A stretch of 64,000 bases of DNA. Origin: Pedobacter mucosus (GTDB lineage: Bacteria; Bacteroidota; Bacteroidia; Sphingobacteriales; Sphingobacteriaceae). Shown piece after piece: positions 1 to 64,000 of this stretch; position 1 is the first letter of the stretch, and each line of letters opens with the position of its first letter. Location: contig NZ_CP087585.1 in NCBI RefSeq assembly GCF_022200785.1, positions 2,170,001-2,234,000 of the forward strand. Reading direction: 5' to 3'. Both the position numbers and the translations under genes were made by a program. The notes beneath the pieces are model-generated. The model searched no databases. It was given only the letters and a program-made list of their open reading frames with translations, and was not told the DNA's origin.

Positions 1-632
1 ATACGCTTATCCGCGATTTTGGTTTCTCAGTTGTAGGTGAGGTTTATCTTCCAATTCAGTTGCACTTAATGGCTTTACCAGGTGTAAAATTTGAGGATGT
101 AAAAATCGTAACCTCCCATCCTATTGCCATTCGCCAATGCATCGATTTCTTTTACGACTATCCAAATATAAAAATTGTGGAAAGTAATGATACGGCAGCC
201 TGTGCAAAACGGATTCAAGATGAGCAACTAAAAGACACGATGGCCATTGCAAATAGCCTAGCCGCTGATCTTTACGGCTTAAATATTTTAGAAAGAAGAG
301 TAGAATCAAATAAAAAAAATTACACTCGTTTTCATATCCTGAAAAAAGATAAAACGGATGAAGGAAAGAAAATTAATAAAGCATCAATCTGTTTTCAGGT
401 TGGCCACAAAGCTGGCTCATTAGCAACTGTATTAAATATCTTTGCCGAACAAGAGGTAAGCTTAACAAAAATACAATCTATGCCGGTACTTGGTAAAAGA
501 AATGAATATTACTTTTATGTGGATTTAGAATGGCCAACAACCGAAAAGTACGATAAAGCCATTAGAAAAGCTTTGAAGTATACATCGAACTTTAACATTC
601 TCGGAGAATATCAAAAGAACGATAAAGTATAA
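1..632 (+). CDS. pheA: prephenate dehydratase, 5' end outside window
   Basis: Converts prephenate to phenylpyruvate in phenylalanine synthesis. The reading frame is open from base 3, so the gene begins before the window and the first Met at 60 is internal. The visible part starts in the catalytic domain (VVGEVYLPIQLHL, then TSHPIAIRQC, the conserved TSHP-type block). It ends in an ACT regulatory domain whose GHKAGSL segment matches the usual GxxGxL phenylalanine-binding turn, so feedback inhibition is likely. It is the first of four aromatic pathway genes on this strand, about 118 bases before the DAHP synthase. The family assignment is firm; the N-terminal length is unknown. Confidence 0.93.
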   Translation, partial: TLIRDFGFSVVGEVYLPIQLHLMALPGVKFEDVKIVTSHPIAIRQCIDFFYDYPNIKIVESNDTAACAKRIQDEQLKDTMAIANSLAADLYGLNILERRVESNKKNYTRFHILKKDKTDEGKKINKASICFQVGHKAGSLATVLNIFAEQEVSLTKIQSMPVLGKRNEYYFYVDLEWPTTEKYDKAIRKALKYTSNFNILGEYQKNDKV

Positions 633-749
633 TTGAATTACGATTTTAGATTTACGAATTTAGAATCAACGATAAATAATAAAACATTTAACATTTAGAA
701 TATAATCGCAATCCGACATCGGAATTCGAACTTTAAACAACCCAATATC

Positions 750-1889
750 ATGAAACTTAATTTAAACATTCAGCCCTTAAACACTTGGTTAACTATTAAC
801 AACGAACCTTTAATAATTTCGGGTCCTTGTAGTGCAGAAACTGAAGAACAATTATTAACTACAGCACATTTATTAGCTGCAACTGGTAAAGTATCGGTTT
901 TAAGAGCTGGAATCTGGAAGCCTAGAACTCGTCCAGGAGAATTTGAAGGCATTGGAAGCATTGGTTTACAATGGTTAAAACGTGCTAAAGAAGAAACTGG
1001 ATTACCTATAGCAGTTGAGGTTGCAAATGCAAAACATGTAGAAGAAGCTTTGTCGGCAGGTGTTGATATCCTTTGGATTGGAGCACGTTCTACAGTAAAC
1101 CCATTTACAGTTCAGGAAATTGCTGATGCTTTAAAAGGTGTAGATATTCCTGTATTAGTTAAAAATCCGATAAATCCTGATTTACAATTATGGATTGGCG
1201 CTTTGGAACGTATAAATGGTGCTGGTATTACTAAATTAGGTGCTATTCACCGCGGATTTTCATCATACGAAAAAAGCTCTTTCCGTAACGAACCAATGTG
1301 GGAACTTGCTATCCAATTGAAAACACTTTGTCCGGATTTGCCTATCATTAACGATCCAAGTCATATTTGTGGTAACCGTGAGCTAATTCCTTACATTTCT
1401 CAAAAAGCTTTAGATTTAGATATGCAAGGTTTGATGATCGAATCTCATATCGATCCATCAGTAGCCTGGACAGATGCCAAACAACAACTTACGCCAGCTG
1501 CATTATCAGAATTGGTTAGCCGTTTAACGGTTCGTGAACCAGAATCACAAAATGAGGCTTTTGTTGATAAATTAGCTGATTTACGTGCTTCAATTGATAA
1601 AATCGATGATATTCTATTACAGAAATTAAGCGAACGTATGGCTATTGTGGAAAAGATTGGTGAATTTAAACGCGATAACCAAGTTACTATTCTTCAGGTT
1701 AACCGTTGGGATGCCATCATCAAGAAAGGACATGCCTTTGCAAAAGCACTTAAGCTAGATTTAAACTTCACAGAGAAATTTCTAGAACTTATGCATGCTG
1801 AATCCATCCGTAAGCAAACAGAAATTATGAATGCTGGCAAATCTGAACAAGGCATTGCAGCAGAACAACATACTGAAGTTAAAGCTTAA
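750..1889 (+). CDS. bifunctional 3-deoxy-7-phosphoheptulonate synthase / chorismate mutase
   Basis: A 379-residue fusion. Residues about 1-260 form a DAHP synthase of the KDPG-aldolase-like type: SGPCSAETE near residue 24, RAGIWKPRTRPGEFEG, then KNPINPD and HRGFSSYEKS. This part condenses phosphoenolpyruvate with erythrose 4-phosphate. Residues about 275-360 are an AroQ-type chorismate mutase helix bundle (LADLRASIDKIDDILLQKLSERM) that makes prephenate, the substrate of the upstream PheA. The fusion is common in Bacteroidota. Its position directly after pheA supports channelling toward phenylalanine and tyrosine. No prephenate dehydrogenase gene is in the window. The ATG at 750 gives the normal N-terminus. 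Confidence 0.93.
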   Translation: MKLNLNIQPLNTWLTINNEPLIISGPCSAETEEQLLTTAHLLAATGKVSVLRAGIWKPRTRPGEFEGIGSIGLQWLKRAKEETGLPIAVEVANAKHVEEALSAGVDILWIGARSTVNPFTVQEIADALKGVDIPVLVKNPINPDLQLWIGALERINGAGITKLGAIHRGFSSYEKSSFRNEPMWELAIQLKTLCPDLPIINDPSHICGNRELIPYISQKALDLDMQGLMIESHIDPSVAWTDAKQQLTPAALSELVSRLTVREPESQNEAFVDKLADLRASIDKIDDILLQKLSERMAIVEKIGEFKRDNQVTILQVNRWDAIIKKGHAFAKALKLDLNFTEKFLELMHAESIRKQTEIMNAGKSEQGIAAEQHTEVKA

Positions 1890-2071
1890 GAAAGCTAGAA
1901 GGCTGAACGGTAAAAGGTTGAGGGCTTCAAACCCAAAGCTTATATACCAAAGTCTAAATTACCACGTCATTGTTAGGCACAGTTTATCCTGAAATTTCGG
2001 GAAAGTAATCTTAAAACGATTGCAAACCATCAATGACATTATAAAATAAATGATGTTGTATTGCTACACAC

Positions 2072-2127
2072 TGTCATGCTGAGCTTGTCGAAGAACTTTA
2101 AACTGTTTCGACAAGCTCAAGATGACA
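2072..2127. repeat. imperfect inverted repeat, MITE-like, between aromatic genes
   Basis: Arms at 2072-2093 and 2106-2127 are inverted copies (left arm TGTCATGCTGAGCTTGTCG onward) with about three mismatches around a 12-base spacer. This arm type (GTCAT..TGAGCTTGTCGAAG) is a dispersed intergenic palindrome in many bacterial genomes. It lies 41 bases before aroA and could act as a transcript hairpin. The rest of the 1890-2168 gap shows a degenerate CGTCATTG/CAATGACA pair (about 1965-2040) and nothing else. Confidence 0.6.
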
Positions 2128-2168
2128 ATTAAATAAATACACTTTATTGATAACAAAACTACAATTCA

Positions 2169-3440
2169 ATGTCAAAAAACGCCTTAGTTTCTTTTAAAGG
2201 AAATAAGAATATTAATACGGAAATCCAATTAACAGGCTCGAAAAGTGAATGCAATAGAGCGCTGATTATTAGTGCCTTAAGTAATAAAATTGTTAAAGTC
2301 GAAAATTTATCAAACGCTGCAGATACAGTGACCCTTGATGGGATTTTGAATAATTTAGAAGAGGAGTTAGAAGTAGAAATTCAGGAATCGAAAACTGTGG
2401 ATGTTGGTCCGGCAGGTACAGCAATGCGTTTCCTTTCTGCTTACCTTTCTGCAAAAAATGGAAATTTCTTGCTCACAGGAACCGAGCGAATGAAACAACG
2501 CCCGATTGGTATTTTAGCTGAAGCGTTGAAAACCATTGGTGCTGATATCTCTTATGCAGAAACTGAAGGTTTTCCACCGTTAAATATTGTTGGACCATTA
2601 AACCAGAAAACTTCTGAAGTTAAAGTTAAAGGCGATATAAGCAGTCAGTATATTTCAGCATTGCTAATGATAGCTCCTACTCTTCCACAGGGATTAAATT
2701 TAGAAATTGAGGGCGAATTAACTTCTAAACCCTATGTAGACATGACTTTGGATATGCTGGCAGAAGTTGGCATTGAACATTCTTGGAAGGACAATTCAAT
2801 TTCAATTCAACCACAATCTTTTAACGCCGGAACTTTAACTGTCGAACCAGATTGGAGTGCTGCATCATATTGGTATAGTGTAGCAGCTTTGGCTGATGAG
2901 GTTGAAATCAGTTTACCAGCCTTAAAAGAAAAAAGCTTACAAGGTGATAGTCAAATCAAAAAGATAGCGGAGGTTTTTGGAATTATTACCATTAAAACGG
3001 AAAAAGGAATTTCTTTAAAAAAATCAAAAGCACCTATTGAACTTATAGAAGTCTTAGACTTAAAAACTTGTCCGGATTTAGCGCAAACCATTATTGTAAT
3101 TGCCGCAGCCTTAGGGAAAAACATGTCTTTTACAGGTTTGGAAACTTTGAAGATTAAAGAGACGAATCGCATTTTGGCCTTACAAACCGAGTTGGCGAAA
3201 ATCGGCGTCACCTTAAATGAAGATAACTTTGTTTATACTTTAAACACGGATGAGCTGCATTTTCCAACTAAGCTTACAATTGCTACTTATGAAGATCATC
3301 GAATGGCAATGGCTTTTGCTCCGCTTGCTTTGCTGATCAACGAAGTTGAAATTGAAGAAATGAAGGTTGTAGAAAAGTCTTATCCTTATTTTTGGGAAGA
3401 TTTGAAAAAGGCGGGATTTTCTATTCAAGAGCAAGGATAA
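2169..3440 (+). CDS. aroA: 3-phosphoshikimate 1-carboxyvinyltransferase (EPSP synthase)
   Basis: Transfers enolpyruvate from PEP to shikimate 3-phosphate, the sixth shikimate step. At 423 residues it has family length. The substrate motif SKSECNRAL is near residue 24 and the PEP-binding GPAGTAMRF is near residue 81. The family-wide QRPIG block appears as KQRPIGIL, and the C-terminal half carries KIKETNRI and EDHRMAMAFAP. The gene precedes aroC by 60 bases and is probably cotranscribed with it. The ATG at 2169 gives a normal amino end. Confidence 0.96.
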   Translation: MSKNALVSFKGNKNINTEIQLTGSKSECNRALIISALSNKIVKVENLSNAADTVTLDGILNNLEEELEVEIQESKTVDVGPAGTAMRFLSAYLSAKNGNFLLTGTERMKQRPIGILAEALKTIGADISYAETEGFPPLNIVGPLNQKTSEVKVKGDISSQYISALLMIAPTLPQGLNLEIEGELTSKPYVDMTLDMLAEVGIEHSWKDNSISIQPQSFNAGTLTVEPDWSAASYWYSVAALADEVEISLPALKEKSLQGDSQIKKIAEVFGIITIKTEKGISLKKSKAPIELIEVLDLKTCPDLAQTIIVIAAALGKNMSFTGLETLKIKETNRILALQTELAKIGVTLNEDNFVYTLNTDELHFPTKLTIATYEDHRMAMAFAPLALLINEVEIEEMKVVEKSYPYFWEDLKKAGFSIQEQG

Positions 3441-3500
3441 AGGAACAAAGATTAAAGACCATGAAACTTATAACTTACAACTTAAAACTATCAACTTAAA

Positions 3501-4598
3501 ATGGCAGGTAATACATTCGGGAATTTATTTCGCATTACAACGTTTGGAGAATCTCATGGCATTGCAATCGGGGTAATCATTGATGGTTGTCCATCGCAAT
3601 TAGATATAGATTTAGACTACATTCAATCGGAATTAGATAAGCGCAAACCTGGGCAATCTAAAATTACGACTCAGCGAAAAGAAAGCGATACGGTGCAAAT
3701 ATTATCCGGTGTATTTGAAGGAAAAAGTACGGGGACACCAATTGCTTTGCTCATTCCAAATGAAGATCAACGCTCTAAGGATTACGGTCATAATGTAGAT
3801 ATTTATCGCCCGAGTCATGCTGATTATGTTTATGATGCAAAATACGGTATTCGTGATCACCGTGGTGGAGGCCGATCTTCAGCCAGAGAAACCGCTGCTC
3901 GTGTTGCGGCCGGAGCTATAGCTAAATTATTTTTGAAACACCATGGTATAGAAATTTTCGCTCATGTAGCTGCTGTTGGTAAAATTAATGCACCTAATTT
4001 GCAGCATCATGATTTATCAGCATTGCTCGAAATCAGAGAAGAAAATATTGTCCGTTGCGCTGATCCTGCAACAGCAAATGAAATGATAGATTTTATAGAT
4101 GCAGTTAGGAAAGATGGAGATACCGTTGGTGGTAAAATTAGTTGCGTAATTACTGGTTGTCCGGCTGGTTTAGGCGAGCCAGTTTTTGATAAATTACATG
4201 CCGATTTAGGTAAGGCCATGTTAAGTATCAATGCGGTACATGGATTTGAATATGGCTCCGGATTTGATGGCAGTGAGTTGCTAGGATCTCAGCACAATGA
4301 TATCCCGCAACCAAAAGCTACAGCTGAAAAAGCTTTTAAAACGATTACGAATCATGCGGGCGGCATATTAGGTGGCATTTCTAATGGAATGGATATCACT
4401 TTTAAAGTAGCATTTAAACCGGTTGCAACCATTATGCATAATCAACAAACCATCAATGCAGCTGGTGAGGCAGCCGAGATTAAAGGTAAAGGTCGTCATG
4501 ATCCATGCGTGGTGCCAAGAGCCGTTGTAATTGTAGAAGCAATGGCTGCATTAGTTATGGCGGATCAGTTTTTAAGAAATAAAGTAACTATGGTGTAA
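3501..4598 (+). CDS. aroC: chorismate synthase
   Basis: FMN-dependent enzyme that makes chorismate from EPSP, the product of the gene before it. It has 365 residues, the usual size. It starts with the family signature [18 protein letters not shown], has the [19 protein letters not shown] block, and ends with [20 protein letters not shown]. No oddity is visible. The gene closes the aromatic cluster and is followed within 10 bases by a perfect inverted repeat. Confidence 0.97.
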
Positions 4599-4605
4599 AA
4601 ACCAT

Positions 4606-4663
4606 CATTGCGAGGCACGAAGCAATCTCTATATTTAAATGGATTGCTTCGTGCCTCGCAATG
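4606..4663. repeat. perfect 22-bp inverted repeat after aroC
   Basis: Arms 4606-4627 and 4642-4663 are exact inverted complements around a 14-base AT-rich loop. The arm contains CATTGCGAGGCACGAAGCAA, a class of dispersed palindrome found between genes in many bacteria. It sits between aroC and the DUF1684 gene, so an RNA hairpin could separate the two transcripts, although no T run follows. Confidence 0.75.
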
Positions 4664-4694
4664 ACGGCCGTTTAAAAATGTAAGTAATTAAACT

Positions 4695-5306
4695 ATGAAA
4701 ATCCTCTCTATCGTATTACTTTTTATTAGCTTAAATACTTTTGCTCAAAATTATTCAGAGCAGATTGGAATCCATCGCGAAAATTATAAACAAGATTTCA
4801 TAAAAGAATCAAATTCACCACTAAAAAAAGACGATTTACAAAATCTTCATTTCTATGATGCAGATAGTATTTACAAAGTTTCAGCAGATGTCGAGATCTT
4901 AAAAAATGAAAGGGTTTTCAAAATGCCAACTTATGATGGAACAAGTGCCGCATTTTATCGTTATGCGAAAATAAGTTTCAAGTTATTAGGCGATACACTT
5001 CTTCATATGACGCTTTATAAAAGTGTAGCGTTATCAGGCGTACCAAAATATAAAAATTTGCTTTTCCTCCCGTTTACAGATGAGACCAATAATAAAGAAA
5101 CTTATGGAGGCGGTAGATATATAGATTTAGATGTAAAAGATATTCAGAATAGTCATATAATTATTGATTTTAACAAGGCTTATAATCCTTATTGCGCTTT
5201 TAGCGACGGGTACCGTTGTCCTGTTCCACCTGAAGAAAATAATGTTGAGGTAGCAATTAAAGCAGGCGAAAAATTGTATTCAGGAGAGAAGAAACATAAA
5301 AAGTAG
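4695..5306 (+). CDS. exported DUF1684 family protein
   Basis: A 203-residue protein with a signal peptide of about 17 residues (MKILSIVLLFISLNTFAQ). The second half carries the DUF1684 pattern: FLPFTDETNNKETYGGGRY, then FNKAYNPYCAFSDGYRCPVPPEEN. The function of this domain is not established. The Cys pair in YCAF..YRCP may be structural in the periplasm. It stands alone between the aromatic cluster and a repeat-bearing intergenic stretch, so the neighbourhood adds little. Confidence 0.8.
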   Translation: MKILSIVLLFISLNTFAQNYSEQIGIHRENYKQDFIKESNSPLKKDDLQNLHFYDADSIYKVSADVEILKNERVFKMPTYDGTSAAFYRYAKISFKLLGDTLLHMTLYKSVALSGVPKYKNLLFLPFTDETNNKETYGGGRYIDLDVKDIQNSHIIIDFNKAYNPYCAFSDGYRCPVPPEENNVEVAIKAGEKLYSGEKKHKK

Positions 5307-5325
5307 AAGTTAAATCTTTTTTTTA

Positions 5326-5352
5326 CCACAAAGACACGAAGAGCACAAAGTA
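5326..5352. repeat. short dispersed ACACGAAG repeat
   Basis: The A-rich string ACCACAAAGACACGAAGAGC and its continuation resembles a second intergenic string at 63498-63523 (AAGGCACAAAGACACGAAGG). Such CACAAAGACACGAAG strings recur between genes in Bacteroidota. No function is visible. Confidence 0.45.
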
Positions 5353-5424
5353 AAAAAAGTTTATTAACCGCAAGAGTTCGATTATTATAGATCAAAGATT
5401 GGTTCGACCAAATCTGAATACTAA

Positions 5425-5650
5425 CTAAGCCCTACCACCACCTCTCCGTTTTGCTTTAGAACCGGCCTAGTCTAGGTTTCGGGATGCACCAATTGCCCAA
5501 ACCGGTAACTTCAATAGAAATCTAGCCAGCCGGAAGTTATTAATTGTTATTTATTGCTTTTAATTGTATTAATGACCTCGCAAAGGACTCGGTATTGTTT
5601 CTTTTTGTTTTTCAAAAGAAATTGAGGCCTCCCGGCCAAGAGGGTTCCAA
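5425..5650. repeat. diverged left-half copy of the dispersed intergenic repeat
   Basis: This stretch aligns with 23350-23560 of the tandem array. Shared landmarks in order are the CTCTCCGTT start, GGCCTA, GCCCAAACC, an AGCCGG word, TTATTGxTTTTxxTTGTATTAATGA, CTCGGTATTGTTTCTTTTTG, and a CTTTTTG/CAAAAG hairpin. It ends in CCTCCCGGCCAAGAGGGTTCC, which recurs at 20189-20211 after a similar A-rich run. It occupies most of the 5307-5892 gap and no gene is supported there. Confidence 0.65.
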
Positions 5651-5849
5651 ATAATGAAGCTCTAATCCAAAATGAAGTTCTGATTACTCTAGCTCGAAAA
5701 GCAAATTCTTCGCAGACTACCAATGACAGCATCATCACGGGTTGTTATCCCAACTCTTATGTTTTCTTTTAGAACTGAACTCACAAGATGACGACCGTTT
5801 TTGAATGTCATAATTAGTTTTCCTAGCGCGTTTTACACAGCGCATTAAA

Positions 5850-5869
5850 ATTCCCGCCTTTGCGGGAAT
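5850..5869. terminator. small GC hairpin beyond the E1 gene
   Basis: ATTCCCGC and GCGGGAAT form an 8-bp stem with a CTTT loop, about 24 bases beyond the minus-strand E1 stop codon. It has no T run on the minus side and also matches a common dispersed palindrome (TTCCCGC..GCGGGAATGACG), so a terminator role is only possible. Confidence 0.35.
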
Positions 5870-5892
5870 GACGGGAACGGATTATTCAAAAA

Positions 5893-8313
5893 TCAATAAA
5901 TCTTTGGAAATTTATTTGGATTCGCATCATGCATCATTTCATAAATTATCTCAATAACATCATCAACAGATGGCTTGCTAAAATAATCGCCATCAGAACC
6001 GAAAGGTGGGCGATGTGCCTTAGCTGTTAATGTTCTTGGCTGACCATCAAGGTGAAAATATCCTTTCTGACCTTCCAATACCTGCTGTAATATATATGCT
6101 GATGCACCACCTGGAACATCTTCATCAACAATCAATAATTTGTTCGTTTTTGCTAATGATGTACCACAAACATTTGTAATATCAAATGGTAATAAAGTTT
6201 GAGGATCAATTATTTCAACAGAAATACCAAAAGCAGCTAACTCTTCTGCTGCTTCCTGTACTATCCTTAAAGTAGAGCCATAAGAAATAACAGTAATATC
6301 CGCTCCCTCTTCTAAAACTTCAGCATAACCCAGTGGAATGGTAAAATCGCCAACATTCTCAGGCAATTTTTCTTTTAATCGATAACCATTCAAGCATTCT
6401 ATTACAACAGCAGGTTCATCAGCCCTAAAAAGCGTATTGTACATACCCGATGCTTGCGTCATATTTCGTGGAACACAAAGATGAATTCCTCTTAACGAGC
6501 CTAACAGCATGCTTATTGGCGAACCCGAATGCCACACGCCTTCTAATCTGTGGCCCCTTGTACGGATAATTACTGGCGCTTTTTGAATGCCTTTTGTTCT
6601 ATAAGATAGCGATGCTAAATCATCACTTAGTACGTTTAAAGCAAAAATTAAATAATCCAAGTATTGTATTTCGGCAATTGGCTTTAAACCACGCATGGCC
6701 AAGCCTATCCCCTGACCCATAATGGTCATTTCACGAATACCAGTATCTGTTACACGTAATTCACCATATTTTGCCTGCAAGCCTGCAAAACCTTGATTTA
6801 CGTCACCAATATTTCCTAAATCTTCCCCAAAGGCTACTAAACGTTGATCACGAGCAAAATTTTCATTAAAACAGGCATTAAGCACCTCTCTGCCATCAAC
6901 CATTTTAGAAAGATCATTGTACACGGCATCAATTACAGGAATCATTTTCGGACTATCCTTGCCATCCGTATGAAGCTTCGAGTTGTAACGATCAAAATTA
7001 ATTGCGGCCTGTGTTTGGTACCATTTAATTAGCTCATCTCGCTCTGCGGATTTATTATTTGCTGATAACCTGATGGACTTCCTCGCAGCAGAAAAAACTT
7101 CTTTACGCTGCGCATCAGCTGTAGATGCTAAGTGAGAAGCTATTTTACTTAATTCAGGTTGATTTTTAGCCAAAGCGGAAATCAAATCAACCACTTGTTT
7201 TTGTTCAGGTTTTATACTATCAAGAAACTCATTCCAAGCTTCTTTTTGTGCGTTTCTAACAAATATTTTAGCCTGTTTTTCTACATCGGCAATCTCTTCT
7301 TCTGTTGCGATGGCAGATTCGAGCATCCATTCACGCATTTTTAGAATGCAATCATGTTCACTTTCCCAGGTTAATCTGTCTTTTGATTTATAACGTTCAT
7401 GAGAGCCTGAAGTAGAATGACCTTGAGGCTGTGTTAATTCGGTAACATGAATAAAAACAGGCACATGTTCCGCTCTACAAATGTTTATCGCGGTCTCATA
7501 AACTTCGCATAAAGCGGGATAATCCCAACCTTTAACCTTATATATTTCGTAACCTGGATTTTTTTCATCCCGTTGGAAACCTTTTAAAACCTCAGATATA
7601 TCTTCTTTGGTAGTTTGATATTTAGCAGGAACTGATATGCCATAAGCATCATCCCAAATGGAAATCGCCATAGGGATTTGCAGCACACCAGCTGCATTTA
7701 TGGCTTCGAAAAATACCCCTTCGGATGTTGACGCATTACCAATAGTACCAAAGGCTACCTCATTACCATTAACAGAAAAATGCTTTAAATAATCTAATTC
7801 CTTATTGTTTCTAAATAATTTTGAAGCATAAGCTAAACCAACTAAACGAGCCATTTGGCCACCAGTTGGAGAAATATCCGACGAACAGTTCTTAATCTGC
7901 GTTAAATCATTCCAGCTTCCATCTTCATTTATTGATTTTGTTGCAAAATGACAGTTCATTTGTCTTCCACCAGAAAACGGATCAGCTCCATTTGTCGGAT
8001 TTGCATACAATTGAGCAAAGAATTGTTTGATGGTTGAAATGCCCGTTGCAAAGGCAAAAGTTTGATCGCGATAATAGCCAGAACGCCAATCGCCATTTTT
8101 AAATGCCTTAGCCATAGCAACTTGAGGAACTTCTTTTCCATCACCAAAAATACCGAATTTGGCTTTTCCGGTCAGGACCTCCCTACGACCTAAAACGCTG
8201 GCCTGCCTACTTTCAAAAGCGATTTTATAATCCCCGATAACGATTGATTTGAAATCGTTAAAACTTAATTCAGAAGCATCAGTAGAGTTGGTTTTCAAAT
8301 TTTCATTCTGCAT
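5893..8313 (-). CDS. 2-oxoisovalerate dehydrogenase E1, fused alpha and beta subunits
   Basis: An 806-residue fusion of both halves of the thiamine-diphosphate E1 component that decarboxylates branched-chain 2-oxoacids. Residues about 30-370 are the alpha dehydrogenase part (TFAFATGIS, GGRQMNCHF, GNASTSEGVFFEAINAAGVLQ, then TQPQGHSTSGSHERYKS). Residues about 470-806 are the transketolase-like beta part (FGEDLGNIGDVNQGF, RVTDTGIREMTIMGQGIGLA, DEDVPGGASAYI). The fusion is typical of Bacteroidota. The ATG at 8313 is preferred over an upstream in-frame TTG. A -7-like box lies at 8336-8343. E2 and E3 genes are not in the window. Confidence 0.93.
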   Translation of the reverse strand: MQNENLKTNSTDASELSFNDFKSIVIGDYKIAFESRQASVLGRREVLTGKAKFGIFGDGKEVPQVAMAKAFKNGDWRSGYYRDQTFAFATGISTIKQFFAQLYANPTNGADPFSGGRQMNCHFATKSINEDGSWNDLTQIKNCSSDISPTGGQMARLVGLAYASKLFRNNKELDYLKHFSVNGNEVAFGTIGNASTSEGVFFEAINAAGVLQIPMAISIWDDAYGISVPAKYQTTKEDISEVLKGFQRDEKNPGYEIYKVKGWDYPALCEVYETAINICRAEHVPVFIHVTELTQPQGHSTSGSHERYKSKDRLTWESEHDCILKMREWMLESAIATEEEIADVEKQAKIFVRNAQKEAWNEFLDSIKPEQKQVVDLISALAKNQPELSKIASHLASTADAQRKEVFSAARKSIRLSANNKSAERDELIKWYQTQAAINFDRYNSKLHTDGKDSPKMIPVIDAVYNDLSKMVDGREVLNACFNENFARDQRLVAFGEDLGNIGDVNQGFAGLQAKYGELRVTDTGIREMTIMGQGIGLAMRGLKPIAEIQYLDYLIFALNVLSDDLASLSYRTKGIQKAPVIIRTRGHRLEGVWHSGSPISMLLGSLRGIHLCVPRNMTQASGMYNTLFRADEPAVVIECLNGYRLKEKLPENVGDFTIPLGYAEVLEEGADITVISYGSTLRIVQEAAEELAAFGISVEIIDPQTLLPFDITNVCGTSLAKTNKLLIVDEDVPGGASAYILQQVLEGQKGYFHLDGQPRTLTAKAHRPPFGSDGDYFSKPSVDDVIEIIYEMMHDANPNKFPKIY

Positions 8314-8335
8314 CGTAATCAAATATTGGTTGTTG

Positions 8336-8343
8336 CAAATATA
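8336..8343 (-). promoter_or_regulatory. -7 box candidate of the E1 gene
   Basis: Read on the minus strand this is TATATTTG followed by C, a match to the Bacteroidota TAnnTTTG box, 23 bases upstream of the chosen ATG. No clear -33 TTG is present, so confidence is moderate. Confidence 0.4.
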
Positions 8344-8419
8344 GATAAAAATAAAAGTTTGCCTTTATCTACTATTGTAATATTATGTATGGAAAAGCAA
8401 AATAAAATTGGAATAGTTT

Positions 8420-8447
8420 TTGTTTTGCTTAGAAAAGATTAAATTTG
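8420..8447 (+). promoter_or_regulatory. promoter of the DUF1573 gene
   Basis: TTG at 8420-8422 and TAAATTTG at 8440-8447 are separated by 17 bases, which fits the TTG / TAnnTTTG promoter of Bacteroidota. The start codon is 35 bases further on. Confidence 0.5.
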
Positions 8448-8482
8448 TTTTAATAAGTAGAAAAAATAAATCAAACGATAAC

Positions 8483-8884
8483 ATGAAAAAGATCTTAGTA
8501 TTATTAACTTTTGTATTGGCTTTTGGAATAGGCGCCAATGCTCAAACAGCTTCTAAACCTGCTGATTTTAAGTTCGAATCAGAAACTCACGATTTTGGTA
8601 AAATTGTAATGGGTAAGCCAGTTACTTTCGATTTTAAATATACTAACGTTGGCGAAGAGCCTTTAATAATCACGAAAGCAGAAGGTAGTTGCGGTTGTAC
8701 TGTACCTAAATATACTTCTACTCCATTAAAGAAAGGTGAAACTGGAATTATCTCAGTAACCTTTAATGCAGCAGCCGGACCATCAACATTTTCTAAAACA
8801 GTAACAGTATCTTCGAATGCTAAAACCCCTGTTAAAGTACTTTATATAAAAGGTGAAACTGTAGCAGCAGCAACTTCTAAGTAA
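8483..8884 (+). CDS. exported DUF1573 (Ig-like) protein
   Basis: A 133-residue protein with a signal peptide (MKKILVLLTFVLAFGIGANAQ). The rest is one DUF1573 domain, an ASH/MSP-like Ig fold: HDFGKIVMGKPVTFDFKYTN, then EGSCGCTVPKY. The GCGCT-type Cys pair is characteristic of the family. An in-frame start at 8420 lies in the promoter, so the ATG at 8483 is chosen. It is followed by an intrinsic terminator, so the gene is probably a single unit. Its role is unknown; the family is abundant in Bacteroidota envelopes. Confidence 0.85.
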   Translation: MKKILVLLTFVLAFGIGANAQTASKPADFKFESETHDFGKIVMGKPVTFDFKYTNVGEEPLIITKAEGSCGCTVPKYTSTPLKKGETGIISVTFNAAAGPSTFSKTVTVSSNAKTPVKVLYIKGETVAAATSK

Positions 8885-8904
8885 TTTATTAATTTAAAAT
8901 ATTC

Positions 8905-8937
8905 AAAAAGCCTCGGTAATTGTCGGGGCTTTTTTAT
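8905..8937 (+). terminator. intrinsic terminator after the DUF1573 gene
   Basis: AAAAAGCCTCG (8905-8915) pairs with CGGGGCTTTTT (8924-8934) with one G-U pair, followed by a T run. It lies 20 bases beyond the stop. Confidence 0.8.
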
Positions 8938-8946
8938 TTTTGTACC

Positions 8947-10146
8947 ATGCCAAAAATTTCACAAAAAGGCTTGCAGATGCCGGCCTCCCCTATTAGAAAG
9001 CTTACGCCATTTGCAGATAAAGCCAAACAAGATGGTAAAAAGGTTTTTCACCTTAATATTGGTCAGCCAGATATTGCAACGCCAGAAGGGATGCTTAATG
9101 CCATTAAAAATATCGACTTTGATGTTTGGGCTTACACACCATCAGAAGGTACACTTTCATATCGCTTAAAACTAACTGAATATTATAATAAATTAGGCTA
9201 CAATATTAAGCCAGAAAATATTTTAGTTACTGTCGGAGGTTCTGAAGCCATAACAATCGCCATGCAAACTTGCGTAAACGAAGGTGACGAAATCATTATT
9301 CCTGAGCCTTTTTATGCTAACTATAATGGTTTTGCCTGCATGAGTAATGTAGTTGTTAAACCCATTTTATCATATATAGAAAATGGATTTGCATTGCCAC
9401 CCATTGCCGAATTCGAGAAACTGATTACGGCTAAAACCAAGGCAATTATCATTTGTAATCCAAATAATCCAACCGGATATTTATATTCAAGAGAAGAGCT
9501 GGAAGCCTTAAAAACGCTTTGTTTAAAATATGATCTTTTTTTATTTTCTGATGAAGCTTACCGCGAATTCTGTTATGATGATCGAGAATTTATTTCTCCA
9601 ATGCACTTTGATGGTTTAGACGAAAACGTTGTAATTTTAGATACGGTTTCTAAACGTTATAGTGCTTGTGGCGCTCGTTTAGGATGTTTAATTACTAAGA
9701 ATGCTTCAATTATCGCTTCTGGTTTAAAATTCGCACAAGCGAGATTAAGTCCTGGAATGGTGGAACAGATCGCTGGAACCGCAGCTGTAGATACGCCAGA
9801 CAGTTATTTTGAAGAAGTGAATAAGGAATATACACTGCGTAGAGATACTTTAGTTAAAAGACTAAATAACATTGAAGGCGTATTTTGTCCGAACCCTGGT
9901 GGGGCTTTTTATGTGGTAGCAAAGTTTCCTATAGATGATTCTGATAAATTTTGTCAGTGGATTTTGGAAGACTTTAGTCATGAAAACCAAACCGTTATGA
10001 TGGCACCAGCAACAGGATTCTATTCTACACCCGGATCAGGTAAAAATGAAGTTCGAATGGCTTATGTGTTAAATATTCAAGATTTAAACAAAGCAATGGA
10101 TTGTCTAGAAGTCGCTTTAAAACAATATCCGGGAAGACAAGTTTAG
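8947..10146 (+). CDS. pyridoxal-phosphate aminotransferase, class I (aspartate-type)
   Basis: A 399-residue fold-type I aminotransferase. Visible motifs are NIGQPDIATPEG near residue 36, NPNNPTGYLYS, SDEAYREFCYD, and DTVSKRYSACGARLG with the PLP-binding Lys at about residue 236. The C-terminal RMAYV holds the carboxylate-binding Arg. It may serve as an aspartate or aromatic aminotransferase, but the exact substrate cannot be read from sequence. An in-frame TTG at 8920 lies inside the preceding terminator and is rejected in favour of the ATG at 8947, which follows a T-rich stretch (TATTTTTG at 8935-8942). Confidence 0.9.
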   Translation: MPKISQKGLQMPASPIRKLTPFADKAKQDGKKVFHLNIGQPDIATPEGMLNAIKNIDFDVWAYTPSEGTLSYRLKLTEYYNKLGYNIKPENILVTVGGSEAITIAMQTCVNEGDEIIIPEPFYANYNGFACMSNVVVKPILSYIENGFALPPIAEFEKLITAKTKAIIICNPNNPTGYLYSREELEALKTLCLKYDLFLFSDEAYREFCYDDREFISPMHFDGLDENVVILDTVSKRYSACGARLGCLITKNASIIASGLKFAQARLSPGMVEQIAGTAAVDTPDSYFEEVNKEYTLRRDTLVKRLNNIEGVFCPNPGGAFYVVAKFPIDDSDKFCQWILEDFSHENQTVMMAPATGFYSTPGSGKNEVRMAYVLNIQDLNKAMDCLEVALKQYPGRQV

Positions 10147-10150
10147 GCGT

Positions 10151-10166
10151 AAACCTTAAAGGTTTT
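10151..10166 (+). terminator. weak hairpin between aminotransferase and SDR genes
   Basis: AAACCT and AGGTTT form a 6-bp stem with a TAA loop and a short T tail, 4 bases after the stop. The stem is weak; it may only attenuate read-through into the next gene. Confidence 0.35.
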
Positions 10167-10186
10167 TATCATGTTAAATCATTAAA

Positions 10187-10915
10187 ATGGAAATAGCAAA
10201 CAATAAAATATTAATAACTGGAGGAGCAAGCGGAATTGGCTTGGGTTTAGTAGAAAGATTTATTAAGGAGAACAATACCGTAATTATTTGCGGTCGAAGG
10301 GCTTCTGCTTTAGAAGAAGTTTCAGTTAAATTCCCTGCTGTAATTACTAAAGTTTGCGATTTATCTATAGAACAAGAGCGGATAGATCTTTTTAATTGGA
10401 TTTTAGAAAAACACAGTGATTTAAATGTTTTAGTAAACAATGCCGGCATCCAGCAGTGGATGAAGATAACGGATGAAGATTTCTACGAAAGGTCAAAAAA
10501 AGAAATTACGACTAATATTGAGGCGCCAATTCACTTAACGTCACTTTTTATAACACTAAAATTTTTAACAACGATAATTAATGTTACCTCAGGTTTATCT
10601 TTTGTTCCTTTAACGCTTGTTCCCATTTATTCGGCTACAAAAGCATTTTTTCATTCATTCACACTTTCAACCAGACATTTATTAAAATCTCAAAATATAG
10701 AAGTGATTGAGGTGATACCACCAGCGCTTAATACTGATTTAGGTGGCAAGGGTTTGCATGATCAGGCTCCGCCAGTAAGTGATTTTATTGAGTCTGTTTT
10801 CGAACAGCTTAAAAATGGAAGTAATGAAATTACTTTTGGCTTTAGTAAAGCAATGGCAAATGGTAATCAAGAAGATATAAAAAATGCTTTTAATAAGATG
10901 AATCCAAGTTTGTAA
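10187..10915 (+). CDS. short-chain dehydrogenase/reductase (DltE-like)
   Basis: A 242-residue classical SDR. The nucleotide-binding GGASGIGLG is at residues about 12-20, the structural NNAGI near 85, and the catalytic YSATK in the second half after a Ser-containing strand (NVTSG). It resembles DltE-type oxidoreductases, whose substrate is not defined. It follows the aminotransferase by 40 bases and is closed by a strong terminator. Confidence 0.85.
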   Translation: MEIANNKILITGGASGIGLGLVERFIKENNTVIICGRRASALEEVSVKFPAVITKVCDLSIEQERIDLFNWILEKHSDLNVLVNNAGIQQWMKITDEDFYERSKKEITTNIEAPIHLTSLFITLKFLTTIINVTSGLSFVPLTLVPIYSATKAFFHSFTLSTRHLLKSQNIEVIEVIPPALNTDLGGKGLHDQAPPVSDFIESVFEQLKNGSNEITFGFSKAMANGNQEDIKNAFNKMNPSL

Positions 10916-10960
10916 CTTATCTTAAAAGTTGACTGATTATAAATTGAGCATTTAAAACTC

Positions 10961-10998
10961 AAAAATCCGCGAGCTTATTAAAGCTCGCGGATTTTTTT
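10961..10998 (+). terminator. strong intrinsic terminator after the SDR gene
   Basis: Perfect 16-bp stem (10961-10976 with 10981-10996), ATTA loop, A run on the left and T run on the right, so it could work in both directions. Confidence 0.9.
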
Positions 10999-11044
10999 AT
11001 ACCTTATAGATTAGATAAAGATATTACCTTTCCTAAACGCTACA

Positions 11045-11076
11045 TTGTCAATATTTAAAATATATCTCTAATTTTG
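11045..11076 (+). promoter_or_regulatory. cutC promoter, very close to the start codon
   Basis: TTG at 11045-11047 and TAATTTTG at 11069-11076, separated by 21 bases, fit the Bacteroidota promoter. The ATG is only 2 bases further on, so the message would be leaderless or nearly so. Confidence 0.4.
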
Positions 11077-11078
11077 TT

Positions 11079-11827
11079 ATGAAGAAACACCTTGAAGTTT
11101 GTGCATTCAACATACAGTCTTGCCTCGCTGCAGAAAAAGCTGGTGCACACCGAATTGAACTTTGCGATAACCCTGTTGAGGGTGGAACAACGCCATCTTA
11201 TGGAACTATAAAGCAGGTTAGAGAAAAGGTATCTATTGATCTATATCCTATCATTCGCCCCCGATCTGGTAATTATTTTTACAATAAAGATGAATATCAG
11301 ATCATTAAGAATGATATAGAAATCTGCAAATCACTTGGCTGCAACGGTATTTCTGTTGGCGCACAATTGATTAATGGAGAGATTCACAAAGACTGGATGA
11401 AAAGGATTGTTGAATGGGCCGGCAATATGGGCGTAACCTGCAATAGGGCCTTTGATGGAACTCCTGATTTGTATCAAGCACTTGACGATTTAATAGCATG
11501 TGGCTGCGAAAGGGTATTAACCTCTGGAGGAGAAACAGCTGCACCGGATGCTTCACAAATACTTAAAAACTCGTTGAGCAATCAGCTGGTCGAATTATAA
11601 TAATGCCTGGTGCTGGTGTAAAATCAGAAAACCTAGCAAAGCTGGTTACTGAAAGCGGCGCTACAGAATATCATGCTTCGGCAAGGGTTGTGGTAGATAA
11701 CCCGCTAACTTATATTAATACCAACATAAATGATTATGGGAAAGTGTATGTTTCTTTAGAGAGTGAGTTGGTTAAAATGGTGGAGATACTTAATTACGCC
11801 TCTATGCCGACGGGCATCCAACTTTGA
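11079..11827 (+). pseudogene. cutC: cutC, copper homeostasis protein, frameshifted
   Basis: CutC is a TIM-barrel protein of about 240-250 residues linked to copper homeostasis. The first frame (11079-11600) gives LEVCAFNIQSCLAAEKAGA, RIELCDNP.EGGTTPS, RPRSGNYFY and NRAFD, all typical. After ILK at the A5 run 11565-11569 the frame goes wrong. In the next frame the expected continuation KLVEQSAGRIIIMPGAG runs on to 11827. One extra A would restore the gene. The tail is also odd: the last residues (ASMPTGIQL) are encoded by the dispersed repeat that begins near 11800. A homopolymer sequencing error could explain the shift. Confidence 0.85.
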
Positions 11828-12045
11828 GGGGCCAAAGTTGGCAAAGCCCTTCGCTTTTCCACTATGCAGCTTTGCCGCACAAGCCACCACATAAAAATCT
11901 GGAAGGCAGCGCAGGCTTAGGTTTCGATTGAAGGATCGAAACTAATAAAATCGAGGCCTTCTTCCACCACTCAAGCCCAGCCTTCCAGATTTTCTTTCCG
12001 CTGCTTGGGAAAAGCGGGCGTCTTATTAAAGTTAGTAATTAGGGT
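11797..12045. repeat. right-half copy of the dispersed intergenic repeat
   Basis: Matches the 23695-23940 part of the tandem array. It has GCCTCTATGCCG.CGGGCAT, AACTTTGAxGGxCAAAGTT, a TATGCAGC..GCCGCACAA word, then the nested hairpin element (11893-11993) and CCGCTGCT.GGAAAAGCGGGCG. It begins inside the 3' end of cutC and fills the start of the 11828-12509 gap. It is more diverged than the array copies. Confidence 0.75.
11893..11995 (+). repeat. nested-hairpin element, copy A
   Basis: Outer stem 11894-11907 with 11980-11993 (AAAATCTGGAAGGC and its exact complement). Middle helix 11914-11920 with 11952-11958 (one mismatch, one G-U). Inner stem GTTTCGAT / ATCGAAAC at 11921-11928 and 11935-11942. 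Relative to the array copies, the inner stem has a C-G pair (11925:11938) where they have T-A. It could be a structured RNA or a cruciform-forming element. Confidence 0.6.
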
Positions 12046-12128
12046 TGGATTCATTTTTCATTGGTACCATGTAGAAGGCTTAACCATAGCGCTATTTCTT
12101 TTGCATCAGGTATGTTGCGCCTTGCTAT

Positions 12129-12456
12129 CCGGCCTTGGATATGATGGAAGGAGAAAACGTTAAAGCTTTTTACGATAAAGTTTATCCACCATAATATCAG
12201 GCAGCAAGCTTTCCCCTATCCGCCTTTCGGCACCTTTCCCCTGAAAGGGAAAGGACTAAAAAAAGCATTTATCGATTAGCATAAGCAATTTACTATAGCC
12301 TAGTTTTGTTTTCATTTAGTCATATCAGCATTATTATACATAATTACTGACCTGTCGCATTTACGGATGCTAGGACCGGCCTAGGATACGATGAAAGGAG
12401 AAAACGTTAAAGCTTTTTACGATAAATTTTTTCCACCATAATATCAGTCAGCAAGC
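12129..12456. repeat. pair of ~80-bp direct repeats
   Basis: 12129-12210 and 12375-12456 are near-identical direct copies. They share GGAGAAAACGTTAAAGCTTT, TTTACGATAAA, TCCACCATAATATCAG and GCAGCAAGC or CAGCAAGC. The spacing is about 246 bases. The DNA between them shows no gene. They lie downstream of the minus-strand Fn3-like gene. Confidence 0.6.
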
Positions 12457-12509
12457 CTCAAACTTTGAAACCCTACAAATAAAAACCAACCACTCTGGCT
12501 ATTACCTCA

Positions 12510-13130
12510 TCACTGCACCATTCTCGTCAAAACATTAGTAGTTACCTCCTGCCCGCGAGTGCCAATTGCCACTACACGACCATAAATACGCTTGCCACTT
12601 GTCATATTACCAAACGTATATTCGCGGGTAGATGCGCCTTTAGATATCCAGCTACTCTCTAGGGTTAATGGTTCTTCTGTATATTCGAAAATATAGGATT
12701 TAGCATTTTCCACCGCCTTCACCATAAATTTAACTTCGCCTGGATTCTTCCCGTCCGCGATAATAAATTCCTGCGGTGCAGCTAAACCTATCGTGTTATC
12801 GCCTTCTATAGCCAAGTCCATACCAGAACTCACCAATTTAGAGCGGTTGCTTTCTGCCAGCGAATCAATATTCATCGCCAATAAACGCAAACTGGTCAGG
12901 AGCGTTTCCCGGGCATCATTCTTTAAAGATACCGCCACCCTTGCTCTGGAAGCAGCTGCCGTTAAAGAGGAAGAAAAAGCAGAAGCCACATCGGTAAAAT
13001 CAATAAGGCTTGGGCTAGTAATTGGAAAATTGGCATTTCCAGTTAACGAACCAATAATGGCTTGTGTTTTCACATCTAGTTTTGCATCATTGTACTTTTG
13101 ATAGTTTAAAATTAGTTTAGGAGTTTTCAT
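12510..13130 (-). CDS. fibronectin type III-like protein, function unknown
   Basis: A 206-residue protein. The C-terminal part (about residues 115-206) resembles an Fn3 sandwich: VKFMVKAVENAKSYIFEYTEEP, then an RVVAIGTRGQEV strand near the end. The N-terminal half is helical and Ser/Ala-rich (SSSLTAAASRARVAVSLKNDARETLL). There is no signal peptide. Similar stand-alone proteins occur in Bacteroidota, with no function known to me. The ATG at 13130 is preferred to the in-frame TTG at 13142. The gene is isolated in repeat-rich DNA. Confidence 0.65.
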   Translation of the reverse strand: MKTPKLILNYQKYNDAKLDVKTQAIIGSLTGNANFPITSPSLIDFTDVASAFSSSLTAAASRARVAVSLKNDARETLLTSLRLLAMNIDSLAESNRSKLVSSGMDLAIEGDNTIGLAAPQEFIIADGKNPGEVKFMVKAVENAKSYIFEYTEEPLTLESSWISKGASTREYTFGNMTSGKRIYGRVVAIGTRGQEVTTNVLTRMVQ

Positions 13131-13397
13131 GTCCGTTGTCAATCTAAAGAAGACACCATTGCCTTCTCAAAACAAGGTACAGCAGCTAAACCGTGAAAAA
13201 AACTTAACCTACTCTCAAACCATCAATTTTGGTACTTTCTGATACTTTTAGGTTATAATGGTGTTTTTTAACACTTTTGGCGCTTTTTAACACTTTTGAT
13301 ACCTTTTGGAAACTAATTTGAAAAGCTAGCACACAGCATTTATTGCTAAAATACCGCTCCTAGTATCGCTAACAAACATTAACTCTAATATGAAGTT

Positions 13398-13625
13398 AAA
13401 TTCATACGGAAGATGTTGCCTTACCTATAGCATATGTTGCCCAACATACAGAAGATGTTGCCATACTTATAGCGTATGTTGCCCGACATACGGAAGATGT
13501 TGGCCAACATACAGAAGATGTTGCCTTACCTATAGCATATGTTGTCCAACATACGAAAGATGTTGCCATACCTATAGCATATCTTACCCAACATACGGAA
13601 AATATTGCCTCTCATATCGCAAACT
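13398..13625. repeat. 21/42-bp minisatellite
   Basis: Alternating 21-base units of the types ATACGGAAGATGTTGCCTTA(C) and CTATAGCATATGTTGCCCAA(C) give a 42-base higher period, with about ten units and point differences. Because 21 is a multiple of three, the + frame stays open from 13390 to 13668 and would encode a Cys-rich repeat (CCPTY, CCLTY, CCHTY). There is no ribosome-binding or promoter evidence. The flanks contain two TTTTTAACACTTTTG words (about 13270-13302). Confidence 0.7.
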
Positions 13626-13909
13626 ATTCAATTTATATTGTATACCATACTCAATACATTCGCCATGATATCGCCTTACTCCTTTTAAGAATTTATTTTA
13701 GCCTACATAAGACATTGTATAACAAACAATTGTATATTTATATAATACGATGAGTATTGCTTACCAAACACCTATTATTTGCGGCCTCTGAAATTATACC
13801 TTAACCTGCTAAACCAACGTCTATTACCTTTTTTATTATAAGCACAAATACTTATTTACATCTCTCGCCTATTTCCATCTAACCAAAATTAACGAGTAAA
13901 TATTTTATT

Positions 13910-14137
13910 ATGAGTGTAGAACAAACTTTCGCCCGCCCTGTTAACATTAGATTGCTGTTAAGCTGCTCCAAAACGACAAGCTTCCGCGAACTAAAATTTG
14001 TAATTAAAGCAATGGGCATTGTCGCCCCTAAACGGTTAACCATAGAACACCTTTGCATCCACTATGGAATCACCATGATGCAGTATCTAAAATCTCAACA
14101 AATACGCCCTAATAAGCCAAAGCCAGATGAACCTTAA
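13910..14137 (+). CDS. small hypothetical protein
   Basis: 75 residues, not recognised. It is basic at both ends, with a central SFRELKFVIKAMGI helix-like stretch and a Pro/Lys-rich tail (RPNKPKPDEP). A 49-base piece of the gene (14025-14073) is duplicated at 14929-14977 with three changes, bracketing the next gene. It may be a real small gene or the surviving part of a larger one. Confidence 0.4.
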   Translation: MSVEQTFARPVNIRLLLSCSKTTSFRELKFVIKAMGIVAPKRLTIEHLCIHYGITMMQYLKSQQIRPNKPKPDEP

Positions 14138-14311
14138 CGGTCTAGTTTATTTGGTTTTATCAGGTGAGTAATTTATCTTAGTTGCAGGTTTTTTAGGCTA
14201 CGCTCTATACTTTATGGTACATGCCAGTTTTTTTTATGCTTACTTTTTCCTAGCGAAAAGAAGTATATAGAAAGTTGTATGGTATTTAAAAAAAACCAAG
14301 ATATTATTAAG

Positions 14312-14905
14312 ATGAAATATTTGACTTCGATTGCATTAATTTTAGTAACATTATTTTCCTACGGACAAAATTTTAAGACATTAGAAGTTTTTAGAAATAA
14401 TGATACTATTCCATCAGGTAAGGCAATTTTTTATGGAAGTTTTATTCAGCGACTTGGATTTACTAGTGGTGGCTTCCCTCAAGACATAAGATTAATTAAC
14501 ACTGATACAAAAGAAGTTTTTACTTTTAGAGTTAAGCCAGCTTACAAATCAACAAAGGAAAATAATTTTTTCTATGTGATAAAACCTGGAAATTACGCTA
14601 TTCTGCATTATTGGTGGACACAAAGTAAATGGTATGGAAGTAAATTTTTTACCGAACCAATTTTTAAAGGCATTGACTCAAAAGATGATTTAATAGCTAA
14701 ATTAAAATCTGGAAAAATTAAAGAAAGTGACCTAATTCGATATAGCTTCACGATTACTGAAAATTCCCTGAATTATTTGGGCACTTGGCATTTTGACAGT
14801 GGACTAGTTTCTTTTACGAATGACAAAAAAGATATGGACAATAAAGTGATGGAGAAATATAGAAATATTAATCTATCAACCGCCACGATAAATTTACCAA
14901 ACTAA
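14312..14905 (+). CDS. exported hypothetical protein
   Basis: 197 residues with a signal peptide (MKYLTSIALILVTLFSYGQ). The mature part is beta-rich and aromatic (NNFFYVIKPGNYAILHYWWTQS) and fits no family I recognise. The in-frame ATG at 14279 would put charged residues before the signal sequence, so 14312 is chosen. The gene lies between the original and the duplicated fragment of the preceding small gene, which suggests it arrived by insertion or recombination. Confidence 0.6.
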   Translation: MKYLTSIALILVTLFSYGQNFKTLEVFRNNDTIPSGKAIFYGSFIQRLGFTSGGFPQDIRLINTDTKEVFTFRVKPAYKSTKENNFFYVIKPGNYAILHYWWTQSKWYGSKFFTEPIFKGIDSKDDLIAKLKSGKIKESDLIRYSFTITENSLNYLGTWHFDSGLVSFTNDKKDMDNKVMEKYRNINLSTATINLPN

Positions 14906-14928
14906 TCATATAAAAACGGAATTTAACC

Positions 14929-14977
14929 CCCCTAAACGGTTAACTATAGAACACATTTGCATCCACGATGGAATCAC
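14929..14977. repeat. duplicated 49-bp fragment of the 13910 gene
   Basis: Matches 14025-14073 with 3 differences in 49 bases (CCCCTAAACGGTTAACTATA onward). It ends where the CCTCTAGACTA element-end sequence begins at 14977. Confidence 0.75.
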
Positions 14978-15045
14978 CTCTAGACTAACGTTGTAACTTC
15001 ATAACTCTAGCTCCTCTAAACTAAGGTTGTAACTCTATAACTCTA

Positions 15046-15064
15046 GCGCAAGCGTCCGCTTGTG
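15046..15064. repeat. REP copy 1, left of RAYT
   Basis: GCGCAAGCGTCCGCTTGTG, with an AAGCG/CGCTT stem. It is the exact inverse complement of the REP on the other side of the transposase (15816-15834). It is preceded by two copies of the CCTCTAGACTA / AACTCTAG leader motif (14977 and 15013). Confidence 0.8.
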
Positions 15065-15159
15065 AAGAAGATGTTACTATTAAAAATGGGTAACTTCTTG
15101 AAATTAAAAAGAAGTAAACATTAAAGGGAAAACATTCATAAGATGAAGACAGAAAAAAA

Positions 15160-15708
15160 TTGAGTACTAAGTATAAAATACGAGACCAAGAGCAGCTTTA
15201 CTTTGTAAGTTTTGCCGTGGTGTATTGGCTTGATGTTTTTATAAGGAACGAATATAAGGAAGTGCTTTTGGATAGCTTGCGTTACTGCCAGAAGGAAAAA
15301 GGACTGGAGGTTTATGGATGGTGCATAATGACCAGCCATGTTCATTTGATTATTGTTACAACAGGTAAAAAGATGGAAGATATTCTACGGGATTTTAAGA
15401 GCCATACCTCAACTCAATTAAGAAAAATGATTAAGAATAACCAACAGGAAAGTAGGCGTGAATGGTTGCTATGGATGATGGAAAGAGCGGGCAACAAAAA
15501 CAGCAACAACAATGGATACCAATTTTGGCAACAGGACAACCATCCAATAGAGTTATGGGATAATTATATGAAAGAACAGAAATTAGATTATCTGCATGAG
15601 AATCCGGTAAAATCAGGTTTTGTGTCGAAAGCAGAAGATTATCTTTACAGTAGTGCGAGAGATTATTGCGGAGAAAAGGGCTTGTTGGAGATTAAGCTAA
15701 TTGAATAA
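15160..15708 (+). CDS. REP-associated tyrosine transposase (RAYT, IS200-like Y1 HUH)
   Basis: 182 residues. The HUH metal-binding pair is His60 and His62 (TSHVHLIIV). The catalytic Tyr is probably Tyr144 (KLDYLHENPV), followed by the conserved SSARDY end. RAYTs nick and join single-stranded DNA at REP hairpins. The gene lies between inverted REPs at 15046 and 15816, the usual REPtron layout. The best start is TTG at 15160 (MSTKYKI). An ATG at 15143 is one base out of frame across an A7 run. The protein looks intact, whereas a second copy downstream is broken. Confidence 0.88.
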   Translation: MSTKYKIRDQEQLYFVSFAVVYWLDVFIRNEYKEVLLDSLRYCQKEKGLEVYGWCIMTSHVHLIIVTTGKKMEDILRDFKSHTSTQLRKMIKNNQQESRREWLLWMMERAGNKNSNNNGYQFWQQDNHPIELWDNYMKEQKLDYLHENPVKSGFVSKAEDYLYSSARDYCGEKGLLEIKLIE

Positions 15709-15713
15709 GATTT

Positions 15714-15834
15714 GGTTTTGTGTCGAAAGCAGAAGATTATCTTTACAGTAGTGCGAGAGATTATTGCGGAGAAAAGGGCTTGTTGGAGATTAAGCTAATT
15801 ACATAAGCTTTGGGGCACAAGCGGACGCTTGCGC
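15714..15834. repeat. extra copy of the RAYT 3' end with REP
   Basis: Repeats the last ~90 bases of the RAYT coding sequence immediately after its stop, then the 19-nt REP CACAAGCGGACGCTTGCGC at 15816-15834. The copy is nearly identical to the gene tail except near the stop (TTACATAA instead of TTGAATAA). Confidence 0.85.
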
Positions 15835-15899
15835 CAGATGGGGAGCTTGGATGATAGCTCCACAAACTGAAAGTGTATATTGAACAAAATAAACTAAAT

Positions 15900-15953
15900 A
15901 TGAAAAAACTAATTTTGACGCTCACGCTTTTCCCCTCTAGACTACGGTTGTAG
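15900..15953 (+). pseudogene. 5' stub of a secreted-protein gene cut by an element end
   Basis: ATG at 15900 begins MKKLILTLTLF, a typical signal-peptide start. The frame then runs straight into the CCTCTAGACTACGGTTGTAG element-end motif at 15934 and stops at 15951-15953. The expected continuation is not seen downstream. I infer an insertion or rearrangement junction. Confidence 0.45.
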
Positions 15954-16021
15954 CATTCTGGGTGCCTACCAACCCGATTGCAAACCCAAAATATTTGAAA
16001 AGTAAAAAGTCATCGACATAA

Positions 16022-16726
16022 ATGGACAATCTCAAAATTTTAACACTTCTAGAAAAACAAACGGACTGTATTTTTGAAAAGCTCAGGAAGACATCGATAT
16101 CTGCTTTGTACAAAAAAGAATATGAAGATATCAAAGCAGGAAGGATATTTGTTCTTGACAATGGTGAAAAGGAAATGTTGAAAGACCTTAAGGAATTATC
16201 TAAGGATACGTCCTTAGACAGTTCTTTTGAATCCAAATTAAGAGAATACCTAGAACTAGACAATAATGGCCTAATCGTATATTTTCAAAAAGAACTTGGA
16301 AAATCTATAAATGAAATAATTGTCTCAGGGAAACTGAATGAAATTCAGGCCTTGTTCGTTGAGTATGACTATTATTATCATTTTTCAAGCTGTATAACTT
16401 GTTATGGGATACAATAATATCCAGAAATTCACGAGCCCCGTTATATTTCAGATGAATATGACTCTAACAAACAAGTTATATTCCTTGAGAATGGTATAAA
16501 TTTTAAACCTGCATGGATAGACTGCGAAGAATTTGAAAATCTTGATTATTTAGAGGTCAATTATGAACTTCAAAGATTATTCCAATTCCATTCCAGGGTA
16601 TTACTGCATCAAGCGCTTAACAATCTGTACATAGCTGGCAAACTCAATTTGTTTCAAAACCGACCTTTTTCATTTTTCATCAATGAACATGATTGCGAAG
16701 TAATGGTGCTTTATAAGCTGATCTAA
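16022..16726 (+). pseudogene. hypothetical gene with in-frame stop
   Basis: A 131-codon frame ends at TAA 16415-16417. The same frame then continues without a break for another 102 codons to 16726 (YPEIHEPRYISDEYDSNKQV and on, ending VMVLYKLI). Composition and style are uniform across the stop, so a ~234-residue protein seems to carry one nonsense change. I do not recognise the family. It lies between the intact and the broken RAYT copies. Confidence 0.6.
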
Positions 16727-16784
16727 CTTTGCTAGACAGATATACTGCACTCCTCTAGACTAAGGTTGTAATTCTATAACTCTA

Positions 16785-16803
16785 GCGCAAGCGTCCGCTT
16801 GTG
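16785..16803. repeat. REP copy, left of broken RAYT
   Basis: GCGCAAGCGTCCGCTTGTG, identical to 15046-15064 and preceded by the CCTCTAGACTAAGGTTGTAA leader at 16752. Confidence 0.8.
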
Positions 16804-16894
16804 AAGAAGATGTTACTATTAAAAGCGGGTAACTTCGGGAAATTAAAAAAGAAGTAAATATAAAAGAGATTCATAAGATAAATACAAAAGAAGA

Positions 16895-17444
16895 TTGAGT
16901 ACTAAGTATAAAATACGAGACCAAGAGCAGCTTTACTTTGTAAGTTTTGCAGTGGTGTATTGGCTTGATGTTTTTATAAGGAACGAATAAAAGGAAGTGC
17001 TTTTGGATAGCCTGCGTTACTGCCAGAAGGAAAAAGGACTGGAGGTTTATGGATAGGTGCATAATGACCAGCCATGTTCATTTGATTATTGTTACAACAG
17101 GTAAAAAGATGGAAGATATTCTACGGGATTTTAAGAGCCATACCTCAACTCAATTAAGAAAAATGATTAAGAATAACCAACAAGAAAGTAGGCGTGAATG
17201 GTTGCTATGGATGATGGAAAGAGCGGGCAACAAAAACAGCAACAACAATGGATACCAATTTTGGCAACAGGACAACCATCCAATAGAGTTATGGGATAAT
17301 TATATGAAAGAACAGAAATTAGATTATCTGCATGAAAATCCTGTAGTATCAGGTTTTGTGTCGAAAGCAGAAGACTATCTTTACAGTAGTGCGAGAGATT
17401 ATTGTGGAGAAAAGGACTTGTTGGAGATTAAGCTAATTGAATAA
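16895..17444 (+). pseudogene. second RAYT copy, inactivated
   Basis: About 95 percent identical at nucleotide level to 15160-15708. TAT has become TAA at 16988-16990, and an extra A at 17055 shifts the frame. Only the part from 17049 on is open, with HVH and the Tyr block but without the first third. The ATG-like position upstream has become ATA. The flanking REPs are retained. A product could arise only from an internal start, so I regard it as dead. Confidence 0.85.
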
Positions 17445-17453
17445 GCTTTGGGG

Positions 17454-17472
17454 CACAAGCGGACGCTTGCGC
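17454..17472. repeat. REP copy, right of broken RAYT
   Basis: CACAAGCGGACGCTTGCGC, the inverted partner of the REP at 16785-16803. Confidence 0.8.
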
Positions 17473-17546
17473 CAGATGCGATAAACAACAAATTTTGATT
17501 ATCAAAAGACAACTCTTGTAATAATCTGACTATTTTAACCTAAAAT

Positions 17547-18662
17547 ATGAAAATAAAGTTGATAATTTTAATAATGCTCATTATCCCTTTTTTAGGGAAT
17601 GCGCAAGCTAAGGTTGAAGTTAATGGATATGCGCCTTATTTAAAAAGCGGTACAGAAGTTACCTTGCGCCGGATTGATCCTTCTTTAAAGAAAAATTTGC
17701 TAAAGCCCCTTGAATTAAAAACTAGCTTAGAAAATGGTAAGTTTAATTTTTTCTTTGAGAACGCTGGCGCTGAAATGTACCTTTTAACAGTCAAAAAGCG
17801 ATCTGAAACGCTTTATCTTCCTAGCGGAGTAACTAATCTATCAATAAAGGATTCGTTATTAAGAAAGATTTCAATTGAAAATACGACTGCTTCTGAATAT
17901 GCAAATTATGATGAAGATAAAAAAAGGGTTAGCTTGAAGAGCAAGTACTTATGGCTTAGGGCTGATTATGATGACTATATACGAGGTGAAAAGGTCGACT
18001 CTCAAATCGCTGTAGAGAAATCGGCGGCACTTGACAGTGCAAACCTAGCGCAGCAAAATTATTCTGCAAATCAAAGTGTAGCATGGATTAAATCAAATCC
18101 AAATTCTCTAATAAATAGTAAGATACTCTATGATCAACTGACAACTTTATCAGATGATACCATTAAGTATTTGTTCGATTTGATACCCACAATGGCTAAA
18201 CAAAACAGCTATGGTAAACTGTTGTTATATAATATTGAAAATCTATTGTCCGGCGCTACTCCACCTCCGTTCCATGTAAAAACGCCACAGGGAAAGATAA
18301 TAAGTTTATCGGACTTTCGGGGTAAATATGTTCTTTTGGATTTTTGGGCATCTTGGTGCATTCCATGTCGAAAAGTAAATCCATCTCTTGTTAAAATTTA
18401 TAAAAAGTTTGGCAAACGCAATTTCAGTATAATAGGTATTTCTCTCGACCATGAAAAGGAAAAGTGGGAAAAGGCTATCGCAGCTGACGGATTGAACTGG
18501 ACGCATGTATCAGAACTAAAAGGTATGAATGGTAAGATTTCAAAGGATTATGATGTTGGCTTTATTCCCAATAATTATTTACTTGGCCCTAGAGGGAAAG
18601 TAGTCGCTCGAAATATTGACCCAGTACAACTTCAATTATTTTTAGAGAAATTTAGTAATTAA
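17547..18662 (+). CDS. TlpA-type thioredoxin-like protein with DUF4369-like N-terminus
   Basis: 371 residues with signal peptide MKIKLIILIMLIIPFLGNAQ. The first ~110 residues resemble the DUF4369 beta domain that often precedes Bacteroidota TlpA proteins. The C-terminal ~140 residues are a thioredoxin fold: FRGKYVLLDFWASWC, with redox centre WCIPC and cis-Pro region FIPNNYLL. It probably reduces periplasmic disulfides. It is bracketed by REP/RAYT fragments on both sides. A decayed relative lies at 26986-27217 on the minus strand. Confidence 0.88.
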   Translation: MKIKLIILIMLIIPFLGNAQAKVEVNGYAPYLKSGTEVTLRRIDPSLKKNLLKPLELKTSLENGKFNFFFENAGAEMYLLTVKKRSETLYLPSGVTNLSIKDSLLRKISIENTTASEYANYDEDKKRVSLKSKYLWLRADYDDYIRGEKVDSQIAVEKSAALDSANLAQQNYSANQSVAWIKSNPNSLINSKILYDQLTTLSDDTIKYLFDLIPTMAKQNSYGKLLLYNIENLLSGATPPPFHVKTPQGKIISLSDFRGKYVLLDFWASWCIPCRKVNPSLVKIYKKFGKRNFSIIGISLDHEKEKWEKAIAADGLNWTHVSELKGMNGKISKDYDVGFIPNNYLLGPRGKVVARNIDPVQLQLFLEKFSN

Positions 18663-18680
18663 CTTCAGGGAGATTATCAA

Positions 18681-18814
18681 CCCTGTAATATCAGGTTTTG
18701 TGTCGAAAGCAGAGGATTATCTTTACAGTAATGCGAGAGATTATTGCGAAGAAAAGGGCTTGTTGGAGATTAAGCTAATTACATAAGCTTTGGGGCACAA
18801 GCGGACGCTTGCGC
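18681..18814. repeat. RAYT 3'-end fragment with REP
   Basis: Begins CCTGTAATATCAGG, closest to the tail of the broken RAYT, continues to the stop region, and ends with the REP at 18796-18814. It lies 18 bases after the thioredoxin gene stop. Confidence 0.85.
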
Positions 18815-18822
18815 CAGACGGA

Positions 18823-18935
18823 ATCGAAAGCAGAAGATTATCTTTACAGTAGTGCGAGAGATTATTGCGGAGAAAAGGGCTTGTTGGAGATTAAGCTAAT
18901 TACATAAGCTTTGGGGCACAAGCGGACGCTTGCGC
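18823..18935. repeat. RAYT 3'-end fragment with REP, second tandem copy
   Basis: Starts at TCGAAAGCAG, follows the previous fragment directly, and ends with the REP at 18917-18935. Together with 15714 and 18681 this makes three free-standing copies of the RAYT tail. Confidence 0.85.
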
Positions 18936-19063
18936 CAGATGGGCCAGACGGAGGATATTCACTACCGTTATCCTACATCCCCATAGAAAAGCAACTTTTA
19001 TTCAATGAAATTAAAACGAAATGGTGGGGAGCAAATCATCAAATATTTATAAGGATGTTTAAT

Positions 19064-20095
19064 ATGAAACTATTTAGTTGTATTGTATTAATGGCAATGC
19101 TACCATTCGCTTCCTTAGCTCAGCAGGCTGTGGTTACTTTTAAAAAATTTGATAAACAAAATAAAGTGGATGTATTGATTGCCGGCAGGTTATTTACTTC
19201 TTTCCTATACGCCGACACTATGGAGAAGCCACTCCTATATCCCTTAGTAAGTGCTGGAGGCGCAGTTGTTACCCGTGGTTTCCCACTTTATCCTAAACCT
19301 GGTGAACCAACAGATCACCCTCATCAAATCGGATTATGGTTTAATTTTGAAAATCTGAACGGACTGGATTTCTGGAATAATTCTAGCGCCATAGCTATTA
19401 ATCAGAAAGCAAAGTATGGTTGGATCCGAACCGACAAAATCACTAAAATTAAAGGTGGTACTAAAGGGCTACTAGCTTATCATGCCAATTGGACCAATCA
19501 AGCGAATGAAATTATACTTGAAGAAAATACCAGCTTCGAATTCAGCGGCAGCAAAGCACAACGTGTAATTACTAGAATAACCAAACTAACAGCGGTTAAA
19601 AAAGCAATATTTACTGATGCAAAAGATGGATTACTAGGTTTGCGACTGGCCCATGAATTACAAATGCCTATTATTGAGCAGGAGAAAATTAAGGATAGTG
19701 AGCGCATCATTAGCCCTGTTAAAAGACGGTTGGATAGCATACCCACCGGCAACTTCCTAACCAGCGAAGGTAAACAAGGCGATGCAGCCTTTAGTACTCG
19801 AGGTGTTTGGTGTAAGGTGTATGGAAAAATTGGGGCCGACTCTGTGAGCATAGCCATTATAGATCATCCATTAAATCCCAATTATCCTACTTTTTGGTTT
19901 ACAAGGGGATATGGTTTGTTTGCAGCGAATCCGTTGGGGGAAAAGGTTTTTACAAACGGTACTTCTTCTAAAAATCTCACCCTCGAAAAAGGTGAATCTG
20001 TTACATTTAAGTATCGGGTGGTAATTGATAACGGTCTTCGAACGCCTAGTCCGACTCAACTTAATACTATAGCTCGCAGTTTTACCCAAAAATAG
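19064..20095 (+). CDS. exported DUF6807 / PmoA-like protein
   Basis: 343 residues with signal peptide MKLFSCIVLMAMLPFASLAQ. The core DHPHQIGLWFNFENLNGLDFW matches the DUF6807 family (Pfam name methane oxygenase PmoA, although no oxidation of methane is implied). The domain is common in Bacteroidota and Planctomycetes sugar loci. An in-frame start at 18911 lies in REP sequence and is rejected. AAGG at 19051 sits 9 bases before the chosen ATG. No operon partner is visible. Confidence 0.8.
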   Translation: MKLFSCIVLMAMLPFASLAQQAVVTFKKFDKQNKVDVLIAGRLFTSFLYADTMEKPLLYPLVSAGGAVVTRGFPLYPKPGEPTDHPHQIGLWFNFENLNGLDFWNNSSAIAINQKAKYGWIRTDKITKIKGGTKGLLAYHANWTNQANEIILEENTSFEFSGSKAQRVITRITKLTAVKKAIFTDAKDGLLGLRLAHELQMPIIEQEKIKDSERIISPVKRRLDSIPTGNFLTSEGKQGDAAFSTRGVWCKVYGKIGADSVSIAIIDHPLNPNYPTFWFTRGYGLFAANPLGEKVFTNGTSSKNLTLEKGESVTFKYRVVIDNGLRTPSPTQLNTIARSFTQK

Positions 20096-20467
20096 TTTAT
20101 AAGTTTTAAGTGATTACGAGGGATGGTAAATGCGCAGGATGATTCTTGAAGACAATTAAAATTATATACGATTAAAAAAAGAAATAGGACCTCCCGGCCA
20201 AGAAGGTTCCAAAAATGAATTTCGTGATTGCTATCGAAATGAGAACCTTCATTCATCATCTCGAATTTGTTTTAGGATCCGATTAGCATGAGCAACAAGT
20301 ATGAAAGTTGCTGAACTAAATTCAGCATGGCGATCGTAAAATCCATAACTCATAAATAGCAAGTCATACCAACTCCTATTTTTTTTCTAAAACTAACCCT
20401 CAGGATCATAGCAACATTAAATCAGTAACATGTTAATTACGGTAAGCACATATAGTTAAGTGGATGG

Positions 20468-20475
20468 TATGTTTG
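20468..20475 (+). promoter_or_regulatory. -7 box candidate of the barrel gene
   Basis: TATGTTTG followed by C matches TAnnTTTG, 16 bases before the ATG at 20492. No -33 TTG is evident. The remaining part of the 20096-20491 gap holds a CCTCCCGGCCAAGAAGGTTCC string (20189 on) shared with 5.6 kb, and no gene. Confidence 0.4.
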
Positions 20476-20491
20476 CAACACAGATAAACCT

Positions 20492-23134
20492 ATGAGAAAC
20501 TCTACTAAATCGATTTTTATATTTCTTTTATTAATTTTCCTCTACACTAGCAGTAATGCCCAAACATTTTCCGTTAAAGGAATTATTTTAGATACAGACG
20601 GACAATCACTTCCAGGTGCAGTGGTAAGGATTAAATCGACTAATGATAGTTTGGTTACATCAGCCAACACCGATGGAAGATTCAATTTTACAAAGTTTAA
20701 AGCCAAGCAGTTTACCCTTTCAGCAGCGTTTATAGGCTATGACACCTTTATTAAAAAGTATGTTATTGAAAACGGCGTGACTATAGATATTACGGATATA
20801 AAACTAAAGGCGTCTTCAAATACCCTAGATGGTGTAGTAATTTCGGGTGCTCCTCCTGTTAAGGTAACTCAGGATACGGTAAGCTTTAACGCAAAAGCCT
20901 TCCCGGTTAGAGATGGCGATGCAGTTGATGAAATACTTAAAAAGTTACCAGGAATAAAAGTAGATAATGATGGCAACGTAACTAGTCAGGGTTCTCCAGT
21001 AACGAAAATAAGGGTTAATGGAAAAGATTTTTTTGGAAGTGACGTAGCTACGGCAATTAAAAACCTTCCAGCAGACATTATTAAAAACTTGCAGGTTATT
21101 GATGATTACGGTGACCAGGCGAAACTTACGGGTATTAAAACAGGCGAACCAGAAAAAATCCTTAACCTGGTTATTGAGGAAGATAAAAAGAAAGGTTATT
21201 TCGCCAGGGCTTCCGCTGGAATAGGCAGTTCAAATCGGTATAACACTAACCTGAGGGGAAATAGCATGAAGGGTGAACAACAAATCTCCTTTGATGGAAC
21301 ATCTGCTAATGCCAATATGCGTGGCGGCGGTGGGGATGGAATTACAACTAGAAATGCTGCCGGATTGAATTATAAAAATGAGTTCAATACCAAATTATCT
21401 GCTGATGCGGGATACAATTTCACCAATGACAAGAGAAATACGATCAGCACAACCTATACACAGAACATATTGCAGGATGCCGATCTTAATCCAGTAAACC
21501 GGTTTGAAGATGCCCGCAGCAACAACCATAGTAATAATTACAATCAGTGGTTCGGTGGCAATTTGGAATATAAGATTGATACGATGAACTACCTAAAAAT
21601 TTCTCCGAACTTAACTTATGGTACAAATGAAGGAAATGATACTGGAGGTTCAATCATTACACAGGACAGTTTAGTTACCAATCGAAATAGCACAAATTTT
21701 AGTAATTCGAATAATTTCAGCGCAAGGACAAATGTATTCTTCAACCATAAGTTTTCAAAAAAAGGACGCAATTTTACGGGCTGGAGCAATCTAAATTTTT
21801 CCAATAGTAAAAATGATAGAGATGGATATAACCGATACCTCAACACCAATGGAAGTGTAACCGATTCGGTAACGCAGAATCAATTGAATTATCAAGCCAA
21901 CCAGAATATAGGAATTAGTGCCGGCGCTTCCTATATGGAGCCACTTTGGGCCAAAACCTTTTTAGAGTTAAATTATAACTGGAATAGGTCTGCAACTAAC
22001 AATTCCAAAGATACTTATGATGTTATTGGCGATAACCAGGTATTTAATCAGAATTTAAGTAACATCTATGATTATGAGTTCATTACCAATAAGGTTGGTT
22101 TAAACTATAGGTTTATTGGCGAAAAGCTGAACTATACCATTGGCCTAAACTTTCAGCCTGTTTTGTTAAAAGGATATAACGTTACAACTGGGGTTGAAAC
22201 TTTTAACCGCTCTTCCAATTTTATCCCGTCAGGCAGATTTTCTTATAAGTTTTCCAATCAACAATCATTAGATGTTAATTATTGGGCTAGAAATACTCAA
22301 CCTGGATTTTTGCAGTTGCAACCTATTTCGGATAATTCCAACCTTCAAAATGTTACGACTGGAAACCCGAACTTAAAACCAGAATTTATTCAAAATATTA
22401 ATGCACATTATAAGCAGGCTGATTGGAGTGCAGGAAAAGTTATCTTGGCCAATTTTAAATATGAGCGTACTAACGACAGAATCGTAACGATTAAGCAACG
22501 TGTACCTGGCACGGTTAATCAGCTCACAACCTATACCAACACTGATGGATATTATACCATACAAGGAGATTATAATATCAGCAGACCGCTTTCTCCGGAA
22601 CGCAAGTTTACCCTGGAATACTCTGGTTCAGGCCAGCTAAATAACAATATTTCCTTTACAGATGAAAGCAGGATAGATGCAAAAAATACCTCCTGGCGTC
22701 AGGAGCTTGAATTTAGAGTCGATTTGAAGGATATTGCCAATTTCGAAGTTGAAACTTCATACTCACAAAATTCGACTAGCTACTCAAACGATGCATTCGA
22801 AGATCGTTTATCGAATAGATTTGAGTATGGAATAGAAGGCCGCAATTATTTTTTAAAGGATATCACATTAGGATACAATTTTTCCAAACAGGTTAATTCT
22901 GGCTTCGACAATGGCATTACGCGTAACCCAACTTTATTACGTTTATCGTTAGAATATAAGTTTCTTAAAAATAAAATGGCTGCTGTTCAAATTGAAGGTT
23001 TTGATCTTTTTGATCAGAATTCTGGTATCTCCAGAGATGTATTTGATAACGTGATTGTAGATAGACAAGTAAACCGCCTTGGTCGGTATTTTATGCTGTC
23101 GCTGATTTATAGGGTTAGGAATTTTGGGGGTTAG
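20492..23134 (+). CDS. TonB-dependent outer-membrane beta-barrel protein
   Basis: 880 residues with a signal peptide (IFIFLLLIFLYTSSNAQ). Residues about 24-110 are a carboxypeptidase-regulatory-like domain (VKGIILDTDGQSLPGAVVRI). A plug follows (DEILKKLPGIKVDNDGNV), then a barrel of the OMP_b-brl_3 type rich in Asn/Tyr/Phe, ending with the outer-membrane signal YRVRNFGG. There is no SusD partner, so this is not a SusC nutrient pair. The ligand is unknown. The tandem repeat array starts directly after the stop. Confidence 0.88.
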   Translation: MRNSTKSIFIFLLLIFLYTSSNAQTFSVKGIILDTDGQSLPGAVVRIKSTNDSLVTSANTDGRFNFTKFKAKQFTLSAAFIGYDTFIKKYVIENGVTIDITDIKLKASSNTLDGVVISGAPPVKVTQDTVSFNAKAFPVRDGDAVDEILKKLPGIKVDNDGNVTSQGSPVTKIRVNGKDFFGSDVATAIKNLPADIIKNLQVIDDYGDQAKLTGIKTGEPEKILNLVIEEDKKKGYFARASAGIGSSNRYNTNLRGNSMKGEQQISFDGTSANANMRGGGGDGITTRNAAGLNYKNEFNTKLSADAGYNFTNDKRNTISTTYTQNILQDADLNPVNRFEDARSNNHSNNYNQWFGGNLEYKIDTMNYLKISPNLTYGTNEGNDTGGSIITQDSLVTNRNSTNFSNSNNFSARTNVFFNHKFSKKGRNFTGWSNLNFSNSKNDRDGYNRYLNTNGSVTDSVTQNQLNYQANQNIGISAGASYMEPLWAKTFLELNYNWNRSATNNSKDTYDVIGDNQVFNQNLSNIYDYEFITNKVGLNYRFIGEKLNYTIGLNFQPVLLKGYNVTTGVETFNRSSNFIPSGRFSYKFSNQQSLDVNYWARNTQPGFLQLQPISDNSNLQNVTTGNPNLKPEFIQNINAHYKQADWSAGKVILANFKYERTNDRIVTIKQRVPGTVNQLTTYTNTDGYYTIQGDYNISRPLSPERKFTLEYSGSGQLNNNISFTDESRIDAKNTSWRQELEFRVDLKDIANFEVETSYSQNSTSYSNDAFEDRLSNRFEYGIEGRNYFLKDITLGYNFSKQVNSGFDNGITRNPTLLRLSLEYKFLKNKMAAVQIEGFDLFDQNSGISRDVFDNVIVDRQVNRLGRYFMLSLIYRVRNFGG

Positions 23135-23781
23135 TGTAGTTAAGGGTTCCATCCAGCTAATTCAAAGCACTACCTCTCCGTTCTACTCAGATCCAGCCTT
23201 CCAGATTTCTTTTCCGCTGCTCAGGAAAAGCGGGCGTCCTATTGGCGTTAGTAGTATAAAGATGGTTTGTGTTTTATTTGGTTAAGGAAGTGGGTATAAC
23301 CCAAACCAAATAAGAACACCATACATTCCGTCCAGCTAATCCAAAGTACTACCTCTCCGTTCTACTCAGACCCGGCCTAACAAATTTTTTGGAATCCACT
23401 GCCCAACCCAAACCACTAACTTTAATAGAAAAGTTTTAAGCCGGCAATTTATTAATGGTTCTTTATTGTTTTTTTGTATTAATGAGCTCGCAAAAGCTCG
23501 GTATTGTTTCTTTTTGTTGTCAAAAAGAAAGAGCCCCTCTTGGCGGCGGCGAGCCAAGTAAACATATTTTTTTTCGCCTCTATGCCGGCAGGCATCAAGT
23601 TTTTCACCTGTGTATATTTTGTAATAAGTGTTCAAGCTGGCTTCGCCAGTTGAAGGCCAAAGTTAGTTACATTTCTATTTTCTTTTTTGCCTCTATGCCG
23701 GCGGGCATCAAACTTTGAAGGCCAAAGTTAGCAAAGCCTTCTCTTTTCCGTTATGCAGCTCTTTCGCACAATCCATTACAC

Positions 23782-23885
23782 AAAAATCTGGAAGGCAGCG
23801 CAGGCTTAGGTTTTGATGAAGGATCAAAACGAATAAAATCTAGGCCTTCTTCCAACGCTCAAACCCAGCCTTCCAGATTTTTTTT
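23782..23885 (+). repeat. nested-hairpin element, copy B
   Basis: Perfect 15-bp outer stem (23782-23796 with 23868-23882). The middle helix is GGCTTAG with CTAGGCC. The inner stem is GTTTTGAT / ATCAAAAC (23810-23817, 23823-23830) with loop GAAGG. It ends in a T8 run, as a transcript 3' end would. Confidence 0.65.
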
Positions 23886-24333
23886 CCGCTGCTCAGGAAA
23901 AGCCTGCGTCCTATTGGCGTTAGTAGTATAAAGATGGTTTGTATTTTATTTGGTTGGTGAATTGGGTATAACCCAAACCAAATAAGAACACTATGCATTC
24001 CATCCCAGCCAATCCAAAGTACTACCTCTCCGTTCTACTCAGACCCGGCCTAACAAATTTTTCGGAATCCACTGCCCAACCCAAACCAGTAACTTAAATA
24101 GAAAAATTTTAAGCCGGCAATTTTTGTTTCTTTTTGTTGTCAAAAAGAAAGAGCCCCTCTTGGCGGCGGCGAGCCAAGTAAAAATATTTTTTTTCGCCTC
24201 TATGCCGGCGGGCATCAAGTTTTTCACCTGTGTATATTTTATGGGTGTTCAAGCTGGCTTCGCCGGTTGAAGGCCAAAGTTAGCAAAGCCCTCTCTTTTC
24301 CGTTATGCAGCATTGCCGCACCAGCCATTACAC

Positions 24334-24437
24334 AAAAATCTGGAAGGCAGCGCAGGCTTAGGTTTTGATGAAGGATCAAAACGAATAAAATCTAGGCCTT
24401 CTTCCACCACTCAAACCCAGCCTTCCAGATTTTTTTT
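24334..24437 (+). repeat. nested-hairpin element, copy C
   Basis: Same stems as copy B: outer 24334-24348 with 24420-24434, followed by T8. The connector reads CCACCACTC where copy B has CCAACGCTC, so differences fall in unpaired parts. Confidence 0.65.
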
Positions 24438-24938
24438 CCGCTGCTCAGGAAAAGCGGGCGTCCTATTGGCGTTAGTAGTATAAAGATGGTTTGTATTTTA
24501 TTTGGTTGGTGAATTGGGTATAACCCAAACCAAATAAGAACACTATGCATTCCATCCCAGCCAATCCAAAGTACTACCTCTCCGTTCTACTCAGATCCGG
24601 CCTAACAAATTTTTCGGAATCCACTGCCCAACCCAAACCACTAACTTTAATAGAAAAATTTTAAGCCGGCAATTTATTAATGGTTCTTTATTGTTTTTTT
24701 GTATTAATGAGCTCGCAAAAGCTCGGTATTGTTTCTTTTTGTTGTCAAAAAGAAAGAGCCCCTCTTGGCGGCGGCGAGCCAAGTAAACATATTTTTTTTC
24801 GCCTCTATGCGGGCGGGCATCAAGTTTTTCACCTGTGTATATTTTATGGGTGTTCAAGCTGGCTTCGCCGGTTGAAGGCCAAAGTTAGCAAAGCCTTCTC
24901 TTTTCCGTTATGCAGCTCTTTCGCACAATCCATTACAC

Positions 24939-25042
24939 AAAAATCTGGAAGGCAGCACAGGCTTAGGTTTTGATGAAGGATCAAAACGAATAAAATCTAG
25001 GCCTTCTTCCACCACTCAAACCTAGCCTTCCAGATTTTTTTT
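24939..25042 (+). repeat. nested-hairpin element, copy D
   Basis: Outer stem 24939-24953 with 25025-25039, followed by T8. Changes relative to copy C are in unpaired connectors (GCACAGG for GCGCAGG, CCTAGCC for CCCAGCC). Confidence 0.65.
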
Positions 25043-25543
25043 CCGCTGCTCAGGAAAAGCGGGCGTCCTATTGGCGTTAGTAGTATAAAGATGGTTTGTG
25101 TTTTATTCGGTTAAGGAAATGGGTATAACCCTAAACCATTAAGAACACTATACATTCCATCCCAGCTAATCCAAAGTATTACCTCTCCGTTCTACTCAGA
25201 TCCGGCCTAACAAAATTTTCGGAATCCATTGTACAAGCCTACCCACTAACTTTAATAGAATACGGCGCAGCCCTCATGAATACAATTAAAACTACTTTTA
25301 CAAATGAATAATTTTTAAGCCGGCAATTTTTGTTTCTTTTTGTTGTCAAAAAGAAAGAGCCCCTCTTGGCGGTGGCGAGCCAAGTAAAATGTTTTGCCTC
25401 TATGAAGGCATGCGATTCAACTATCTTTTCTTCGCCTCTATGTTGGCGGGGGGAATACAGTTTGCAGAACCCACTTTAAAATAACTTAATGAAAAATCTC
25501 TAAGCGATTGAAAAAGAGGGAAATCATAACTGTATAAAAACAA

Positions 25544-25574
25544 AAACCCTGCAAATCATCGATTTGCAGGGTTT
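25544..25574 (-). terminator. perfect 14-bp terminator behind the tRNA/tmRNA fragment
   Basis: AAACCCTGCAAATC and its exact complement around a 3-base loop, with T-rich sequence following on the minus strand. It fits a terminator for a minus-strand RNA gene whose 3' end is at 25587. Confidence 0.85.
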
Positions 25575-25586
25575 CAATTAATTTTG

Positions 25587-25610
25587 TGGAGCCGAAGGGA
25601 GTCGAACCAC
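25587..25610 (-). other. tRNA or tmRNA 3' end, probable attachment site remnant
   Basis: On the minus strand the sequence GTGGTTCGACTCCCTTCGGC followed by TCCA is a T-loop plus acceptor 3' half. No matching 5' half, anticodon arm or tmRNA body is found upstream (25611 onward is AT-rich and unrelated). The T-stem is already broken at the boundary. A 3'-end duplicate with its own terminator but no body is what site-specific integration into an RNA gene leaves at one junction. Confidence 0.6.
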
Positions 25611-25983
25611 CCTATTTAACTAATTGAATTTCAATATCTTGTGAAAATTTTTAAATAATTATCACCTAAAACTCACCTTTACTATTTTTGATTGCAAATC
25701 TTACTATAAAGCTACTAATAATAATAACATACTGTAGCTTTCTCAAATAAAATTTAAAAAACAAGCCAGTTTTGATCTTTATAGATGCAGACTGATGCTC
25801 CTTGTCTCGCAATCATTAAGAAATTTACTGATCCCCCTATCATTCGATATTATTAAAATTTATTAAAACAGTTTTCATGTCTATTCATTTTAAAAATCCT
25901 CAGGGATCCTGTTACAGATACCCAAGTAAAATGACTTATAACAACAAAGTTTACATCCTAAACAACATTTGTATATAAAATAA

Positions 25984-26262
25984 ATGATTATGAAGGTAGA
26001 CTTGATAACAATTGAAGATCTAGAAATATTTAAGGAAAATTTATTAACAGAAATAAAGAAGATTATTAAACATGACACTATTCCCAACAAGGATCTGGAG
26101 TGGCTAAGAAGTGCTGAGGTTAGAGAGCTTCTGAATATCTCACAAGGTACACTGCAAAATTTAAGAATAAATGGAACCCTAAGTTATAGTATGGTTGGCA
26201 AAATATTCTATTATAAGCGTGAAAATATCATCGATATTTTAGAAAATAATAATTTAAAATAG
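25984..26262 (+). CDS. helix-turn-helix (excisionase-like) protein
   Basis: 92 residues. The C-terminal half is an HTH_17/MerR-like domain: WLRSAEVRELLNISQGTLQN, then GTLSYSMVGKIFYYKRENI, with a typical wing. The N-terminal ~35 residues are helical. Proteins of this type accompany Bacteroidota conjugative and mobilisable elements as regulators or excisionases. It lies 16 bases before the next gene and about 370 bases from the RNA-gene fragment at 25587. Confidence 0.75.
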   Translation: MIMKVDLITIEDLEIFKENLLTEIKKIIKHDTIPNKDLEWLRSAEVRELLNISQGTLQNLRINGTLSYSMVGKIFYYKRENIIDILENNNLK

Positions 26263-26277
26263 CTATCAATCAAATTT

Positions 26278-26556
26278 ATGAAACCTTCATTTCCTATAGA
26301 AGATTTTTTAAGAAAAGCGGTCTTGAACAATCAGCTCTTCCCTACTCATATTTCTCTTTTTATTGCTATATTCTACTACAGTAAGGATGACCCTTCTTTA
26401 GAATTCCGAATTTGTAGAAGAAAACTTATGCAATACTCCAGAATTAAATCAATTGCAACCTATCATAAATGCTTATCCGAATTAGTGCAGGCTGGTTATC
26501 TAGATTACAAACCATCTTTCAATCCTTTAGGTAGTTTGATAAAATTAATAGAGTAA
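26278..26556 (+). CDS. winged-helix-like small protein, partner of the HTH gene
   Basis: 92 residues with the pattern HISLFIAIFYYSKDD, FRICRRKLMQYSRIKSIATY, HKCLSELVQAGYLDYKPSFN. This resembles small winged-helix proteins encoded next to excisionase-like HTH genes in Bacteroidota elements. The function is not proven. It is probably cotranscribed with 25984-26262. The next 400 bases (26557-26985) show no gene. Confidence 0.6.
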   Translation: MKPSFPIEDFLRKAVLNNQLFPTHISLFIAIFYYSKDDPSLEFRICRRKLMQYSRIKSIATYHKCLSELVQAGYLDYKPSFNPLGSLIKLIE

Positions 26557-26985
26557 TTATTTACAACAACCGTCAGATCGTTTTTCAACTTTGATAATCA
26601 ACTTTGTTACCTAATTATATAGACTTATTAGTTTTCCGAAAATTTACTTTTCTCTCTTTGGTAGATGAGATCAACCTGAGGACAGACTATGATTTTTGGC
26701 AAGGCAATGTTTAGGCAACCAGCAATGCACGGCATAATATATATGATAGCCAAATCTCAATTTAGGCATAGGTGGACAAACCAATTTATTTGCCCCATTG
26801 CACCAATTTTAAATTAATTGTAAGATCGTTGGCAAACAAGGTGTTAAAATAAATCTATTTTTGGCGATAGGGGTCAATCGACAGCGGTTTATCCACTATA
26901 ACACTGACCTTATGTATGTTGTCAAATATAAGTTTCGATAATTTATGCTGAGGGAGAAGCTTTCAGTATATCTGTCCATTTTCAT

Positions 26986-27217
26986 TCACCTGCTTTCAAG
27001 CGAGATACCAAGCACAGTAGAGTTCTCGTCTTTATACTTTTTATCGACCTTTAACACATTCGGTTTTTCTGCACGAAAAGGTTCGCACCAGCTCGCCCAA
27101 ATGATTTCCCGAGTTCCCAACCCCGTGTATATATTAAATTCATTCTTTAATAAGTGAAGTTCGTCAGAAAAAACAAGCGATTCACGTATGTTGCTTTGGA
27201 AAACTTTATTTTTGAAG
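26986..27217 (-). pseudogene. remnant of a TlpA-like thioredoxin gene
   Basis: On the minus strand an open stretch ending at TGA 26986-26988 reads IIWASWCEPFRAEKPNVLKV and on to KYKDENSTVLGISLES. This is the redox region of a TlpA-like thioredoxin, but the second Cys of CxxC is Phe (WCEPF). No start, N-terminal domain or C-terminal half is present. It touches the start of the LytS-type kinase gene on the other strand. The intact gene at 17547 has the same segment. Confidence 0.6.
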
Positions 27218-27218
27218 G

Positions 27219-28244
27219 ATGGGTCAAATTAAAAATATAAACACTAAAAATCTGCTCATTTTTTTCTTTTCCTCAGTAATCTATGCATTGTGTCAGATGC
27301 TGTTTAGCATTATTCTAATGAAGGAAGATTTGTGGAATAATTTTCATGTCCAGTTCTCAGCCCATTATATCGTGATCTTTACCATGTGCATAGCGGATTA
27401 CAGGTTATTGGTATTTTTGAATAAATATTTACCCTATACAAAAAATATATTCTTCCGTGTATTAGCAGACCTAGCCGGACTGACCTTGATATGCCTGGTA
27501 TTATTGTGGACTTTCAATTACCTGATATACGAAGTGTTCCTTATTTCTCGAGTGGGAATGCCTTCCTTGCTTGTCAAATTTGCATTTGGGATGACAACCA
27601 ATATTCCTATCCTTTTGGTATTCGAGCTAATCTATTATTTTCAGTCCGAACAAAAAGCCATAGCCGATTCAGAAACCGCCAAACGTAAAGTGCTATTATT
27701 CCAACACGAAACGCTAAAGGCACAGATAAATCCACATTTCCTGTTTAATTCACTTAATGTGCTTTCTTCTTTAATATATATAAATCCAGACAATGCTAAT
27801 AAGTTCACAAAAGCCCTTTCAAAGACTTACCGGTATGTTCTTTCTCTTAACCGGCAGCCGGTGGTTTCTGTTGAAGAAGAACTAAATGCCCTAGATCATT
27901 ATATGTTTCTGATGAGGATGAGGTTTGAAGACTCCTTTACTTTTACAGTAAACAATATATCTGAGGGTGAAAGAAACGAAATTATACCACTTACCCTGCA
28001 GTTGCTTATAGAAAATGCATTTAAGCACAATGTTGCAACTGAAGAATCCAGGTTGAATATTAAAATCGATATTGCTACCGACTATATTACAGTTCAAAAC
28101 AATATCCAACCTTCGAATGATGCGGACAAAGGCGGGATCGGACTAAAATACATCACTATGCAATATAAGCTATATGCTAAAGACCTCCTCGTTGAGGATA
28201 GCGGGCGTATGTTTATTGTAAAAATTCCTTATATCAAGTCATGA
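27219..28244 (+). CDS. LytS/AlgZ-type sensor histidine kinase
   Basis: 341 residues. Four hydrophobic helices in residues about 10-150 form a membrane domain without a large extracellular sensor. The His_kinase motif follows (HETLKAQINPHFLFNSLNVL, phosphoacceptor His in NPHFLFN), then a short ATPase domain (LTLQLLIENAFKHN, GGIGLKYI). It should phosphorylate the LytTR regulator that overlaps it by 4 bases (ATGA). The signal is unknown; the downstream outer-membrane and lipid genes suggest an envelope cue. Confidence 0.92.
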   Translation: MGQIKNINTKNLLIFFFSSVIYALCQMLFSIILMKEDLWNNFHVQFSAHYIVIFTMCIADYRLLVFLNKYLPYTKNIFFRVLADLAGLTLICLVLLWTFNYLIYEVFLISRVGMPSLLVKFAFGMTTNIPILLVFELIYYFQSEQKAIADSETAKRKVLLFQHETLKAQINPHFLFNSLNVLSSLIYINPDNANKFTKALSKTYRYVLSLNRQPVVSVEEELNALDHYMFLMRMRFEDSFTFTVNNISEGERNEIIPLTLQLLIENAFKHNVATEESRLNIKIDIATDYITVQNNIQPSNDADKGGIGLKYITMQYKLYAKDLLVEDSGRMFIVKIPYIKS

Positions 28245-28996
28245 AGTACCTTATAGTAGAAGATGAACGGTTTGCCCAGGAAGAACTCAAACGTATGATG
28301 GGAAAATTACGTCCCGGTTATTTATTGGAGAAGCAAACTAAAACGGTCATAGATACCATCGCTTTCCTGAAAACATTTACTGTTGATTTAATCCTTATGG
28401 ATGTCCGTTTAGCAGACGGCAGTTGCTTCGAGATATTCTATCACATCGATGTTAGCACACCTGTGATATTTACTACTGCTTATGATGAACATGCGATCAA
28501 AGCATTCAAGCTGAACAGTATCGACTACCTGCTAAAACCCTTTGATGAAAAAGAGTTAGAGGCGGCACTAATTAAATTCGAAAATATCTTTCATAATCAG
28601 CCTAATACAACCAGTCTTAAAAATTTTGAGCAGATACTATCTGTCAAAACTAAAAATCGCTTTCTGATATCTAAAGGAGAAAATTATCATTATATAGAAA
28701 CTACAAATATCGCCCATTTTTATAGTGAAGACCGGGTCGTTTTCCTTCATACATTTCAAGATAAGCGATACATCATAAATTATACTTTAGACCAGTTAGA
28801 GCGGCAGCTTGATAGCCGTTTGTTTTTCCGTGTATCACGTAATTGCATCGGAAATGTAAAAGCCATTGAAAATGTTTCCAGGTACTTCAATAGTCGTCTG
28901 AAACTATTTTTTTCACCTGAATGTCCACATGAAGTATTGGTAAGCCGGGTACGTGTTACGGACTTCCTAAAATGGATGGACGGGCTTGTGGAATAG
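28241..28996 (+). CDS. LytTR-family response regulator
   Basis: 251 residues. A receiver domain spans residues 1-115 with phospho-Asp at residue 54 (LILMDVRL) and Lys in LLKPFDEKE. A LytTR DNA-binding domain follows (residues about 140-250: FLISKGENYHYIETTNIAHF, FFRVSRNCIGNVKAIENV). It overlaps the kinase gene, so translation is coupled. It probably controls the genes that follow. Confidence 0.93.
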   Translation: MKYLIVEDERFAQEELKRMMGKLRPGYLLEKQTKTVIDTIAFLKTFTVDLILMDVRLADGSCFEIFYHIDVSTPVIFTTAYDEHAIKAFKLNSIDYLLKPFDEKELEAALIKFENIFHNQPNTTSLKNFEQILSVKTKNRFLISKGENYHYIETTNIAHFYSEDRVVFLHTFQDKRYIINYTLDQLERQLDSRLFFRVSRNCIGNVKAIENVSRYFNSRLKLFFSPECPHEVLVSRVRVTDFLKWMDGLVE

Positions 28997-29131
28997 CGCG
29001 GAGGTAAAATTCCATACCGCTAATTCGGTATTTCAATCTTTAAATTCTGAAGCCTATCGTTTATGGCTTTTGGCCTCGCTCGATTGATCCTTCCTTTGTT
29101 CTAATTAAAACCAGTATTAAATTTTAGGACA

Positions 29132-29749
29132 ATGAAAAAAAACGTAGTAACACTTCTTCTTGCAATTGGCGCATTAATTTTCACCACTCATTTGTCTGCA
29201 CAAGACCAGCCTGTGTCATTTGGGATCAAAGCCGGAACCAACTTATCCAATTACCGCTTTGGTGGTGATATGAAAGGCTTCAAGAGTAAAATGAGCATAG
29301 GCGGTTCCTTTGGTGCTTTTGTCAAATATGACCTTAGTAACAATTTTGCTTTGCAATCTGGTATCGATGCATATTATAAGACTTCAACACTGGAATCCAC
29401 AACTGACAGATCATCCGGCAAATTCAAATCTCTCGGAGTAGAAATTCCTGTTTACGGAATTGTTCAGGGCGAATTAGGTAGTGGAAAAGCTTTTATAGGT
29501 GCAGGCCCTTTTGTAGGCTATGGATTAAAGGCAAAATCTAATGGTGTGAATATGTTCAAAAAAAACAATGAAACAGGAATTGCCATGAGCCGATTTGATT
29601 ACGGTGTCGGAGGTATTATCGGCTACGATTTTGATAAAAACTGGCAAATAAATGCTAATTATCAATTAGGGCTTGCAGATTTGGATAAAGCCAAAGGCAG
29701 TGCTATGAAAAGCAATAGTGCAGCATTCGGAATAGTTTATAAGTTCTGA
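29132..29749 (+). CDS. outer-membrane beta-barrel protein (PorT-like)
   Basis: 205 residues with a signal peptide (MKKNVVTLLLAIGALIFTTHLSAQ). It opens FGIKAGTNLSNYRFGGDMKG, typical of OMP_b-brl_2/PorT barrels, and ends in the outer-membrane signal AAFGIVYKF. It lies 135 bases after the response regulator and probably has its own promoter or is a target of that regulator. No ligand can be inferred. Confidence 0.85.
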   Translation: MKKNVVTLLLAIGALIFTTHLSAQDQPVSFGIKAGTNLSNYRFGGDMKGFKSKMSIGGSFGAFVKYDLSNNFALQSGIDAYYKTSTLESTTDRSSGKFKSLGVEIPVYGIVQGELGSGKAFIGAGPFVGYGLKAKSNGVNMFKKNNETGIAMSRFDYGVGGIIGYDFDKNWQINANYQLGLADLDKAKGSAMKSNSAAFGIVYKF

Positions 29750-29828
29750 AAAGCACGCTTCTTTGCCCTCCATCATAATTCGTTCACTCAAAATAACGAA
29801 TAAGCACAAAATACAAATATAAAAGCAC

Positions 29829-30749
29829 ATGAAATTAAGATCAATATTTTTAGCCACATTGACAACGCTTCTATTTCTGGAAGTTAATGCACAGGAAGTG
29901 TCGTTTAAAACGGAATACATTGGGAATTCTGGCTACTACTATCTGCCACCCGGCGAAAAACCAAAAGAAAAAATCGGTGAAGGTAAAGGTTCCGCTATGG
30001 TTTACCAGGGAGGGGTTAATATACCCCTTTCTGTTAAAATAAATAAGAATAACCGCCCGACTATCTGGGGTGTTGGTTTAAGTGGTGCATACGTTTCATT
30101 GAAAAACGAAAACTTTTCTGAACAGATGGTATCTGAAATCATGAATTTACAGCTAGGCATTTACCACCTTCGTCCGTTGAATGACAAATGGACAATCAGG
30201 GCAAGCTTAGGGATGGGTGTATTTTTACCCTCTACCGATCTTTCTAAAATTAGTTTCAAAAATGTGCTTGCAAGTGGAGGCGTAGTCTTCATCCACCACC
30301 TTAAACCTAATTTATCTATAGGCGGCGGTGTGGCTATAAACAGCGCATTAGGTTATCCAATGATTTTTCCTGCTGTTTATCTTAAGTGGAAGACCGAGGG
30401 CAAGTTTGATGTAAATATTGAATTGGTCGAAGGATTGGAAGTATCGGCAGGTTATGAATTCAATGATAGATTTAAACTGTCGTATGCCCTTGAGATGAAC
30501 GGGCAACTTGCCTTGCTGGAAAAGGAGGGCAAGGATGTGATATTCTCTCACCAATATATCGTTACGGGCCTCCGTCCCGAATTAAAACTCGGGAAAACAG
30601 GGTTGTCGATGACTGGTATGGGAGGGTTGAACTTGTTCCGGCCTGCCTCTTACTCAGATAGAACTTTAAAAGGGGTGTTCGCAGGTGGTAATGACTATTA
30701 TTTTTCTGTATCACCGTATGCATCAGTTGGTTTGAAAATGAAATTCTAA
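29829..30749 (+). CDS. outer-membrane barrel, DUF6268-like
   Basis: 306 residues with a signal peptide (MKLRSIFLATLTTLLFLEVNAQ). Alternating beta strands and a terminal Phe (SVGLKMKF) mark an outer-membrane barrel. The segment IYHLRPLNDKWTIRASLGMG resembles DUF6268 proteins. It ends 2 bases before the acyltransferase gene, so the two are cotranscribed. The role is unknown; pairing with a lipid acyltransferase hints at an envelope modification unit. Confidence 0.7.
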   Translation: MKLRSIFLATLTTLLFLEVNAQEVSFKTEYIGNSGYYYLPPGEKPKEKIGEGKGSAMVYQGGVNIPLSVKINKNNRPTIWGVGLSGAYVSLKNENFSEQMVSEIMNLQLGIYHLRPLNDKWTIRASLGMGVFLPSTDLSKISFKNVLASGGVVFIHHLKPNLSIGGGVAINSALGYPMIFPAVYLKWKTEGKFDVNIELVEGLEVSAGYEFNDRFKLSYALEMNGQLALLEKEGKDVIFSHQYIVTGLRPELKLGKTGLSMTGMGGLNLFRPASYSDRTLKGVFAGGNDYYFSVSPYASVGLKMKF

Positions 30750-30751
30750 CA

Positions 30752-31627
30752 ATGAAAATGAAGCAAGTCTTACAAAGTATCGCATACAGGAGTGTTTATG
30801 CTGTCACCTACGCTATAAGCCTATTACCGATGACATTCTTGTATGCAATATCTTCTTTTACTTTTCTAATAACCTACTATATTATGGGATACAGGAAAAC
30901 AGTAGTAATTCAAAATATTACCCGTTCCTTTCCCGATAAGCGATATGGAGAAATCCATGCAATTGTAAAAAAGTTCTACGCTTGCTTTGTCTCCTATTTT
31001 GCGGAAATTATAAAAAGTGTCTCCGCTTCTGAGGAAACACTTAATAACAAAATAATATTTGAAAATTTAGAGCTGATAAATCAATTTATAAACTCCGGGA
31101 GAAGTGTTATTGCCTGTTTAGGACATTGTGGCAATTGGGAGATGCTGAATTTTTTGCCCTATAAAATTAGGCACGAGGTTTATGCCGTTTATAAACCGCT
31201 CAGTTCGGCAACCTTCAACAGACTCATGGTTAAAGTCCGGTCTCGTTTTGGCATGAAGTTAATACCTGATAGGGCTATTATCCGCCATATTATATCTAAA
31301 AAATCGAGCCCTGCAGTATACCTTTTTATTGCAGATCAATGTCCACATATAAACGAAGAAAAATATAGATTTACATTATTAAATCAGGAAACATATGTTT
31401 TCTCAGGAATGGAGAAATTGGCTCGAACAGGTCGAACGGCAGTTATTTATCTGCATATTACACAGCTCTCGAAAGGATGTTATAAAGTGGTTTGCTTACC
31501 TGTATGTTCTAAAGCAGAATCTACGAGCGATGGCGAAATAACTAAAAAGTATATTAACCTATTAACAGAAAACATCAATGAGGAACCATACGGTTGGCTA
31601 TGGACGCATAAAAGATGGAAAAGATAA
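30752..31627 (+). CDS. lysophospholipid / lipid A acyltransferase family protein
   Basis: 291 residues of the LpxL/HtrB (LABLAT) type. An N-terminal membrane segment (TFLYAISSFTFLITYYIMGY) is followed by GHCGNWEMLN, where the usual HxxxxD/E catalytic motif is His-Cys-Gly-Asn-Trp-Glu, and by the acceptor-site DQCPH. It probably transfers an acyl chain to a membrane lipid on the cytoplasmic face. It is the last gene of the LytTR operon. Confidence 0.85.
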   Translation: MKMKQVLQSIAYRSVYAVTYAISLLPMTFLYAISSFTFLITYYIMGYRKTVVIQNITRSFPDKRYGEIHAIVKKFYACFVSYFAEIIKSVSASEETLNNKIIFENLELINQFINSGRSVIACLGHCGNWEMLNFLPYKIRHEVYAVYKPLSSATFNRLMVKVRSRFGMKLIPDRAIIRHIISKKSSPAVYLFIADQCPHINEEKYRFTLLNQETYVFSGMEKLARTGRTAVIYLHITQLSKGCYKVVCLPVCSKAESTSDGEITKKYINLLTENINEEPYGWLWTHKRWKR

Positions 31628-31648
31628 ATATTAAGTACACACGCAATC

Positions 31649-31980
31649 CTACCTAATTTCGTAGGCTGATCCTTTTACCGGATTAGCATAGGTTACTTTG
31701 ATCTTGTCATGATTCATCAAATCGATCAGCCTATTTCGTACAGCAGTATATAGATAAGCGGAGAGTTCCACTTTTAATTGAATCTGATTCTTCTGTTCCA
31801 AAGTATAGTAAACAAGTGCTGGATTAGATCGCTGGTTTCGCCTTTGTTTCTAGTTCTTTTATGGGCATGAATATACAGCAAACCACTATAGCGATTATAA
31901 ATTTCAATATAAGCTAAATGATCGTTATCGCTTAATAAGGAGAACAAATCAGAATCTGAAAGCGATTGATAATCAGCCAT
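31649..31980 (-). pseudogene. truncated and frameshifted ECF sigma factor
   Basis: The first 68 residues (SDSDLFSLLSDNDHLAYIEIYNRY to LFTILWNRRIRF) are region 2 of a Bacteroidota ECF sigma factor. The frame stops at 31774. A neighbouring frame continues with the expected next block (LSAYLYTAVRNRLIDLMNHDK) to a stop at 31649. Region 4 is absent. This is a decayed gene. The remainder of the 31628-32201 gap shows nothing else. Confidence 0.75.
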
Positions 31981-32201
31981 ATCGAATTATGTGTTAACTA
32001 ATATATTTTGACGACGTAATTTCCAGCCGCTTATATTGCTTTCACATTGAAAAACAACTTGATTTTATTGCTTTTAAGGGCATCAGTAGAAGCTTTCATT
32101 GCTAAATTTTTTAATTTCCTGCAGCATATTGAAAAGTTAACTTTGTAAACGCTCATAAAATTCCGTTAACCGCCCATTAACAGATACCTTCCGTAGCAAA
32201 C

Positions 32202-32948
32202 CTATTTCAATTCTGATGGTAGCACAAATTCGCAGTTCTTCTCAATTAAATAAGCTACAATCTTTTTGAATTCTTCAAATTGGCTGACGTTCCACTGTGG
32301 TGGGTGACCCTGCAAAACCATATAGGCACTACTAAATGCGTTGTTCTTTTCACACTCGTCTAAAAAGTATTGCAAGTTTGTTTTTCCGGTACCATTTTCC
32401 ATTTTTATCCTAAAGTTTAGGCGTGTTAGTTGCTTTTCGCTATCAGTATTTTCGGGGAAACAGTAGAGTATATGATAATTTTTATTTTCCGCAACAACTC
32501 TTAATGTTGTACTATCAACAGCATTAAATGGAGCTCCGAAGGTATGCATCTGAAGCCCGAGGTATTTCCTCACCAGCGAATCACCCAAATTGAAGTTCTT
32601 TTTCTGTAGTTCATAACTGGTTCCTTTGTATTCCATGTTTTTGGAAGGCGGATTGCTATTGGAATGGTCGTATCCATGATGCCAAATTTCCACCATTGCT
32701 TCTCCTTTGGCATTTTTTGCATTAATATATCTGCCCAGCAAACTCAAAGCAGTTTCATCCAACCATTTAGCAACCACACCATACGAGGCTTTTACATTCA
32801 TCTGCAGCAAATACGCCATTGTTTGATCGGCTTTATTGCCCGACACTTTGTTAGCCCCAACATCATCCAACTTGAGTACAATTTTGGGCTGGGCAAGTAC
32901 TGAAATGCTTGCTAACATCAAAAAAATTAGTCCAAATTTTCTTATCAT
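32202..32948 (-). CDS. exported polysaccharide-deacetylase-like protein
   Basis: 248 residues with a signal peptide (MIRKFGLIFLMLASISVLAQ). It has an NodB-like layout: KIVLKLDDVGAN (metal-binding Asp pair), EIWHHGYDHSNSNPP (HxxxH-like metal site), and QGHPPQWN near the end. It may remove acetyl or similar groups from a glycan, but the divergence leaves the substrate open. It is the last gene of the SusCD operon, 99 bases after the GH2 gene. Confidence 0.75.
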   Translation of the reverse strand: MIRKFGLIFLMLASISVLAQPKIVLKLDDVGANKVSGNKADQTMAYLLQMNVKASYGVVAKWLDETALSLLGRYINAKNAKGEAMVEIWHHGYDHSNSNPPSKNMEYKGTSYELQKKNFNLGDSLVRKYLGLQMHTFGAPFNAVDSTTLRVVAENKNYHILYCFPENTDSEKQLTRLNFRIKMENGTGKTNLQYFLDECEKNNAFSSAYMVLQGHPPQWNVSQFEEFKKIVAYLIEKNCEFVLPSELK

Positions 32949-33047
32949 TCATTTAATATTTAAGGTGCCTAGCAAAACTTCCATTAGCTTTGTAGAGATA
33001 TAAGTAGCTCATTTTCTCATGGCAAGTGACACCAGATACCAACCAAT

Positions 33048-35771
33048 TTATTTTATTTTTGTTATTACACTTAGTTCTGGTGCATTAAAGCTATCAACAG
33101 CAACAGTAATTACTTTTCCTTTCGCACTATCCCCTGGGATTTCTATTTGGATTGATCTTTCTTCTCCTGGCATGAGATTTAAAAAATTATCAGTATAAAA
33201 TGCAGGTTTTATGCTCTCTCCATTTTGATCAACCAATCGCAAAGCGGTGAAGAAAGAAATTGCACTACCAGCGTTCGTAACTTTAGCTTTTACGAAAATT
33301 CTATCTTTTAAAGAAATCCGTTCGGCAATTAATCTTAGTGTTGTTTTTTTTAGTCCGTCAATCTCCTGGAAGCCCGATACCGCCGGGCCTGTCATTGTCC
33401 AAGGGCCTTTATATTCGTCTTTTGATCGCCAGTAAAAAGATTCCGCAACTTGTTTTCCTTGTTGATCAGCGAGTGTTAATTTGATAAAATGCACCTGAGA
33501 GATGTTTGCTGGAAACTCAACTTTAAGTGCGTCTTTAGTGAGGCCGTCAGCAGGGATGTCAATTGTTTTTGAAAGATTTAAGACCGGTTCGCTATCGATA
33601 TCATAGACCATTGCTTTGAGTTGATAACCCGAAAATGCTTTTCTGAAATCGTTAGCTACCGAAACGGTGTTTTTTAGATAATCAAACTGCGGATGAAGTG
33701 GTGCCAATGCATTCTGCGAATAATACAGTCCTGCGGTTGGCTCCAAAAACCAGTCGTAAAACCTACTTGAAGTTTGTGGAATAGGACTGTTATGATACCA
33801 AAACAGCAAGCCACTTGCAAAGCGATCGCCGAAGTTAAACTTATTATAGTTCCAAACCTCCCAAAGTGACCTAAAATTCATTGCACCTACAAACTGGGCT
33901 TTTTTGGCATAATCTTCAATCGTTGTAGGCTTACCAAATTGCTCCACCGCCTCGTGGTATTTTGTGGTCATCTGATGAAAACCACCACCATCTAAATAAT
34001 CCCAAACAGCTTTATTAATAGGCCATAGGTCTTTCTTAGGCATCAATAATCTAAGCGATGACATAATTGGGAGTATTGGCGCACCATATTCTGGATTAAA
34101 ACCATCAACCCTACTTCCTCGTTTTGAAGCCGTGTTTTCGAAATATTGCATCGGATTTTCGTACTTATATGGGCTTCCGTCATGAACACCACAACATTCT
34201 GACTGCACTTGGTAACCTTTTGTGGGATCCAGCGCGTAAATAAGTTTGCCTGCTCCCGGCAATTCTGTAGATTCGTTTGCAGAAACGTAATAAGCAGATG
34301 AGGCATGGTTTCTGATTCGTTTAATAGTACTTGTTAAGTTTTTAAAATATAAAGCTGTATCCACTGGGAATCGAGTATCTCCGGTAATCCAAAATTCGCT
34401 CCATACCATAATTCCCATTTCATCACACAGCTGGTAAAAATAGTCTGACTCTGCAATTCCACCTCCCCATAACCTTAAAAAATTAATGCCAGCTTGTTTA
34501 GTATATCGAATTTCTGCATAGGTGCGCTGCTCGGTATTTCTTAACATGGCATCTGGCACCCAGTTCGATCCTCTAATAAAAATGGGGTAACCATTTACCA
34601 AAAACCTGCGGCTTTTATCAGGTGTTTGCTGATCACTGGTGATTTCTCTGATTCCAAAACGGGTAGTTATTTCATGGCTAACCATGCCATTTACGTCAAC
34701 CGATAATTTAAGAGTATACAAATTTTGTTTCCCTTTATTTAAAGGCCACCAAAGTTTGGGTGCCCTTATGGTCAGTTCTGAATAATCTTGAGGGTTAAAA
34801 AAAATAGTTCTTCTTTCTTTAGGCTTCAGCAAAATATTCTGTTTTATCGTTTTACCAATTTCTTCTATTTTTGCCGATATGGTTGCTTTTTGTAAATTAT
34901 TAGTAGCGTTGTATGCTTCTACGGATATCGTTTCGTTCGCTTGCGTAGTATCGGATAGTGGCAATTTTGTTCGTACAAATGGATGATCTAATACCACTGA
35001 TCTTGTCGCGAATAATTCTACATCACGCCAAACACCAGTATTCCGGTCGCGTATCCCATCAGGAACAGTAAAATCCCACCCAACACTCATCAACATGCTA
35101 ACGTTTTTACCAATCTCACCGTCGCCACCGTTTCCATTTTCTCCAATTGCCCCAGGTCGTTGCTTTATTGGTTTATTACTTGTTCCTGGAACATCGACAG
35201 GTTTAACTTTTAATGCTAATATATTCTCTCCAGCAAACTTAATTAAGCTTGTGATGTCAAATTCTTGTGCATTGAACATCCCTGCCATTGTACCGATATG
35301 TTTCCCGTTTACCCAAATTTCTGAGCGATAATTTATGCCATGGAACTTTATCCACACCCTTTTGCCAACAAATTTTTTAGGGACAGCAAAAGCCGTTCGG
35401 AACCAGTAATGGTAAAATTCTAAGCCTACATCACCGATATCAGGAATTAGCTTACGTTCCTTTCTATTCTGATCTCCATAATAAGGCTCTGGATAAACCT
35501 TATTGGCAATTAAGGTATTTAATACAGTGCCTGGAACTATAGCTGGAAGCCATTCTTTTGTTTGATAGTTAGCCTTAGAAATTTCAGCATCACCTTCTTT
35601 AATTGCCGACACTTTTTGCATTTGCCATTTAGATGTGCCATTATAAGTTTGCACTGACCGTAAGAAAATTGAATTTGCTGCAGAATGTTGACTTAGTGAA
35701 GCTTTTTGGGCGCTAACAACAACTGGTAGCGCAAATAGCAGCAAGTATAATTTAAGGTAATGAATTCTCAT
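33048..35771 (-). CDS. glycoside hydrolase family 2 (exo-glucosaminidase/mannosidase-like)
   Basis: 907 residues with a signal peptide. The N-terminal sandwich carries the GH2 pattern (GINYRSEIWVNGKHIG, MSVGWDF). An Ig domain and a TIM barrel follow. The probable acid/base is Glu500 (VSANEST) and the nucleophile Glu561 (FNPEYGAP). The SANES and EYG environment resembles CsxA-type exo-beta-glucosaminidases and beta-mannosidases more than beta-galactosidases. It is in the SusCD operon after GH130, so it probably trims oligosaccharides in the periplasm. Linkage specificity is uncertain. Confidence 0.88.
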   Translation of the reverse strand: MRIHYLKLYLLLFALPVVVSAQKASLSQHSAANSIFLRSVQTYNGTSKWQMQKVSAIKEGDAEISKANYQTKEWLPAIVPGTVLNTLIANKVYPEPYYGDQNRKERKLIPDIGDVGLEFYHYWFRTAFAVPKKFVGKRVWIKFHGINYRSEIWVNGKHIGTMAGMFNAQEFDITSLIKFAGENILALKVKPVDVPGTSNKPIKQRPGAIGENGNGGDGEIGKNVSMLMSVGWDFTVPDGIRDRNTGVWRDVELFATRSVVLDHPFVRTKLPLSDTTQANETISVEAYNATNNLQKATISAKIEEIGKTIKQNILLKPKERRTIFFNPQDYSELTIRAPKLWWPLNKGKQNLYTLKLSVDVNGMVSHEITTRFGIREITSDQQTPDKSRRFLVNGYPIFIRGSNWVPDAMLRNTEQRTYAEIRYTKQAGINFLRLWGGGIAESDYFYQLCDEMGIMVWSEFWITGDTRFPVDTALYFKNLTSTIKRIRNHASSAYYVSANESTELPGAGKLIYALDPTKGYQVQSECCGVHDGSPYKYENPMQYFENTASKRGSRVDGFNPEYGAPILPIMSSLRLLMPKKDLWPINKAVWDYLDGGGFHQMTTKYHEAVEQFGKPTTIEDYAKKAQFVGAMNFRSLWEVWNYNKFNFGDRFASGLLFWYHNSPIPQTSSRFYDWFLEPTAGLYYSQNALAPLHPQFDYLKNTVSVANDFRKAFSGYQLKAMVYDIDSEPVLNLSKTIDIPADGLTKDALKVEFPANISQVHFIKLTLADQQGKQVAESFYWRSKDEYKGPWTMTGPAVSGFQEIDGLKKTTLRLIAERISLKDRIFVKAKVTNAGSAISFFTALRLVDQNGESIKPAFYTDNFLNLMPGEERSIQIEIPGDSAKGKVITVAVDSFNAPELSVITKIK

Positions 35772-35818
35772 GTATATTTAAGGTTTTTGTGGTTGTTCGA
35801 AGCTCATTATAAGCATAA

Positions 35819-36991
35819 TTAAGGTCTAGAATCAGTGATCGGATCTGCAAAGGCTGGCTTTATAGGATCATATATTGCTACGCCAACTCGAGAGTCAGCG
35901 CAACCATAATATAGGTACCATTTATTCTTAAACCAAGCCATGCCCTCAATAAATACTGTCCCATCTACATATTGACCACTTTTTTCGAATGGTTCCATTG
36001 GCCTCAAAAATGGAACATCAAGACGATCTACTAGTTTTGTCGGGTCACTTTTGTCAAATAGCATTTGACCTGCGCTATAAGACTTCGCACTGAATCGCTG
36101 ATCTCCTTGAATGCCCGGATTATTTCGGCCGTTATAAAATAGCACAATACCATTGGGGGTTAGTATAGCCGGTGGGCCGCATTCAGTCATATTGCTATCA
36201 AAGAAGCCCCTGCGTGGAGATGCCAAAATTGATAGCTTACCTTGTTGGTCTACTAGAGGAGTCCAATTCAAAAGATCAGTCGATGTTGCCCCATATACGT
36301 TTCTCTCGCCCCAGTACATGAAATATTGACCATTTATTTTTGTGATTAATTGTTGATCTCCTTCAATTCTCGTCAGTATCGATGCCGACTTTGTTGCAAT
36401 ATTGTGAAACTTACCAGCGTAAGCACTCTTAAATATCGGCCCATGCTTAGTCCAACGCAACAAATCAGTTGATGTTGCAACCCCAAGGCGGGGCACTTTT
36501 CGATTCCATTGGGTATATAACATAACATACCTTCCATCTTCACTCTTTGCAATTCGAGGGTCTTCGCATCCGCCTGGCCATTCGTATTCTTTTTGGCTAT
36601 CGTCTTGAGGATAAAAAACAGGTTCTTTTTTACGTTTAAAATGAATTCCGTCTTTACTTATCGCATAACCGAGACGGGATGTACGAGTGCTAATTTTAAT
36701 ACCACTTCTATCTTCCGACCGGTATAATAATACAATTTTACCCATTATCACGGCTGCTCCAGGGTTAAAGGTGTCATTAGCTTCCCAACCGGTCGCAATG
36801 TTATTCATAGGATCGAAAAAACGGGAATTGGAATCAGGAGAAATGATGGGATTTGCGCCAACAGGCCTTACGAAGCCACCAAATGCCCATTCAGGCAACT
36901 TATTTTGTTCTTGAGCGAATATAGTTGTAACACTGCAAAACGAAACAACTAAGAGAAACGCGCTGTAAAGCTGTTTTTTATTCATCTTCAT
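35819..36991 (-). CDS. glycoside hydrolase family 130-like (mannoside-active)
   Basis: 390 residues with a signal peptide (LYSAFLLVVSFCSVTTIFAQ). The five-bladed propeller shows the GH130 pattern: DTFNPGAAVIMGKIVLLYRSEDRS, SRLGYAISKDGIHF, GGCEDPRI with the catalytic-site Asp, and TECGPPAILT. Family members act on beta-mannosides as phosphorylases or hydrolases; export favours hydrolysis. It starts one base from the SusD stop and is tightly coupled in the operon. Confidence 0.87.
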   Translation of the reverse strand: MKMNKKQLYSAFLLVVSFCSVTTIFAQEQNKLPEWAFGGFVRPVGANPIISPDSNSRFFDPMNNIATGWEANDTFNPGAAVIMGKIVLLYRSEDRSGIKISTRTSRLGYAISKDGIHFKRKKEPVFYPQDDSQKEYEWPGGCEDPRIAKSEDGRYVMLYTQWNRKVPRLGVATSTDLLRWTKHGPIFKSAYAGKFHNIATKSASILTRIEGDQQLITKINGQYFMYWGERNVYGATSTDLLNWTPLVDQQGKLSILASPRRGFFDSNMTECGPPAILTPNGIVLFYNGRNNPGIQGDQRFSAKSYSAGQMLFDKSDPTKLVDRLDVPFLRPMEPFEKSGQYVDGTVFIEGMAWFKNKWYLYYGCADSRVGVAIYDPIKPAFADPITDSRP

Positions 36992-36992
36992 T

Positions 36993-38663
36993 TTAATAAC
37001 CTGGATTTTGAGTTAACTTGACAACTTTGTTCATTTCTGCTTGTGGAATAGGAAAGAAATAATTTTTATCGGTAAAAATACGGCTCTCGACAGTAAATGG
37101 CGTGTAAGTCAACGTTGTGCCCGTTTTGGTAATTTGCATCCCTGATACTGGCTTATTCAAAAAATCGGCTCCTTTTTTCCAGCGACGCACATCAAAAAAT
37201 CGGTGACCTTCAAAACACAGTTCTACACGACGTTCGTTTTGGATTCTATCACGCATTTGAGACTGGGTTAATCCTATAGGTAGGTTGGGCATGCCTGCGC
37301 GATTACGTACCAGATTAATGTAAGTGTATACATCAATAACAGGCCCGCTTGCTTCGTTCAAGGCTTCGGCATAGTTCAGTAATATTTCTGAATACCTGAA
37401 AAATATCCATGGGCGATTACGGTTAACCACCGTTGAGCCTGTGCCAGTAGCCCAGGCTGCACTCTCTGATAAAAACTTACGCATGTAATAGCCGGTCTTC
37501 GTATTATTGACATTGGTAGGCACATTATCTTTTCCGCCAACGAAAGTTTCTACTGCTCTAGATTTAAAGTTCTGTCCATTATAAATTACAAATAAAGCCA
37601 GTCGGGGATCGCGTGCGCTAGCACCAATAGTTGAGTAGGGATCTGTCGCCGAATAACCAGAGGTATTATCCGTGATTGGCTTTCCGCTGACTTTCATTTC
37701 AAAAGCATTAACCAATTCTTGTGTGGGATTGGTTCGCCCTTTTGCACCATCATAGCTAATGGGGGCATTATTACTCTCAATAGAGTTAACTGCGCTTACA
37801 TTGGTTGCGAAAATCACCTCTCGGCTGTAGTTAGAGGCGGCAACTGAAAAATCCCATAGACTTGCCAATTGAGCTACAGTTAAAAGGGAGTTTTTATTTA
37901 AATCTATGAGTTGTTTGGCAGCGGCGGCAGCGCTAGCCCATTTGCTTATCTCGCCAGTAGGATTATAAAGCGGGCTTGCCACATAAAGCAATGCCCGTGA
38001 TTTTAGCGCCAAAGCAGCGCCGGCAGTTGCACGACCTTTATCGGCCGCGCCCCAATCGGCTTGCGATTCTGGTAAAACTTTTATTGCCTCGTCGCAATCT
38101 GCTGTTATCTGGGCAACTACTTGGTCTACAGTGTTCTTGGGAACATCAAGATCATCGATAGTTGTGTACGATCGTGTAGCCAAAATGACTGCTCCATATC
38201 TTTTCATAAGTTCAAAGTGGTACATCGCCCTTAAAAAATAAGCTTCCCCCTTCAATTTAGGAATGTCTGTAGCGGGTGTAATCGCACTGTTTGCACTTTT
38301 CTCCAAAAAAAGGTTGGTCTTGCGGATATAGGTATACATGTTGCTATACTGATCATCAATTGTACGCAATGCGCCCCAAGTACCGTTGTTAATGATGTTG
38401 ATTGCAGAGTTAGCGTTAGAATTAACTGCCTCATCTGATGCCGAAGCTAACAATGCTCCATCATTATCAACATTATAGCTATTAATCAAGCCGGCATAGG
38501 TTGTATTTAAAAAACCACGCGAGTTGCGATCGGAATTCCAAACATCTTCTTCTCGAATAGTACCATCGGTATAATCGAAACTCAAGTAATCTTTTTTACA
38601 GCTTGAAAAGGCCACAAGAATTAACAAAAGCCATTTTATCTTATATTGATTTTTCATGTTCAT
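36993..38663 (-). CDS. SusD/RagB-family surface lipoprotein (pair 1)
   Basis: 556 residues. A lipoprotein signal (LLLILVAFSSCKKDYL, lipobox Cys) precedes the SusD TPR fold: KLKGEAYFLRAMYHFELMKRYGAV and the C-terminal NERRVELCFEGHRFFDVRRW. It forms the lid of the SusC transporter encoded 15 bases upstream and binds glycan at the surface. Confidence 0.95.
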   Translation of the reverse strand: MNMKNQYKIKWLLLILVAFSSCKKDYLSFDYTDGTIREEDVWNSDRNSRGFLNTTYAGLINSYNVDNDGALLASASDEAVNSNANSAINIINNGTWGALRTIDDQYSNMYTYIRKTNLFLEKSANSAITPATDIPKLKGEAYFLRAMYHFELMKRYGAVILATRSYTTIDDLDVPKNTVDQVVAQITADCDEAIKVLPESQADWGAADKGRATAGAALALKSRALLYVASPLYNPTGEISKWASAAAAAKQLIDLNKNSLLTVAQLASLWDFSVAASNYSREVIFATNVSAVNSIESNNAPISYDGAKGRTNPTQELVNAFEMKVSGKPITDNTSGYSATDPYSTIGASARDPRLALFVIYNGQNFKSRAVETFVGGKDNVPTNVNNTKTGYYMRKFLSESAAWATGTGSTVVNRNRPWIFFRYSEILLNYAEALNEASGPVIDVYTYINLVRNRAGMPNLPIGLTQSQMRDRIQNERRVELCFEGHRFFDVRRWKKGADFLNKPVSGMQITKTGTTLTYTPFTVESRIFTDKNYFFPIPQAEMNKVVKLTQNPGY

Positions 38664-38678
38664 TTCTTTTATAAATCA

Positions 38679-41600
38679 TTAGTGAAAAGCTACACTTAAT
38701 CCCAAAGTGTAGGTTTTAGCATAAGGATAAGTTGTGCCCCTGCCAGCAATGTTCACTTCAGGATCAACACCAATACCCAAATCATTGGTTGTAAAAATAT
38801 TCAATCCACCTACATATAGGCGAGCACTACTCACTCTTAACCTTGAAGTCAGCGAAGGAGGAAGATTGATGCCGACTTCTAGGGATTTTAACCGCAGGTA
38901 ATCACCAGACCGCAGCCAGAAATCGGAAGATGCCGTATTGTTACCACGATCGGCTATCCCTAGTCTTGGGTACTTCGCATTAACTGCATTTACCGGAGTA
39001 AAACGGTCTAGGCTTTCCTGGTTAAAGGAGCTCGGACCGCTATTAACCAAACCTTGTATATTAAGCGTTCGACCGACTACACCCTGGAATTGGAAAATCA
39101 GATCAAAAATACCATAACGAAAATTACTGCCAAAGCCATAATAAGTATTGGGAAGAACTGACTTATCAATCCGCACCTGATCATTATTATCAATAATACC
39201 ATCAGGAATACCATTAGGCCCGCCAACATCTTTGTATTTAATATCTCCAGGCGCTATCTTGCCCGAAAGAGTTTGTTTGGGGTGGCTGTCTATATCTGCC
39301 TGCGACTGGAAGAGTCCGTCTGATAAAAACACTAAGGTTGAACCCGCAATATGTCCGATTGTTTGTTGGTAAGGAGGGATACCAACGGTTCTATCCGCTA
39401 AGATCTTGCTTTTTGATAAGAGCAGGTTTCCATTAAAATCTATGATCAGCTTACCAATTGTTTTGGTATAAAAGGTAGATATTTCTATCCCTTTACTTTG
39501 CACTGTTCCACCGTTCACTAAACCGGCACTCTGACCAATTAAGCTCGGATAAACACTACCAGTTAATATATCACTCCGCCTGGTGTAATAAAAATCTGCT
39601 GTTATTCCAAATGAATTATTTAAAAGTCGTGCATCAAACCCAGCGTTAAGCATCCTTATCGTTTCCCAGGTAAGATTTGGATTACCTAAATTTGCCTCGG
39701 ATGCAGAATTTGTAGCTGCTGGCGTTGTGCCGAAGCTGTAACCGCCGCTGCTGAGGTTGCGATTATAAAAACTCTCAAAAGGGAATCTTGCGCCGTCGAT
39801 ATCGCCATTTCCTACGGTACCATAAGAACTTCGAATCTTTAAATAGCTAATTGCTGGTATAGTTTTCATAAACGCTTCATCAGACATTATCCAGCCTGCC
39901 GAAACTGCGGGAAAAAAACCATAACGTTTTTTAGGAGCAAAATTTTCTGAGCCGGAATAACCAGCAGTAAACTCAGCAAAATAGCGCTGCTTGTAATTAT
40001 AATTCAGGCGTCCAGCAAGACCCTGATTACGAAAGTCTAAACGTTCGGGTGCTTTGTCGGCAAAACGCTGCCCTCTCACTGATACATTTAAGGTATGGTT
40101 GCCTATGATTTTATCATAATCGAAACCTGCCCAAAACTCATTTTGCAAAGCATTATTTCCATAAGTAGTGGTACGGTAAGCCACTGGGCTAGCTGTTTGA
40201 TAGTTAGCTGGTGAAGCTAATGTCAGATCGGATACAGTGTATTGCTGGGTAAGCCCTGAAATATAGTTGCCCACTCCATCATAAGATCCCAACACGTTGA
40301 AAGACAAACCTGGCACCCAAAAATCCAGTTTTTGCTTGACGCTTAATGTTGCCAGTAGCACCCGGTTTTCATCACTTACATAACCGCTTTGCTGTAATAA
40401 GCCTAATGGATTCTTAAGGTATTGCGATGTACCACCAAGCGTGCCATCTGTGTTTGTGACCGGAAAAGCATTTGGTGGCGTATTAAAGATAGTGTTCACT
40501 ACGTCGGTAAGGCCAGTTCCTGGTGTAAGCCGATTTTCAGTTCTGATGCCTGCATTTAGGCTTATGGTAAGGTACTTGCTGGCTTCGAAATCGATATTAC
40601 CACGAAAATTAAGTTTCTTAAACCCAATGTTTGAATTATAACTTGGAGTTTCTGTATTCTTGAGCAAACCTCCCTGATTAAGGTAGCTGACCGATGCAAA
40701 ATAGCGTACAGTGCTTTTACCTCCACCCATAGAAAATGCATAGCGTTGAATGGGTGCTGTTTTGCGCAAATAATCTGAAACATAATTGTTATTGGGGAAT
40801 AAGTAAGGTGAGGTATTGTTTCGATACGCATCTAATGCCTCCTGATTATAGATTGCCGTGCCCCCGTCATTTACTGTGGCCTCATTATAAAGAGTAGCGA
40901 AATCAAACGAATTAAGTGGACGGATCAAATTTGTAGCCTGTTGAAAGCCTACCTGGGTGTCGAAGCGGATGTAAGACCGGGTTGGATCACCTTTTTTGGT
41001 AGTTACCATTACTACACCGTTGCCACCACGAAGACCATACCATGCTAATGTGGCGGCATCTTTCAGCACAGTTATACTCTCTACCTCACTTAGGTCCATA
41101 TCACCATACTCCCTTTCCGTTCCATCTACAAAGATTCTAGCATTATTGGCTGCTAGCGAATTAATACTGCGTACCATTACCGTTGTAGCAGTAGTACCAG
41201 GTGCGGTACCAACCTGAGATTGGTACAGACCAGAAACGCGACCTGAAAAAAGATTTCGAAGGTCATTAGTGGGTAGCTGCGGAATTTTACTGCTGTTGAT
41301 CACGGTAACTGCGGCAGAAACCTCTCTCTTTTTCCGGGTTGCAAAGGGAATTGCTACATTATCTTCTTCACCTGCATCTGCTGGAGCCGCCTGGATGATA
41401 ATACGTAGCGGGCTGCCGCCTTCAGTTAATAGTTGTTGTGTGGTGAGATAGCCCGGCATTTTTAATACCAATACATCATTAGTACTGCCTTTAATGCTAA
41501 ATTCGCCTTTTCTATTGGTCTGTGTTTGACCAGCTTTTTCTTGAATAAAAATGGTTACGCCAAATACTGGGGCGTCACGAAGATCAACCACAACGCCATT

Positions 41601-41708
41601 AAAAATAATGATTTGCTTGTCTGCATTTTCCTGCTGTGCTTGCGCCTGTATTACTAAAGCAAGGCATAGTAGAGGAAATAGCAGTATATATTTGCTAAAA
41701 AATTTCAT
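38679..41708 (-). CDS. SusC/RagA TonB-linked outer-membrane transporter (pair 1)
   Basis: 1009 residues. A signal peptide, a carboxypeptidase-regulatory-like domain (FNGVVVDLRDAPVFGVTIFI), a plug (RDLR.LFSGRVSGLYQSQ, IFVDGTEREYGDMDLSEVES, WYGLRGGNGVVMVTTKKG) and a 22-strand-type barrel ending in a terminal hydrophobic strand (LGLSVAFH). The region before the plug is atypical (ATRKKREVSAAVTVINSSKI instead of the usual EVVVVGYG box). It imports oligosaccharides with the paired SusD. Confidence 0.94.
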   Translation of the reverse strand: MKFFSKYILLFPLLCLALVIQAQAQQENADKQIIIFNGVVVDLRDAPVFGVTIFIQEKAGQTQTNRKGEFSIKGSTNDVLVLKMPGYLTTQQLLTEGGSPLRIIIQAAPADAGEEDNVAIPFATRKKREVSAAVTVINSSKIPQLPTNDLRNLFSGRVSGLYQSQVGTAPGTTATTVMVRSINSLAANNARIFVDGTEREYGDMDLSEVESITVLKDAATLAWYGLRGGNGVVMVTTKKGDPTRSYIRFDTQVGFQQATNLIRPLNSFDFATLYNEATVNDGGTAIYNQEALDAYRNNTSPYLFPNNNYVSDYLRKTAPIQRYAFSMGGGKSTVRYFASVSYLNQGGLLKNTETPSYNSNIGFKKLNFRGNIDFEASKYLTISLNAGIRTENRLTPGTGLTDVVNTIFNTPPNAFPVTNTDGTLGGTSQYLKNPLGLLQQSGYVSDENRVLLATLSVKQKLDFWVPGLSFNVLGSYDGVGNYISGLTQQYTVSDLTLASPANYQTASPVAYRTTTYGNNALQNEFWAGFDYDKIIGNHTLNVSVRGQRFADKAPERLDFRNQGLAGRLNYNYKQRYFAEFTAGYSGSENFAPKKRYGFFPAVSAGWIMSDEAFMKTIPAISYLKIRSSYGTVGNGDIDGARFPFESFYNRNLSSGGYSFGTTPAATNSASEANLGNPNLTWETIRMLNAGFDARLLNNSFGITADFYYTRRSDILTGSVYPSLIGQSAGLVNGGTVQSKGIEISTFYTKTIGKLIIDFNGNLLLSKSKILADRTVGIPPYQQTIGHIAGSTLVFLSDGLFQSQADIDSHPKQTLSGKIAPGDIKYKDVGGPNGIPDGIIDNNDQVRIDKSVLPNTYYGFGSNFRYGIFDLIFQFQGVVGRTLNIQGLVNSGPSSFNQESLDRFTPVNAVNAKYPRLGIADRGNNTASSDFWLRSGDYLRLKSLEVGINLPPSLTSRLRVSSARLYVGGLNIFTTNDLGIGVDPEVNIAGRGTTYPYAKTYTLGLSVAFH

Positions 41709-41749
41709 ACGATTTGATTGAAAATTATTGGTTAATAAGCCATTAAATT

Positions 41750-43438
41750 TTACCAGCCTGGATTTTGCAATAAGATGCCTTTGGATTTGTTGATCTCGCT
41801 TAGTGGTATTGGATAAAGATATTGTCTCTCCTGAAAAGGGTTACGCTGATAAGCGGCCTCTACGGGAACAATACTGTAGGTAAAACCGGTTCCATTTTTT
41901 ACAACGTTCATGGCAGTAAGGGTTTGAGATACCAGCTCTGCACCTTTTTTCCAGCGCATGATATCCCACCACCGTATATCTTCAAAAGCAAACTCAACGC
42001 CCCTTTCATTGTGAATGCGGGTTCGCATATCTGCTTTACTTAAACCTGCAGGTAAACCGGGCATCCCTACACGAGCCCTCACCTGATTAATATATTGATA
42101 GACTTCTACAGTGGGGCCGTTAGCTTCATTTTGAGCTTCGGCATAATTGAGCAGCACCTCTGCATAACGGAAATAAATGTAGTTGATCAGGGTGCGGGCA
42201 GTTGCGCCAGCCTTATAAATCTCCGGCCATAATTTTTTGCAATAATAACGGGTGCGCGTGTAGCTGATAGGGCCAATCTTAAAATCAGTGCCACCTTCAA
42301 ACATCTGGATTTGGCGACTTTGCCAAGTCATATTATTATAGATAATATTGGCATAAAAACGTGGATCACGGTTAACATAGGGATCTTGCAGGTTATAGCC
42401 TGAGCCAGCCATGTTTATCGGAGAACTACTGATAATAGGGCCTGTAGGTGTGTTACGTTTAACAGCTTCATAAAGATCAACATGATTTTGCGTTGGATTA
42501 AGCAACCCTTGCGCACCACCTGAACCAACAGACATGATAAAGTCGTTCATAAATCCACTCAACTGTCGGGGCGCACGCACCTTGATCATGATATATTCTG
42601 GAGAATTATCAACGTTCAGCAAATTTGTATAATCGGGTTGAAGCGCATATTTATTCATGTCGATGATCTCTTTAGAGGCCGCCGCAGCCAAGCTCCATTT
42701 AGCGGCATCACCAGATGGATTGTGTATAGGACTGGCATCTAACATTAGCAAACGGGATCGTAACGCCTTAACCGCTCCAACTGTAGGCCGCCCGTAATTA
42801 CCAGCATCCCAATCGGTGGAAGGTGCATAGTTTTTTGATGATTCCACTTTTAATATATCCTCAGCGCTCTTAAGATCCTTTAAAATAAAATTTACGGTCT
42901 CCTCATAGCTATTTCTTGGAACATCGATATCCTCTATAGCACTATATACTCTGTCTGTTATAATTACTCCGCCGTAACGTTTCACCAGTTCAAAATAAAA
43001 CATGGCACGTAGGAAGTACATTTGAGCGATTATTATTTTTGGATTATATATACTGCCAGACCATGGTACTTCATCTACTTTGGCTAATACAGTATTTACG
43101 ATTCTGATGCCTTGATACATTCTAGGATAGGTAGTGCCAACATCAGGGTTGGCACCGAGGTAACTGCCAGACCAAAGAGGGGTTAAAGCTACCATCACAC
43201 CGGTGGCTTCATCGCTGAGCTGCCCAGTGGTGCCTTTATAGGTATCTTGCAAACGGGCATAATCATCAATCATAAAATTGTAGGCATTATCTGCAAAACG
43301 TGCGGTTAGCACAGGGTCTGCAAATACCTTATCGTCTGGCAGTGTAGTGCCTAGGTCCAACTGCAGGTAATCTTTTTTGCAACCGGCTTGGCCGATCAGC
43401 ACTATTAACAAACAGCAGGTAAAAATTTTCTTCATCAT
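41750..43438 (-). CDS. SusD/RagB-family surface lipoprotein (pair 2)
   Basis: 562 residues from the ATG at 43438. This start puts the lipoprotein signal MMKKIFTCCLLIVLIGQAGC at the N-terminus; an upstream in-frame ATG at 43462 overlaps the SusC stop. Typical motifs are AQMYFLRAMFYFELVKRYGG and NERGVEFAFEDIRWWDIMRW. It partners the SusC just upstream. It is clearly diverged from the other SusD, so the locus may take up two glycan fragments. Confidence 0.95.
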   Translation of the reverse strand: MMKKIFTCCLLIVLIGQAGCKKDYLQLDLGTTLPDDKVFADPVLTARFADNAYNFMIDDYARLQDTYKGTTGQLSDEATGVMVALTPLWSGSYLGANPDVGTTYPRMYQGIRIVNTVLAKVDEVPWSGSIYNPKIIIAQMYFLRAMFYFELVKRYGGVIITDRVYSAIEDIDVPRNSYEETVNFILKDLKSAEDILKVESSKNYAPSTDWDAGNYGRPTVGAVKALRSRLLMLDASPIHNPSGDAAKWSLAAAASKEIIDMNKYALQPDYTNLLNVDNSPEYIMIKVRAPRQLSGFMNDFIMSVGSGGAQGLLNPTQNHVDLYEAVKRNTPTGPIISSSPINMAGSGYNLQDPYVNRDPRFYANIIYNNMTWQSRQIQMFEGGTDFKIGPISYTRTRYYCKKLWPEIYKAGATARTLINYIYFRYAEVLLNYAEAQNEANGPTVEVYQYINQVRARVGMPGLPAGLSKADMRTRIHNERGVEFAFEDIRWWDIMRWKKGAELVSQTLTAMNVVKNGTGFTYSIVPVEAAYQRNPFQERQYLYPIPLSEINKSKGILLQNPGW

Positions 43439-43448
43439 AACGTTCAAA

Positions 43449-46400
43449 TTAGAATTGCACATTGATACTTAAATTATACACTTTAGGTAAGGGATAAATA
43501 GACGAGTAGCCTACACCATTAACAGTTGTACCGTTAGCAATCTCGGGATCCAACCCGCCCTTGAACTTGGTCCAAGTGTATAAGTTTTGTCCAGTAAATA
43601 TTACTCTCACGCTTTTTACACTCAAGCTTCTTGATACGGCGGCGGGTAATTGATAAGCTAATTCTACGTTTCTTAGTTTTACATACTGGGAGTTTTGGAG
43701 TAAAAATGAGTTTAACGAATAGCTGGGGTTATTTTGGTAGTTTGAAGGCTTTGCAACTGGCCAGCTAGCGGTGGCGTTATCAGCCGGCGATTGCCATCTG
43801 CCAAGCATTGGCGTGTAAACCTGAAAACGGCCACTTTCTAATGGCAATACATTGGAATTTACCTCAAAAGCGCCTTGAAAAAGAGCTGATAATGACCATC
43901 CCTTGTAACTTATGGTAGGCTGGATGCCAAGTATATCTTGGGGAATATCGGTTCCACCAACTGCTACTCTATCTTGAACATCAATTACACCATCGCCGTT
44001 GGTGTCCTGATATTTTAGATCGCCGGGAATAACTTTATTTCCGGTAACATTGTTAACTGGGCTGTTTGCTATATCAGCAGCGTCTTGATAAAAACCAATA
44101 GCTTTGTAGGCGATATATTGACCTAAGCGCGTGCCGATTAAACTTTGATATCCTGGTAAATTAACAGCTTCGTCAGCAGTGATAACTTCATTTTGGTAAT
44201 GAGAGTATTGAACGTTGATACCATAATTAAAGTTTGCGTTACGGCTGTTAAAAGACAGTTCTGATTCATAACCCTTATTGTAATTTGACCCGTAATTAAC
44301 GATAGGCAATGTAGCACCATAAGTTAATGGTTCAGAATTTGTACGGCGCAAAGTAATGTCTGTCCGTTCCTCATCATAAATATCAGCGGTTAATTTTAAC
44401 TGGTTCTTGAAGAAGTTGGCTTCGAAACCAATGTTCCTTTTCAGTGAATTTTCCCAAGTGATATCAGGGTTTCCAAATTGGCTTTGGTACACCACCGAAT
44501 TAGCCGTAGGACTGGATCCGTTTCCAAAATATACAATCGTATTCGCTGCAGATGCGCCGCCACTTGCATTTACGCCTCCGCCTCCATTGGTATAGTTGCT
44601 ATTATATAGAAAACGGGTTTCGCCGGTCACCGCTGGATTAGAATACCCGGTTTTTCCCCACGAGCCTCTGATCTTAAGAAAGGAAATCCATTCGATATTT
44701 TTAATAAAAGGCTCTTCGCTTACGTTGTAGGCTGCAGAAACAGATGGGAAAAACCCATAACGCTTGCCTGCTGCGAAATTCTCCGACCCATTATAGGCTC
44801 CATTAAATTCTACAAAATATTTGCCTCCAAAATTGTACTTAGTGCTTAAAACCACACCTTGGTTGGCGAAAGGCGCATTGGCAACATTACGCTGAACACC
44901 TCGCTCTTCTCTTTGCGCCACGGTTAATACAGATACATGATGTTGTTTAAACGTTTTATCATAATTAAAGCCCAATTGGATGTTTGATTTATTGTAACCA
45001 TCACGACTGGTAAGTACGGCGCCTAAATTATCATTGTAAAAACCTGGAAAAGGAACCAATGCTCCTGTTGTAGCATCAACTTGATATTTAGCATATGTGC
45101 CCGATTGCGCTCTTAAACCTATAATAAATGCGTCGAGACCTAAAGTGCCTTTAAAACTTAGCCCTTTGGTTATCATATCCAGCTTCTGATTTAACACAAA
45201 CACACTTTCTATAGTGTTGTTGATATTATTAAAATAGCCGTTTCGCGTAAGTTGCGAATAAGGATTAAAGGTATTAACTCCTATTTTGGGATTTTCTATG
45301 TTGTTATATTGATCATCTAGGGCGATTAATTCAGGCGTTGAACGACTAGTATATTCTGGGTAAAAGGGAATTGCCCATGCTGGGATTGCCAAAATCCTAC
45401 TTATTAGTGCTGTTGTACCGGACAAATCACCTGTACCAGTTGTTCCTCCACGGATACCACGAGTATCTTCCAGTCGGCCACCAAACTTAATACTGAAAAC
45501 CGTAGACTTGGTTAAGTTAAAATCTAAGTTACTGCGAAAATTATAGCGCGTAAAAGAGTTTGAGGTTTTATACCCATTGATGGGTTGGAAATTTTTATAC
45601 ATCCCATCCTCAAACAAATAGCCAAGTGATACAAAGAAAGTAGCAAACTTCGTTCCACCGCTAAAACTGAGGTTGTGCTGAGTACGTAACCAGTTATTTT
45701 TAGTAACGGCCTTGTACCAATTTACATCTGGAAAGCGCAGCGGATCCGAATGGTCTTGAAATTTAATTAGATCTTCATCTTGGAAAGTACGTTGTGAGGG
45801 TGTGTACAATCCTGCTGCAATCATATTATTCTCCCCTTCCGTTTGATAGAATGCTGCATCATATGCGTTTACAATACTAGGTAGCCCCGTTAATTGTACC
45901 AAACCCGTTCCGCCTGAATAAGATATGCCAAGTGCGCCATTTTTACCGACCTTGGTTGTGACTACGATGACACCGTTTCCCGCCTTGATGCCATACAGTG
46001 CCGTCGCAGATGCATCTTTTAATACGCTAATTGATTCAATCTCGTTTGCATCAATATTACCAAAGGATGTCCGCTCTACTCCATCGACGATGATCAGTGC
46101 TGCAGAATTGGCCGAAGCTCGGCCCCTTATGAAAATATCAGCAGCATTGCTACCTGGTAAACCGTTGCCTTGGCGAGTAACCACACCTGGGATTTTTCCG
46201 ATAATGGCATTCGTTAAATCTGCAACCGGAGCCTTTACCAGTTCTTTACCTGACAACGTGCTATAGGCAGCGGTTTGCTCGCTACGCTTTTGCGTGGAAC
46301 CGAAGGCTAATACTACCACCTCGCCAAGATTACCCGCTGAACTGATAAGTCTAATTGTTATGCTAGCGGTAGCAGGCATCTCTACCGTGGAAAAGCCAAT

Positions 46401-46757
46401 ATAGGAGACCACCAGAATTGCGCCAGCTGGCACCGTGATACTGAATGTACCATCTGGTTGCGTTGTTGTGCCTCTTTGCGTATCTTTGAGTTTGATTGAA
46501 ACTCCTGGTAGCGCTTCTCCTTTTTCATCTACAACTTTACCATTTACCACGATGTCGGCATTTGCAAAAGGAATTGGCGAAATGGCAATCAATTCGTTGC
46601 TTAGCTTGGGTAAACAAACATGCTCTTCGGGAAAGCCCTCTGATGCAAAAGCGTTAAAACTGTATACAACAGTTAACAAGAAAATACATTTGAACAGCTG
46701 GAAAAATTTAGTAGGTAGGTTGATAGAATGGACTGAACTAATAAGTCCTTTTTTCAT
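43449..46757 (-). CDS. SusC/RagA TonB-linked outer-membrane transporter (pair 2)
   Basis: 1102 residues, the first gene of the operon. A long N-terminus (about 65 residues) contains the signal segment CIFLLTVVYSFNAFAS. Then come VVNGKVVDEKGEALPGVSIK, a SusC box-like LGEVVVLAFGSTQKRSEQTA, the plug (PGVVTRQGNGLPGSNAADIFIRGR in pieces, YGIKAGNGVIVVTTK) and the barrel. It works with the SusD that follows. Candidate regulatory boxes are at 46772-46789 and 46832-46849. Confidence 0.95.
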   Translation of the reverse strand: MKKGLISSVHSINLPTKFFQLFKCIFLLTVVYSFNAFASEGFPEEHVCLPKLSNELIAISPIPFANADIVVNGKVVDEKGEALPGVSIKLKDTQRGTTTQPDGTFSITVPAGAILVVSYIGFSTVEMPATASITIRLISSAGNLGEVVVLAFGSTQKRSEQTAAYSTLSGKELVKAPVADLTNAIIGKIPGVVTRQGNGLPGSNAADIFIRGRASANSAALIIVDGVERTSFGNIDANEIESISVLKDASATALYGIKAGNGVIVVTTKVGKNGALGISYSGGTGLVQLTGLPSIVNAYDAAFYQTEGENNMIAAGLYTPSQRTFQDEDLIKFQDHSDPLRFPDVNWYKAVTKNNWLRTQHNLSFSGGTKFATFFVSLGYLFEDGMYKNFQPINGYKTSNSFTRYNFRSNLDFNLTKSTVFSIKFGGRLEDTRGIRGGTTGTGDLSGTTALISRILAIPAWAIPFYPEYTSRSTPELIALDDQYNNIENPKIGVNTFNPYSQLTRNGYFNNINNTIESVFVLNQKLDMITKGLSFKGTLGLDAFIIGLRAQSGTYAKYQVDATTGALVPFPGFYNDNLGAVLTSRDGYNKSNIQLGFNYDKTFKQHHVSVLTVAQREERGVQRNVANAPFANQGVVLSTKYNFGGKYFVEFNGAYNGSENFAAGKRYGFFPSVSAAYNVSEEPFIKNIEWISFLKIRGSWGKTGYSNPAVTGETRFLYNSNYTNGGGGVNASGGASAANTIVYFGNGSSPTANSVVYQSQFGNPDITWENSLKRNIGFEANFFKNQLKLTADIYDEERTDITLRRTNSEPLTYGATLPIVNYGSNYNKGYESELSFNSRNANFNYGINVQYSHYQNEVITADEAVNLPGYQSLIGTRLGQYIAYKAIGFYQDAADIANSPVNNVTGNKVIPGDLKYQDTNGDGVIDVQDRVAVGGTDIPQDILGIQPTISYKGWSLSALFQGAFEVNSNVLPLESGRFQVYTPMLGRWQSPADNATASWPVAKPSNYQNNPSYSLNSFLLQNSQYVKLRNVELAYQLPAAVSRSLSVKSVRVIFTGQNLYTWTKFKGGLDPEIANGTTVNGVGYSSIYPLPKVYNLSINVQF

Positions 46758-46771
46758 AACTTTACATTTCT

Positions 46772-46789
46772 TAAGGTTAATAATTGGTT
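46772..46789 (-). promoter_or_regulatory. box A candidate upstream of the SusC operon
   Basis: On the + strand TAAGGTTAATAATTGGTT, which resembles TAGGGTTTATAATTTGGTT at 48619 with two changes and one missing base. It lies 14 bases from the SusC start codon. Confidence 0.4.
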
Positions 46790-46831
46790 GCGGTAAATTT
46801 AATCACCGTTGTATACTTTTTATGGGGATGT

Positions 46832-46849
46832 TAGTGTTGGCACACCTCA
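46832..46849 (-). promoter_or_regulatory. degenerate box B upstream of the SusC operon
   Basis: TAGTGTTGGCACACCTCA on the + strand keeps 9 of the 13 positions shared by the three better box B copies, and sits 42 bases beyond box A, close to the 44-49 seen elsewhere. The remainder of the 46758-46992 gap shows nothing. Confidence 0.3.
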
Positions 46850-46992
46850 GCCTTTTTTAGTAAGTTTTTTCTTCATTAGCGTTGGTTTTTCAGATTCAAA
46901 TGGGTCCAACCGTTCTTAGTTTTATGGACTAGCTTTTAGTTAAAAACAGCTATGGATTTTTTTTTATTAATTCTGTAGGACGCTGCCTTATA

Positions 46993-48561
46993 TTATTCGC
47001 CAATAGGAATCATAAGATTAACACCCATGGCTATAGCTGTACCAAAATTCGGTGAACCATCAGTGTTCCAAGTTATTTTCTGCATTCTTGGACTTCTGCC
47101 ACTTCCGCCATTAGGCACACTACGTGCGTGATAAACAAACCAGTTTTCATTTTTTAACACTCCGTTAGGATCAGTGTAGCTGCTGGTAAAAAATCCATTG
47201 TGCCCTGGTCCGTAAACACTGTTTGCATCGTTTCTAACAAAAACCTGTTTCTTATTTATCCAGTCGGCAGGTACAGTTGGGTTACCACCACTCTTTAATT
47301 GGATCTGGGCTAAGCAATAATTGTCGCTACTGTAACGGCTGGCAGAGTATATGATGAATACCGGACTGCTAGAATCTTTCTGCAGCATAATAGGGCCTTC
47401 GTTAACGCCCGCACCCAATGATCCACTAGGTTCATATTTTTCCCAATTATTTGTTGGCGAAGAAATTTTAATACGGCTACCAGTTACTGTCCAAGCACTC
47501 GACATTGGTGCTAAATAAAGATATTGCTTATATTTTGTAGCTACATTTTCCCATCCAGACCAAACGAAATAATGTGTTGAGTTAACTGTTATCACTGTTC
47601 CATCAATTGCCCACTGGTCTGTTGAATCTGCTATTTTCCCTTTAAATGTCCATGTTCCCGTTGTTGGATCTGCGTTTGGATTCTCAAGCACAAACATACG
47701 ATGATTGTCTCCTCCACCATCATTAGCGGCAAAATAGAGATACCACTTACCTGAAAGAAAATACATTTCTGGCGCCCATATATTTGATGAATGATCTGTG
47801 CCCGCAGGTGGGGTCCAAACCACGGTTTCGGTCGCGTTAGATAATAAAGACATTGACGTTGTTTTCCTGATAGCTAAATTATTTCCCTTAGTATACATGA
47901 AATAATAAACGCCGTCTTTTTGTGCTACAAAGGGATCTGGCTTGCTAGCTACAATTAATGGATTTTGAAAATTGACATTGTAAAAGTTAAACTGATCTTG
48001 GGTGCCGGTCACCGTTGTTTTCTGCCTTATTTTGGCACCTAATGTGCTGCTTTCGGGGTCAATAACCATTTTCATGCTCGTAGCCTTGTTGATGAGCGAA
48101 AAAACATTATTATTGCCAGAGTAGCTTATCGCCCAGCGTTGAGAATTAGTCCCATCATCAGTACCCTGCTGTAAGATGTCTCCAGAGGTACCAGATGGTG
48201 ATTCTAGACATTTACTGCTGGTTACATTGATCAATTTATAATAGGTAGCATCAATTTTTATCAGCTTCCATCGTTGTCCGTTATTAGGGAACCAGCCCCA
48301 TTGCTGAATTTGTGCACCTTCGGCTGTAGAATTACCGGTTACTTCAACAACAGGACCGCTTGGCATAGATGACAGTCCTCTAATTCGATAAATTCCACTA
48401 TCAATTAGGGTACCGAAAGGAGGCGCAGCATTGATAACCGGATTAGCCATTTTTGCACCTGTAATCTTAAAATCACTGGTTAAATCCTTTGGTAAATCCT
48501 TTTGGCAGGCTATCAATAACATTACGACAGCGAGCAGATTGCTAAATAATTTTATTCTCAT
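46993..48561 (-). CDS. GH43-like lipoprotein with ricin-type lectin domain
   Basis: 522 residues. The ATG at 48561 begins MRIKLFSNLLAVVMLLIACQ, a lipoprotein signal with lipobox Cys; the in-frame GTG at 48591 is less likely. Residues about 60-200 are a ricin B-type trefoil (VVEVTGNSTAEGAQIQQWGW, QRWKLI, LESPSGTSGDILQQ). Residues about 205-520 are a five-bladed propeller of GH43 type (ASKPDPFVAQKDGVYYFMYT, SSNIWAPEMYFLSGKWYLYF, NEGPIMLQKDSSS). It probably removes arabinose or xylose units at the cell surface. Exact specificity is unknown. Confidence 0.87.
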   Translation of the reverse strand: MRIKLFSNLLAVVMLLIACQKDLPKDLTSDFKITGAKMANPVINAAPPFGTLIDSGIYRIRGLSSMPSGPVVEVTGNSTAEGAQIQQWGWFPNNGQRWKLIKIDATYYKLINVTSSKCLESPSGTSGDILQQGTDDGTNSQRWAISYSGNNNVFSLINKATSMKMVIDPESSTLGAKIRQKTTVTGTQDQFNFYNVNFQNPLIVASKPDPFVAQKDGVYYFMYTKGNNLAIRKTTSMSLLSNATETVVWTPPAGTDHSSNIWAPEMYFLSGKWYLYFAANDGGGDNHRMFVLENPNADPTTGTWTFKGKIADSTDQWAIDGTVITVNSTHYFVWSGWENVATKYKQYLYLAPMSSAWTVTGSRIKISSPTNNWEKYEPSGSLGAGVNEGPIMLQKDSSSPVFIIYSASRYSSDNYCLAQIQLKSGGNPTVPADWINKKQVFVRNDANSVYGPGHNGFFTSSYTDPNGVLKNENWFVYHARSVPNGGSGRSPRMQKITWNTDGSPNFGTAIAMGVNLMIPIGE

Positions 48562-48618
48562 ACAGACGGAATTATATACTGCAAGTACCACGGTGATCCC
48601 ATGAGGGCGAATTTGCAG

Positions 48619-48637
48619 TAGGGTTTATAATTTGGTT
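48619..48637 (-). promoter_or_regulatory. box A upstream of GH43-ricin gene
   Basis: TAGGGTTTATAATTTGGTT on the + strand. It differs from 57815-57833 in 2 of 19 positions and is 57 bases from the start codon (54 for the other gene). Flanking GAAT.TGC is also shared. Confidence 0.55.
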
Positions 48638-48684
48638 AATTGTAACCAAAGGAAAAGAATCGCGGGCAAAATATCTTATCATAC

Positions 48685-48702
48685 TTTTGTTGATTTATCT
48701 CA
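48685..48702 (-). promoter_or_regulatory. box B upstream of GH43-ricin gene
   Basis: TTTTGTTGATTTATCTCA on the + strand, matching TTTTGTYGAnnnRTCTCA, 47 bases beyond box A and 123 bases from the start codon. Confidence 0.5.
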
Positions 48703-48777
48703 ATTTTAACTAATTGCGCCACATAGCTAACCAGTCGATTGTTCAAACCGATAAACCTAACGTTTGTAGCAACATTT

Positions 48778-48816
48778 AAAAAAAAGGCCGATCATAGTTT
48801 TAAACTACGCGGCCTC
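48778..48816 (-). terminator. intrinsic terminator of the GH105 gene
   Basis: On the minus strand AGGCCG and CGGCCT close a hairpin with an inner TAGTTTAAAACTA palindrome, then a run of seven or more T. It lies 31 bases after the GH105 stop and separates it from the GH43-ricin promoter. Confidence 0.8.
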
Positions 48817-48847
48817 TTACTTTGCATCAACAAGGGTAATTATTATT

Positions 48848-50074
48848 TTATTTGGCGGGATTAGCTTTATTAAATTTAACCATTTCCGTGCCGGCCATAA
48901 TTACTGGTCCAACGCCATGTTCATCATTATAGGGAACTGGCCTGTTGTAATAAAAACTCACTGCATCTGAAATTCCAGTACCGATACAAACATCAAAAAC
49001 TCCGCCTCTACCATCAACTTTTGAGGCAACACCTCTCCAACCCTCTTTAGCGATGCTAATGTATGATTTAGGTATCCAACCTTCATTTACCGCTTTGGCT
49101 ACCGCATAGGTAAACATCGCAGTTGCAGAAGTTTCAAGATACGAATCTCTTTTATCGAGTACCTGGTTCCACAAGCCAGATTTATCTTGATAACGAGCGA
49201 AGCCAACAATTTGCCGCATTAGCAAATCGATTAATTGCTTACGCTTTGGATGATTGTTGGGCAACGCAGCTAACAACTCGGTTTGAGCTAGGGCAAGCCA
49301 GCCATTGCAACGTCCCCAGCGCGCAACACCTTGTTTCTTTACATCAGTGTAGTAGCAATGGATATAAAGACCACTCCCTTCATCAAAGAGGTATTTATTG
49401 AAATTTTCAACCTGCATAATCGCATCGTCGAAATATTTACTATCGCCGGTAATTTGTCCCATACGCGCCAAAAGCGGAACACTCATATATAGATCATCAG
49501 CCCATAATGTCATCTTTCTGGGGCCTGGGCGCACTAAAGTCTTATCTGCTAGCCTAACTTGTTTAGTGCTTATATAGTCGGCTACACGTTTTAGGTATGC
49601 AGCATAATCGGCGCGTTTCGCAGTTAAATTTACATCGGCTAAACCAGCAGCCAATGCTCCGCAGGCATCAAGGTCGTTCATCGCGAAAAACGGCGTCCAC
49701 TCAGTTTTCACATTTTGCTTATAGAGCTTTTCAAAATAAGCACTGTTACTAAATACAAAATCATAGTTATGTGCTGCATAATCTGCATACTTTATGTCTC
49801 CGGTAAGACTACTTAATTGCACCATACTTACCGCCAATACACCCATTGGGTAGAACCATTTGTTATAAGCACTTTCGGCCCTAAGATCAGGCATGCTTTC
49901 CAATCCTTTGGTTGACGGATACTTAACTCCCGTTTTTGTATTCTTAAACTGATATGATGTATTATCGATTACATTATTGGCAACACGACGGATTACATCT
50001 TCAGGTAAACTGGATTGAGCTTGGCTAAAAAGCGTGGAAACGGTTAACAAAATTGCGAGTGAGGTTTTTTTCAT
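48848..50074 (-). CDS. glycoside hydrolase family 105 (unsaturated uronyl hydrolase)
   Basis: 408 residues with a signal peptide (MKKTSLAILLTVSTLFSQAQ). The alpha6/alpha6 barrel of GH88/GH105 is shown by KMTLWADDLYMSVPLLARMG, with the catalytic Asp region WADD, by ARWGRCNGWLALAQTELL, and by DSYLETSATAMFTYAVAKAV. Family members hydrate and release unsaturated galacturonyl or glucuronyl residues left by lyases. No polysaccharide lyase is in the window. It is transcribed alone, divergently from the regulator gene. Confidence 0.92.
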   Translation of the reverse strand: MKKTSLAILLTVSTLFSQAQSSLPEDVIRRVANNVIDNTSYQFKNTKTGVKYPSTKGLESMPDLRAESAYNKWFYPMGVLAVSMVQLSSLTGDIKYADYAAHNYDFVFSNSAYFEKLYKQNVKTEWTPFFAMNDLDACGALAAGLADVNLTAKRADYAAYLKRVADYISTKQVRLADKTLVRPGPRKMTLWADDLYMSVPLLARMGQITGDSKYFDDAIMQVENFNKYLFDEGSGLYIHCYYTDVKKQGVARWGRCNGWLALAQTELLAALPNNHPKRKQLIDLLMRQIVGFARYQDKSGLWNQVLDKRDSYLETSATAMFTYAVAKAVNEGWIPKSYISIAKEGWRGVASKVDGRGGVFDVCIGTGISDAVSFYYNRPVPYNDEHGVGPVIMAGTEMVKFNKANPAK

Positions 50075-50242
50075 ATTTTACTTATATTGGTTTGTTAATT
50101 TTAGACTTGCTATCACAAATAATGATTTGCTCACCAAAGCCTATAATCAAAATAGCGATACAGCTGTATACATCTATAAGCTTGTATAATTGATCTGCTT
50201 AGCGTAAAACGTTATTCATATCTTCGCTTGCGATTAATAAAT

Positions 50243-50323
50243 TAAAGTTTGTATTTCGATTATTAATCGAAAGTAGAGACTGTATTTTGTATAATTTATT
50301 CATTTTTTTGTCGATACGTCTCA
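50243..50323. promoter_or_regulatory. GH105/HTCS divergent control region (boxes and palindrome)
   Basis: TTTTGTCGATACGTCTCA at 50306-50323 is a good box B. A weak box A (TAAAGTTTGTATTTCGATT, 12 of 19 matches) is at 50243-50261. A 15-base palindrome TCGATTATTAATCGA is at 50256-50270, with a half-site CGATTAAT at 50231. The 50075-50466 gap contains no gene. A TATATTTG -7-like box at 50446-50453 precedes the kinase gene. Confidence 0.45.
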
Positions 50324-50466
50324 ATTCTTCCGGACACCCAATCTGATCGAGGCATAAACATCTGAAAATCAGATAGTTTAACAATAGAAACTTTAACATC
50401 AACCACGTTACTGCAAACCTGATATATATAATCAAGTGATTTATATATATTTGGATAGACCAAATT

Positions 50467-53400
50467 ATGCGTTTCATATTCACTTTTGTTTGTTTTCAGG
50501 CACTATGTGTTTTTGCTGTTATTACCTGCAAAGCACAATCTTATTACTTTAAGCACTATCAGGCTGATGATGGATTGGCGCACAATTCAGTAAATTCTAT
50601 TATTCAGGATAAAAAAGGCCTAATCTGGATCGGCACACGAGGCGGACTTAATCGCTTTGACGGTTACACTTTTAAAAACTTTAGAAACGAGAAAAGCAAG
50701 TTTGGGAATATTGGGAACAACGTTATCATCTGTATTTCTGAAGATCAAAAAGGGATGTTGTGGATCGGCACGGGAAAGGGGATTTTTAAGTATGATCCCT
50801 ACAAGGAAATATTTACCGCACTTGATATCGCCCCGCAAGATTATACAAGTCATGTTTTAGTAGACCACCAAAATAATATATTCTTCTTGGCAGGGAAAAA
50901 ACTATACAAGTACATTCAAAGAGATAAAAAGCTTCAGAATTTTAGGATTATGGGCTCCTGCATAGCGCTTGATCGTAATAAGAATTTGTGGATCGGTGAC
51001 GATGAAGGGATTTTGCGAGCCTATAATTCCGAAAATGAATTAATTAAAACCATTAGAATAATTGAGCAGAGCATCCCAATAAATTTGCGATCAATCAGCA
51101 AAATCTTTCCTGCGCAAGGCGATGAAATACTGATTGGATGCTTTAAACAGGGATTAAAAAGCTACAATTTAAAAACAGGACTTATCAGATCATTGCCGCT
51201 TTTAAATAGCGACGTGAAAGATATTTATGTGCGAGACATTACTGCCGGCAATAAGCAAGAATACTGGGTAGCCACAGAATCAGGCATTTACATTTACAAC
51301 TTGGCCACTAACACCAGCAGGAACTTGCGCAAAAGAGCTGGCGACCCATATTCTATTGCGGATAATGCCATCTACACAGTTTGTAGAGATAGTGAAGGTG
51401 GAATGTGGGCTGGCACCTTCTTTGGCGGCTTAAACTATTACTCCAAGGAAAATGCAAGGTTTGAGAAATACTATCCGCTAGTTGGCACAAACTCCATATC
51501 TGGTAGTGCAGTACGAGAAATTTCTGGTGATAATAAAGGTAATTTATGGATTGGAACCGAAGATGCCGGCTTCAATAAATTTAACATTAAAACAGGAAAG
51601 TTTACAAACTTCAGCTCCATTGCTGAAAAAGGGGACGTATCTTATCCGAATATTCACGGGTTATTGGCACTGGATAATCAATTATTCGTAGGACCTTTTT
51701 TACATGGGATGGAAATTATGGATATCCACACGGGATTAGTAACAGATCGATTTAAACTGATAGGTGATAAAAATGATAAAATAAGCGATTTTGTGCTTTG
51801 CATCTATCTCACAAAAGATAGCACACTTCTTATTGGAACGGCTTATAAAGGGTCTGGGCTTTTTACCTTTGATAGAAAGCAAAAAACATTTTCCCGTGTC
51901 AAACAAATCCCCTACAATTCATACGTTTTTGACATTAAAGAAGACAAAGAAGGGAATGTATGGACTGGTAGTGTAGCCCAAGGCGCATTTTTTTATAACC
52001 CTAAAACAGGCAAGCACGGTAATATCAGATTTGGCGACAAGGTAAAAAATAATTATATAAATGAATTTCCCGTATATGGAATTTTAGAAGATAGTAGCAA
52101 TGCGATCTGGTTTGCAACTGAGGGCGGTGGCATGATCAGATTAAGTCCCGATAGGAAAGTTTTAAAAAAATTTACTACGGAAAGTGGCTTGCCAACCAAT
52201 GTGCTGTTTAGAATGCTAGAAGACGACTCAAAGCATCTTTGGATCAGTTCGCTTAAAGGGCTGATCTGTTTTGACATGCGCACCGAAAAGTTCAAGATCT
52301 ATACGCAGTCTAACGGCCTGATTACAGATCAGTTCAATTTCAATTCAGCCTATAAAGATGCTACCGGTAAAATGTATTTTGGATCTGTTAAAGGAATGAT
52401 TGCTTTTAACCCTAAAGATTTTGAGCGTAAAGAAAAAGGTCCATCTACGTATATTACTGGTTTTCAAGTTAACAATGAAGAGGTTGTTCCAAATGTTAGA
52501 AATAGTCCACTCACCAAATCGATTTTATATACCGATACGGTTGTACTAGAACATAATCAGAACAATTTTAGCATTGAGTTTGCCGCCCTAAACTATTCCT
52601 CAGCCGAAGTTACTCGTTATGAGTATCTTATGAAAGGATTGGATAAAACCCGAACTTATCTCAATAGCAATCGCCAAGCCTATTTTACCGATTTATCTGC
52701 CGGTCGTTATACATTTATAGTTCGAGCAAAAAGCAATGTAGGGAGTTGGATTGGAAAAGAAAGGCATATTTTCATTAAAATACTACCTCCTTTTTGGGAA
52801 AGCCATACCGCTTATTTGCTTTACTTACTAATGTTGACAGGCACCTTATTTTTGACGGTACGCTATTATCATCGCTACCTAGAACGTAAAAACCTCAACA
52901 AACAACAACTATTTGAACACGAAAAAGAAAAGGAAATTTATACCGCCAAAATTGAGTTTTTCACCAATATTGCTCACGAAATACAAACACCCCTTACCTT
53001 AATTTTAGGGCCTGTTGAACGGATGATTAAAAAGGCAGACGAGCATCTTGGCATTAAGAAAAGCCTATATATGGTAGAAAAAAATGCGAAGCGTTTGGCA
53101 GAGCTAACTAGCCAATTGCTTGATTTTCGTAAGACCGAAATGCATCAGTTTGGATTAAATTTCGTGAACACTGACATCACATGGCTATTAAAAGAACAAA
53201 TTGCTTCATTTAGGCAGGAAGCCGAGAAAAATAAGATTTCTTTGAAACTGGAAATTCCCAAAAATCATGTTGTTGTTTTTGCTGATAGGGAAGCTTTAGT
53301 AAAGATTTGCAGCAACCTTATTTCCAACGCAATCAAATACGCCGAAACATTTGCAGTGGTCAGTTTAAGTGAAATTCAAGTAACTGACGAGCAATTTATA

Positions 53401-53655
53401 GTTAGATTTAGTAACGATGGAGAAGGTATTCCAGACGAATTTAAAGATAAAATTTTTGAGCCTTTTTTCAGGCTATATAGCAAAGATAAGCCCGGCACCG
53501 GAATTGGCCTTTCCCTAGCAAGATCACTAACAGAATTACACAATGGCTCTCTAAAACTAACCTCGAGTGGCGTTGATCTGGTAGCTTTCGAATTGAGCTT
53601 ACCAATTCACCAAAAATTTGAATTTAACCTAAGTAGTTGGAAAAAGATTAAATAG
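50467..53655 (+). CDS. HTCS-type sensor histidine kinase (split from its regulator)
   Basis: 1062 residues with a signal peptide. Residues about 25-660 are two-component propeller (Reg_prop) repeats such as LIWIGTRGGLNRFDGYTFKN. A Y_Y_Y domain follows (about 690-780: YEYLMKGLDKTRTYLNSNRQ), one transmembrane helix (AYLLYLLMLTGTLFLTV), HisKA with His837 (FFTNIAHEIQTPLTLI) and an ATPase domain (SNLISNAIKYAE, GTGIGLSLA). It senses a glycan fragment in the periplasm. Unlike usual HTCS proteins it stops after the ATPase. REC and AraC parts are encoded by the next gene, 2 bases away and in another frame. Confidence 0.92.
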   Translation: MRFIFTFVCFQALCVFAVITCKAQSYYFKHYQADDGLAHNSVNSIIQDKKGLIWIGTRGGLNRFDGYTFKNFRNEKSKFGNIGNNVIICISEDQKGMLWIGTGKGIFKYDPYKEIFTALDIAPQDYTSHVLVDHQNNIFFLAGKKLYKYIQRDKKLQNFRIMGSCIALDRNKNLWIGDDEGILRAYNSENELIKTIRIIEQSIPINLRSISKIFPAQGDEILIGCFKQGLKSYNLKTGLIRSLPLLNSDVKDIYVRDITAGNKQEYWVATESGIYIYNLATNTSRNLRKRAGDPYSIADNAIYTVCRDSEGGMWAGTFFGGLNYYSKENARFEKYYPLVGTNSISGSAVREISGDNKGNLWIGTEDAGFNKFNIKTGKFTNFSSIAEKGDVSYPNIHGLLALDNQLFVGPFLHGMEIMDIHTGLVTDRFKLIGDKNDKISDFVLCIYLTKDSTLLIGTAYKGSGLFTFDRKQKTFSRVKQIPYNSYVFDIKEDKEGNVWTGSVAQGAFFYNPKTGKHGNIRFGDKVKNNYINEFPVYGILEDSSNAIWFATEGGGMIRLSPDRKVLKKFTTESGLPTNVLFRMLEDDSKHLWISSLKGLICFDMRTEKFKIYTQSNGLITDQFNFNSAYKDATGKMYFGSVKGMIAFNPKDFERKEKGPSTYITGFQVNNEEVVPNVRNSPLTKSILYTDTVVLEHNQNNFSIEFAALNYSSAEVTRYEYLMKGLDKTRTYLNSNRQAYFTDLSAGRYTFIVRAKSNVGSWIGKERHIFIKILPPFWESHTAYLLYLLMLTGTLFLTVRYYHRYLERKNLNKQQLFEHEKEKEIYTAKIEFFTNIAHEIQTPLTLILGPVERMIKKADEHLGIKKSLYMVEKNAKRLAELTSQLLDFRKTEMHQFGLNFVNTDITWLLKEQIASFRQEAEKNKISLKLEIPKNHVVVFADREALVKICSNLISNAIKYAETFAVVSLSEIQVTDEQFIVRFSNDGEGIPDEFKDKIFEPFFRLYSKDKPGTGIGLSLARSLTELHNGSLKLTSSGVDLVAFELSLPIHQKFEFNLSSWKKIK

Positions 53656-53657
53656 TT

Positions 53658-54431
53658 ATGACTGATAGCATTCTCATTATAGACGATAACGAAGATATCC
53701 TAGAATTTTTATCCGATGTTTTAGGTGACATGTATAAATTGCACCTGGCTGGCAATGGCGAAATTGCCCAAACTATTTTAGATGGTGAAGTGGTAGATCT
53801 GATTATTTCAGATATTATGATGCCCGGAATAGATGGTTTCGAGCTTTGCCGATTGATTAAATCAAACGTTGAATATTGCCATATTCCAGTAGTTTTGCTA
53901 ACCTCCAAAAATACATATCAGGCGCATATTGAAAGTTTAGAGGTTGGTGCCGATGTTTATATCCAAAAACCCTTTTCACCGGAACTGTTACAGATCCAAA
54001 TAGCTAATCTCTTAAAAAATCGACTAAATATAAAAGCCCATTTCGCCAGTTCACCATTTGAAGATGTACGTGTAATGGCACATTCCAAAACTGACGAAAC
54101 TTTCTTAAAAAAGCTGGATGAGTATATCCGCAAAAATATAAACGATCCAAATATGGATATTGAGCAGCTCGCTGAGCATATGAATATGAGCCGCCCAACG
54201 TTTTATCGTAAAATAAAATCGCTCTCCTCATTGTCGCCTAAAGAATTGATAGATATTACACGCCTCAAAAAAGCGACTCGATTAATTGCACAGAACGAGT
54301 TTACCCTGTTCGAAATTGCTAAAATGGTAGGCTACAGTAGCCAAAGCCTTTTTAACAAGAACTTTCAGCGATATTTTGACAACACTCCACTTGAATATAT
54401 CAGCTCGCTAGTGAAAGACAATAAAGAATAG
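53658..54431 (+). CDS. response regulator with AraC-type DNA-binding domain
   Basis: 257 residues. The receiver domain is at residues 1-120 (IIDDNEDILEF, phospho-Asp52 in ISDIMMPG, Lys in IQKPFSPE). The AraC HTH is at residues about 150-250 (NMDIEQLAEHMNMSRPTFYR, LFEIAKMVGYSSQSLFNKNF). It is the missing C-terminal half of an HTCS. It lies right after the kinase, so it should activate the surrounding polysaccharide genes when phosphorylated by it. Confidence 0.93.
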   Translation: MTDSILIIDDNEDILEFLSDVLGDMYKLHLAGNGEIAQTILDGEVVDLIISDIMMPGIDGFELCRLIKSNVEYCHIPVVLLTSKNTYQAHIESLEVGADVYIQKPFSPELLQIQIANLLKNRLNIKAHFASSPFEDVRVMAHSKTDETFLKKLDEYIRKNINDPNMDIEQLAEHMNMSRPTFYRKIKSLSSLSPKELIDITRLKKATRLIAQNEFTLFEIAKMVGYSSQSLFNKNFQRYFDNTPLEYISSLVKDNKE

Positions 54432-54521
54432 TACCCCACAGATTGCGCATAGAAAAGCATCTGCAGGATAAAAATCCAATTGGTTCTACATTTTAATACT
54501 GTTGCTTTACAATACAGTCTA

Positions 54522-55880
54522 CTAGTATTTAAAAACTTTCCCGTTTACAAATACTTCTTGGGTTTTTTCATCAAACGTGGCTTTACCACCTGTACGCACC
54601 GCTGCATTGCACATAATATTGGCTATAGAGTGACGGTAACCCGCTTCAACTGGGGCATTAGGATCTTTGCGGCTGCGAACGCATTCCATCCAATTGCGCA
54701 TATGATTTGAACTTAACACGTCTGCTCCGGTATTTGCTGATGCAACTACAAGTGATGGCGCAGCAAGTTTTACTTCGGGCAACAAGTTAGGTTTCATTTT
54801 CATGGCCGCGGCTGCTTTTGGGCCTAGTCCGCCTTGTGGGGAAACTGTATTGGTAATTAAATTAAGTTCGCCACCATTAGAATAATAGATTTCTGCTGGC
54901 TTTTCGTCACCATTGTGCATGCGTGATGTAAAAACCACTTGAAAACCTTTGCTCATATCATTTAGAGGGCCGTAATCAAAAACAGCGGTAGTAGTATCCC
55001 AATTACGCCTTCCATCTTTCCATTGATAAATACCACCGTTAGCGGTTACACTTCGGGGGTGTGGCAATCCTGTAAACCAGTGTACCGTATCAATTTGATG
55101 GCTCATCCACTGGCCTGGCATCCCAGATGAATATGGCCAAAACAACCTATACTCTAGATAAATTCTTGGGTTAAATGCTTCATACGGGCGGTTTAACAAA
55201 AATCTTTTCCAATCGGTATCTTCTTCCTTTAGCTTAGCTACCAAGTCTGGTCTACGCCAACGCCCCGGTTGGTTCACGTTCCAGCTCAGCTCAACCATGG
55301 TAATATCTCCAAATTTTCCTTCCTTAATGAAGTCGGCAGCCGCCTGATAGTTTTGTCCACTTCTTCTTTGTGATCCAATTTGCAAAATCTGTTTAGAATC
55401 CCTTACCGCTTTCAAAGCTGCTCTGTTATCTTCCATGGTTTCTGCAAAAGGTTTTTCACAGTACACGTCTTTTTTATTATTCACAGCTTCGATTGCATGT
55501 GAGGCATGAGCAAAATCAGGCGAGCTAATAATTACAGCATCAATATCTTTCAATGCGTAAAGTTCATCGTTGTTTTTGCAGGCAGTGATACCATGACCAA
55601 TTTTATTTTTAATATGGTCAACTCCTAATGATCTACGATAATTCCAAAGATCAGAAACTGCAACGATATCGAAATTCAAATCTTTGTTATGGTTTAAAAA
55701 GCAGGGAAACAAAGTATCTTTAAACCTGTCCGAAAAGCCAACTACACCAACATTTACCCTATCATTAGCTCCCATTACCCTGGCATAGCTTTTTGCTGAT
55801 AGGCTAAGGCTTCCAGCATAAGCTCCTGCGGTAACAATTGCAGTTTTTTTTATAAAATCCCTTCTTGATTCGTCCATCAC
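54522..55880 (-). CDS. Tat-exported Gfo/Idh/MocA-family oxidoreductase
   Basis: 452 residues. A twin-arginine signal (ESRRDFIKKTAIVTAGAYAG) sends it folded, probably with NAD(P) bound, to the periplasm. A Rossmann fold follows (VNVGVVGFSD), with VYCEKPFAETMEDN holding the EKP Lys and GSQRRSGQNYQAA. Family members oxidise or reduce sugars, often at C3. It ends the operon GH5-like, DUF1080, Gfo/Idh (6-base gap), which suggests oxidation of a glycoside before cleavage by DUF1080. The cofactor supply in the periplasm is a known puzzle for this type. Confidence 0.9.
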   Translation of the reverse strand: MMDESRRDFIKKTAIVTAGAYAGSLSLSAKSYARVMGANDRVNVGVVGFSDRFKDTLFPCFLNHNKDLNFDIVAVSDLWNYRRSLGVDHIKNKIGHGITACKNNDELYALKDIDAVIISSPDFAHASHAIEAVNNKKDVYCEKPFAETMEDNRAALKAVRDSKQILQIGSQRRSGQNYQAAADFIKEGKFGDITMVELSWNVNQPGRWRRPDLVAKLKEEDTDWKRFLLNRPYEAFNPRIYLEYRLFWPYSSGMPGQWMSHQIDTVHWFTGLPHPRSVTANGGIYQWKDGRRNWDTTTAVFDYGPLNDMSKGFQVVFTSRMHNGDEKPAEIYYSNGGELNLITNTVSPQGGLGPKAAAAMKMKPNLLPEVKLAAPSLVVASANTGADVLSSNHMRNWMECVRSRKDPNAPVEAGYRHSIANIMCNAAVRTGGKATFDEKTQEVFVNGKVFKY

Positions 55881-55886
55881 TTCTAA

Positions 55887-56636
55887 TTAATTAAGTTCTT
55901 TAATTTTGATGTTTCTATAGAATACTTTATTTCCATGATCTTGAATTAAGATATGTCCTTTTGGCGCCTCACCAAAGTTCTTCCAAGTTTTATATTTACT
56001 ACCAGCAACCAGGTCTTTAAACACTTTTGATCCCCGCTCATATTCAACAACTTTAACACCATTTAGCCAGTGTTCAACGTGGTTGTTTGGATAAACCCTA
56101 ACTTCTCCGGAGTTCCATTCGCCAATGGGCTTAATAGTAGTTGCAGGTTTGGTAGACGGGATTAGATCGTATAATGAGGCTAGTTTACGGTTTCCATTCT
56201 TCCCTAATTTTGCGTCAGGATGACGCTCATCATCCAGTATCTGAAATTCTAGTCCGATGCCGGACTTATCCGTTTTTTCTTGCTCGGTAACAAAATATTT
56301 CACGCCGCTATTAGCGCCTTCGGTAAGTTTAAAATCGAACTTCAATATAAAAGCTGCATATTCTTTTGTGGTTACGATATCGCCTCCTGAGCCTTGTTCT
56401 TGCCCATTTGAAGCCAAAACCGACAGTATACCATCTTTCATTTCCCAACCTTTTGCCGGAAACGCATCTTTGAATATTGCACGCCAACCGTCGCTATTAT
56501 TGCCATTCCAAAGCAATTGCAAACCTTCTTTTTTTTCCAATTTGCTAAGTGTGTTTATTTTGGTGCTTTGTGCAGCAACCATGTTTACTGAACAAACTGC
56601 TAATAATACAGCGTAAATCAATTTGTTATTTTTCAT
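55887..56636 (-). CDS. DUF1080 (3-keto-glycoside hydrolase-type) protein
   Basis: 249 residues from the ATG at 56636; the in-frame TTG at 56645 is rejected. It has a signal peptide ([18 protein letters not shown]). The concanavalin-like DUF1080 fold shows [58 protein letters not shown] and [19 protein letters not shown]. Pfam now names this domain 3-keto-disaccharide hydrolase. Next to a Gfo/Idh enzyme it suggests an oxidation-then-cleavage route for a glycoside. The substrate is not shown by sequence. Confidence 0.88.
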
Positions 56637-56674
56637 GAAACTCAATTTTTATTTAGATATATCTTATAAGGTAT

Positions 56675-57760
56675 TTACTTTTTCTCGCTTGTTAATTTTT
56701 TTATCAAGTCTGTTTCTTCTTTTAAATAGGGAGTTCCATCTGCTTTAAAAATTTCGTGGAACCATAATTTGGGTTCTGCTCCATTAGCAATTGGCGTATC
56801 CCATTGGTACTTGGTATTGGTTTTTCCATCTACAAAGCCCCAATTAATGGCCATTACATTTTCTTTTTTTAGCATCGGCAAGGTGTTGATAAATGTACTA
56901 TTTCGGGTGCGTGCCATATATTCTGTACAAAGAAGTGGTTTATTATAAAACTTCAGCAGTTCTATGGTACGCAAATGTTGTTCTGGGCCATCATAGCAGT
57001 GATAGGAAATAACGTCTGAATTGGCCAACTGAAACCTGTTTAGTTTATTAAAACTGCCACCCCAATTCCAAAGACCTGCAGTTATTGGTTGATCTGGACT
57101 TACAGAACGCGCCCAAGTAAAAATTGCAGTAAGCAAAGGCATGGTTTGTTCAACTTTACCGCTATTACCAGGCTCGTTATAAAGATCCCATAGTAAGATG
57201 CGCTTATCATGTGCGAAGGTTTTTAAAATGTCTTTCACATAAATTTCTAATGCTGGAAAATTTGCTATTTCCTTATAGGCGGGATCTCCAGGATCTTGCA
57301 TCCAGCCTGAATTATGAATTCCCAACTTCTTTTCTGGTTGTTTACCCATCTGTGGAACCTTATTCCAGCAATCATCAAAAAAAACAAAAAATGGTTTAAT
57401 ATGGTGTTTATCTGCAATGGCCAAAAATTGATTTATACGAGATTTAAAACGAGCGGCGTCTGCTTTATAGGCCAAACTATGTAAAAAAACACGCATGGTG
57501 TTCATGCCTATCCCTTCTGCTAAAGTCAGTTCTTTATCAATAGAAGCGATATCAAAGGTACCTGCCTGCCACATTTCTAACTGATTAATTGCACTCGCAG
57601 GAATGTAGTTGGCACCAACCAGCCAGGGTTGTTGTTTGTACCATGTTTTTGCTTTGTCGGCTGTCCATACTTTTTCCGGAGCGATTACACTGGTTTGCGC
57701 AAAAGATGTAATGCTTAAAGTTAAGCCTAAAAGGACTAAGGGTATTAGTTTTAATTTCAT
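56675..57760 (-). CDS. GH5-like (clan A) glycoside hydrolase
   Basis: 361 residues with a signal peptide (MKLKLIPLVLLGLTLSITSFAQ). A TIM barrel with acid/base Glu196 (LWDLYNEPGNSG) and nucleophile Glu280 (PLLCTEYMART) at the strand 4 and 7 positions marks clan GH-A. Proteins of this sort are often annotated 1,4-beta-xylanase or cellulase family, but I cannot set the subfamily. It starts the operon with DUF1080 and Gfo/Idh. Boxes A and B lie upstream. Confidence 0.82.
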   Translation of the reverse strand: MKLKLIPLVLLGLTLSITSFAQTSVIAPEKVWTADKAKTWYKQQPWLVGANYIPASAINQLEMWQAGTFDIASIDKELTLAEGIGMNTMRVFLHSLAYKADAARFKSRINQFLAIADKHHIKPFFVFFDDCWNKVPQMGKQPEKKLGIHNSGWMQDPGDPAYKEIANFPALEIYVKDILKTFAHDKRILLWDLYNEPGNSGKVEQTMPLLTAIFTWARSVSPDQPITAGLWNWGGSFNKLNRFQLANSDVISYHCYDGPEQHLRTIELLKFYNKPLLCTEYMARTRNSTFINTLPMLKKENVMAINWGFVDGKTNTKYQWDTPIANGAEPKLWFHEIFKADGTPYLKEETDLIKKLTSEKK

Positions 57761-57814
57761 TTAATGTTGCTGTGTTTTCCAAATAAAACGCGCTAATAAT
57801 GGGTAGAATCTGCT

Positions 57815-57833
57815 TACGGTTTATGATTTGGTT
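57815..57833 (-). promoter_or_regulatory. box A upstream of GH5-like operon
   Basis: TACGGTTTATGATTTGGTT on the + strand, 54 bases from the start codon of the minus-strand gene. It matches 48619-48637 in 17 of 19 positions. Confidence 0.55.
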
Positions 57834-57882
57834 TTCTTAGGTTTCAAAGTAAACCAATGAAATTTGCAAAATCTGTTCAACC

Positions 57883-57900
57883 TTTTGTCGAATTGTCTCA
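57883..57900. promoter_or_regulatory. box B in the GH5-like / GH43 divergent region
   Basis: TTTTGTCGAATTGTCTCA, 122 bases from the GH5-like start and 222 from the GH43 start. It is flanked by CAACC and GGTTAACAACGGTTGAC repeats. The 57761-58122 gap holds no gene. Confidence 0.5.
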
Positions 57901-58122
57901 TGATGGTTAACAACGGTTGACTTCACTTCCTATTGAACTATATTCGTTCCACTTAGATTACAAAATGTCACTAGGCAGTTGATTAACCGTCCACTGGAAA
58001 GGATAACAACCAGATCATTTACTAAAACCATAACACCCTGTTTATAGTGATATAAAAATATACCAAAATAATTAAAAGCAATCACGAAGTCCCTAAGGAC
58101 GGTCTCTAGAAAAGCATAAAAA

Positions 58123-59760
58123 ATGAGAAAAACCTATACTTTGCCCCTTATATTCATATTCATTTATTTTTACGCTTGCACGGTTAAGCGAACTGATTCG
58201 GGTGCACAAAATCAACCAATAGTAAAAAGTGCTTTAATCAATCCAGCGTTACCGGGAGATAACCCCGACCCGTCAGTAATCCGCATCGGCAATGTATATT
58301 ATGCAACATCAACCACCAACGAATGGGCACCTTGTTTTACCATATACAAATCAACCGATCTTAAAACTTGGACTCTTATCAACCATGTATTTCCAGAAGG
58401 CTCGAAAGATATGAAAGCAGCATGGGGGGAAAACAAGTTTTGGGCTTCAGAACTTTCGTATGATGCCCGTCAAAATAAAATATACGCCTACTATACCGCC
58501 CATAAAAAGAACGTTTCGGGAAATGCTGGCTTGCAATGTGGAGTTGCTTGGATTGATGCAGACAAAATTGAAACAGGCAAATTCACGGACAATGGCCCTA
58601 TAATTGTCGAAAAAGATTGCGGTGCTATTGATGCTTTTGAACTGATAGATAAAGGGAAAATTTATACATTTTGGAAAAATGACGGCAATGGCTGCGGACA
58701 AGAAACTTGGATCTGGATGCAGGAAATGAATGAAAGCCGCACCAAACTAATCGGCGAGAAAAAAAGACTATTTACCGCTAGTCAGCCTTGGGAAAACAAG
58801 CTAGTAGAAGGCGCTTGCTTTTTCAAAAAAGGAAAATATTACTATAGTCTCTATGCAGTAGGTGGCTGCTGCGATTCGCTCTGCAACTATAAAACTGGAA
58901 TTGCCCGAACGAAAGATTTGGCCAGTGGAAAGTGGGAAAAATACGAAAAAAATCCAGTTATGGTTGGTAATGATAACTGGAAATGTCCTGGGCACGGAAC
59001 AGTGGTGGAAACTCCGGATGGCAAATTATATATGCTCTATCACGCTTTTAACAAGGACTATAACGTTTTTGTAGGACGAGAGGGTGTAATAGAAGAGATG
59101 GTAATGAGCGAAGATGGCTGGCCGCTATTACACAATTCAACTATTGCCAACAGACCAGTTGCAGATATGAATTTTCACGATGATTTTACTAAAGATGCAA
59201 GATTGAGCCTTGTGTGGCAATGGCCATCAAAAATAACAAAACCCGGTTACAAATTTGATGATGGCCTCAAACTCGAGTCATCAGACGGGAACCATAAAAT
59301 GGGGACGTTTTTGGGGCAATACATGAAGACTACCAATTTGTTTATTGAAGCAGAAATCACAATCGGAAAACCACAAACCGGAATATGCCTCGGTGGAGCA
59401 ATTTTTGGAAGCAAATGGCCCGGCGAATTGGGTGGTATAGGCATAACCGCAGCTGAAAATGGATTAGTGATATTTAATAATCTTGAAAAAACATACAAGA
59501 TTATTAAACAAGACCCCACTCCCCTTTCTGGAAATGTAAAACTTGCAATGAAAATAAACAATAAAGTTTCGCAAATTGAATTTTATCAATCGCTCAATGA
59601 CAGCTGGATCAAAATTTATGAAACCAGTTTTAACGCTTCCAAATACACGCCTTGGGGAATGGGTTATAGAATTGGAATTGTCACTCTCGGAAAAAACGAC
59701 GAATACGGAATATACAAGTCATTTGAAGTGACCAATTTAGAGCCCGTATTGTCCCGTTAA
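58123..59760 (+). CDS. GH43-family lipoprotein
   Basis: 545 residues. A lipoprotein signal (LIFIFIYFYACTVKR, lipobox Cys) precedes the GH43 propeller: LPGDNPDPSVIRIGNVYYAT with the catalytic-base Asp, STDLKTWTLINHVFP, WASELSYDARQNKIYAYYT, LVEGACFFKKGKYYYSLY (the general-acid Glu is probably in VEGA), and CPGHGTVVETPDG. Residues about 350-540 are a concanavalin-like domain as in beta-xylosidases. It is probably an exo-acting xylosidase or arabinofuranosidase on the surface or in the periplasm. Confidence 0.9.
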   Translation: MRKTYTLPLIFIFIYFYACTVKRTDSGAQNQPIVKSALINPALPGDNPDPSVIRIGNVYYATSTTNEWAPCFTIYKSTDLKTWTLINHVFPEGSKDMKAAWGENKFWASELSYDARQNKIYAYYTAHKKNVSGNAGLQCGVAWIDADKIETGKFTDNGPIIVEKDCGAIDAFELIDKGKIYTFWKNDGNGCGQETWIWMQEMNESRTKLIGEKKRLFTASQPWENKLVEGACFFKKGKYYYSLYAVGGCCDSLCNYKTGIARTKDLASGKWEKYEKNPVMVGNDNWKCPGHGTVVETPDGKLYMLYHAFNKDYNVFVGREGVIEEMVMSEDGWPLLHNSTIANRPVADMNFHDDFTKDARLSLVWQWPSKITKPGYKFDDGLKLESSDGNHKMGTFLGQYMKTTNLFIEAEITIGKPQTGICLGGAIFGSKWPGELGGIGITAAENGLVIFNNLEKTYKIIKQDPTPLSGNVKLAMKINNKVSQIEFYQSLNDSWIKIYETSFNASKYTPWGMGYRIGIVTLGKNDEYGIYKSFEVTNLEPVLSR

Positions 59761-59810
59761 AAAGGATTAAATAAACAGATGAATTTGCTTAAAACCTCAA
59801 ATCAACAATA

Positions 59811-61034
59811 TTATTCTTCGATGTACGCGAGATCTTTGGAAAAAGTATCTTTTATAGTGCCCAAGGCTAAAAAGGCCATCGCCAAGCTTAAAATGCCAAC
59901 GGCAATGCCTGCGTAAAGAATCGAACCATTGAAAAAGCCCTTTAAGTATTGCAGTAGAAGTGACAAGGGTACAACTGCTCCCCGTACAAAATTGGGTGCA
60001 GTTGTGGTAACGGTTGCTCGAATATTTGTGCCGAACTGCTCGGTGGCAATAGTCATAAAAATTACCCAATAACCGACAGAGAAACCCATAAATACACAAA
60101 CCGTGTAAAAGATGGTGACAGACGCCCCGTGCAACGAAAAATATAAGCCTACAGAAAGAATTGAAAGGAAAAGGTAGATATATACCACTTTTACTCTGTT
60201 TTTGAGGAACTGACTGAGCAATCCGCTAGCAATATCTCCCAGCACTAGGCCTCCGTAACAACATGCAACGGCAATGCCAGCGTTAATATCTCCTGCCACT
60301 CCCATTGCTTTCCCAAATTCGGGACAAAGGGTAATGAGGATCCCCACCACATACCAAAGTGGAACACCGATTACAATGCAGCTGAGGTATTTTTTAAATC
60401 TCGGCCAGCTTTTAAAAAGGAAAAAAAAATCTCCCCTAGCGGCATTATGCTCCTTTGCCTTACCAAACATGCCGGATTCTGATACGCCGATCCTCAACAG
60501 CAAGAGCGATAAGCCCAATCCGCCTCCAATAAAAAATGAAGTTCTCCAGTCGAATAAACGAGCGATAAAAAAAGCAGCCACTGCCCCGCTTACCCCAACG
60601 GCGGCAACAATTGTGGTGGCATAACCTCGCCTCTCTTTTGGCATTAATTCTGCGACTAACGTAATTCCGGCGCCAAGTTCGCCAGCCAAACCGAATCCGG
60701 CGATCAACCTCCAAAATGCATATGCATTAACAGAATGAACAAATCCATTCGCAATATTAGCTACAGAATAAATTAATATTGACCCGAACAGCACGGCTAG
60801 TCTTCCTTTTTTATCTCCCAATGTTCCCCAAAATACACCGCCGATGAGCAGTCCGATCATTTGAGTATTTAATAGAAAAACACCAATATCAGTCACTTCT
60901 TTTGCATTTAAGCCCAATGATTGTAGACTAGGAACACGGATAATACTAAAAAGCAGGAGGTCATAGATGTCAACGAAATAGCCTAATGCAGCAACAATAA
61001 TTGCCGCACTTACCAAAGTTTTTTGCTGTGTCAT
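59811..61034 (-). CDS. MFS transporter, sugar-type
   Basis: 407 residues with about 12 hydrophobic helices. The loop 2-3 motif is present (GVFWGTLGDKKGRLAVLFGS), with a central hydrophilic loop (AKEHNAARGDFFFLFKSWPRF). It resembles metabolite:H+ symporters of the sialic acid/sugar type. It lies 21 bases after the FAD oxidoreductase in an operon with an SGNH hydrolase, so it probably imports the product of those enzymes. The substrate is unknown. Confidence 0.88.
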   Translation of the reverse strand: MTQQKTLVSAAIIVAALGYFVDIYDLLLFSIIRVPSLQSLGLNAKEVTDIGVFLLNTQMIGLLIGGVFWGTLGDKKGRLAVLFGSILIYSVANIANGFVHSVNAYAFWRLIAGFGLAGELGAGITLVAELMPKERRGYATTIVAAVGVSGAVAAFFIARLFDWRTSFFIGGGLGLSLLLLRIGVSESGMFGKAKEHNAARGDFFFLFKSWPRFKKYLSCIVIGVPLWYVVGILITLCPEFGKAMGVAGDINAGIAVACCYGGLVLGDIASGLLSQFLKNRVKVVYIYLFLSILSVGLYFSLHGASVTIFYTVCVFMGFSVGYWVIFMTIATEQFGTNIRATVTTTAPNFVRGAVVPLSLLLQYLKGFFNGSILYAGIAVGILSLAMAFLALGTIKDTFSKDLAYIEE

Positions 61035-61055
61035 TTAAATTTTACTTATCAGCCA

Positions 61056-62732
61056 TTAAGGTCTTTCGACTAAGTTTAACCGCTGTTTCTGTTTTAATAA
61101 TTGAGATTTTAATTGGCTATAGTCAACTTCCTGAACTGCCTTTTTTCCATCTATTGCTAATGATGCTGCAGTGGCTGCCGATTCGCCCAAAATCATAAAT
61201 ACTGGTTCCATTCTTACCGAGCCATAAGCGATATGAGAGGAGGAAATACAAACCGGTACGATCAGATTTTTACATTCGGAAATTTTTGGCACAATGGCAT
61301 CATAAGAAATGCCATAAGGTTTTGGAGCTCTCACGCCAATATCTCCTTCGTTTTGAACATAGCCCTCGGGCGTAACATAACGCTGAGCATTATGCGAATC
61401 AAGGGAATATGAGCCCATTCCGATAGATTTCGGCACTTCTTTTTTACCTAGCACTTCTTTTTCGGTCAACACAAAAGAGCCAATCATTCGCCTTGCTTCA
61501 CGAACATAAATTTGGTAAGGCCAGTTTCCATTATCCTTAAACTCGTCTTTTGCAAGTCCCCAAGTACTCAACCTCTGTTGCTGATCTTTGGGAATTCTAG
61601 GATCGGTTAACATGAAATACATTAATCCCTTTTGGTAGTTTTCATGTTCTTTTACAATCTGTTTTCTTCGCTCGTAAGTTGCTTCAGGATAATCATAATT
61701 CATTCCAATAAAATCAGTGCTAAATGGACCGTGGTTATTGGTATCTGTTTTATAATTTGGCAGGGGATCATATTTATTAAAGAGTTCTTTCCATCCACTA
61801 TTAAAAACACGCACTAACAGCTCGTAATCCAATGGGTTGTAACGATCTGGTTTAGGAAACGTTACTTTATTTACAGGCAGATTACTTAAGCACATTCTGA
61901 AACAATAAGCTTGCAGTTTTTGATCTGCAGTTCCATTCGTACCTGGCACTTCGGCCGAAATTCCTGCTAGGAGGCCACTATTGTTATTTCCCGGAATTTT
62001 GTAGGGATCAATTTTAGTTGCGAAATGGTGGCCATGCTGAAAGACGAGGGCTTGCACTCCATTCCAACTTTCACCGTAAGTGGCGTTTGCCTCACGGCCA
62101 ACGTGATAATTCACTTTCGCTGCCGCCATCAGATCACCTTCGTAAGTGGCATCAATAAACACCTTTCCTGTAAATTTCTTTCCGCTTAGTGTGGTAATGG
62201 AAACGATATTCCCATCTTTTTTAATAACTCCATTTTTCCTATCAAGAAATTCGTTTCTATACAACGTTAAGTGATTTTCTTTAACGAAATCTTCCATGAT
62301 CTTTTCCGCCACATGCGGTTCAAAAATCCACATCGTTCTGTCTGCACCATCAATGGCGGGCGTACCTTGACCTTTATTTCCATAGTCCTCTTTTTTCTGA
62401 AAACTCCATGCGGTATTTTCTTGATAGTGGAGGTAAACGCGATGGTAGAATTCTCTGGATAATCCACCAATAACTTCTTTATTACCCGTATCGGTAAAAC
62501 CTAATCCAGATGATGATAGTCCACCCAAATGTTGATCTGGAGAAACGATAATCACCGTTTTCTTCATCCTTGCAGCTTGCACTGCTGCCGTAATTGCCGC
62601 AGCGTTGCCACCATAAACGATAATATCAGCGGTAAAGTCATTTTTCTTCTCTTGTGCATAAGCCATACAAAAGTTAACCTGAAGTTGGAAAAATAAAAGA
62701 CCAATTGAAATTGCAATGAATTGTTTCTTCAT
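61056..62732 (-). CDS. exported FAD-dependent oxidoreductase
   Basis: 558 residues with a signal peptide (MKKQFIAISIGLLFFQLQVN to CMAYAQ). The FAD_oxidored type (PF12831) is shown by the dinucleotide fold DIIVYGGNAAAITAAVQAAR, with GG.AA in place of GxGxxG, then HLGGLSSSGLGFTD, FIDATYEGDLMAAAKVNYHV, and the C-terminal GESAATAASLAI. Members occur in many plant-polysaccharide loci, and their reaction is mostly unknown. The start is 3 bases after the SGNH gene stop. Confidence 0.87.
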   Translation of the reverse strand: MKKQFIAISIGLLFFQLQVNFCMAYAQEKKNDFTADIIVYGGNAAAITAAVQAARMKKTVIIVSPDQHLGGLSSSGLGFTDTGNKEVIGGLSREFYHRVYLHYQENTAWSFQKKEDYGNKGQGTPAIDGADRTMWIFEPHVAEKIMEDFVKENHLTLYRNEFLDRKNGVIKKDGNIVSITTLSGKKFTGKVFIDATYEGDLMAAAKVNYHVGREANATYGESWNGVQALVFQHGHHFATKIDPYKIPGNNNSGLLAGISAEVPGTNGTADQKLQAYCFRMCLSNLPVNKVTFPKPDRYNPLDYELLVRVFNSGWKELFNKYDPLPNYKTDTNNHGPFSTDFIGMNYDYPEATYERRKQIVKEHENYQKGLMYFMLTDPRIPKDQQQRLSTWGLAKDEFKDNGNWPYQIYVREARRMIGSFVLTEKEVLGKKEVPKSIGMGSYSLDSHNAQRYVTPEGYVQNEGDIGVRAPKPYGISYDAIVPKISECKNLIVPVCISSSHIAYGSVRMEPVFMILGESAATAASLAIDGKKAVQEVDYSQLKSQLLKQKQRLNLVERP

Positions 62733-62735
62733 GAC

Positions 62736-63485
62736 TTAAGCTAAAAGTTTTTTTAAAAATGCGGGATAACTATCCTTGGTTATGGTACCGTCGCCTTTGG
62801 TAATACTATCGCCAAAGCAAACGATGTTATTTTGTGGAAGCTCTGTTAACATGATGTAATCGTATACCGTAAGTGCGATGAAGCGATAGCCATTTGCCGT
62901 TGGGTGAATTCCATCGGTAATATTTGAATTAGCTTCATTTCGAATTAGGGAATCTTTGTCCAATCCGATTTTACCAATGGCTTCGAACCGGTGGCCTAAG
63001 TCTAAGCAATGGATTTTATGCCGATCTGCTACGTTTTTGATCACGTCGTTCACCTGTTTTCTTCTACCTTGCACACCTTCTGGATCATAAAATGATGCAG
63101 GATGTCGAGTTAACAAGTGAGGTTCGTAAGTGGGTAAAATCGTCATGATTAAAATCTTGCTTCCAGTTGCTTTGATCTGTTTGACAATGGAAACCAGGTT
63201 TTTTTCATATTCGGCTAACGGAACATATTTAACACTATTCATGTCATTCGTACCCGCCATTAACACGGTTAATTTTGGCATGTAACTAAGACAATCTTTA
63301 TCGATCCTAGCTAATAAATCAATGGTATTGTTGCCTCCAACCCCAGCATTTATGACTTTGAGCTCAGTTTGATCTTGATTAGCAAAAAGGTTTTCATTGG
63401 CGTAGGACAATGTCGATTTGTTAATTAGGGTTAGACCTAAAAAAGCCGTGCTGCCAGTAATTAATTTTCTTCTGGTTAATTTCAT
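62736..63485 (-). CDS. SGNH/GDSL hydrolase with permuted block order
   Basis: 249 residues. The N-terminus MKLTRRKLITGSTAFLGLTL is a Tat-like signal. Blocks normally in the middle come first: INAGVGGNNT (48-52), MAGTNDMN (78-81), then the Asp-His pair DGIHP (Asp191, His194). The nucleophile block, normally first, is last: IVCFGDSITKGDG with Ser227, then YPAFLKKLLA and the stop. All catalytic residues are present, so a circular permutation fits. It probably de-esterifies a glycan (acetyl esterase-like). It is the first gene of the operon with the FAD oxidoreductase and MFS. Confidence 0.85.
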   Translation of the reverse strand: MKLTRRKLITGSTAFLGLTLINKSTLSYANENLFANQDQTELKVINAGVGGNNTIDLLARIDKDCLSYMPKLTVLMAGTNDMNSVKYVPLAEYEKNLVSIVKQIKATGSKILIMTILPTYEPHLLTRHPASFYDPEGVQGRRKQVNDVIKNVADRHKIHCLDLGHRFEAIGKIGLDKDSLIRNEANSNITDGIHPTANGYRFIALTVYDYIMLTELPQNNIVCFGDSITKGDGTITKDSYPAFLKKLLA

Positions 63486-63497
63486 TGTTTTTATTTT

Positions 63498-63523
63498 TTA
63501 CCCAAGGCACAAAGACACGAAGG
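63498..63523. repeat. short dispersed ACACGAAG repeat, second copy
   Basis: AAGGCACAAAGACACGAAGG matches the A-rich string at 5326-5352; a further degenerate CACCAAGGACACTAAG lies at about 63580. It lies between two minus-strand genes. Confidence 0.4.
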
Positions 63524-63643
63524 TTTGTATTAAGATTAAGCATCCAGCATAGTGCTTGGTGTTCAAATCGTTGTTTTCACCACCAAGGACACTAAGTTGG
63601 CCGCATTCAGCACATTTCCATCTCACATTTTCTATTTTACGTC

Positions 63644-64000
63644 TTAAGGTATTATCGTATAAGTAAAAACCTTATAATTTTTATCCGTTCCAATTCCCAC
63701 CTGCGTATTATTTGTCGCAGAAGTTAGGGTAACAATAATGGTTCGGTTTGCCGTCACTGCTGTATTCAATATCGTAATTGGAATATCTCCATACCACTTC
63801 CCTGCTGGGATAGTTACCGATGTAGTTGTGGGAACGGCATAATTTGTTCCTGTCACTGCGGTTCCAGAGATGGAATAATTAACTACAACATCAGCAGTTT
63901 TTAAGGTATTTACATAGACGCGAGCTACCGCTGGTGTAACGGTTACTTTTCCAGAAGCTGAATTGGTAATTGTTGTAGCTGCAGTTGATCCTGTACCGGT
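63644..64000 (-). CDS. 3' part of a cell-surface Ig/Calx-beta-like protein
   Basis: The frame is open to the window edge, so the start lies beyond 64000; the first internal GTG at 63856 is not the start. The 118 visible residues are beta-rich and Thr/Val-rich: VVVNYSISGTAVTGTNYAVP, SVTIPAGKWYGDIPITIL, NRTIIVTLTSATNN, ending FTYTIIP. This is like the N-terminal-type DUF1735/DUF4843 or Calx-beta domains of surface glycan-binding proteins. It may belong to a further SusCD locus outside the window. Confidence 0.6.
   Translation of the reverse strand, partial: TGTGSTAATTITNSASGKVTVTPAVARVYVNTLKTADVVVNYSISGTAVTGTNYAVPTTTSVTIPAGKWYGDIPITILNTAVTANRTIIVTLTSATNNTQVGIGTDKNYKVFTYTIIP

Follow-up and report, generated by a model that had tools for sequence, protein, structure and literature searches.

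A circularly permuted SGNH hydrolase with the block order G-N-H-S in Pedobacter mucosus, a candidate exported carbohydrate esterase

Canonical SGNH/GDSL esterases carry block I at the N-terminus and present their blocks in the order S-G-N-H, as in 1yzf, 7ddy (AlAXEase), 3p94, 4iyj, and 4hf7. Permuted families are counted within the same superfamily, and in the accessible part of a superfamily review they consist of the AlgX and DHHW families and share one order, H-S-G-N (PMC9487903). According to the accessible parts of the literature, AlgX, AlgJ, and WssI also have a circularly permuted SGNH core, with the order H-S-G-Y or H-S-G-D (PMC9487903, PMC4148444, PMC10302187), and AlgX and AlgJ are described with a GTSYS block I, a DXH block V, a block III Tyr, and a cap domain. 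For PatB1 and the DHHW family, the same part of the review gives a permuted HSGN core with a Ser-His-Asp triad (PMC9487903), together with KDS, DXRY, and TDHHW motifs and another cut point.

The window analyzed here, that is, the whole stretch of 64,000 nucleotides from Pedobacter mucosus, contains an ORF with an ATG start whose product has all four SGNH-type blocks (Ser, Gly, Asn, and Asp-x-x-His). They do not follow the canonical linear order S-G-N-H but the order G-N-H-S, as VINAGVGGNN, GTND, DGIHP, and FGDSITKG (table 1). Block I, with Ser227, is C-terminal to DGIHP and is followed only by YPAFLKKLLA and the stop. This order and these positions had been proposed in a first-pass annotation of the DNA, and the ORF translation agreed with them. 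Where AlgX and AlgJ have their own motifs, the window protein has GDSIT, DGIH, and Asn80 instead, and FGDSIT and TDGIHP distinguish it from PatB1 and the DHHW proteins. Considering that AlgX, AlgJ, WssI, and PatB1 are ordered H-S-G-N and the window protein G-N-H-S, the cut must be a different one. Permutation of the SGNH core is itself known from these four proteins; the G-N-H-S cut with the GDS and DxxH motifs kept appears to be new. We did not find this order described in the open full-text literature, subscription papers and preprints being outside the scope of the search. Among solved structures, 71 chains matched the family profile (60 of them listed by their best stretch only), and the permuted order occurred in none of the five chains that were aligned.

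Table 1. Features of the permuted SGNH gene and its neighbors (positions within the window)
Feature	Position	Strand	Basis or remark
Circularly permuted SGNH hydrolase, 249 aa	62736..63485	-	Two-part PF13472 match, homologues
Tat-like signal region TRRKLITGS..., residues 1-30	63396..63485	-	RR motif, TatC in genome
New N-terminal core, strand beta2 and block II (Gly48, Gly51), residues 44-53	63327..63356	-	Conservation, AF2
Block III GTND, Asn80, residues 78-81	63243..63254	-	Conservation
Arg127-His128, possible substrate-binding pair	63102..63107	-	Conservation; putative role
Block V DGIHP, Asp191 and His194	62901..62915	-	Conservation
Transposed block I, strand beta1 and IVCFGDSITKG, Ser227, residues 221-231	62793..62825	-	Conservation, AF2, covariation
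Helix alpha1 YPAFLKKLL, new C-terminus, residues 240-248	62742..62768	-	AF2
FAD_oxidored (PF12831)	61056..62732	-	3 bp downstream of SGNH gene; Pfam E 4e-110
MFS transporter (PF07690)	59811..61034	-	21 bp after FAD gene
Small lipoprotein-like ORF, upstream	63644..64000, continues to 64135	-	Without Pfam family

Pfam treats members of this family as normal GDSL lipases that lack their beginning, so the rotation goes unseen. Lipase_GDSL_2 (PF13472) matched the window protein above its cut-off (E 1.3e-25) in two separate stretches. The better stretch aligned residues 35-201 with profile positions 24-177 of 178 and left uncovered the start of the profile, which is the home of block I. When the C-terminal segment was moved before the core, one PF13472 match covered positions 1-177 of 178 with 100.9 bits, compared with 91.4 bits for the native order. 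A further profile was built from 199 rotated permuted sequences, and the window protein matched it in swapped order, profile positions 29-211 falling on residues 33-217 and positions 1-30 on residues 219-248. The canonical control comprised 40 SGNH loci, 12 from this genome (which holds 13 Lipase_GDSL_2 loci) and 28 from others. The rotated profile matched 36 of them and gave no match in the other 4; 28 of the matches had block I where canonical proteins carry it, and 8 were confined to the core; in this genome it matched 8 of the 12 loci. Not one of the 36 matched canonical loci showed the swapped order. Locus L009, with a late start in the Pfam profile, had the canonical order when its sequence was inspected, and L149 and L166 were likewise canonical on inspection.

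Homologues were collected in three ways. A protein search with the window protein as query gave 403 proteins at E 1e-3, and the best 120 of the 403 were examined (57-100% identity, 82-100% coverage, the first being the window protein itself). Block I stood after DxxH in all 120, as GDS in 119 and as GES, with the Ser retained, in P0044. A scan of named genomes returned at least 362 relatives; the best 80 were taken and 79 loci retained, all of them permuted and each a single ORF. In a second protein search, with a Verrucomicrobiota member as query, 116 of the 118 further proteins listed were permuted. Two short forms, P0132 (147 aa) and P0216 (201 aa), lacked block I. The same block order was thus present in 304 of 306 distinct sequences, window protein included (301 by the strict pattern, 3 with DGTH instead of DG[IVLM]H, and the 2 short forms making up the rest), although these contain close relatives, 5 of which share their last 180 residues with another, and the unanimity of the lists is partly a matter of selection because the queries were permuted proteins.

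The permuted homologues span Bacteroidota, Verrucomicrobiota, Lentisphaerota, and Planctomycetota. Named carriers include Pedobacter, Mucilaginibacter, Niabella, Chitinophaga, Dyadobacter, Larkinella, Spirosoma, and Flavobacteriaceae, as well as members of Verrucomicrobiota and Lentisphaerota and the planctomycete Gimesia. The distribution of the gene is patchy: at E 1e-40 the window's family has it in 19 of 201 genomes, and at 1e-25 the class has it in 4 of 395 (this genome counted each time; for the class, the top six candidates were scored per listed genome). A plasmid search gave 12 records, all below 60% identity, and the five listed stop by query residue 213.

An alternative considered was that the order is an artefact, namely a frameshift, a fusion, or a truncated canonical SGNH with an accidental terminal GDS. 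One protein, P0085, might be cited in its favor: it is permuted with its C-terminal block I intact and has an extra VFGDSL at about residue 30, between the signal and the core, which is either chance or the leftover of a duplicated block I. It is the only one of the 238 collected proteins with a second, N-terminal GDS block, and none of the 79 named-genome loci has a GDS block ahead of the Asn block, so the permutation proposed at the outset is not refuted on this point. The shared order (304/306), the presence of Ser227 in 190/190 aligned sequences, and the single ORFs at 79/79 named loci reduce the artefact to a negligible probability, and we rejected a frameshift or fusion on the grounds that the block order is conserved across homologues. 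A chance GDS match was excluded because block I is conserved at the C-terminus in these homologues. Hundreds of relatives from several phyla share the rotation, which therefore looks like an old, working design rather than a sequencing error.

Among the 190 aligned sequences, N46, G48, G51, G78, N80, R127, N183, N186, D191, H194, C223, G225, and S227 were identical in all, as were T79 and D81 of block III, and H128 was present in 188. The first-pass annotation had stated that all four catalytic residues were retained, and the catalytic-type residues (S227, G48/G51, N80, D191, and H194) are all in this invariant set. The stretch around Arg127-His128 lies mostly opposite a gap in 1yzf, one Arg of which is aligned to R127; these two residues may bind the substrate. 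Between block I Ser and the C-terminus, 19 to 34 residues are left across the 79 loci, and for this reason the cut was placed in the alpha1-beta2 connection.

The AF2 model of the window protein predicted an SGNH-like fold, a three-layer alpha/beta/alpha arrangement with five parallel strands. In the model, strand beta2 comprises residues 44-48 and the block I strand residues 221-225 (mean pLDDT 88 over 221-230), and after a loop at 231-240 (mean pLDDT 70) the chain ends in a helix at 240-248 (mean pLDDT 94 over 241-249). All 50 structural matches listed for this model end by residue 220, and therefore Ser227 is not placed by them. A second AF2 model, of the Gimesia homologue, confidently included the block I strand and helix as well; 49 of its 50 listed structural matches end by residue 201, and 3mil_A reaches 231.

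The sheet order of canonical SGNH proteins is 2-1-3-4-5. If the block I strand lay between beta2 and beta3, the AF2 strand starts would lead one to expect covariation at offsets of 177 (strand 221-225 against 44-48) and 149 (221-225 against 72-76). In 190 distinct permuted sequences (effective number about 134), these two offsets ranked first and second, respectively, of 172; they were tested after the top covarying pairs had been seen, though they equal the AF2 strand-start differences, and AF2 and covariation rest on overlapping sequence sets. Of 400 row shuffles, 10 attained the observed score at the preset offset 177, none did so at 149 or for the sum of the two, and 11 attained the score of 177 at any offset; in an earlier set of 100 shuffles, some offset reached the score of 177 in 1 and that of 149 in 63. 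These fractions are not strict probabilities, because shuffling destroys relatedness along with coupling. The covariation suggests that the block I strand occupies the canonical beta1 position, flanked by beta2 and beta3.

The covariation fits packing of block I in cis or in trans alike, and would in this respect suit an obligate domain-swapped dimer in which the C-terminal beta1-alpha1 segment completes the active site of the neighboring chain. We regard such a swap as very unlikely, since the distance between DGxH and the Ser of block I hardly varies over the 79 loci (32 to 35 residues) and both single-chain AF2 models include the strand and the helix with good confidence. The claim of a circular permutation, as opposed to a truncation, is supported by the homologues, the rotated Pfam test, the rotated profile, AF2, and the in-register covariation. 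Under this reading the chain would be cut between alpha1 and beta2, with the beta1-GDS-alpha1 unit moved behind the C-terminal helix, and the fold would close as in canonical SGNHs despite the cut.

By analogy to canonical SGNHs, Ser227 would be the nucleophile and Asp191 and His194 would complete the triad, and the block II Gly and Asn80 would form the oxyanion hole. The analysis shows the gene and its block order, the conservation, the predicted fold, the covariation, and the genomic setting; that the window protein is catalytic is inferred. The protein is probably exported, as its RR motif and the TatC gene present in this genome point to a candidate Tat signal. Of 190 non-fusion sequences, 162 have RR among their first 35 residues, and AF2 gave the signal region (residues 1-30) a pLDDT of about 50.

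The genomic setting was then compared among the loci. The FAD-dependent oxidoreductase gene named in the first-pass annotation is indeed the immediate downstream neighbor, and no other gene of the genome matches PF12831 over its full length; 13 partial matches cover at most the first 145 positions of that family. A major facilitator gene is also present as claimed, but its description as sugar-type is not clear: MFS_1 was the best Pfam family with Sugar_tr second, and the best NCBIfam was an aromatic acid/H+ symport subfamily, far below the cut-off of that model. Upstream, beyond the window edge, are genes for SusD (SusD_RagB), SusC (a TonB-dependent receptor), FecR, and a sigma-70-type (ECF-like) factor; those for SusD and SusC are on the same strand as the SGNH gene and may form an operon with it. 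No solved structure resembled the FAD partner by sequence at 1e-3. In two other loci, L043 (7216-9198) and L049 (6636-8897), the neighboring FAD oxidoreductases have a Golvesin C-terminal domain (PF25275).

A homologue of the FAD oxidoreductase scoring above 60 bits was present in 59 of the 79 named loci and absent in 20, including L060 (a contig of 6.2 kb) and L124. In 53 loci it shared the strand and lay no more than 400 bp away (downstream in 44, with gaps of -8 to 318 bp, and upstream in 10). These counts are a lower bound, because the PF12831 gene that Pfam identifies in L124 scores too low for the BLAST cut-off. The homologue occurred within 1.5 kb at 56 of 79 permuted loci versus 0 of 40 canonical loci, a control unmatched by genome in that only 12 of the 40 come from a genome known to hold the FAD family. 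SusC and SusD homologues occurred together in 51 of the 79 loci and an MFS homologue in 9, and members of GH2, GH88, GH28, and GH97 accompanied the gene at some loci.

Fusions were also observed. In eight of the 79 loci (L120, L121, L123, L124, L126, L128, L129, and L134), the permuted SGNH stands at the C-terminal end of a 658-674 aa protein, behind a beta-helix of about 450 aa, which the window protein, unlike these homologues, does not have. Flavobacteriaceae or uncultured Formosa account for seven of these proteins, and L129 comes from Arcticibacter. The N-terminal part of L124 matched the fucoidan lyase FdlA (7xz7 and others) at E about 1e-64, and the remaining seven share 81-88% identity with this half over about 450 residues. 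FdlA has a beta-helix homologous to the fused partner, but its own C-terminus is not an SGNH domain; the accessible part of its description gives an F5/8C domain and a Por tail (PMC9410043). The L124 locus also holds a sulfatase and a sodium:solute symporter. L131, with 386 aa, is a ninth long form. The lyase-like fusions tie the permuted SGNH domain to polysaccharide breakdown, and together with SusC/SusD they support the setting in glycan processing that had been suggested for the gene.

Our best reading of the sequence is that the window protein is an exported carbohydrate O-acyl, probably acetyl, esterase, the acyl group and the sugar being guesses. This is favored by the fold, the invariant SGNH residues, the SusC/SusD setting, the lyase fusions, and the relatives, since the nearest solved ones include acetylxylan esterases (AlAXEase, 7ddy; Axe2, 3w7v). 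The predicted enzyme would be exported through the Tat-like signal and would remove O-acyl groups, with O-acetyl the likeliest, from an oligosaccharide imported by the SusC/SusD pair of the operon; the adjoining FAD-dependent oxidoreductase may act on the same compound. Another SGNH activity, that of an aryl or feruloyl esterase or of an acyltransferase, is unlikely but keeps appreciable weight. A feruloyl-type ester would fit the MFS neighbor with its nearest, below cut-off, relationship to aromatic acid symport, and the known permuted proteins AlgX, AlgJ, WssI, and PatB1 act, according to the accessible parts of their descriptions, in polysaccharide O-acetylation. Set against this are the invariant Asn80 of block III, which is a Tyr in AlgX and AlgJ, the frequency of SusC/SusD uptake genes, and the lyase-like fusions. 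We give a probability of roughly 0.75 to the reading of a permuted SGNH, cut between alpha1 and beta2 and probably exported, that removes O-acyl, likely O-acetyl, groups from an oligosaccharide imported by SusC/SusD.

Other features of the window were recorded. At 54522-56645, a GFO/IDH/MocA oxidoreductase adjoins a 3-keto-disaccharide hydrolase (PF06439), a pairing that we take to recall the 3-keto glycoside route. A tandem repeat at 13403-13609, with a period of 21 bp (also 63 and 105), codes for a low-complexity ORF of the CCPTYxRCC type. Two tandem duplications, at 15616-15813 and 18703-18939, have periods of 98 and 121 bp with 97% matches; their units have most sequence in common, and the short ORFs beside them are presumably pieces of REP-type transposases.

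The evolutionary history of the group was examined in a tree of 70 rows (34 of the 199 rotated permuted sequences and 36 canonical), in which the permuted rows made up one side of a branch with an SH-aLRT of 95. The tree is compatible with a single origin of the permuted group, many canonical rows being long-branched and the sampling limited. Tentatively, and at slightly less than even odds, we hypothesized one ancient alpha1-beta2 permutation, whose cross-phylum clade would represent a new family of carbohydrate esterases and, with the FAD oxidoreductase, a conserved module of two enzymes for a so far undescribed deacylate-and-oxidize step in glycan use. A second, different permutation where one was already known is likewise described, in the accessible part of the report, for the cpRAS GTPase of an unrelated family (PMC2430557). 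If the permutation proposed here is true, it is a second cut of the SGNH fold with the catalytic-type residues unchanged, and would mean that this fold tolerates permutation beside its nucleophile. The permuted family would then offer a natural template for rotating other SGNH enzymes, and its link to the FAD oxidoreductase, together with the lyase-like fusions, would give a direct handle on an uncharacterized step of polysaccharide use.
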